A model generated the notes under the pieces. The model was not told the DNA's origin. It saw nothing but the letters and a program-made list of their open reading frames with translations, and did not search any database. A DNA stretch of 23,890 nt from a virus: IMG/VR virus record IMGVR_UViG_3300037584_001556, positions 1 through 23,890 of that record; one strand, 5' to 3'. Positions 1 to 23,890 of this stretch are shown piece after piece. Position 1 is the first letter of the stretch. Each line of letters begins with the position of its first letter. The position numbers and the translations under genes were made by a program.

Positions 1-1588
1 TTAATTCATCATCTAATGAAATACTTGCTGGTGGTTGTACAGTGAATGGGTTAGGTAAAGTAGTATCTGGTATAGACGCTGGTGCAACTTGTGTACCAAA
101 TGTGTAGTAACTATCTTGATGTTCAGAACATTGTAAAGTGATAGTGTGATCTGTATTTATAGTCATTCCTTGAACACGAAAAGGTTTAGCAGAAAAACTT
201 GGTGTTGCGTGTGTTACATTAACAATATCGCCTATGCTTAAATCTAAAGCTGTTGCATCTGTTTTAATATTAATATCTAAACTTGTTCTTGATCGTCGTA
301 AAATTATTTCTGCCATTTCTTGTGCTTGATGTGGATTTGTTAACATTGCAAAATCAAAACGACCTTCAAGTGTTAATCCTCCATCAGCAGTTTTCATATT
401 TGAAAATGTATCAGCACTTGCTAATCCTGTTTCATCAACAGGAGGAAACTGAGCAGTATCTGATTGAAAATTTTTATCTGGGTTTGTAAAATTAACTATT
501 ACACGATTATAACGTGAATTTTTATTTTTACTGCTAACTTGTATTCCTCCAATTATATTATCTTCTGTAAGAGTAATTGAAGCTGATCCAGAAGATTCAA
601 CTAATATTTGATATTTACCACCACTAAAATTTAAAAATGATCTTGTTCCCCTTACAAAGTCTTTTACATTATCTATGGCTTTTTTTGATGTATCTACAAC
701 AGGGTGGCTATCCATTAAATCAATCTGACTTGCACCAGAGAAAGGTGTTATATTCGTGTCACAAACATCACCAGCTACTTGCCAATCTGCAAAATTAGAA
801 TCAAAATAACTATTTGCTATTCCCATTCCAAATCTTTCGTTTCTTAAATAATCTAATAATTGATAAATACCATTATCAGAATATTCCCAAGTCGTTGAAT
901 CATCTTTTCTATGACTACCACTTCCTCCTGTAATTGTGCTATCTAAATTAGGATTATAAACTTTTCTGCCTTTTACTATTGCATTTACGGTTGGTAAAGA
1001 ACCAAAAGCATCGCCATTCCATTTGAATTTTAATGCTATATAAGCAAGTCCTCTTAATCTATGATTAGATGTCCATGAAGATAAACCAGATAACAAACTT
1101 GAAGCACTTTGACTATCAGTGCCATAATGTGGCTCTATTGTTATCAAACTTTCTGCACTTGAATCATCATCTGGTGCTTTGAAATAATTTGCATCAGAAC
1201 TTGCAACACTTCTTTGAGTATTGTCAGCTATATCGCCATCAAATGTAACTTCGTTATCATTAACAAAAATTTTAGTAATATCATCTATTTCGCCCTCTGA
1301 TACGATAAGAGCCATGTATAAAAATTCATTATCTGTTCCACTTGTTTCAAGAAAAACTACATTTCCTCCTACTTTTCTTGTTCCATAAACAATAGGTATA
1401 TGTGCATTTGCACTAAATTTATTTACTAATACTCCTTTTGCATTTCGATCAGATTGATTATCTCCAAAATCTGGTATTTCGGGAATAGGATTTAACCAAC
1501 CGATAACATCTTCAACGATATCAACAATTACGTCAACGACATCTTCAATGAAATCAATAATATCTTCAACAGGATTCCAACCACCCAT
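1..1588 (-). CDS. Tail tip / host-specificity protein (lambda gpJ-like), 3' end outside window
   Basis: The reading frame is open from an ATG at 1586-1588 to the left edge, at least 529 codons without a stop, so the C-terminus is missing. The first 35 residues form an acidic, Val/Ile-rich amphipathic helix ending in a Gly-Trp-Leu-Asn-Pro turn. A region with YGTRKVGG and 'LLDYLRNERFGMGI' follows, of the kind found in central tail-tip (gpJ, baseplate-hub-like) proteins. Its place as last gene after tape measure and minor tail proteins fits that role: the tip that contacts the host surface and closes the tail tube. The start overlaps the upstream acetyltransferase stop as TAATG, so translation is probably coupled. 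The tip assignment rests on order and overall sequence character, not on a single diagnostic motif. Confidence 0.75.
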   Translation of the reverse strand, partial: MGGWNPVEDIIDFIEDVVDVIVDIVEDVIGWLNPIPEIPDFGDNQSDRNAKGVLVNKFSANAHIPIVYGTRKVGGNVVFLETSGTDNEFLYMALIVSEGEIDDITKIFVNDNEVTFDGDIADNTQRSVASSDANYFKAPDDDSSAESLITIEPHYGTDSQSASSLLSGLSSWTSNHRLRGLAYIALKFKWNGDAFGSLPTVNAIVKGRKVYNPNLDSTITGGSGSHRKDDSTTWEYSDNGIYQLLDYLRNERFGMGIANSYFDSNFADWQVAGDVCDTNITPFSGASQIDLMDSHPVVDTSKKAIDNVKDFVRGTRSFLNFSGGKYQILVESSGSASITLTEDNIIGGIQVSSKNKNSRYNRVIVNFTNPDKNFQSDTAQFPPVDETGLASADTFSNMKTADGGLTLEGRFDFAMLTNPHQAQEMAEIILRRSRTSLDINIKTDATALDLSIGDIVNVTHATPSFSAKPFRVQGMTINTDHTITLQCSEHQDSYYTFGTQVAPASIPDTTLPNPFTVQPPASISLDDEL

Positions 1589-2031
1589 TAGATTAACCTC
1601 CAATTGCTACCCATGTTTTCAAAACCTAATCTTTCAAAAACAGGATCAATGTCTAATTTAGATGTGATAGATAATACTATCGGATTATTATCAGAAACTT
1701 TTTTAATCATATCAACTAATTGTTTTACTAATTTATAATTTCTAAATTTTTCTTGAATATAAATCATTTGAATTATCATAATTTTTTGTTTGCTAAACCA
1801 ATATTCAGATTTATTAAAAATACAACAACCTACTATTTTATCTCTATCTAAATCCTTTATACAAATAATTTTTCCATTTTTTAAAAAGTTATTTAGATAT
1901 TGATTTAATTTTACAGTATCAACTTCTGGAAAATTACAATCTGTTAAATCTTTTTCTTTATAATCTTTAAGTAAATCATGCAGATCAGTTATATCTTTTT
2001 TTTGTGCTTGATATAAATGAATACTTGTCAT
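1588..2031 (-). CDS. GNAT-family acetyltransferase in the tail module
   Basis: This 147-residue protein has the size and pattern of a single-domain GNAT. There is an N-terminal alpha/beta part with a KIVGCC strand near residues 65-70. A 'MIIQMIYIQEKFRNYKLVKQL' type segment around 85-105 corresponds to motif A, and a C-terminal FERLGF (132-137) is typical of the last GNAT strand region. The canonical Q/RxxGxG/A acetyl-CoA loop is degenerate here (EKFRNYK), so activity is uncertain. The start overlaps the upstream gene as ATGA (2028-2031) and the stop overlaps the tail tip gene as TAATG. In gene transfer agents and many related tails this slot holds an NlpC/P60 peptidase. Modification of a tail or host protein is a guess. 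Confidence 0.7.
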   Translation of the reverse strand: MTSIHLYQAQKKDITDLHDLLKDYKEKDLTDCNFPEVDTVKLNQYLNNFLKNGKIICIKDLDRDKIVGCCIFNKSEYWFSKQKIMIIQMIYIQEKFRNYKLVKQLVDMIKKVSDNNPIVLSITSKLDIDPVFERLGFENMGSNWRLI

Positions 2032-2594
2032 TCTCTACCCCATCTAATATCTTTTACAGTAAGTGCGGCAAACTCCATTCCCTTATCACTACTAAAAAAT
2101 CTTTGTTGTGAATTATCTGTGGTTGTACGACCACTTGTTTTTCCAAAGTTACCCCAATGTGATGTTACAGTCATAATTAAATTTGCAGTAGTAGTATTAT
2201 CACTAATTTTATATTCATCTATCGTTCCATAAAATAGTAAAAAAGGATCATTAATTAAATCATTATTATTGTCTAAATATCCTCTATAAATATAAACATC
2301 ATCATTGATTATATTTTCACTAAGTGCGATTGAGACATAAGTTTGATCAACTGCTGATAAACTTAATGATAAAGAATTTTTTGTAGGTTGATTAGTTTCA
2401 CTTACTCCTGTGATACTACGAAGATGACCATTTGATAGATAAGTTCTTGATGTTCCTGATACACTAGATGTTAAATCAAAACTTGCATTTGTTAAATATA
2501 TCGGCGTTGCAAAACCTATTTCTATTAAAATTACAGGATCAATAATTCCTGTTGATAATTGTGTTTTTACCGAACTCGATAATCCTCTTGCCAT
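2028..2594 (-). CDS. Minor tail protein (hub-like)
   Basis: This is a 188-residue beta-rich protein with no membrane segment. It has an N-terminal stretch about liking a target ('DPVILIEIGFATPIYLTNA'), a central FYGTIDEYKI and a C-terminal block HWGNFGKTSGR ... DKGMEFA ... IRWGRE. That closing Trp-Gly pattern recurs in marine siphophage minor tail proteins located just before the tip protein. It occupies the position of the DUF2163-type protein of gene-transfer-agent tails, although I cannot confirm that family by eye. Start and stop are coupled to neighbours (TAATG upstream, ATGA downstream). A role in the tail tip hub is inferred from order. Confidence 0.65.
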   Translation of the reverse strand: MARGLSSSVKTQLSTGIIDPVILIEIGFATPIYLTNASFDLTSSVSGTSRTYLSNGHLRSITGVSETNQPTKNSLSLSLSAVDQTYVSIALSENIINDDVYIYRGYLDNNNDLINDPFLLFYGTIDEYKISDNTTTANLIMTVTSHWGNFGKTSGRTTTDNSQQRFFSSDKGMEFAALTVKDIRWGRE

Positions 2595-3202
2595 TATAAA
2601 CTTTCAATAACATCAAACTCATATCGGAATAAAAGGTTTCCGTCATTATCATTTTGAGTTGTTTCAAACTCTTGTACATCACTAGTCAAATGTACAGTAA
2701 AAGGTACTGAATCGTATGTGACTGAACTATCGTCAGATAAAGCAGTTCTTAATGGTGGCTCAATAGTTACAGTCGCCGCATTTGAAGAGGAAGTTACATC
2801 TGCTACCACCATATATACTTTATCATGTGCAAATTTTATTATATCACCAGCTTTTAATCTGCCAGCACCATCACTAGCAAACCCATCAATGGCAATCGTA
2901 GTATCAGCCGAGGAGTGTGCACCATTCACTAACAAAGTGCCTGTTTCATTACCTTGTGCATTAAAATAACTTGGTAAAGTAACTGTAAAATTTTCTTTCT
3001 GCGATCTTTGTTTCATTATAAATGCCATGATCGGTGCAAACTCCGACCTTTTCATAGGAGGATATGAAACTGTAAAACTAAACCTTTGCCCTTGAACTTG
3101 CCTCCTAAATGTTTTGCCACTATCAGTTTCACTAAATAAAGTCTTTTGAGTATTCTTAAAATTAATTGCGTTAAAATTTGTATTTGGTAAAGCTCCACTC
3201 AT
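2594..3202 (-). CDS. Minor tail protein (distal-tail-like)
   Basis: This 202-residue, beta-strand-rich protein follows the tape measure gene directly; its ATG lies one base beyond the tape measure stop. Its N-terminal third ('KTFRRQVQGQRFSFTVSYPP', then MKRSEFAPIMAFIMKQRSQ) has the look of distal tail or gpM-like proteins that form the ring between tail tube and tip. The position matches gp12 of gene transfer agents and M of lambda. The C-terminal half contains a Gly/Asp-rich beta segment (AGDIIKFAHDKVYMVVADV) that may be an Ig- or Hedgehog-like strand pair. The stop overlaps the next start as TAATG. Family-level identity is unproven. Confidence 0.6.
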   Translation of the reverse strand: MSGALPNTNFNAINFKNTQKTLFSETDSGKTFRRQVQGQRFSFTVSYPPMKRSEFAPIMAFIMKQRSQKENFTVTLPSYFNAQGNETGTLLVNGAHSSADTTIAIDGFASDGAGRLKAGDIIKFAHDKVYMVVADVTSSSNAATVTIEPPLRTALSDDSSVTYDSVPFTVHLTSDVQEFETTQNDNDGNLLFRYEFDVIESL

Positions 3203-3203
3203 A

Positions 3204-5168
3204 TTAAATTACCGCCATCTTTCCTTTTTCATTAACTGCTGAATTGATAATATTTACTAAAACACCTCTACTGTTTACTAATAATTCATTGAATCCTCTA
3301 GCATCAACAGTATTAATATTAAAATTTACTGTTACAGGTTTTCCACCACCTAATTGATTATTTGGCACAACAGTACCAGCTTGATCTGGTATAAATAATT
3401 CTGGACCAGCTTCCCCAACTATCGCAGGCTGACCAACTGCTGGACGTCCACCTTTTTCAAAACCTTTTATTTTATTAACTAATCCCATACCAAAAGCAAG
3501 TGACGCACCAACTGCCGCAATGTTAAATGGAAAAGGTATAGATGCAAAAGTTTTTAAAGCACCCTCATAAACACTAATTAATGCTTTTTTAATTGCGTCC
3601 ATTTTAAACATTTCTTTTGCTTTTTTCATAGCTGAACTTACCACAGAGCCAACTAAAGCATTTACTATTTGTTTTATAATAGTTCTTGCTAAATCTTCTA
3701 TTGATAGCTTTCCTGTCATTACAAAATTTGTAAGAGCATCAGTAACATTCTTAAATGCGTTTTTACCTATTTGCTCAAAGTTTTTAGTTACGTCAGAAGC
3801 ATTTTTCATAGCTTCTCCAAATCCCTCTCTAAATCCTTCGTATGCTTTTTCTAACATACCAACTTCATCTCTTTCTTTTTTTAACTGATCTTGAGCTTCT
3901 ATTTGTCTTAACTTTCGTAAGTGAGCAAATTTTGCTAATTCTTCATCTGCTCTTGCCTCTTGTTTCATCAATTCATCAACTTTTGCTAAATAATCGATCA
4001 TGGATTGTTCCATGTGTCCTGTACCTATAATTACAGTATCTAAAGCACTTTTTAATTTTGAAACATCAATATCTTCTGCACTAAAAAACTTTTTTATCAT
4101 TTCCGCAGTGCTTTCAGTTATTCCTCCGAAATCAATTAAATCTAATCCAAGTTTTTTTAAACCAACATTTATTGCATTTTTAATATCATCAAATAATGAA
4201 CCGATCGCTATGATTAATAATTTTGTTTTACTTCCTAACATTAAAAAACCTATAATACCCATAGCTCTCATTTCAGGAGGAAGCATATTTATAAAAGAAA
4301 ATAAATTTCTTACTGAATCTGCAAAAAAATCAAATATAGGTTTCATCATGTCAAGAACTCTTGCAGTTCCTAACATTATTTTTCTTAATGCAGTTACTAA
4401 TGCTTCACTAAATGATTCTGCCGCTTTCTCTAATGAACCAAAGTTTTTTTGTAAAATATTTTCTACTGCTATTAAATTAGATTTTAAGAAGTCAAATGCA
4501 CCAGCTTCCATAGTAGCTTTTTTAAATAAAAATATTTTATCGCCAATCATTGATAAAACACCATCAAAGGTTTTTGCTAAATCATTTGTTGCTTTACCAA
4601 ACCTACCACCAGGACCAAAGACTCTTTCAAATGCTTCTGCTGTTTCTTCTGCTGTAACAGTAGCACCAGCTTTGAACCCTAATAAATCTCTAACACCTCT
4701 TTCTCTAAATAAATCTGCCGCACTAATACCAGCTGATAATGATCTTTGAATTTGTTCTGATGTAGTTCTAAAATCTAATCCTGTAACTGCCGCAACATTA
4801 CCAGTGATTTCCATAATCTTTGCAAGTTCATCTGCATCTTTAGAAACTACTGATAATACACCAGCACCTTGTTGTATTTCATTTAATGAGAATGGAACTT
4901 TACTTGCAAATTTGGCCATCTTATCGAAAGCCTTTGCACCTTCATCTACACTACCAAATAAAAATTTTAATCTTACTTGTAATCTTTCAATATCTCTTGC
5001 AGTATTTATAAAAGATCTTGCAACAATCCCACCACCTAATGCGGCGAAAGCAACTTTTAAATTAAATACAGAATTTTTAAGATTGTTAACTCCTTTAGTG
5101 GCAGTTTGCATTGCCATACGAGTTTTATCTTTAGCGATAATATCTATATTTACTTTTTTTGTAGCCAT
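3204..5168 (-). CDS. Tail tape measure protein
   Basis: This 654-residue protein sets tail length and lies inside the tail tube until DNA ejection. Residues 45-220 match the tape-measure N-terminal domain style, including FINTARDIERLQVRL, FASKVPFSL and ERVFGPGGRFGKATNDL. Hydrophobic segments appear at about 300-326 and 555-570. The C-terminal 573-603 region contains the common tape-measure signature GQPAIVGEAGPELFIPDQAG. At about 1.5 angstrom per residue, the usual ruler relation, the tail would be near 100 nm. The gene starts immediately after the stop of the frameshifted chaperone extension (TAA directly followed by ATG), the standard order G-GT-tape measure. Confidence 0.93.
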   Translation of the reverse strand: MATKKVNIDIIAKDKTRMAMQTATKGVNNLKNSVFNLKVAFAALGGGIVARSFINTARDIERLQVRLKFLFGSVDEGAKAFDKMAKFASKVPFSLNEIQQGAGVLSVVSKDADELAKIMEITGNVAAVTGLDFRTTSEQIQRSLSAGISAADLFRERGVRDLLGFKAGATVTAEETAEAFERVFGPGGRFGKATNDLAKTFDGVLSMIGDKIFLFKKATMEAGAFDFLKSNLIAVENILQKNFGSLEKAAESFSEALVTALRKIMLGTARVLDMMKPIFDFFADSVRNLFSFINMLPPEMRAMGIIGFLMLGSKTKLLIIAIGSLFDDIKNAINVGLKKLGLDLIDFGGITESTAEMIKKFFSAEDIDVSKLKSALDTVIIGTGHMEQSMIDYLAKVDELMKQEARADEELAKFAHLRKLRQIEAQDQLKKERDEVGMLEKAYEGFREGFGEAMKNASDVTKNFEQIGKNAFKNVTDALTNFVMTGKLSIEDLARTIIKQIVNALVGSVVSSAMKKAKEMFKMDAIKKALISVYEGALKTFASIPFPFNIAAVGASLAFGMGLVNKIKGFEKGGRPAVGQPAIVGEAGPELFIPDQAGTVVPNNQLGGGKPVTVNFNINTVDARGFNELLVNSRGVLVNIINSAVNEKGKMAVI

Positions 5169-5692
5169 TTATTTTTTCATCTTTGCAATTCGTTCTTGTC
5201 TATCTCGTTCTTCATTTTGAAGATTAAAATATGCTAACCACATATTAAACTCAACGACCGACATTTGCAAGATTTCTGAAACTGTTTTGTGCAGTTTCTC
5301 GCCTAAAGCAAATATATTATGGAGTTCTACGTTATTTTTTAGTTTTTTTTTGCTTCTACGATATTGGTATCTTGTGTTCCCATTATCTTAGTTGCTACGT
5401 CAGCAATTACATTAGTATCGGCTTTTGTTTTAAATGATAAGATATGACCAGCATTAAACATCTTATCGCCATCTTTAGTTAATGCTTTTTCAATAATAAC
5501 ATCAATTAAAACTATCAAATCAGTAGTCGTAGCACCTTTAAATATTTTTGCCTTTTCTTGCATATTAAAAGGTTTTGTATGTATAGCTTTATCGCCGACT
5601 AAACCCCATTCTGGTACTTCAATTATTTTTGTTTCTTGTGTATTAAAATGATCTCTAATACCTTCAAAATAATCTATTTTTTCATCAGCCAT
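5169..5692 (-). CDS. Tail assembly chaperone GT-type fusion made by -1 frameshift
   Basis: The product reads the 117-residue upstream chaperone frame to its last codon (AAC at 5342-5344), slips back one base, and continues for 57 codons from CTA at 5340-5342 to TAA at 5169-5171. The extension includes ALGEKLHKTVSEIL and 'VVEFNMWLAYFNLQNEERDR', the Trp-Tyr-Phe pattern of T-type chaperone domains that bind the tape measure. The extension has no useful start codon of its own near its beginning, and it ends exactly one base before the tape measure ATG. Expected length is 174 residues. In lambda and many siphophages the G:GT ratio is fixed by the slippage rate; the same use is inferred here. Confidence 0.85.
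5339..5692 (-). CDS. Tail assembly chaperone, short form (gpG-like)
   Basis: This 117-residue soluble protein lies between tail tube and tape measure. KIIEVPEWGLVGD near residue 20-35 and KALTKDGDKMF near 70-80 resemble small tail chaperones that coat the tape measure before tube polymerisation. The ORF ends AAA AAA AAC TAA, so the slippery heptamer touches the stop codon. No Shine-Dalgarno sequence precedes the ATG; the leader is pure A/T after the tail tube stop, 8 bases upstream, so reinitiation is likely. It serves as the zero-frame product of the frameshift pair. Confidence 0.85.
   Translation of the reverse strand: MADEKIDYFEGIRDHFNTQETKIIEVPEWGLVGDKAIHTKPFNMQEKAKIFKGATTTDLIVLIDVIIEKALTKDGDKMFNAGHILSFKTKADTNVIADVATKIMGTQDTNIVEAKKN
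5342..5348 (-). promoter_or_regulatory. -1 ribosomal frameshift slippery heptamer A AAA AAC
   Basis: On the minus strand nine consecutive A residues (5351 down to 5343) are followed by C. In the zero frame this reads GCA AAA AAA AAC TAA, giving the canonical X XXY YYZ heptamer A AAA AAC with the stop codon as the next triplet. Slipping by one base opens a 57-codon frame. CGTAGAA occurs on both sides (5360-5354 and 5332-5326) as a direct repeat. I saw no obvious strong stem-loop just downstream. Confidence 0.85.
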
Positions 5693-5700
5693 AAATTAAA

Positions 5701-6087
5701 TTATACAGTGCCGATAGTTAGACCACCATTACCTTGAACTGTAACTGTTCTTGTAGTTACACCATCAAGAGTTACACCAACTGACATTCCTGTAACGATA
5801 CCTGTTCCAGATAATTTTTGCTCACCTGAACCAGAACCCTCTGGCATAAATTCAAAACTTAAACTTGAGCCTTGAACTAATGTACCTTGAGCAGTATCAT
5901 CATCATCAAAATTCATATCAATAGATGCTGTGAATGTTCCTCTACCAACTACATATGATTTCATAGAATTACCTAAAGCAGTATCCTCTACAATATCGTG
6001 TGTTGTATCAACAGTAAATCCAGTCGCTTTACCAATACTAGTTCCACCAACATGAACTACTGCGTCTTTACCATGATGTGTTGCCAT
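5701..6087 (-). CDS. Major tail tube protein
   Basis: This 128-residue protein has an almost all-beta composition (Gly, Thr, Val rich), the size of siphovirus tail tube subunits. The N-terminus MATHHGKDAVVHVGG followed by ATGFTVDTTHD and later GRGTFTASIDMNFDDDDTAQG follows the usual tube-protein layout: strand, long loop, and an inner-tube 'G..SIDMNFDD' strand. It lies directly upstream of the chaperone pair, as expected. A strong Shine-Dalgarno AAGGAG sits 5-6 bases before the ATG and overlaps the end of the preceding small gene, which suggests high expression. Confidence 0.85.
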   Translation of the reverse strand: MATHHGKDAVVHVGGTSIGKATGFTVDTTHDIVEDTALGNSMKSYVVGRGTFTASIDMNFDDDDTAQGTLVQGSSLSFEFMPEGSGSGEQKLSGTGIVTGMSVGVTLDGVTTRTVTVQGNGGLTIGTV

Positions 6088-6090
6088 ATT

Positions 6091-6261
6091 TTACTCCTTT
6101 GTCTTTTTAATTTCTTTTATAATCTTTTCAGTTTCCTTTGCAACTGAAATATTTTTTTTGTTATCTAAAGTTTGATAACCAAGTTTTGTATAATGTTCTA
6201 CAAAATCTTGGGATACTGTTATCATACTATCGCCCTTTTTCATATTTACATCTTTTGCCAT
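6091..6261 (-). CDS. Small 56-residue tail-module protein
   Basis: This short frame starts with ATG at 6259-6261, overlapping the upstream stop as TAATG, and ends TAA at 6091-6093. The residues include MKKGDSMITVSQDFVEHY and TKLGYQTLDN, then a Lys/Glu-rich tail. A start with Lys-Gly-Asp, a Val-Ser strand and 'LGY' recalls the tiny beta-strand proteins often placed among head-tail genes, but I do not recognise the family. It is charged and has no membrane segment. Its last codons hold the AAGGAG ribosome site of the tail tube gene, linking the two. Coding status is supported by tight packing at both ends. Confidence 0.65.
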   Translation of the reverse strand: MAKDVNMKKGDSMITVSQDFVEHYTKLGYQTLDNKKNISVAKETEKIIKEIKKTKE

Positions 6262-6704
6262 TATGCAGTCCCCCTTGTAAATTCATACATTACACGCACT
6301 GTTATTCTTACACCACCATAAGGGTAAATTTGACCCTCATCAGAATTTGCAGAAATAATTTGTGTATCTAATGCATTTCCATTTCTTGTTATATCATTAT
6401 CAAGAGTTTCTTCAACTACTTCAATAATTTGATTTCTGACTGTATCAATATTAGCAGATGTACCCTTACCAAATGCAACTATAAGAAAATCTATAGTTCC
6501 CATATATGTTCCAGAGCCTGTTGCACCTATAGAAGCTGGTTCTCTAGTTTCTTCGCCAGATTGTATAAACATAGCTGGGAATTGAGCATCGCTTAATTCT
6601 TCCACTTCAAATGGTTCTCTTGTTAATTTTTTAAACTCAATAGGACTTGTAACTGCATCAAGTTTTGTAATTATATCATTAGCAATGTTTTCTCTTTTAC
6701 TCAT
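6261..6704 (-). CDS. Tail terminator-like / minor tail protein
   Basis: This 147-residue alpha/beta protein begins with a helix (SKRENIANDIITKLDAV) and then PFEVEELSDAQFPAMFIQSGEE. It continues with a strand GTIDFLIVAFGKG, a helix around TVRNQIIEVVEETLDND, and a closing strand pair GGVRITVRVMYEFTRG. This fold order matches tail-terminator (gpU-like) proteins that cap the tube and join head and tail. Position between the gp10-like protein and the tail tube agrees. It is coupled upstream by ATGA (6701-6704). The specific family is inferred from order and secondary-structure pattern. Confidence 0.7.
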   Translation of the reverse strand: MSKRENIANDIITKLDAVTSPIEFKKLTREPFEVEELSDAQFPAMFIQSGEETREPASIGATGSGTYMGTIDFLIVAFGKGTSANIDTVRNQIIEVVEETLDNDITRNGNALDTQIISANSDEGQIYPYGGVRITVRVMYEFTRGTA

Positions 6705-7165
6705 AAGCCTACCGCACTAAAATAAAATTTTGCAAACTCATTTTTTAATTTTTCTTCTTCACTATTACCTATTGAAAAAAAAGGTCTGACTGTTTTTCTT
6801 TTACCTACTCCAAAAAAATCATGTTGTGCCGCAATCTTTTCTCTTTCTTTATTTGAAAAAAATAATGTATTTGTAGTTCCTCTTTGTTTAAAATCTAAAC
6901 TTCTAAACATTTTTCCTGTATCTGTTAAATCTACAAACCCTGTTTGTCTTCCTCTATCTTCTCTAGCCTTTTTAGTAGATTTTGCATAAGGCAACATTTT
7001 GCCACCATCAGGCAAACTACCAGATTGAGTTCTTTTAGTAATCATTAATACTGCCATATTTGAAACTCTATTCAAACTTTTTTGCGTAGCAGATAATTGT
7101 TTTCTAGTTATACCTTTTAAAAAATTTTTTACTTGTAAAGTGTTAGCTTTTATTTTTAGTTCCAT
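6701..7165 (-). CDS. HK97 gp10-like / virion morphogenesis neck protein
   Basis: This 154-residue basic protein has the hallmarks of head-tail joining proteins of the HK97 gp10 or Mu virion-morphogenesis type. The helix NFLKGITRKQLSATQKSLNRV is followed by a basic loop STKKAREDRGRQTG, then LTDTGKMFRSLDF and a late AAQHDFFGVGKRKTVRPFFSIG. The pattern 'tDTGkm.rSL' followed by 'R.FF.i' is the recurring core of the family. It overlaps the upstream connector gene as TAATG and the downstream tail terminator as ATGA. It likely acts at the neck during head-tail joining. Confidence 0.78.
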   Translation of the reverse strand: MELKIKANTLQVKNFLKGITRKQLSATQKSLNRVSNMAVLMITKRTQSGSLPDGGKMLPYAKSTKKAREDRGRQTGFVDLTDTGKMFRSLDFKQRGTTNTLFFSNKEREKIAAQHDFFGVGKRKTVRPFFSIGNSEEEKLKNEFAKFYFSAVGL

Positions 7166-7641
7166 TACCTTACCAATCGTAAGCTATGCAATGGTTCCTT
7201 TTCACTATCAGATACCGTACCCCCACCATCTTCGTCGTATTCTACCCCGTCCCTAAGTATAGCTTGGAACTCTTCTTCGTATCTGTCCCTATAAAAATCT
7301 ATTTGAACTTGAAAAGTATCTTTGCCCTCGCCAGTGTCTGGATCACGCCATTTAGTAAGTATTGGGTAAATGTATTTCCATAATGCTAAATATACAACAG
7401 ATTGAGTCCATTGTGAGTTAGTAAGTTTGCTATTAGTAATTTCAACTGAAGTAACTTTTGTAATGTCTTTGTATCTTACTTGATGTCTATATCTTTCCCA
7501 CCATTCTTCTCTAATTCTACGAAGAACATCATTTTCTGCAAATTGTAATTGATCGCCAAAGTCTGTAATACCAAATCCTAAAATATCTGGTTGAATCTTT
7601 TGCAAATTAGTATTCGCAACTGCAAACTCTGACGTTGCCAT
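7165..7641 (-). CDS. Head-tail connector (adaptor) protein
   Basis: This 158-residue protein follows the capsid gene and a small gene. It is mostly helical, with ENDVLRRIREEWWERYRHQ, a middle TNSQWTQSVVYLALWKYIYP and FYRDRYEEEFQAILRDGVEYD. The last string (an aromatic-Arg-rich helix followed by a Gly and an acidic Tyr-Asp) is common in connector proteins that dock below the portal. Start overlaps the previous stop as TAATG. The acidic C-terminus (YDEDGGG...) may be flexible. Function is inferred from order and helix pattern. Confidence 0.68.
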   Translation of the reverse strand: MATSEFAVANTNLQKIQPDILGFGITDFGDQLQFAENDVLRRIREEWWERYRHQVRYKDITKVTSVEITNSKLTNSQWTQSVVYLALWKYIYPILTKWRDPDTGEGKDTFQVQIDFYRDRYEEEFQAILRDGVEYDEDGGGTVSDSEKEPLHSLRLVR

Positions 7642-7847
7642 TATTTTTTATTTTTCTTTTTTACAACTTTTTTAACAACTTTTTTTGGGACATTAACAGG
7701 TTTTTCTACTTTTGCTTTTGCAGTTTTACCATCATCTAAAAACCAACCACGCATATTAAATCTTTCAATATTATTTTCGTAGTCAACTTTTTTTCTTTCG
7801 ATAACATCGCCTTTGTTATTTTTAAGTTTTACTGTTTCTATTGTCAT
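7641..7847 (-). CDS. Small Lys-rich protein after the capsid gene
   Basis: This 68-residue protein starts with a beta pair (TIETVKLKNNKGDVIERKKV) and a helix ending in RGWFLDDG. It closes with about 25 residues that are half lysine with Pro/Val repeats. The first 40 residues resemble the small 'N-K-G ... GW' proteins often encoded next to phage capsid genes. The polylysine tail could bind nucleic acid or the inner capsid surface, which is a guess. It lies just downstream of a hairpin that separates it from the capsid gene and its stop overlaps the connector ATG as TAATG. Confidence 0.65.
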   Translation of the reverse strand: MTIETVKLKNNKGDVIERKKVDYENNIERFNMRGWFLDDGKTAKAKVEKPVNVPKKVVKKVVKKKNKK

Positions 7848-7863
7848 AATTTTTTATATCAAA

Positions 7864-7888
7864 TATGGGGTGGATTGACCACCCCATA
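7864..7888 (-). terminator. Hairpin after the capsid gene (weak terminator or RNA stabiliser)
   Basis: A perfect 10-bp inverted repeat (TATGGGGTGG / CCACCCCATA) with a 5-base loop lies 12 bases past the capsid stop. In the leftward transcript only a short TTT follows the stem before GATAT, so termination is probably partial. It would lower expression of the connector and tail genes relative to capsid, or protect the 3' end of capsid mRNA. Confidence 0.7.
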
Positions 7889-7900
7889 ATTTAAAGTTTA

Positions 7901-8740
7901 TTAAGCTGCCAATGTATCAGCAGTTATTTTTACTCCGTATGAATCATGTAGCTCACCTACACCAAACACGGCTGTGGCGACTATCTCGTCCGCACGAAGC
8001 GAGGCATCTCGCTGAGTTTCTATCTTAAGGTCTTGCATCATTGCTAAACCTAAAGCATCTTGAGAGAAAACACCTCCGACAGAATCATCAGAACCATCAA
8101 CTGCTATGTTTGAACTTTCAAAGATTTGTATTCCAGCAACATTGCCGACAAATCCTGTTCTCATAGCTTCGTTAGAAAGCTCTGTATCTCTACCAACAAA
8201 AGTATTAGTCAAAGATTTTTTGACATTAAAAATTTGTTTCGGATGAAAAACACCAAAGTATGGACCAGGTGCTTTGTTAGTTTTTAGTTCAGCTGCACAC
8301 TCGAATAAATCTTGCACTGTAATTTCAGCACCAGCTCCGGGACCCTTTTCTGTAGAGAATCCAGAAAACAATGCCGCAAGATCAGTATCAATTTTTGTAG
8401 CAATAGATTCTCCGAATAATCTTCCGATATCTGCCGCAACATTTCTTGATGCTGAGTTTCTAGCAAGGTCTGTAAGTGTAGTCATGATACCAACTTCTGA
8501 TGCTGTTATAGTAACAGATGATGGGTTGACTGCTGTGTTTGAAAGATCTGATGCTTCATTTACTGCACCAGCTGATACTGTTGCATAAATCGGTACTTCT
8601 ACTGATTTACCACCACCAGCTATGCTGTAGTTTCGGACTAGACCTCTCATTATAGATTGTTCGCTTGCAACGAACAATGCTTCAGCAACGATTTCAGTAT
8701 ATAGTTCTGATATCGTGCTACTTGTTGTTTCGTTAGCCAT
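7901..8740 (-). CDS. Major capsid protein, HK97 fold
   Basis: This 279-residue protein follows the scaffold gene. The N-arm (ETTSSTISELYTEIVAEAL) leads into a spine-helix region with MRGLVRNYSIAGGGKSVEVP. Next come strands with ASEVGIMTTLTDLARNSA and a peripheral domain containing 'PYFGVFHPKQIFNVKKSL'. The P-domain end is FESSNIAVDGSDDS, and an A-domain closes with DLKIETQRDASLRADEIVATAVFGVGEL. The 'R.a..ad.iv....fGv..l...yGv.i' ending is characteristic of HK97-fold capsids. There is no N-terminal delta domain long enough to act as internal scaffold, which fits the separate scaffold gene. An AAGGAG Shine-Dalgarno precedes the ATG. Confidence 0.93.
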   Translation of the reverse strand: MANETTSSTISELYTEIVAEALFVASEQSIMRGLVRNYSIAGGGKSVEVPIYATVSAGAVNEASDLSNTAVNPSSVTITASEVGIMTTLTDLARNSASRNVAADIGRLFGESIATKIDTDLAALFSGFSTEKGPGAGAEITVQDLFECAAELKTNKAPGPYFGVFHPKQIFNVKKSLTNTFVGRDTELSNEAMRTGFVGNVAGIQIFESSNIAVDGSDDSVGGVFSQDALGLAMMQDLKIETQRDASLRADEIVATAVFGVGELHDSYGVKITADTLAA

Positions 8741-8761
8741 TTAATTACTCCTTTGTAATGG

Positions 8762-9490
8762 TTACTTGTTTAGAACAATCTTAGTCGGCATAGAATCTCT
8801 TTGCTTTCTGTACTCTGCATATTTTTTCTTATCCGCAGGATTGTTCATATCTATATCACTCAAATTGAAAGGTTTATTGAGCTCTGTCCTATCCACATTT
8901 GACACCGAGCCACTACCACTTGGAGTAGCAGTAACAAAGTGAGGGTTCTGTGTTAAAAACTCATTAACTAACTCGTCAGTAGTTAAAAGTTCCCCCTTAC
9001 TGTTATATCGTGTTATACCATTTTTATCAAGGATTTCAACATTGCCTGTATCATTCAATCTCATGTTTGATTGCAATAATGAAACTACTTGTTCTGGATT
9101 GATAGCACGATTTTTTGAAGCTGATGAAAGTAATGCTCTATTTATTTTTATATCTTTGAGTTCACTTTCAAGACCACTAATTTTTTTTCCATACTCTTCT
9201 GATTTTTCTTTGAGTATCTGTTCAAACTCGCCTTTTTTAATTTTTTCTTTTTCCTCTGCATCTCGGCTTTGTTTGACTGCATTTATTGCAGTATCTAAAT
9301 CATCAACATCTAATTTTTTGTAAATTGATGCTCTTTCTTTTGCTAGTCTTTGTTTGACGATGTTATTTACGTCATCTTCAGAAAAAGTATTACCATTTAC
9401 TTGTGGCTTTGTTTCTTCTGTTTTAGTTTCAGTTGTTTCACGTGAAACATCTGGTTGCGTAGTTTGTTCTACTTGGTTTTCTTCTGCCAT
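8762..9490 (-). CDS. Capsid scaffolding protein (GP20-like)
   Basis: This 242-residue, highly charged protein sits immediately before the capsid gene. A disordered Glu/Thr/Gln-rich N-terminus (1-35) precedes EDDVNNIVKQRLAKERA, a long coiled coil at about 60-115 (KKGEFEQILKEKSEEYGKKI), then 'LLSSASKNRAINPEQVVSLL'. It ends with a Gly/Ser-rich linker and a basic tail (KKKYAEYRKQRDSMP). This layout is that of phage minor structural/scaffold proteins that guide capsid assembly and leave the head. No capsid protease is visible nearby. A perfect parS sequence is embedded in codons 14-19 (9434-9449). Confidence 0.88.
   Translation of the reverse strand: MAEENQVEQTTQPDVSRETTETKTEETKPQVNGNTFSEDDVNNIVKQRLAKERASIYKKLDVDDLDTAINAVKQSRDAEEKEKIKKGEFEQILKEKSEEYGKKISGLESELKDIKINRALLSSASKNRAINPEQVVSLLQSNMRLNDTGNVEILDKNGITRYNSKGELLTTDELVNEFLTQNPHFVTATPSGSGSVSNVDRTELNKPFNLSDIDMNNPADKKKYAEYRKQRDSMPTKIVLNK
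9434..9449. promoter_or_regulatory. Perfect consensus parS (ParB-binding) palindrome inside the scaffold gene
   Basis: The 16 bases TGTTTCACGTGAAACA form a complete palindrome identical to the bacterial chromosomal parS consensus bound by ParB. It lies in the unstructured N-terminal coding part of the scaffold gene, encoding Val-Ser-Arg-Glu-Thr, where codon choice is little constrained. I found no second copy in the window. Function as a ParB site is inferred from sequence identity. Confidence 0.75.
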
Positions 9491-9503
9491 TTATTTCTCC
9501 CTG

Positions 9504-10409
9504 TTATATGTTCCATTCTGGGTTAGTCGGAATCCAAGTGTGTCGGCATCTATATCCACCACGAACAATAAACGGATCGCCTGTAGATTTACCAGCCCAC
9601 GATCTCGAGTTCCAAATATCCCGAACTTCTTTTTCGGTAAAGGTTTTATTTACCATATTAATACAAAAAGGTCTAGAGTCACGTACAAGTGTGCCTGTAT
9701 ATCTAAAATGATTCAATCCACTATCTTTTGCTTTTTTAACTGTAAATTGACCATGAAACTGCATAACTGAATCATGTGCTATTTGACCAGCATATCTTCT
9801 TAGATTATTACCAGATCGGTCAGCGGCATATTGAGTATGTAGTTTTCTTACTGCTTCTTCTACTTGTGCTTTCATTCTTGCATTAAATTTATTTTCATTA
9901 ATAAAATCAACTAAATCATTAATTTCTGTAATATTTGATTTCTGATAAACACCATTAATGTGTGCTCTTATGTTTGATACCATATCTTCAAAAGGTCGCC
10001 CAGCTATGATGCTTTGATATACTTCGTCATTTATAACTTTTAAGAATCTTTCAGCAATATCTTCAAAACCTTGAAACACCTGTGTTTTAAGTGAGTTAAT
10101 TGTAGCTAAATCAACTTGTGTAAGATTTTTAAATCTATCTGGTATAGGCATTTCCCCAAAAGTATCTAATACTTCTTTTGCAATTTTATTGTATTCCTCG
10201 TTTATAATTAAATCAGCTTCTTCTAAAAAAGTATTTTCAATCGCCGCTCTTAACTTGGGTTGTAATTGAATGGCTAATCTAGTTTCAACATCAAGATTGC
10301 CTCCTGTTGCTAAAGTAACTTCTTTGATAATATCATCTTCTAAACGATATAGTGTGTTAATTATTCGTTCTTCGTGTTGATCAGCTAATTGATCTAATAT
10401 TCGGCTCAT
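9504..10409 (-). CDS. Mu F-like minor head (head morphogenesis) protein
   Basis: This 301-residue protein has a long helical N-terminal two-thirds and a C-terminal Mu gpF-like domain. The diagnostic end contains TVKKAKDSGLNHFRYTGTLVRDSRPFC, where the short string VRDSRPFC is the key part. It is followed by FTEKEVRDIW, then GDPFIVRGGYRCRHTWIPTNP. Such proteins associate with portal and scaffold in the procapsid and are often ejected or remain internal. The Cys-containing 'RDSRPFC' and 'GGYRCRH' pair may hold a metal or a disulfide. The start overlaps the upstream gene as ATGA. The order portal, small proteins, Mu F-like, scaffold, capsid is standard for this group. Confidence 0.88.
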   Translation of the reverse strand: MSRILDQLADQHEERIINTLYRLEDDIIKEVTLATGGNLDVETRLAIQLQPKLRAAIENTFLEEADLIINEEYNKIAKEVLDTFGEMPIPDRFKNLTQVDLATINSLKTQVFQGFEDIAERFLKVINDEVYQSIIAGRPFEDMVSNIRAHINGVYQKSNITEINDLVDFINENKFNARMKAQVEEAVRKLHTQYAADRSGNNLRRYAGQIAHDSVMQFHGQFTVKKAKDSGLNHFRYTGTLVRDSRPFCINMVNKTFTEKEVRDIWNSRSWAGKSTGDPFIVRGGYRCRHTWIPTNPEWNI

Positions 10410-10681
10410 TTAATACTGTTTCGCCAAGCATACAAACTCCAAAATGCAGGACTCAAACTCTTTTGCCCTCTAACCTTTTTTAAAACTCCACCCATACGTG
10501 CCATAAAGCTACGTTTCCTTGAGGGTATGTTAGATTTGATTTTCATTCCCGGGTCGCCGAATCTTACTTTTTTAACATTTTTAGTTTTTTTATCTCTTAC
10601 AAATACTGCAAACTTTTTAGATTGCCCAGGTGTACGAAAAGGTTTACCAAGTTTGACTGCCCTACCTTGATACTTTGCCAT
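10406..10681 (-). CDS. Small basic conserved phage protein
   Basis: This 91-residue protein is strongly basic, with about one residue in four Lys or Arg. The first part, GRAVKLGKPFRTPGQSKKFA, is followed by VFVRDKKTKNVKKVRFGDPGM and IPSRKRSFMARM. The string 'KKFAVFVRD...KKVRFGDP.M.I' is a recognisable phage beta-hairpin module, usually followed by a Cys/Trp-rich end; here the end is LSPAFWSLYAWRNSIK without the cysteines. The role is unknown; it may be an internal head or DNA-contacting protein given its charge and place between portal and Mu F-like gene. Start and stop are TAATG and ATGA coupled. Confidence 0.7.
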   Translation of the reverse strand: MAKYQGRAVKLGKPFRTPGQSKKFAVFVRDKKTKNVKKVRFGDPGMKIKSNIPSRKRSFMARMGGVLKKVRGQKSLSPAFWSLYAWRNSIK

Positions 10682-10953
10682 TATTTTTTTCTTCTTTTAC
10701 GTTTTGATGCTCTTAAAATTAAGTCTTTATCAAATGTACCACTACGACCACGACTAATTAATTTATTAACACGTGCCATCGACCATTGAGCCATACCGAT
10801 ACGTGGTCTTGAACCGCTACTCAAAAATGCACCTTGCCCTCTACGATAAGATGCTTTTAAATCTGCAAAATTAAATAATTTAGATTTTTTTGCTTTAGCT
10901 TTTAAAGTTCTAACTGTACTAGCAGATAATGCTTTTCTAAATTTTTTAGCCAT
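10681..10953 (-). CDS. Small very basic phage protein (DUF5824-like)
   Basis: This 90-residue protein is about 30% Lys plus Arg. The motif SYRRGQGAFLSSGSRPRIGMAQW, of which GQGAFLSSGSRP is the core, is followed by SMARVNKLISRG. The string RGxGAFxSSGSRP with a following 'W(A/S)xARV' is common in phage proteins that I associate with DUF5824. Biochemical function is unknown. It lies between two other basic proteins and is coupled to both by TAATG. A head-internal or DNA-binding job is inferred only from charge and location. Confidence 0.7.
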   Translation of the reverse strand: MAKKFRKALSASTVRTLKAKAKKSKLFNFADLKASYRRGQGAFLSSGSRPRIGMAQWSMARVNKLISRGRSGTFDKDLILRASKRKRRKK

Positions 10954-11132
10954 TATATTTTTGTCCTACGTTTTAATAAACTCATGGGGATACGTCCACC
11001 ACTTTTATAAATTGATGACATTCGATTTAACAAAGATGCTCTTGATTTTCTTTTAGAACCAGATAATCCCTCTAAATACTTTGATGGTATTTTAGTTTTT
11101 TTATCTTTTTTAACTTTCCGTTTCTTCGCCAT
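10953..11132 (-). CDS. Small very basic phage protein
   Basis: I place the start at the ATG at 11130-11132 (MAKKRKVKKDKK...), giving 59 residues. A TTG six codons upstream also lies in frame, but the ATG has an AAGGA about ten bases before it. The core TKIPSKYLEGLSGSKRKSRA followed by SLLNRMSSIYKSGGRIPMSLL resembles small phage proteins with a 'PxKYLxGL' opening. Close to 40% of residues are Lys or Arg. The gene overlaps the portal C-terminus by 23 bases in another frame. Function is unknown. Confidence 0.65.
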   Translation of the reverse strand: MAKKRKVKKDKKTKIPSKYLEGLSGSKRKSRASLLNRMSSIYKSGGRIPMSLLKRRTKI

Positions 11133-12534
11133 CTGGTGTTTGTCCTTCAACTTCTGTTGTTGTAAATTGTCCTCTTACAGTTCTTGTACTATCAATCTCA
11201 TCATTAATAGTTTTAATAACATCATTATCATCTATTACTGCTTCTGCGATTTGTTTATCAAGTTCTTTGTTAAAAGTTTCTGATCTAATGCCACTAGCTT
11301 TTGCCATTTGTAAAAACTGTAAATCATTTGCCCAATCTCTTATATCAAATGTATCTGGGTAATCTACTTTACCGTCCCATTCTTTGTCTTGCCATGTTGA
11401 AAACAATGTCCAAATATGTTCTTCTGCATTTTCTAAATAATCTGCCTTTTCTGATAACCTTGCATTCAATAATTGAAACTCTGTTTGTAATGCTATACCA
11501 CTTGCAATCTGTCCACTTGTTGCTCTAACAGAACCCATGTGAGTAATCCTATCAATCGCATCAATTTTATTTTGAATACATTTCATAATACCATCTAAAT
11601 TTTGTCCGCTCGGTTGAATAATATATGGTTTTAAACTTGGCTCTAAATCATCTGGCATTTCTATAATACTACCAGCACCAGCACTTGCTTCTACATTTGG
11701 TGTTTTAACTAAACTTGGGTGATTCGCTAATCTAATTAATTGTTCTTTTTCAGAATAGTCATTGTAAATAGATTGTTGCAAAAATGCAACATCTGCTAAA
11801 TCACTAATACCAATAGGTCGTTTAGCACCTCGCAAATTATAAACATTGACTGCTGGAATCTTACCAATTGGATTTGCTATTTCTTCAATTAATCTTGCAT
11901 CGCCATCAGCATATTCTTTATCGTAATCTGGTACTTCGTATGTTGCTATTGTTTCTTCTGTGAAAACTTTTAATATTGCTCTTTCATGGTTTATATCTTC
12001 AACTATAACTAAAAAATCTAAATAGAATCTTCCGCTTGATGCTCTTTTATAATTCCAATTAACAACATTTTCTGGAGTATAAATTGACATGTAAGGTCTA
12101 ATGTCTTGTGATAATTCTTCTGCTCTAGTTTTTAAATTTGTTTGTGGCTTATCAATAACTACCCAACAGTTACCATATATACTTGCATTCATTTGTACTT
12201 CTCTCATAACAGTATCAAATGATCTGCCATCCAAATCAGCATCAACTAAAAAAGATTCAAGTTGTTGATCGCCATCTAATGTTCCATAATCTCTAGTAGG
12301 TGGTACTCGCCATAAAAAACTTGTATAAATTTGAACTACGTTTTTACAATGATTGTCAACAGGTGTGTGTCTAATTCTTTGATCGTACTCTTCTGGAGTT
12401 TCTAAAATATATCTATGTAAATAATATCCATTCTTATAATCGTTGCCACCTAAATAACTACGTATATAAAATTCCCAATTAGAAATATTTGCATGCCACA
12501 ATGGGTGCTTTGCTTTTAATGTTTTACTGTCCAT
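11110..12534 (-). CDS. Portal protein
   Basis: This protein of about 474 residues directly follows the large terminase. Its opening HPLWHANISNWEFYIRSYLGG leads to DNHCKNVVQIYTSFLWRVPP, both typical of dodecameric portals of the SPP1/HK97 kind. The crown/wing region runs through 'SIYTPENVVNWNYKRASSGR'. The later 'ALQTEFQLLNARLSEKADYL' helix is a usual portal stem/crown element. I chose the ATG at 12532-12534, whose A is shared with the terminase stop (TGATG) and which has AGGTGG five bases upstream; an in-frame GTG three codons earlier is less likely. The acidic C-terminal tail (EGQTPDGEETES) overlaps the next gene. Confidence 0.9.
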   Translation of the reverse strand: MDSKTLKAKHPLWHANISNWEFYIRSYLGGNDYKNGYYLHRYILETPEEYDQRIRHTPVDNHCKNVVQIYTSFLWRVPPTRDYGTLDGDQQLESFLVDADLDGRSFDTVMREVQMNASIYGNCWVVIDKPQTNLKTRAEELSQDIRPYMSIYTPENVVNWNYKRASSGRFYLDFLVIVEDINHERAILKVFTEETIATYEVPDYDKEYADGDARLIEEIANPIGKIPAVNVYNLRGAKRPIGISDLADVAFLQQSIYNDYSEKEQLIRLANHPSLVKTPNVEASAGAGSIIEMPDDLEPSLKPYIIQPSGQNLDGIMKCIQNKIDAIDRITHMGSVRATSGQIASGIALQTEFQLLNARLSEKADYLENAEEHIWTLFSTWQDKEWDGKVDYPDTFDIRDWANDLQFLQMAKASGIRSETFNKELDKQIAEAVIDDNDVIKTINDEIDSTRTVRGQFTTTEVEGQTPDGEETES

Positions 12535-13748
12535 CAACTCCACCTCGTTGGAGGGTTTGGTTTAAAATCCCTACGTAAAGGAAAATTATACTCTATCATG
12601 TATCCTAACGCATCATTAAAATGGTCATAGCCACTATCTTTATCAGGCACATGTGTTCCCTCTTTGTATATTTGTCTTTCTATGCTTTTTATCACATTTT
12701 TACAAGAATTTAAAATAAACAAAGTATGTAGTCCTTTTGCATTTTTTAATTTAGCATTTACAGAATTTATTCTATCTCTAACTAATGGTGCTGAATTTTT
12801 ACACTTAACTTCAAAACCAGCATTTTTTAAAATAGCCAAATCAGTCAAGCCACCAGCAGAAGTTTTTCTTTGTCTAGCACTTGGGTCTGGGTAAATCACA
12901 ATATTTTTTTTATACCTTTGTTTTATTTCATCAACCATTTCATTTGTATTTGATGACCATATTTGTATTTCATCTATAACATATATCTTATCTTTTTCTA
13001 TAACGCAAACAACAGCACACATTGGATCGACATTAAAATCTAAACCAATATGCAATGTTAAAATTTTATTTTTAAATCTTTCAATTAAATTTTTATTTCT
13101 ATCAAAATTATAGTAAATCATTCCAGAATAATTTACGAATGATGCTAAATATTCTTGCTGAAAAGTTCTTTCGTCTAAATCATCTTTTGCTTGTTCTATT
13201 TCTTCTGGTGGTACTTGCATACCCTCTAACGTAGTATATTTAAAACTTTTCCATTCTTTATCAGATTGTCCTTTAGTAAATAAATCATACGACCAGTTAC
13301 CAAAACCACGTGGTGTACCACAAAATAGTGCATGCCCTTGCGTGTCACTTAATGTTGGTCTTAATACTTCGTACCATGCTACAGGATTAATGTCGCTAAA
13401 CTCGTCCATAACTAAAAAATCTAATCCAACTCCACGCAAACTGTTTTCATTATCAGCACCACGTAAGGATATTTTTGATTTATTCCTTAATGTAACTGTC
13501 AAATCAGAATTATTAATATCTTCAATCCACTTGTGAGCTCGTAACCTTTGTACAAGTTCAGTCCAACATATTGATTTAGCTTGTCTATAAGTAGGTGCTA
13601 CATACCATACTTTTTTGTTTGGAAACCTTGCAAATCTAGCAAGTTCATTAATTGCAAGGAATGTTTTACCAAATCTTCTACCGCTAATTAATATACGGAA
13701 TCTTGACTTATCTGTTATTACTTCTGCCTGTGGCTTTGTATATGGCAT
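12534..13748 (-). CDS. terL: Terminase large subunit (packaging ATPase and nuclease)
   Basis: This 404-residue protein shows all TerL landmarks. Walker A is SGRRFGKT (22-29). Walker B is LDFLVMDE (109-116, catalytic Glu 116). Coupling motif III is CGT (143-145). The C-terminal RNase H-like nuclease has acidic residues Asp237 (GLDFNVDP), Asp288 (IYPDPS) and the Asp375/Asp379 pair (YDHFNDALGY). It translocates DNA into the procapsid through the portal and cuts concatemers. The start follows the small subunit stop directly (TAAATG) and the stop overlaps the portal ATG. At 404 residues it is slightly short for the family but complete. Confidence 0.97.
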   Translation of the reverse strand: MPYTKPQAEVITDKSRFRILISGRRFGKTFLAINELARFARFPNKKVWYVAPTYRQAKSICWTELVQRLRAHKWIEDINNSDLTVTLRNKSKISLRGADNENSLRGVGLDFLVMDEFSDINPVAWYEVLRPTLSDTQGHALFCGTPRGFGNWSYDLFTKGQSDKEWKSFKYTTLEGMQVPPEEIEQAKDDLDERTFQQEYLASFVNYSGMIYYNFDRNKNLIERFKNKILTLHIGLDFNVDPMCAVVCVIEKDKIYVIDEIQIWSSNTNEMVDEIKQRYKKNIVIYPDPSARQRKTSAGGLTDLAILKNAGFEVKCKNSAPLVRDRINSVNAKLKNAKGLHTLFILNSCKNVIKSIERQIYKEGTHVPDKDSGYDHFNDALGYMIEYNFPLRRDFKPNPPTRWS

Positions 13749-14081
13749 TTATGTCAAATCTGGATTCCATGGTAGCGGTTCGCTCTCCTCTGATGTTTCC
13801 ATTTTATCTTTCATGCCTAGATAATTTTTAGATAACCATATCAACATAGTAGTATTACCACGCATAGCTTTATCAAACATTGCTCTTCTCAATGACCTTT
13901 TGCCCTTATCCCATCCCTTTTTTATAGGGGGGTCAAAATTACGTTTTAGAGTACTTACTGACACTCCACAGAAGTTTGCTATTTCTTCTCGAGTACATTG
14001 CATTGTTGCTAATTTTTCTACGTCTTCCAACGAATATGGTAGTTCTTTTTTAGGTCTTCCTACTTTTTTCTGTGTGTCCAT
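13749..14081 (-). CDS. terS: Terminase small subunit-like DNA-binding protein
   Basis: This 110-residue protein begins with an AT-hook-like KKVGRPKKE. A helix-turn-helix follows at about 20-50 (SLEDVEKLATMQCTREEIANF, CGVSVSTLKRNF). The end, 'MLIWLSKNYLGMKDKMETSEE', is the usual small-terminase closing helix that engages the oligomer or large subunit. It lies immediately upstream of terL. It recognises the packaging start on phage DNA. AGAGGA precedes the ATG by a few bases, and a 50-base A/T-rich gap separates it from the glycosyltransferase gene upstream. Confidence 0.85.
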   Translation of the reverse strand: MDTQKKVGRPKKELPYSLEDVEKLATMQCTREEIANFCGVSVSTLKRNFDPPIKKGWDKGKRSLRRAMFDKAMRGNTTMLIWLSKNYLGMKDKMETSEESEPLPWNPDLT

Positions 14082-14131
14082 TCAATCCTCTTTCCCCTGA
14101 GTATAGGTATTATTTACTTAATTTTGACTTT

Positions 14132-14902
14132 TTACACTTTTTTTTTCCTTTGGTCAATTAAACGAACTTCGGGATATTTTCCTTTTGACTTTGTATTTCT
14201 TTTGCAAAACATTGGAAAAGTTTGTAACAACCATTTGACTGCATTTTCTTCATATTCAACAGTTCTATAATTTTGTATCCCACCTTTTTCAGAATAATAT
14301 TTAGTTTTCGGTGCAACATAATTAAATCTAGTTACACCACCATCAGCCATGTAATATCTTATTGATCTTTCAAAATCTTCTTTACCATACTCTGGGTTTG
14401 TTGATACGTATGCTTTTTTATCATGGTTATTTCGCCATCCATAAAAACAAGCAACAATATATTTTAAATTAAAAGTAACATTATTTTTCATAAAATATGG
14501 GTTAATTACAGGATTTACTCCCCACATGTCTATTTTTTTGTCGAGTGATATTGTAAATGCATTATCTACAAATTCAGTCAAACTGTTTAATTGTATTGTA
14601 TTTTTATCATCAACTTTCATTGCCACTAAATCAATGTCATCATCAATACCTAATATAAGTTCATCTTCCTTGTAATAATCTACAATAAAATTACGTTGTG
14701 TGTTGACGTGTTTTGTGTTGCTAACAATTATATTTACAGGATAATCTTTTAAATTTTCTCTATATGCTTGTTCTTCATTAGGATTACTCAAAAATATATC
14801 CACTTTTGACATGTCAATATCTGTTTGTTTTAAGTAATTTAATGTTTTTTTTGTAATAGTTTCCGCTCTTGATATTGATGGTATTGCTACTCTAAAATTC
14901 AT
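14132..14902 (-). CDS. TET-associated-type glycosyltransferase (GT-A fold)
   Basis: This 256-residue protein opens with AIPSISRAETITKKTLNYL, the start of a GT-A nucleotide-sugar fold. A second strand is VDIFLSNPNEE and the metal-binding cluster is LILGIDDDID (Asp87-89). Later come MWGVNPVINPYF, ACFYGWRNN and GKEDFERSIRYY, which fit acceptor and catalytic regions. The overall pattern matches the phage glycosyltransferases described next to TET/JBP dioxygenases, which add sugar to hydroxymethylated bases. The ATG overlaps the dioxygenase stop (ATGA), so the two are co-translated. Sugar donor and base acceptor are not readable from sequence. The C-terminus is Lys-rich. Confidence 0.8.
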   Translation of the reverse strand: MNFRVAIPSISRAETITKKTLNYLKQTDIDMSKVDIFLSNPNEEQAYRENLKDYPVNIIVSNTKHVNTQRNFIVDYYKEDELILGIDDDIDLVAMKVDDKNTIQLNSLTEFVDNAFTISLDKKIDMWGVNPVINPYFMKNNVTFNLKYIVACFYGWRNNHDKKAYVSTNPEYGKEDFERSIRYYMADGGVTRFNYVAPKTKYYSEKGGIQNYRTVEYEENAVKWLLQTFPMFCKRNTKSKGKYPEVRLIDQRKKKV

Positions 14903-15810
14903 TTATTTTTGATCCTTTCAAGTTCTTCTTCGGCACTACCACATTCAGTCATTTTTTCTCTAAAATATGCAACTATTGATATTCTTTCAGCATTTCCGAT
15001 AGGTTTGATTTCAGTATTTCCGTGTAATTCATGTACGTCAAAAAAAGCTATATCACAACTTCTAACATCAACTCCAACACCATATTTCGGTATTATAGTA
15101 TAAGCACCTTTATAATCCCCAGCCTGTAATACTCCAAGATTACCGAAACCAGCTTTTAAATCTCCAGCATCATAATGACAGGCAGTCCTAAAATTTTTAT
15201 TTACTGTAATTGTAGTAAAAGGTGTTTGAGGTATTTTAAAATCTACATGAGTTTCTTCCCATGCCTTTTTTTGTGCTTTGTATCTATCTGGTATGTATTT
15301 GGCAAATAAATCGCCAATATATTTTACGTAAGGTAATGTTTTTTTATATTCATCAAAATATTTACGAGTAAACTCTGTTGTTCTGCAATATGGTATTCTT
15401 GAGTATCTATCAGCATAACCTACGATTGAACTATAAACTGCTTTTGCTTTTGGCGAGTTTGATAAAGTACCATCTTTTTTGAGTGGGTAAAATCTATTAC
15501 CTTGTACTTTTCCTACAGTTAAACCATCAATTTTATCGCCCATTTTGAGTTCTGGTGGTAAAGGACCTGCTGCTTGTCCACGATTATTAGATAAATATGT
15601 TGCTTTTCTAAATGATTTATATGCCTCTAAAGCAATTTTTTGAGGAATAACATTTTTTAAAAATACGAGTAATGTTTCGCCTTTTTCATTTTTAACAATA
15701 GTATCGCTATTTATTACAGGATATTTCAGATAAGATTCATCTAAAAAGTTGCCATGTAATTGCCTGACTTGTTCTTCTGATAATACAGGATTAGCTTCTA
15801 TTGTTCTCAT
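14899..15810 (-). CDS. TET/JBP-family Fe(II)/2-oxoglutarate DNA base dioxygenase
   Basis: This 303-residue protein carries a complete C-terminal 2OG-Fe(II) dioxygenase domain. The conserved FTTITVNKNFRTACHYDAGD gives the iron-binding HxD (His212, Asp214). IIPKYGVGVDVRSCDIAFF leads to the distal His in ELHGNTEI (His263), and ERISIVAYFREK provides the 2-oxoglutarate Arg276. The asparagine/arginine-rich approach to HxD and the 'HG' distal histidine are those of the TET/JBP family, which hydroxylate 5-methylcytosine or thymine in DNA. It is flanked by a ParB-fold gene (20-base overlap) and a glycosyltransferase, a known hypermodification arrangement. The N-terminal 120 residues are less recognisable. 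Confidence 0.88.
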   Translation of the reverse strand: MRTIEANPVLSEEQVRQLHGNFLDESYLKYPVINSDTIVKNEKGETLLVFLKNVIPQKIALEAYKSFRKATYLSNNRGQAAGPLPPELKMGDKIDGLTVGKVQGNRFYPLKKDGTLSNSPKAKAVYSSIVGYADRYSRIPYCRTTEFTRKYFDEYKKTLPYVKYIGDLFAKYIPDRYKAQKKAWEETHVDFKIPQTPFTTITVNKNFRTACHYDAGDLKAGFGNLGVLQAGDYKGAYTIIPKYGVGVDVRSCDIAFFDVHELHGNTEIKPIGNAERISIVAYFREKMTECGSAEEELERIKNK

Positions 15811-16399
15811 TTTCGATAGCTTTATACACAGTATCAGTCAAATTATTTGTATTGTATTTTTCTTGAAGATTCTCAATCATAGCTTTAAATTTAGGCTCTG
15901 ATTCAGAATTTAAAAATAATTGAATCATTCTTACTTGAGAGGGTATAAAATCCTCAATGTTTGCCTCATTACTTTCCATTCCTGATTGTTCTGGACTTAC
16001 AAATAAAGGATCATCTTGATTAAATATTCTATTCAGTTCATTAGTTTCAAATCCTAAACTTTCCAAATCAAACTCTTGTTTTTGCAAATCTAATAATTCA
16101 AGATTTAATAATTCGTTATCCCACTGTGACTCTTCTGCAACACGATTATCTGCTATACGATATGCTTTGACTTGGTTTTTTGACAAGTTATTTGCAATGA
16201 TTACCGGGACTTCTTTCATTCCTAATTTTATCGCCGCTTGGTATCTTGTATGCCCTACAATAATAACATGCTCATTATCTACCACTATTGGTTGTTGAAA
16301 ACCAAACTCTTTTATAGAACTTGCAACTTTGTCAACATGTTGATTTTTTCTTGGATTTCTTGAGTACGGAACAATTTTATCTATTTCTATATTTTGCAT
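15791..16399 (-). CDS. ParB/Srx-fold protein of the DNA-modification type
   Basis: This 202-residue protein starts with a ParB N-terminal-like domain: DKIVPYSRNPRKNQHVDKVA (7-26), EFGFQQPIVVD (31-41), then IIVGHTRYQAAIKLG (46-60) and YRIADNRVAEESQWDNELL (80-98). This is the form usually fused to phage DNA methyltransferases, but here no methyltransferase domain follows. The C-terminus instead reads SQVRMIQLFLNSES and ends in NLTDTVYKAIENE. There is no helix-turn-helix domain as in chromosome-partition ParB. The gene starts 3 bases after the upstream stop with AGG overlapping that stop. A role in the hypermodification system, perhaps targeting or nucleotide-dependent switching, is inferred. 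Confidence 0.8.
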   Translation of the reverse strand: MQNIEIDKIVPYSRNPRKNQHVDKVASSIKEFGFQQPIVVDNEHVIIVGHTRYQAAIKLGMKEVPVIIANNLSKNQVKAYRIADNRVAEESQWDNELLNLELLDLQKQEFDLESLGFETNELNRIFNQDDPLFVSPEQSGMESNEANIEDFIPSQVRMIQLFLNSESEPKFKAMIENLQEKYNTNNLTDTVYKAIENENNRS

Positions 16400-16401
16400 A
16401 A

Positions 16402-17244
16402 TTACCTGTATTCGTTTGCCATTCCTAAATCTTCTATGGCTTGTTGTTTTGTTATTTTACCTTTTCTGATACCCATATCAATTATATCTTTGTTTCTTAT
16501 AGCATAATCTTTAATAAATCTTGTTACTTTTTTATCCTTAATAGCATCAATAAACATTTTTATTCTTTCATCATCTCTATTAACAACACCGAAAGTTTGG
16601 TATTTATCTGGTATATCTTCTTCCCATCTTTTATCTTTTAACCATTTACTAAAATGTGGAATAAATTTTTTTTCCTCTGTATTAGAGCATAATTTATTAT
16701 AGCCCATAACAATAGTATCATCATCAGTAGTTTTTTTTGCTATTTTATATTGCTCGTATGCTCTAAACTTACTTCCTCTTTTATTGTATAATCTTCCCCA
16801 TACATTATCGAACTCCTTTGTATATATGGTAGTAGTAGAGGTAGGGGTAGGGGTAGAGGTAGGGGGGTTATCGTTGGGTTTTTTTGGACGACCACCTAAT
16901 TTACCATTTGCTTTTGAACTATCAATTTTCTTGGTAATATATAAATATTCTTGAAGTTGTCTTTCGTTTTGCCAATGAGAATTATTTATTAATCTAAAAT
17001 TTTCTCCTAAAACTTTTGCACAAGTTTTTTGTTCTTGTTCATTAAAAGCCATAGCAACTCTAAAAATTAATTCTTTTTCATCTGGTATGCCTTTGCATCT
17101 TTTATTCCAATTCCAGCATAGTAATCTAATATAAATTCCTAATGCCTCGTTGGTCATATGCTGAGTACCAGCTATAAAATCTTCGGTAAATAAATACCAT
17201 GCTTTTAGTTTTTCTTTAGGTTTCGAGCTCTCGTCTATAAACAT
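16402..17244 (-). CDS. DUF1376 (YdaU-like) replication-associated protein
   Basis: I use the ATG at 17242-17244, five bases after a GGAGG, giving 280 residues; an ATG four codons upstream has no ribosome site. The N-terminal domain (AWYLFTEDFIAGTQHMTNEA, then LGIYIRLLCWNWNKR) is the DUF1376 signature of phage replication or replisome-organiser proteins. GGRPKKPN and a Pro/Thr/Ser linker encoded by C-rich DNA follow. The C-terminal half (EFDNVWGRLYNKRGSKFRAY ... PHFSKWLKDKRWEED) resembles the helical end of phage replication proteins. It would act at replication initiation; the exact function is not proven for the family. Confidence 0.75.
   Translation of the reverse strand: MFIDESSKPKEKLKAWYLFTEDFIAGTQHMTNEALGIYIRLLCWNWNKRCKGIPDEKELIFRVAMAFNEQEQKTCAKVLGENFRLINNSHWQNERQLQEYLYITKKIDSSKANGKLGGRPKKPNDNPPTSTPTPTSTTTIYTKEFDNVWGRLYNKRGSKFRAYEQYKIAKKTTDDDTIVMGYNKLCSNTEEKKFIPHFSKWLKDKRWEEDIPDKYQTFGVVNRDDERIKMFIDAIKDKKVTRFIKDYAIRNKDIIDMGIRKGKITKQQAIEDLGMANEYR
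16840..16878 (+). repeat. G-run tract with possible quadruplex potential
   Basis: On the plus strand runs of G occur at 16844-16847, 16850-16853, 16862-16867 and 16876-16878, with loops of 2, 8 and 8 bases. They occur inside the Pro/Thr linker of the replication gene. In this AT-rich window it is the most G-rich stretch. The G-rich strand is the template strand for the leftward gene, so the mRNA is C-rich. Confidence 0.6.
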
Positions 17245-17467
17245 TATTGCCTCCATATTTCATTTGTTTATAAAATTTCACTGTATATTCATCAACTTTT
17301 AAATCAAAATCATCTTCTGAGAAATCATTATTATTTAAAAATTCATCAGTTACTTTTGTTATTGCTTTGTTTTGTGCCTTAACCCATAAACCCATAAATG
17401 AGTCAGCTTCCTTTGGGTCTTTTGGTACGATAAATGTTTGATTGTGAACTTTGACGACGTGGGACAT
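17216..17467 (-). CDS. Unknown small acidic protein
   Basis: This 83-residue protein is unrecognised. It opens with a beta hairpin (SHVVKVHNQTFIVPKDPKEAD) and continues with a helix (FMGLWVKAQNKAITKVTDEFL), an acidic stretch NNNDFSEDDFDLKVDEY and a basic end. It overlaps the upstream VRR-NUC gene by 65 bases in another frame and the DUF1376 gene by 29 bases. No Shine-Dalgarno precedes its ATG, so expression may rely on coupling. The sensible composition and conserved-looking layout suggest a real gene, but it has no assigned function. Confidence 0.6.
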   Translation of the reverse strand: MSHVVKVHNQTFIVPKDPKEADSFMGLWVKAQNKAITKVTDEFLNNNDFSEDDFDLKVDEYTVKFYKQMKYGGNNVYRRELET

Positions 17468-17810
17468 ATTTATCTATGATACTCGCTAAATCCTCCAAAC
17501 AACTTTTAATATTACCTTTTATAATAAAATGCGGAGTATTTAAAGCACTTGATTGAACTTTCCATAATTTTTGAGCATTTGATAATTGTCCTTTTTCGTT
17601 TTTTAACTCTACATACAGTAGTTTACCATTAGGATATTCAATGACTAAATCTGGTGCACCAGAACGAAATCCCATTTTTGCAAGTTTAAATCTATAATTT
17701 ACTGATCGTTTGCCCTCGTTGGCTATGTGATAATGCCTAAAAATATAGATATCTGCTAATTCATTTAACAAATAATTACAGGCGATCTGTATATCAGCTT
17801 CTTTTGTCAT
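17403..17810 (-). CDS. VRR-NUC domain endonuclease (PD-(D/E)XK superfamily)
   Basis: This 135-residue protein shows the whole VRR-NUC core: NEGKRS (31-36), KMGFRSGAPDLVI (45-57, metal-binding Asp54) and LYVELKNEKGQLSNAQ (65-80, with Glu68-x-Lys70 and Gln80). Stand-alone phage copies are thought to be structure-specific or Holliday-junction nucleases in replication and recombination. It is the first gene after the divergent control region, and its start codon is inside a hairpin (17809-17840). The C-terminal 22 residues run into the next gene's frame. No clear ribosome site is visible. Confidence 0.85.
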   Translation of the reverse strand: MTKEADIQIACNYLLNELADIYIFRHYHIANEGKRSVNYRFKLAKMGFRSGAPDLVIEYPNGKLLYVELKNEKGQLSNAQKLWKVQSSALNTPHFIIKGNIKSCLEDLASIIDKYVPRRQSSQSNIYRTKRPKGS

Positions 17811-17840
17811 AGGGGGAATCTAACCTAAAACTCCCCCTAT
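17809..17840 (-). promoter_or_regulatory. Inverted repeat covering the VRR-NUC start codon
   Basis: ATAGGGGGA (17809-17817) pairs perfectly with TCCCCCTAT (17832-17840), leaving a 14-base loop. In the leftward mRNA the C-rich arm ends in the first bases of the ATG, so folding would hide the start codon of the first gene. It could be an operator in DNA or a translational switch in RNA. Confidence 0.7.
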
Positions 17841-17842
17841 AT

Positions 17843-17871
17843 GTAGTGTAAACTATGGAGGCATACACTAC
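17843..17871. promoter_or_regulatory. Inverted repeat, possible operator
   Basis: GTAGTGTA (17843-17850) pairs with TACACTAC (17864-17871) around a 13-base spacer. Its centre is about 32 bases from that of the neighbouring repeat at 17809-17840, close to three helical turns. The repeat lies in the 5' leader predicted for the leftward transcript. Confidence 0.65.
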
Positions 17872-17909
17872 GGAAGCTAATTACTCCTAAGAAAAGAAAT
17901 AATATTCAT

Positions 17910-17938
17910 ATTTTATGATGATTTTTAGCAATAATCAA
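17910..17938 (-). promoter_or_regulatory. Sigma70-type promoter, leftward
   Basis: On the minus strand TTGATT (17938-17933) stands 17 bases from TAAAAT (17915-17910). Both hexamers are near consensus and the spacing is optimal. A transcript starting near 17903 would carry a leader of about 95 bases containing both inverted repeats before the VRR-NUC start. Confidence 0.6.
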
Positions 17939-18016
17939 GGTTTTTAAGAGTTTTTTTTATGACGATTTTTTGACGATAATGGTAGTCAAAACCCAAAAAA
18001 AGAAGTAGGTTTTAAA

Positions 18017-18037
18017 AATAATAATAATAATAATAAT
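18017..18037 (+). repeat. Seven tandem AAT units upstream of the first rightward gene
   Basis: Seven AAT copies end just before GGAGG (18038-18042), the ribosome site of the next gene. The tract keeps the leader unfolded and could vary in length by slippage. Coding of an alternative upstream ATG at 18036 is possible but unlikely. Confidence 0.75.
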
Positions 18038-18047
18038 GGAGGCTAAA

Positions 18048-18341
18048 ATGACACATAACCTAAACACTCAAACTTTTTCTTTTGAAGGTAAAACTTTTAA
18101 GAAAGGTGTTGATTCATACAACTTTTCTGATGCTATGTTTATTATTGAACGATCAGAAAAAACATTAATCTCTTACGTTGATGATAACAAAAAAATTGTT
18201 CATCATGGCGAGATACCTAACCCAGCCGATTATCTTGAAGATGATAATAGAATACTTGTAAGCAAACGAGGTAAGGCTCTTGGTTGTATTATTTATTTAG
18301 GAGTAAATGATGAGAGATTGGGATTAACAAATGATTCATAA
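18048..18341 (+). CDS. Unknown first gene of the rightward operon
   Basis: The ATG at 18048 sits five bases after GGAGG, so I prefer it over an ATG at 18036; the product is 97 residues. The sequence is a beta-rich soluble domain: NTQTFSFEGKTFKKGVDSYN, then AMFIIERSEKTLISYVDDNK, IPNPADYLEDDNR and a closing 'GKALGCIIYLGVNDERLG'. No family is recognised. As the first gene after the divergent region it may be an early host-takeover protein, which is position-based inference. It overlaps the next gene by 11 bases. Confidence 0.7.
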   Translation: MTHNLNTQTFSFEGKTFKKGVDSYNFSDAMFIIERSEKTLISYVDDNKKIVHHGEIPNPADYLEDDNRILVSKRGKALGCIIYLGVNDERLGLTNDS

Positions 18342-18531
18342 ATTATTTAAAAAAACCCAAAAAATATCAATCATAGAAAATGGTAAAGTTAATTATTATT
18401 TTAAATTAACTTTTTTAAATAACGATACTGCTGTTTTTGATAACAGTGGTAACGAAGTAATGAGTAGTAAAGTAATCAATAATAATAAGGAGGCAAATAA
18501 TGTTATTACTTACCCAAGCACAAAAAAATAA
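18331..18531 (+). CDS. Unknown small protein
   Basis: This 66-residue protein starts within the end of the previous gene (ATG at 18331). It reads as a short beta domain (KTQKISIIENGKVNYYFKLT, FLNNDTAVFDNSGNE) with a polar Asn/Lys-rich end. Its last 32 bases overlap the DUF2958-like gene in a different frame, and that gene's ribosome site lies in this coding region. No function is recognised. The overlap at both ends fits the operon's style, but a short protein of low complexity leaves some doubt. Confidence 0.55.
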   Translation: MIHKLFKKTQKISIIENGKVNYYFKLTFLNNDTAVFDNSGNEVMSSKVINNNKEANNVITYPSTKK

Positions 18532-18856
18532 ATTAATAAAAAACCATAAAGCACAAGATGGTACAAAAGAGTTTAAAGCAGAGGTAAAACTTTTTAATCC
18601 AACAGGTGTCGGTACATGGTATTTATCTGAACTTGATCCAGAAACAAATGTTGCTTTTGGATTGTGTTGTATTCATGAAGAAGAACTAGGATATGTTAGT
18701 CTTGATGAATTATCAGAGTTCAAAGGACGATTCGGTTTAGGTATTGAAAGAGATAAATATTTTATTTCTAAATCTTTTGAAGAATGTAAAAAAAAAGAAA
18801 CTTTGATGAAAGATGACGACATCACTGATCCTTTATGGAGTAGTAATGAAAAATAA
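18500..18856 (+). CDS. DUF2958-family protein
   Basis: This 118-residue protein has the DUF2958 pattern. It shows LLLTQAQKNKLIKNH, then VKLFNPTGVGTWYLSELDPE, AFGLCCIHEEELGYVSLDEL and a GLGIERDKYF end. The family is widespread on plasmids, conjugative elements and phages, and its biochemical function is unknown. An AAGGAGG lies six bases before the ATG, the best ribosome site in this operon. The C-terminus overlaps the next gene by 11 bases and carries an acidic DDDITDP tail. Confidence 0.85.
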   Translation: MLLLTQAQKNKLIKNHKAQDGTKEFKAEVKLFNPTGVGTWYLSELDPETNVAFGLCCIHEEELGYVSLDELSEFKGRFGLGIERDKYFISKSFEECKKKETLMKDDDITDPLWSSNEK

Positions 18857-19301
18857 AAAAAATAAATTATTTCCCTATGGCTATGAACGTAGGGAAGTAA
18901 TCGGATATTCTATGGATAAGGATAAAACACCTCTCTATAGAATTACTAGAATTATGCCTAAAGAAAAAAGTGGATTTAAAAATTTCTTTAGAGTATCAAT
19001 AGCTTTGCTTCTAATATGTGGTGCTATACTGTTCCTTGCAAGTTGTAGCACCGCACCAATAGTAGATAGTAGAGGCAAGAGCTCGGCTAATATTGAGGGG
19101 AATGCCGAGCGATATCATGATGATTATTATACATGCGTTGCTTTAGTTGACGATCATACCAATAAGGTAGTCGATACTAGTAAAGTAGTTTATAATAAAC
19201 TTCGTTGGCGAGTATTATGGCTTTCGCCCAAATTAAATACTAAACAGGATTTGATTAATAATTGTTTAGAGGGAAGAGGCTATAATGTTCTTAACAAATA
19301 A
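18846..19301 (+). CDS. Membrane-anchored or lipoprotein candidate
   Basis: I choose the ATG at 18846, with GGAG five bases upstream, giving 151 residues; an in-frame ATG at 18813 lies inside the previous gene. A basic 45-residue N-terminus precedes a hydrophobic helix (FRVSIALLLICGAILFL). ASC then follows, giving a lipobox-like L-A-S-C with Cys67. The exported part has two cysteines, in DDYYTCVALVDD and LINNCLEGRGY, and ends in YNVLNK. The long N-terminus before the signal is unusual for a lipoprotein. An envelope protein made early could block superinfection; this is inference. Confidence 0.65.
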   Translation: MKNKKNKLFPYGYERREVIGYSMDKDKTPLYRITRIMPKEKSGFKNFFRVSIALLLICGAILFLASCSTAPIVDSRGKSSANIEGNAERYHDDYYTCVALVDDHTNKVVDTSKVVYNKLRWRVLWLSPKLNTKQDLINNCLEGRGYNVLNK

Positions 19302-19321
19302 TAATAATATAGGAGGAAAAT

Positions 19322-19768
19322 ATGGTAGCAATCGTAGATAAATGCTTCGATAATACTAAAGATGGTGCACCCAACTACGCAATAGATTTAATTGATGGTA
19401 CTAGATTATATGCTAGAGGATCAGTTTTAAATCCAATGCCACAGAAAGGCGATGCCATCGACTATACTGAAGTAAATACTAAAACTTCAGCAAATGGTAA
19501 TCAATACACCAATGTGAAAGATGTTTCTATATCAGCACCACCAAACTTTGATGATGATATAAACCAAGTACAAACATCACAAACCACAAGCACAGTTACA
19601 AATGGTACTATGAAAATCACTGATGTACAAACTCGTCAGAGAATGGACATATTTGTAACAGGAGTTGTTGGTCGTTCAATGGGTAGTGGTCATTTTAGTG
19701 TTGATCACATTGAGGACTTAACTAAAAATGCAGTAAAGGCATTTGATGAGTTCCTCAAAAATAAGTAA
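19322..19768 (+). CDS. Unknown protein, possible OB-fold ssDNA-binding-like
   Basis: This 148-residue protein starts after a strong AGGAGG site. The first 70 residues are beta-rich: MVAIVDKCFDNTKDG, YAIDLIDGTRLYARGSVLNP, then 'KGDAIDYTEVNTKTSANGNQ' and YTNVKDVSIS. A flexible acidic Gln/Thr linker (DDDINQVQTSQTT) leads to a helical end (IEDLTKNAVKAFDEFLKNK). A five-strand barrel followed by a flexible linker recalls small phage single-strand-binding proteins, and neighbouring genes are nucleases. That resemblance is weak, so the function is best left as unknown. Confidence 0.6.
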   Translation: MVAIVDKCFDNTKDGAPNYAIDLIDGTRLYARGSVLNPMPQKGDAIDYTEVNTKTSANGNQYTNVKDVSISAPPNFDDDINQVQTSQTTSTVTNGTMKITDVQTRQRMDIFVTGVVGRSMGSGHFSVDHIEDLTKNAVKAFDEFLKNK

Positions 19769-20045
19769 AAACTACAAAAAAATCTTTAGTGATTATTGGG
19801 GATATCGAGGTCAAGATGTCCCCATGTGTTGGGGTTGCAATATGCAAATAGCAGTTGATATCCACCACCTAGTTCCTCGTGGTTTTGGAGGAAGTAAAAA
19901 AAATTTAAGAAACACTATTGATAATCTCATACCATTGTGTCGTCCATGCCACATGATAGCCGAAAGAGATAAGTTTTTTAATGAAGAATTAAAAATAAAA
20001 TTAAAAAATAAAATAGCAGAAAAGGAGTTTGAAGAAGATGAGTGA
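19746..20045 (+). CDS. HNH endonuclease
   Basis: The protein is 99 residues from the ATG at 19746 (a TTG one codon earlier is also in frame). It contains a compact zinc-type HNH. The first cysteine pair is MCWGCNM (Cys28, Cys31). DIHHLVPRGFGGSKKN (His40/His41) gives the catalytic ββα start, and 'DNLIPLCRPCHMIAERD' gives Asn60, Cys65, Cys68 and His69. Phage HNH proteins nick or cut DNA in packaging, recombination or homing; placed in the early operon, this copy is not the usual terminase-linked one. It overlaps the preceding gene by 23 bases. Confidence 0.88.
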   Translation: MSSSKISKNYKKIFSDYWGYRGQDVPMCWGCNMQIAVDIHHLVPRGFGGSKKNLRNTIDNLIPLCRPCHMIAERDKFFNEELKIKLKNKIAEKEFEEDE

Positions 20046-20394
20046 TATATATTCACTAGATTTTGAGCCAAATAAATTATCACATCAACAAGAGCAATTA
20101 GGATTAGTTTATGCTGATGAAGATACAGCAGTCGATTTAATGAAAAAAGAAGAAAAAATGTTAGTAGCAGAATTAACGGTATATTATTCTCAGAATACGA
20201 GTTATAAAAATACTTCTGAATTAAATGCACATATTTATTCGGATAAAAGATTTAAGGACTTTGCTGACAGATACGGCAAAACCTTAAAAAGTAGGAATCG
20301 TTCTAAAATTAGATACGAAACTTACAAAACTTTCAGAGAAGACTTAAGAACTAAAGTCGTCAATGAAAGAGAGTTAGTCAAAAGAAACTTATAG
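20038..20394 (+). CDS. Unknown helical protein
   Basis: I use the ATG at 20038 rather than a TTG at 20029; the product is 118 residues. AAGGAG lies ten bases upstream within the HNH gene, whose stop overlaps this start region. The protein is mainly helical and highly charged: EDTAVDLMKKEEKMLVAELT, then 'KRFKDFADRYGKTLKSRNRS' and a basic C-terminus ending REDLRTKVVNERELVKR. No motif identifies it. Neighbouring HNH and PD-(D/E)XK nucleases suggest a DNA metabolism role, without direct evidence. Confidence 0.65.
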   Translation: MSDIYSLDFEPNKLSHQQEQLGLVYADEDTAVDLMKKEEKMLVAELTVYYSQNTSYKNTSELNAHIYSDKRFKDFADRYGKTLKSRNRSKIRYETYKTFREDLRTKVVNERELVKRNL

Positions 20395-20407
20395 AAAGGA
20401 GTTATAC

Positions 20408-20605
20408 ATGGCTAGTCAAAACACAAGAATACTAGATTATTTAAAATCTGGTAAAAAGTTAAACCCTTTACAAGCATTAGAAAAGTTTGGTTGTTTCAGA
20501 TTAAGTGCAAGAATACTTGATTTACGACAACAGGGTAATGCAATCATAACAACAAATGTTACTCGAAAAGGTAAAACTTTTGCCGAGTACTCACTAATGG
20601 AGTAA
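20408..20605 (+). CDS. Small helix-turn-helix protein (HTH_39-like)
   Basis: This 65-residue protein is one winged-helix domain: TRILDYLKSGKKLNPLQALE (6-25), KFGCFRLSARILDLRQQG (26-43) and a wing with IITTNVTRKGKTFAEYSL. 'L.pl.Al..fgc.rLsaRI.dLR..G' is a well-known pattern for short phage HTH proteins. AAGGAG precedes the ATG by seven bases. It is the only small HTH regulator candidate in the rightward operon and might act on the divergent region, but many relatives are of unknown function. Confidence 0.82.
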   Translation: MASQNTRILDYLKSGKKLNPLQALEKFGCFRLSARILDLRQQGNAIITTNVTRKGKTFAEYSLME

Positions 20606-20607
20606 TC

Positions 20608-20868
20608 ATGAGCATAAAAGATAAAGAGTATTTCAATATTAGTGATCAACAAATCGCTGATATGGAAGATGGGTTGGATTTAGATAAGATGAGAGCCTTT
20701 GATAAACACAATGAAGATATCAAAACTATGCAACTTACTAAATTTGGTCTTGAACATTATATCAAACGATTCGGTAAAGAGAGTAACATCTACGAAAAAT
20801 GTAAAGAATTGATTATAGAACTTGATAACAACATCAATCATACCGAAAACTATAAGGATTTATTATGA
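20608..20868 (+). CDS. Unknown small acidic protein
   Basis: This 86-residue, acidic, helical protein starts two bases after the HTH gene stop. It contains NISDQQIADMEDGLDLDKMR, an inner helix MQLTKFGLEHYIKRFGKESN and a final EKCKELIIELDNN. No family is recognised. The start overlaps nothing, with GGAG four bases away in the end of the HTH gene. Its stop overlaps the next ATG as ATGA. Confidence 0.65.
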   Translation: MSIKDKEYFNISDQQIADMEDGLDLDKMRAFDKHNEDIKTMQLTKFGLEHYIKRFGKESNIYEKCKELIIELDNNINHTENYKDLL

Positions 20869-21095
20869 CTTTAGATCAAGCAATAAAAATACAAAGCACG
20901 ATTGATGGTCGTGCTATTGCAGTTGATACTCTAGAATTTTTAGATCAAACGCATTACTCAAGATCAAAAGAAGAATGGATTAGATTTGGAGATATGCACC
21001 TTGATCATTTTTTTAGAGTCTTTCAAAATGAGGCGAGTCATATAACTAAAAATGATATAAAATCTTTAATAAAAGAAGTTATGGAGGAAAAGTGA
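20865..21095 (+). CDS. Unknown small protein
   Basis: This 76-residue protein is coupled by ATGA to the preceding gene and by GTGA to the nuclease gene that follows. It reads MTLDQAIKIQSTIDGRAIAV, then 'LDQTHYSRSKEEWIRFGDMH' and a C-terminal helix ITKNDIKSLIKEVMEEK. It is helical and soluble and has no recognised motif. Tight coupling to the exonuclease-like gene suggests a partner or co-regulated role. Confidence 0.62.
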   Translation: MTLDQAIKIQSTIDGRAIAVDTLEFLDQTHYSRSKEEWIRFGDMHLDHFFRVFQNEASHITKNDIKSLIKEVMEEK

Positions 21096-21880
21096 TTGAA
21101 CATTTTAAGAAGTTTGATGCCGAGGGTGTTAAAAGTATTTTACCCTTGTCATTCAGTCAAATAACAGACTTCGCTTTCAATAGAGAGCGATGGGCATTAC
21201 GCAGAATATTTGGGTATGAGTTTCCATCTTCTGCGGCAGCAGAACGAGGCAAAGCAGTAGAATCTGGTTTAAACATGGTATTGAATGGACTAGATCATGA
21301 AGTTGCTATTGTTAAAATGCATGAGGAGTTTGATGCTAACGTCAAAAGATTTAACGATCCTAAAACTCAAGATGAAAAAGAAAAATTAAATTTTCTTTTT
21401 TTTAGAGGGATTGAAGAATTTAAAGATAAATCTCTGACATGGAATCTTACAGGATATCAAGAAAAGATCGAGATTGATATTCAAGGCATACCTTTGATTG
21501 GTTATACTGATTTTAAATTTGAAGATAAAAATACAAAAGAAGATTTTTATATTGATTTAAAAACTACAGGTAGAAAACCATCTGGGGTATCTATGGCTCA
21601 TGCCATGCAACAATCAATTTATCAAAAAGGCACTAATGCAAATCAAAAATTATGGTATTTAGTTGGTAAAAAAACAGGTGCAGATTTTTATGATTTTAGC
21701 ATTGATGACTATGATACACCATTCAAAGTATGTGAGCAGATTGTTTGTGCTATGGGAAACTACCTTAAATCAGTAAATACTCTTGATGATGTTAAAAATA
21801 CACTTGTTCCAAACCCAGATGATTGGATTTGGCGAGAAGAAGCTCTTGTAAAGGCAAGGAAAGAGATTTGGGGGTATTAG
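21092..21880 (+). CDS. PD-(D/E)XK nuclease (RecB/Cas4-like)
   Basis: This 262-residue protein starts with GTG at 21092, overlapping the previous stop as GTGA, with GGAGG four bases upstream. The nuclease core has LSFSQITDFAFNRERWALRR near the N-terminus and RGKAVESGLNMVL (52-64). GYTDFKFED follows (137-145, Asp140), then DFYIDLKTTGR (151-161, Asp155-x-Lys157) and a helix 'HAMQQSIYQ' (170-178). This is the RecB-like or phage exonuclease arrangement. It probably processes ends for recombination or replication. It is the last gene of the rightward operon; its stop overlaps that of a convergent gene. Confidence 0.88.
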   Translation: MIEHFKKFDAEGVKSILPLSFSQITDFAFNRERWALRRIFGYEFPSSAAAERGKAVESGLNMVLNGLDHEVAIVKMHEEFDANVKRFNDPKTQDEKEKLNFLFFRGIEEFKDKSLTWNLTGYQEKIEIDIQGIPLIGYTDFKFEDKNTKEDFYIDLKTTGRKPSGVSMAHAMQQSIYQKGTNANQKLWYLVGKKTGADFYDFSIDDYDTPFKVCEQIVCAMGNYLKSVNTLDDVKNTLVPNPDDWIWREEALVKARKEIWGY

Positions 21881-22038
21881 GTACCTTTTACCCTTAAAAG
21901 TGTCTGAGAGGCTCTATATGAGCCTTTCTGCACTATCTTTTTAGAGTATTTAGTCCTATTTTTTCTACGACCACGTTTTATAGGTCTTTTATCAATTAAT
22001 TCAGATATTGTCGCAGTAGTAGTAAATCCAGAACTCAT
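21877..22038 (-). CDS. Small basic protein converging on the nuclease gene
   Basis: The 53-residue frame starts with an ATG at 22036-22038 that overlaps the upstream stop as ATGA. It ends TAA at 21877-21879, sharing bases with the TAG of the rightward nuclease. Its middle is basic (KRPIKRGRRKNRTKYSKK), followed by QKGSYRASQTLL, which is encoded by the terminator hairpin. No family is recognised. It is the last gene of the right-hand leftward block. The unusual stop overlap and shared hairpin support its reality less than its coupling to the previous gene does. Confidence 0.6.
   Translation of the reverse strand: MSSGFTTTATISELIDKRPIKRGRRKNRTKYSKKIVQKGSYRASQTLLRVKGT
21899..21934 (+). terminator. 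Terminator hairpin for the rightward operon
   Basis: AGGCTC (21909-21914) pairs with GAGCCT (21920-21925) around a TATAT loop. Further pairing down to AGTG/CACT at 21899-21902 and 21931-21934 has a mismatch and a bulge. CTTTTT follows shortly after. It lies inside the convergent small gene's coding region. Confidence 0.6.
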
Positions 22039-22217
22039 TTACCTACTGATCTCATAGCACGAGTATGTGCTTGATTGAAAGTGGCACCTTTTTTCATTGC
22101 TCTAGCCATAGAACGCATGTGTTTCAACGAATGATGTCTTGCGTGTTTGTTCATTGTTTTTTTCTGACCTGGTTTTAGACCTTTGACAATGTTTTTTATA
22201 GATGCCACCTTTACCAT
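22035..22217 (-). CDS. Small basic His-rich phage protein
   Basis: This 60-residue protein has about a third basic residues. A lead IKNIVKGLKPGQKKTMNKHA is followed by RHHSLKHMRSMARAMKKG and ATFNQAHTRAMRSVGK. The string 'HaxHHslkHM..M...mk.G.tF..AH..Am..VGk' recurs in small proteins of marine phages and is usually found near structural genes. Function is unknown; the histidine and lysine periodicity fits a helical nucleic acid or capsid binder. Its start overlaps the previous stop as TAATG and its stop overlaps the next as ATGA. Confidence 0.72.
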   Translation of the reverse strand: MVKVASIKNIVKGLKPGQKKTMNKHARHHSLKHMRSMARAMKKGATFNQAHTRAMRSVGK

Positions 22218-22303
22218 TATTTTTTCTTTTTAGCTTTTTTGGATTTCTTTTTTTTCATTGGTTTGGATCGCATACCCATACCATATCCTTTACCTCTTGG
22301 CAT
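22217..22303 (-). CDS. 28-residue Gly/Lys-rich microprotein
   Basis: An ATG at 22301-22303 has a very good AAGGAGGG five bases upstream. The protein reads MPRGKGYGMGMRSKPM followed by twelve nearly all-Lys residues, ending at a TAA that overlaps the next ATG as TAATG. Tiny proteins starting Met-Pro with Gly-Lys repeats are frequent next to phage structural genes. The ribosome site and coupling support translation. Function is unknown. Confidence 0.65.
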   Translation of the reverse strand: MPRGKGYGMGMRSKPMKKKKSKKAKKKK

Positions 22304-22312
22304 ATTCCCTCC

Positions 22313-22441
22313 TTAATGTAAAATCCAGTTATGAGCCGCAACAACAACTGCTACCGCTATCACTATCTGCACCCACGATTTTAGTTCCGTAAATGCATGC
22401 CACCATTTAGTAATTTTCTGTTCTACAAATTTTCTAGCCAT
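22313..22441 (-). CDS. 42-residue single-span membrane protein
   Basis: A short frame from the ATG at 22439-22441, with AGGAG six bases upstream, to TAA at 22313-22315. A basic amphipathic start (MARKFVEQKITKWWHAFTEL) precedes one hydrophobic helix VQIVIAVAVVVAAHNWI. It lies directly after the holin gene, so it may be an accessory lysis protein (antiholin, pinholin or small spanin-like), which is inference. Its stop is ten bases before the next gene. Confidence 0.65.
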   Translation of the reverse strand: MARKFVEQKITKWWHAFTELKSWVQIVIAVAVVVAAHNWILH

Positions 22442-22453
22442 AAATTACTCCTT

Positions 22454-22876
22454 TCATTTGTCGGTGTTTATTTTCTTCATTTTCTCGAACGATCTGATCC
22501 CACTCATGCCAAGTAAAGCCATGACTAAAGGCATCAGAGTGCCCATATCCATCTGTGGTATATTTGTCACTTCATATTGAAACAACCCACAAATAAATAA
22601 GATAAATTTACTTAATACATATTCCCAAAATATTGCTAATGCACAACTCATACCAATCAATGGTCGCCAAGCACGTTGTAAAAAACCACTTATGCCACCA
22701 GCTTTACTTGAAGCATCAGCCAAGTTTATAGACATTTGCTTTTCTTTAAGTTTAGCTTCTATTTCAGCAAATCTATTTTTTAATTGTAATTTTTCTTCTT
22801 CACTCGTATGTAAATCATCAATAACACCAGCAACAGCTTTAACTGTACCGCCACTTAATAATTTTCCTAAAACCAT
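22454..22876 (-). CDS. Holin of the three-TM (GTA-type) family
   Basis: This 140-residue protein has an N-terminal helical part (VKAVAGVIDDLHTSEEEKLQ) and a signature GFLQRAWRPLIGMSC (64-78). Hydrophobic helices follow: 'SCALAIFWEYVLSKFILFIC' at about 77-96, and MGTLMPLVMALLGM at 111-124. A Lys-rich end stays in the cytoplasm. The WRP motif and gene order next to a muramidase match the family that releases endolysin through the inner membrane. AGGAG precedes the ATG at 22874-22876. Confidence 0.87.
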   Translation of the reverse strand: MVLGKLLSGGTVKAVAGVIDDLHTSEEEKLQLKNRFAEIEAKLKEKQMSINLADASSKAGGISGFLQRAWRPLIGMSCALAIFWEYVLSKFILFICGLFQYEVTNIPQMDMGTLMPLVMALLGMSGIRSFEKMKKINTDK

Positions 22877-22888
22877 GTGATCTCCTAT

Positions 22889-23335
22889 TTAAACGTCAAC
22901 AGTAATACTTTTTTGCATTTTGGCAATAATTCGATTTGCCCTGTTTGTTGTTTGATTATACCATCTTGAGTCTTTCATTTCTACCATCGCACCTGCATAA
23001 TCTTTATTTTTAAGGCATTCTTTAAATTTAACAAATTTTTGCAATCGTGGTAATCCTAACTGAAAAACCATGTGAGCTACACACTCTCTTGCATTTTCAT
23101 CAATATCCATATCCATTGTAAATGTTTCCATATCTTTTAATGCTATGTTAAAATCTTTCATAAATAACTCTATTGCTCGTTCTTGAGTTATTGGTTTCAT
23201 TAATTCTTCTTTTTCATCATCACGAATTAAATGCCCAGCACCTATAGTCCAATACCCTAAATGATCTTGGTATGGGTTTAAAATAACACCACCCTCTTCT
23301 TTGATTATGTCATCTCTTAATGTTTCTATATCCAT
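22889..23335 (-). CDS. Endolysin, T4-type muramidase (GH24)
   Basis: I take the ATG at 23333-23335, which overlaps the upstream stop as TAATG, giving 148 residues; an ATG eight codons upstream is less likely. The catalytic region IIKEEGGVILNPYQDHLGYW, followed by TIGAGHL, holds the Glu14, Asp24 and Thr30 triad equivalents of T4 lysozyme. A later 'RECVAHMVFQLGLPRLQKF' and KDSRWYNQTTNRANRI match the C-lobe. No signal peptide is present, so export depends on the holin. It cuts peptidoglycan glycan strands. Confidence 0.92.
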   Translation of the reverse strand: MDIETLRDDIIKEEGGVILNPYQDHLGYWTIGAGHLIRDDEKEELMKPITQERAIELFMKDFNIALKDMETFTMDMDIDENARECVAHMVFQLGLPRLQKFVKFKECLKNKDYAGAMVEMKDSRWYNQTTNRANRIIAKMQKSITVDV

Positions 23336-23523
23336 TATTGTACCATCCTTAATACCCATGCAATGAATTGAGTTGCAACCATAAACCCAATACCATACAA
23401 AATTCGATTTAGTTTTTTCACTTCAAGTTGCAAGTGATGTATGTGATTTGTTTCGAGCAGTTCAATTTTATTATAAATATTTACTATATGCTCTTTGGTA
23501 GTTTTTGGTGTTATCTTACTCAT
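23335..23523 (-). CDS. Small coiled-coil membrane protein (lysis-associated)
   Basis: This 62-residue protein has a polar helical N-terminus (TTKEHIVNIYNKIELLETNH and HHLQLEVKKLNRI). A C-terminal hydrophobic segment, LYGIGFMVATQFIAWVL, follows. The layout resembles haemolysin XhlA-like proteins or other small lysis helpers with a cytoplasmic coil and one membrane span. It is coupled by ATGA (23520-23523) to the previous gene and by TAATG to the endolysin. The family is not confirmed. Confidence 0.7.
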   Translation of the reverse strand: MSKITPKTTKEHIVNIYNKIELLETNHIHHLQLEVKKLNRILYGIGFMVATQFIAWVLRMVQ

Positions 23524-23756
23524 ATTGCATTTACCCTAATATCTCTACATTCAAATTTAACTACAATTTTATTTTCCTCAATATAATCTTTTTCTAATTC
23601 TTCTAATTCTTCTAAATTCTTGTAGTTATTATATGCTAATTTATACCCAGCTTCAACACAATCATAATGTGTATCAAATTGATATCCAGAAACAGAACTA
23701 CTAGGACAAGTCCCGGTAGTCATAGTGCAAATATATAAAATTAAAATATATTTCAT
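23520..23756 (-). CDS. Small exported Cys-containing protein
   Basis: This 78-residue protein begins with a signal-like stretch MKYILILYICTMTTGTC. A mature part follows with VSGYQFDTHYDCVEAGYKLA and a coiled acid region (NLEELEELEKDY). It ends with NKIVVKFECRD. The cysteine spacing and 'y..Y..C...gy..a' pattern is common in small marine phage proteins of unknown function. A periplasmic role during lysis, perhaps a spanin component, is possible but unproved. It is ATGA coupled on both sides. Confidence 0.68.
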   Translation of the reverse strand: MKYILILYICTMTTGTCPSSSVSGYQFDTHYDCVEAGYKLAYNNYKNLEELEELEKDYIEENKIVVKFECRDIRVNAI

Positions 23757-23890
23757 TTCATATTACTTAATGGATTTTCTAATGCTTTTTGTATTTGTTT
23801 TGCAACTTTTTCTTCAAGTTCTGTCATATCGTTTTTTATTTCATCAATAGCTTCTTTTAAATCTTTTGAGTTTTCTCTGCTATCTTCTTT
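23753..23890 (-). CDS. C-terminal part of a coiled-coil protein (5' end outside window)
   Basis: The frame is open from the right edge for 45 codons to a TGA at 23753-23755 that overlaps the next ATG. It reads a charged coiled coil (SKDLKEAIDEIKNDMTELEE, KVAKQIQKALENPLSN). Short coil proteins are common before lysis genes. Too little is present to name it. Confidence 0.65.
   Translation of the reverse strand, partial: KEDSRENSKDLKEAIDEIKNDMTELEEKVAKQIQKALENPLSNMK

Follow-up and report, generated by a model that had tools for sequence, protein, structure and literature searches.

Results

The locus and its overlapping frames

The window, that is, the whole stretch analysed here (23,890 nucleotides of the IMG/VR virus record IMGVR_UViG_3300037584_001556), carries a siphovirus morphogenesis block on its minus strand. 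In the phage collection the closest relatives of its TerL are those of the pelagiphages HTVC111P, 026P, 112P and 202P (56-58% identity), and a pelagiphage-like host for the virus is therefore plausible. Between the major tail protein and tape measure genes, where a pair of the lambda G/GT type requires it, lies a G-like gene followed by an open extension in the -1 frame. The relevant features are listed below.

13748-12534, minus strand: TerL, siphovirus morphogenesis block
12543-11110, minus strand: portal, same block
8740-7901, minus strand: capsid, same block
5701-6087, minus strand: major tail protein (PHROG 10528, E 3.9e-9), directly 5' of the G gene
5339-5692, minus strand: putative G-type tail assembly chaperone, zero frame, 117 aa (PHROG 16513, E 2.5e-7)
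5342-5348, minus strand: candidate slippery heptamer A AAA AAC, in phase, abutting the stop (sequence and relatives)
5339-5341, minus strand: zero-frame stop TAA, adjoining the heptamer
5169-5342, minus strand: putative T-type extension, -1 frame, 57 codons and TAA at 5171-5169 (PHROG 25875, dN/dS)
3204-5168, minus strand: tape measure (PHROG 1716, E 1.6e-19; Pfam Tape_meas_lam_C, E 4.9e-14)
3202-2594, minus strand: distal tail protein, same morphogenesis block
5360-5354 (upstream) and 5325-5331 (downstream), minus strand: CGTAGAA copies, not conserved, probably chance

At the end of the G gene the minus strand reads GAA GCA AAA AAA AAC TAA, with a run of nine A at 5351-5343. The frame entered by a -1 slip contains 57 sense codons, from CTA at 5342 to the AAA ending at 5172, and closes with TAA at 5171-5169 directly before the tape measure ATG at 5168; the full extension can be reached only through a frameshift. 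The initial annotation had described A AAA AAC at the G stop, a 57-codon -1 frame up to the tape measure ATG, a fusion of 174 residues and a Trp-x-x-Tyr-Phe pattern in the extension. The coordinates and lengths check, the fusion length follows from 117 plus 57 residues, and the pattern is present as WLAYF.

Among first-order Markov sequences with the same composition, 0.8% contain an open frame of 57 codons. The heptamer alone is not decisive, because two of the 24 minus-strand genes of the window have an in-phase X XXY YYZ at their stop, namely the G gene and 10953-10681 with A AAA AAA; a chance origin is excluded by the conservation of the site in relatives. At 10953-10681 (minus strand), the A AAA AAA precedes TAA and the -1 frame stays open for 92 codons, running on into the following gene (10681-10406). 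This site is probably ordinary, as the next gene has its own overlapping ATG. Elsewhere on the minus strand, at about 6090-6261, the stop of 6704-6261 is followed by 57 open codons in the -1 frame with no heptamer, and these may be a small gene below the 60-aa cut-off used for open reading frames.

The two CGTAGAA copies that had been said to bracket the slippery region do exist, at 5360-5354 and 5331-5325; a functional role for them found no support. Among 79 members of the window's clade (from the best 80 of 499), six have the downstream copy, two the upstream copy and two both, and of randomly chosen positions in the window 4.9% have a 7-mer common to the adjacent 24-nt flanks. The repeat was rejected as a functional element.

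Conservation of the site and the extension

The window clade was defined as the best 80 of 499 IMG/VR stretches encoding relatives of the G protein. In line with the expectation that the heptamer would be conserved in relatives, A AAA AAC followed by T(A/G)A is kept in 79 of these best 80; the one locus that lacks it (L044) has an apparent deletion near the contig start that takes the slippery run together with the beginning of the extension. Three of the 79 are cut, and in the other 76 the extension is complete, with 58-61 residues when numbering begins at the first AAA in the shifted frame; the overlapping -1 frame, whose absence from homologues had been named as an argument against the frameshift, is open in all 76 (best 80 of 499). 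With L044 left out, the last three G codons are AAA AAA AAC in 66/66 unique sequences (of the 79), while elsewhere in the G gene of these 66 AAC accounts for 52/341 Asn codons and AAA for 492/748 Lys codons. The A run is always A8 (66/79) or A9 (13/79; best 80 of 499). All these counts cover related sequences and are not independent events.

Selection on the extension was estimated from the commonest extension length of each clade, using unique sequences only. In the window clade (55 unique sequences of 57 codons) the -1 frame contains no stops and has a median dN/dS of 0.14, compared with 1.55 and 2.00 in the other two frames, which contain on average 2.6 and 5.5 stops. The shifted-frame medians of the clades introduced below are 0.26 in HTVC202 (47 sequences), 0.22 in HTVC112 (51), 0.17 in CRP811 (34) and 0.31 in AG345 (33), and across clades the other two frames give 0.89-2.78. 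The extension is thus under protein-level purifying selection in the shifted frame only, which in the window clade is the -1 frame.

The extension matches PHROG 25875, a tail assembly chaperone family (E 2.4e-4), and PHROG 337 (tail protein) matches 17 of 32 extensions. Two residues, a Leu and a Trp, never vary among 32 aligned extensions, and the W-x-x-Y-F of the window aligns with W-H-R-F-Y of lambda with weak statistics, as does the extension as a whole with the lambda gpT profile (E 0.0014, probability 17.6%). Comparison of G with the lambda gpG profile gave no detectable similarity, a Pfam search gave nothing for G and nothing above cut-off for the extension, and a search of PDB chain sequences with the G profile gave no match. 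The structure model of G is of moderate confidence (pLDDT 75.8), and its top Foldseek match is the HK97 chaperone 2ob9 (prob 1.00, E 9.9e-3), with no match below 0.001.

The extension stop abuts or overlaps the tape measure start in 58 of the 59 unique window-clade members with an identified start (one further unique member has none identified), and the same holds for most relatives in the window, HTVC202 and HTVC112 clades. In the window itself, the Shine-Dalgarno of the tape measure start is weak (-1.1 kcal/mol). That tape measure translation depends partly on shifted ribosomes is only an idea, because several window genes lack a Shine-Dalgarno and lambda has the same overlap.

A family of -1 sites

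Further loci were fetched with homologues from named phages as queries, keeping the best 80 of each list, and were assigned to clades by their best tblastn hit. The stop codon was located in 453 of 456 loci; of the other three, L081 (the record of the window itself, in opposite orientation) and L095 gave no usable hit, and L124 ends before the stop. Across six -1 clades an in-phase X XXY YYZ is present in 371 of 372 loci and lies directly before the stop in 358 (best-80 lists). The 372 loci include near-duplicates, the unique 60-nt contexts being 43 in the window clade, 52 in HTVC202, 38 in HTVC112, 42 in CRP811, 32 in DSL and 1 in Rc.

Window clade: A AAA AAC, 79/80 (best 80 of 499)
HTVC202 clade: A AAA AAC, 82/82, adjacent to the stop in 72 (best-80 list)
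HTVC112 clade: A AAA AAG, 82/82 (best-80 list)
CRP811 clade: A AAA AAC, 84/84, adjacent to the stop in 84 (best-80 list)
DSL clade: A AAA AAC, 41/41, adjacent to the stop in 38
Rc clade: G GGA AAC, 3/3

The A run is A9 in 81/82 HTVC202 loci, A7 in 82/82 HTVC112 loci, and A7 in 77/84 or A6 in 7/84 CRP811 loci (best-80 lists); in DSL it is A7 in 19/41 and A6 in 22/41, and the three Rc loci have no long run. In CRP811 and DSL the codon supplying the heptamer's first base may be GAA, GCA, GGA, GTA, ATA, TCA or ACA, and its final A is kept in 125/125, as a heptamer for tandem slippage requires. The adjacency to the stop sets these clades apart from the more distant Bcep176, whose heptamer ends 33 nt before the stop; in the SEA-PHAGES data on which PRFect was trained (PMC10885494), the heptamer-to-stop distance averages 26 nt. 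Relatives with 32-34% identity and a -1 extension were also seen in three Rickettsia endosymbiont MAG contigs (L546-L548), with the sites GAA AAA AAC TCT TAA, GAA AAA AAC TAA and GAA AAA AAT TAA.

Candidate stimulatory elements

The window site has no Shine-Dalgarno-like stimulator (-0.7 kcal/mol). The median score of the window clade is -5.6 kcal/mol over 59 sequences; after stricter de-duplication, -4 kcal/mol was reached by 9/25 unique A8 members and 0/6 A9 members, and such a stimulator was rejected as a clade-wide feature. No conserved downstream structure was found in the window clade with RNAalifold (z +0.5 against column shuffles, 30 sequences), and synonymous resampling of 20 of its sequences gave a mean z of -0.57 to -0.04. 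The window's own downstream fold had a z of -1.81 in a first test and is modest against synonymous controls (z -1.5 to -2.3 at lengths of at least 78 nt, +0.9 at 48 nt).

Other clades do carry structures. In the HTVC112 clade (L082, L083, L176-L255), a GC-rich hairpin of 6-7 bp (GCGACC...GGTCGC in HTVC112P) follows A AAA AAG within AT-rich sequence; it begins 5-6 nt downstream of the stop's first base, and 98.6% of cells are paired with no covariation (52 unique sequences). Long-range covarying stems begin 6-7 nt past the heptamer in the CRP811 (L089-L092, L256-L335) and DSL (L094, L336-L375) clades, and their 3' arms lie some 78-108 nt beyond the stop. Counted from the first base of the stop, the 12-bp CRP811 stem pairs positions 6-17 with 97-108; among 34 unique sequences whose extensions have 50 codons, 96.6% of cells are paired and nine show changes in both arms, and for ten sequences with 54-55 codons the corresponding figures are 94.2% and three. 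Registers slid by 1-3 in the 34-sequence set give 28-43% paired and 0-4 double changes. The 9-bp DSL stem pairs 7-15 with 78-86 (97.0% paired, 22 double changes, 33 unique sequences), other registers giving 16-45% and 0-6. Synonymous resampling concurs for both stems, with a mean z of about -2.8 at 108 nt.

A related clade with a +1 extension

The marine AG345 clade comprises AG-345-A17 (L088) and 80 IMG/VR relatives (L377-L456; best 80 of 506). Its extension lies in the +1 frame in 81/81 loci, of which 79 are complete, with the W motif and 61-65 codons, and two are cut (best 80 of 506). Homology to the -1 family holds for both parts, with hhalign E values of 6.2e-15 for G (11 versus 42 sequences) and 8.7e-12 for the extension (5 versus 27 sequences). 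In the G tree AG345 forms one side of a branch with support 100/100, the tree being unrooted, with weak deep branches and two long branches elsewhere.

The +1 frame is blocked 2-4 codons upstream of the zero-frame stop in 81/81 loci, and the core at this place is AAAAGC in 76, AAAAGT in three and AAAAGG in two (best 80 of 506); the shift must therefore fall there. The +1 extension is preceded by a near-invariant nucleotide block, GARGAGGCTAAAGCCGANTTRAAAAG, which ends in AAAAG and is near-invariant even at third codon positions (46 unique sequences). The block pattern occurs in 88 IMG/VR stretches; 82 have the W motif in the +1 frame, five without it are cut short, and one is complete without it. 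The best explanation of the arrangement is a +1 slide of tRNA-Lys on AAAA|GC, from one AAA onto the AAA that overlaps it; this fits every AG345 core, and a -2 slip would find no good re-pairing at TTG AAA AGC.

Discussion

The locus joins the layout of a tail chaperone pair to a conserved heptamer, an open -1 frame under selection and similarity to tail assembly chaperones. Very probably, 5692-5169 encodes a chaperone pair of the lambda G/GT type whose fusion is made by a -1 slip on A AAA AAC; the occurrence of slippage, its rate and the chaperone roles are what we infer from these data. Most ribosomes would read AAA AAC and terminate at UAA, with the 117-aa G protein as their product. The remaining minority would slip one base back on A AAA AAC, where tRNA-Lys and tRNA-Asn would pair anew with AAA AAA, and would translate 57 further codons into a 174-aa G-T fusion. 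In lambda the tape measure is coated by many copies of G, and the rare fusion brings in tube subunits (Atkins 2016, PMC5009743). By analogy, many G subunits of the window virus may bind its tape measure, the T part of the rare fusion may recruit tail-tube subunits, and neither G nor G-T would be expected in the finished virion. A point against this reading is that in E. coli A AAA AAC is reported to be much less slippery than A AAA AAG (PMC5009743).

Two other ways of producing these frames deserve consideration. Runs of eight or nine A are known sites of RNA polymerase slippage, so mRNAs with an added or missing A could join the frames on the nine-A run of the window, and the A8 (66/79) and A9 (13/79) runs of the window clade and the A9 runs of HTVC202 (81/82; best-80 lists) would suit this. 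Homologues at the same position, however, have only A7 or A6 (HTVC112, CRP811, DSL) or G GGA AAC (Rc), the base after the run stays in phase as C or G, and the covarying stems 6-7 nt past the heptamer in two clades have the design of ribosomal stimulators. As the runs shrink to A6-A7 or G3A3 while the heptamer stays, the pattern fits tandem tRNA slippage and does not fit a homopolymer requirement, and polymerase slippage appears improbable, though less firmly so for the window taken by itself. It is more improbable still, to the point of being scarcely credible, that the extension is an independent small gene that has a start of its own, or that a sequencing error has split the frames. Possible internal starts exist in the extension (TTG at residue 28, ATG at 30, 37 and 58 of P0002), but the first 27 extension codons contain no ATG, GTG or TTG and the aligned domain begins well before these starts; a separate gene would also leave the invariant heptamer unexplained, and the identical split recurs in hundreds of contigs.

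Read as a ribosomal -1 site, the window site is an ordinary example of a well-known kind. Chaperone frameshifts are widespread in long-tailed phages, and A_AAA_AAC is used by HCTV-2 (PMC5009743). Lambda gpG/gpG-T likewise lies between the major tail protein and the tape measure and uses -1 slippage; its T has a similar start (37 aligned columns) and a stop that overlaps the tape measure start. It differs in its GGGAAAG, 15 nt before the G stop, whereas A AAA AAC in the window abuts the stop, in a T of about 145 codons against 57, and in G sequences without detectable similarity. The Rhodobacter phages RcCronus and RcRhea are closer, with a homologous G (26% identity), a homologous extension and a heptamer that abuts the stop, although theirs is G GGA AAC TGA against A AAA AAC TAA in the window. 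HTVC026P, 202P, 111P and 112P share the gene order, TerL (56-58% identical), G (31-35%) and the abutting heptamer, HTVC111P and 112P differing by A AAA AAG and the hairpin. As for structure, the HK97 chaperone 2ob9 is the best fold match to the predicted G domain, at a TM-score of about 0.5 and 10-13% sequence identity.

The +1 joining of homologous G and T in AG345 is the most unusual by-product of this analysis. Forward shifting in phage chaperones is already known: the HSTV-2 chaperone shift is very likely +1 (PMC5009743), and among 2718 positive cases of slippery sites in the SEA-PHAGES data, 350 are forward shifts (PMC10885494). In the open-licence literature we found no report of a direction reversal between homologous chaperone pairs.

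An annotation by open reading frame alone had been predicted to leave a false gap over the extension. Such a gap is real in the GenBank records of HTVC026P and HTVC202P, where the region is left empty, and HTVC112P gp41 and HTVC111P gp45 are opposite-strand ORFs annotated over it; none of the four records annotates the frameshift. Four CRP roseophages have nothing annotated between the chaperone and the tape measure, and the word 'frameshift' is absent from the main text of a roseophage study (PMC12629253). At the extension position phi3LM21 has a 111-bp hypothetical gene, and in RcCronus and RcRhea the two homologous parts are annotated together as one joined CDS.

These observations correct the annotation of a marine phage group in which the second chaperone product is missing from several public records. 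It seems likely that selection holds the G-T fusion rather than the mode of joining, so that the slip site, the stimulator and, in one clade, the direction (+1 after GARGAGGCTAAAGCCGANTTRAAAAG) have been exchanged. The homologous sites, with their different heptamers and stimulators and one reversal of direction, form a natural series that makes the evolution of frameshift signals directly testable.
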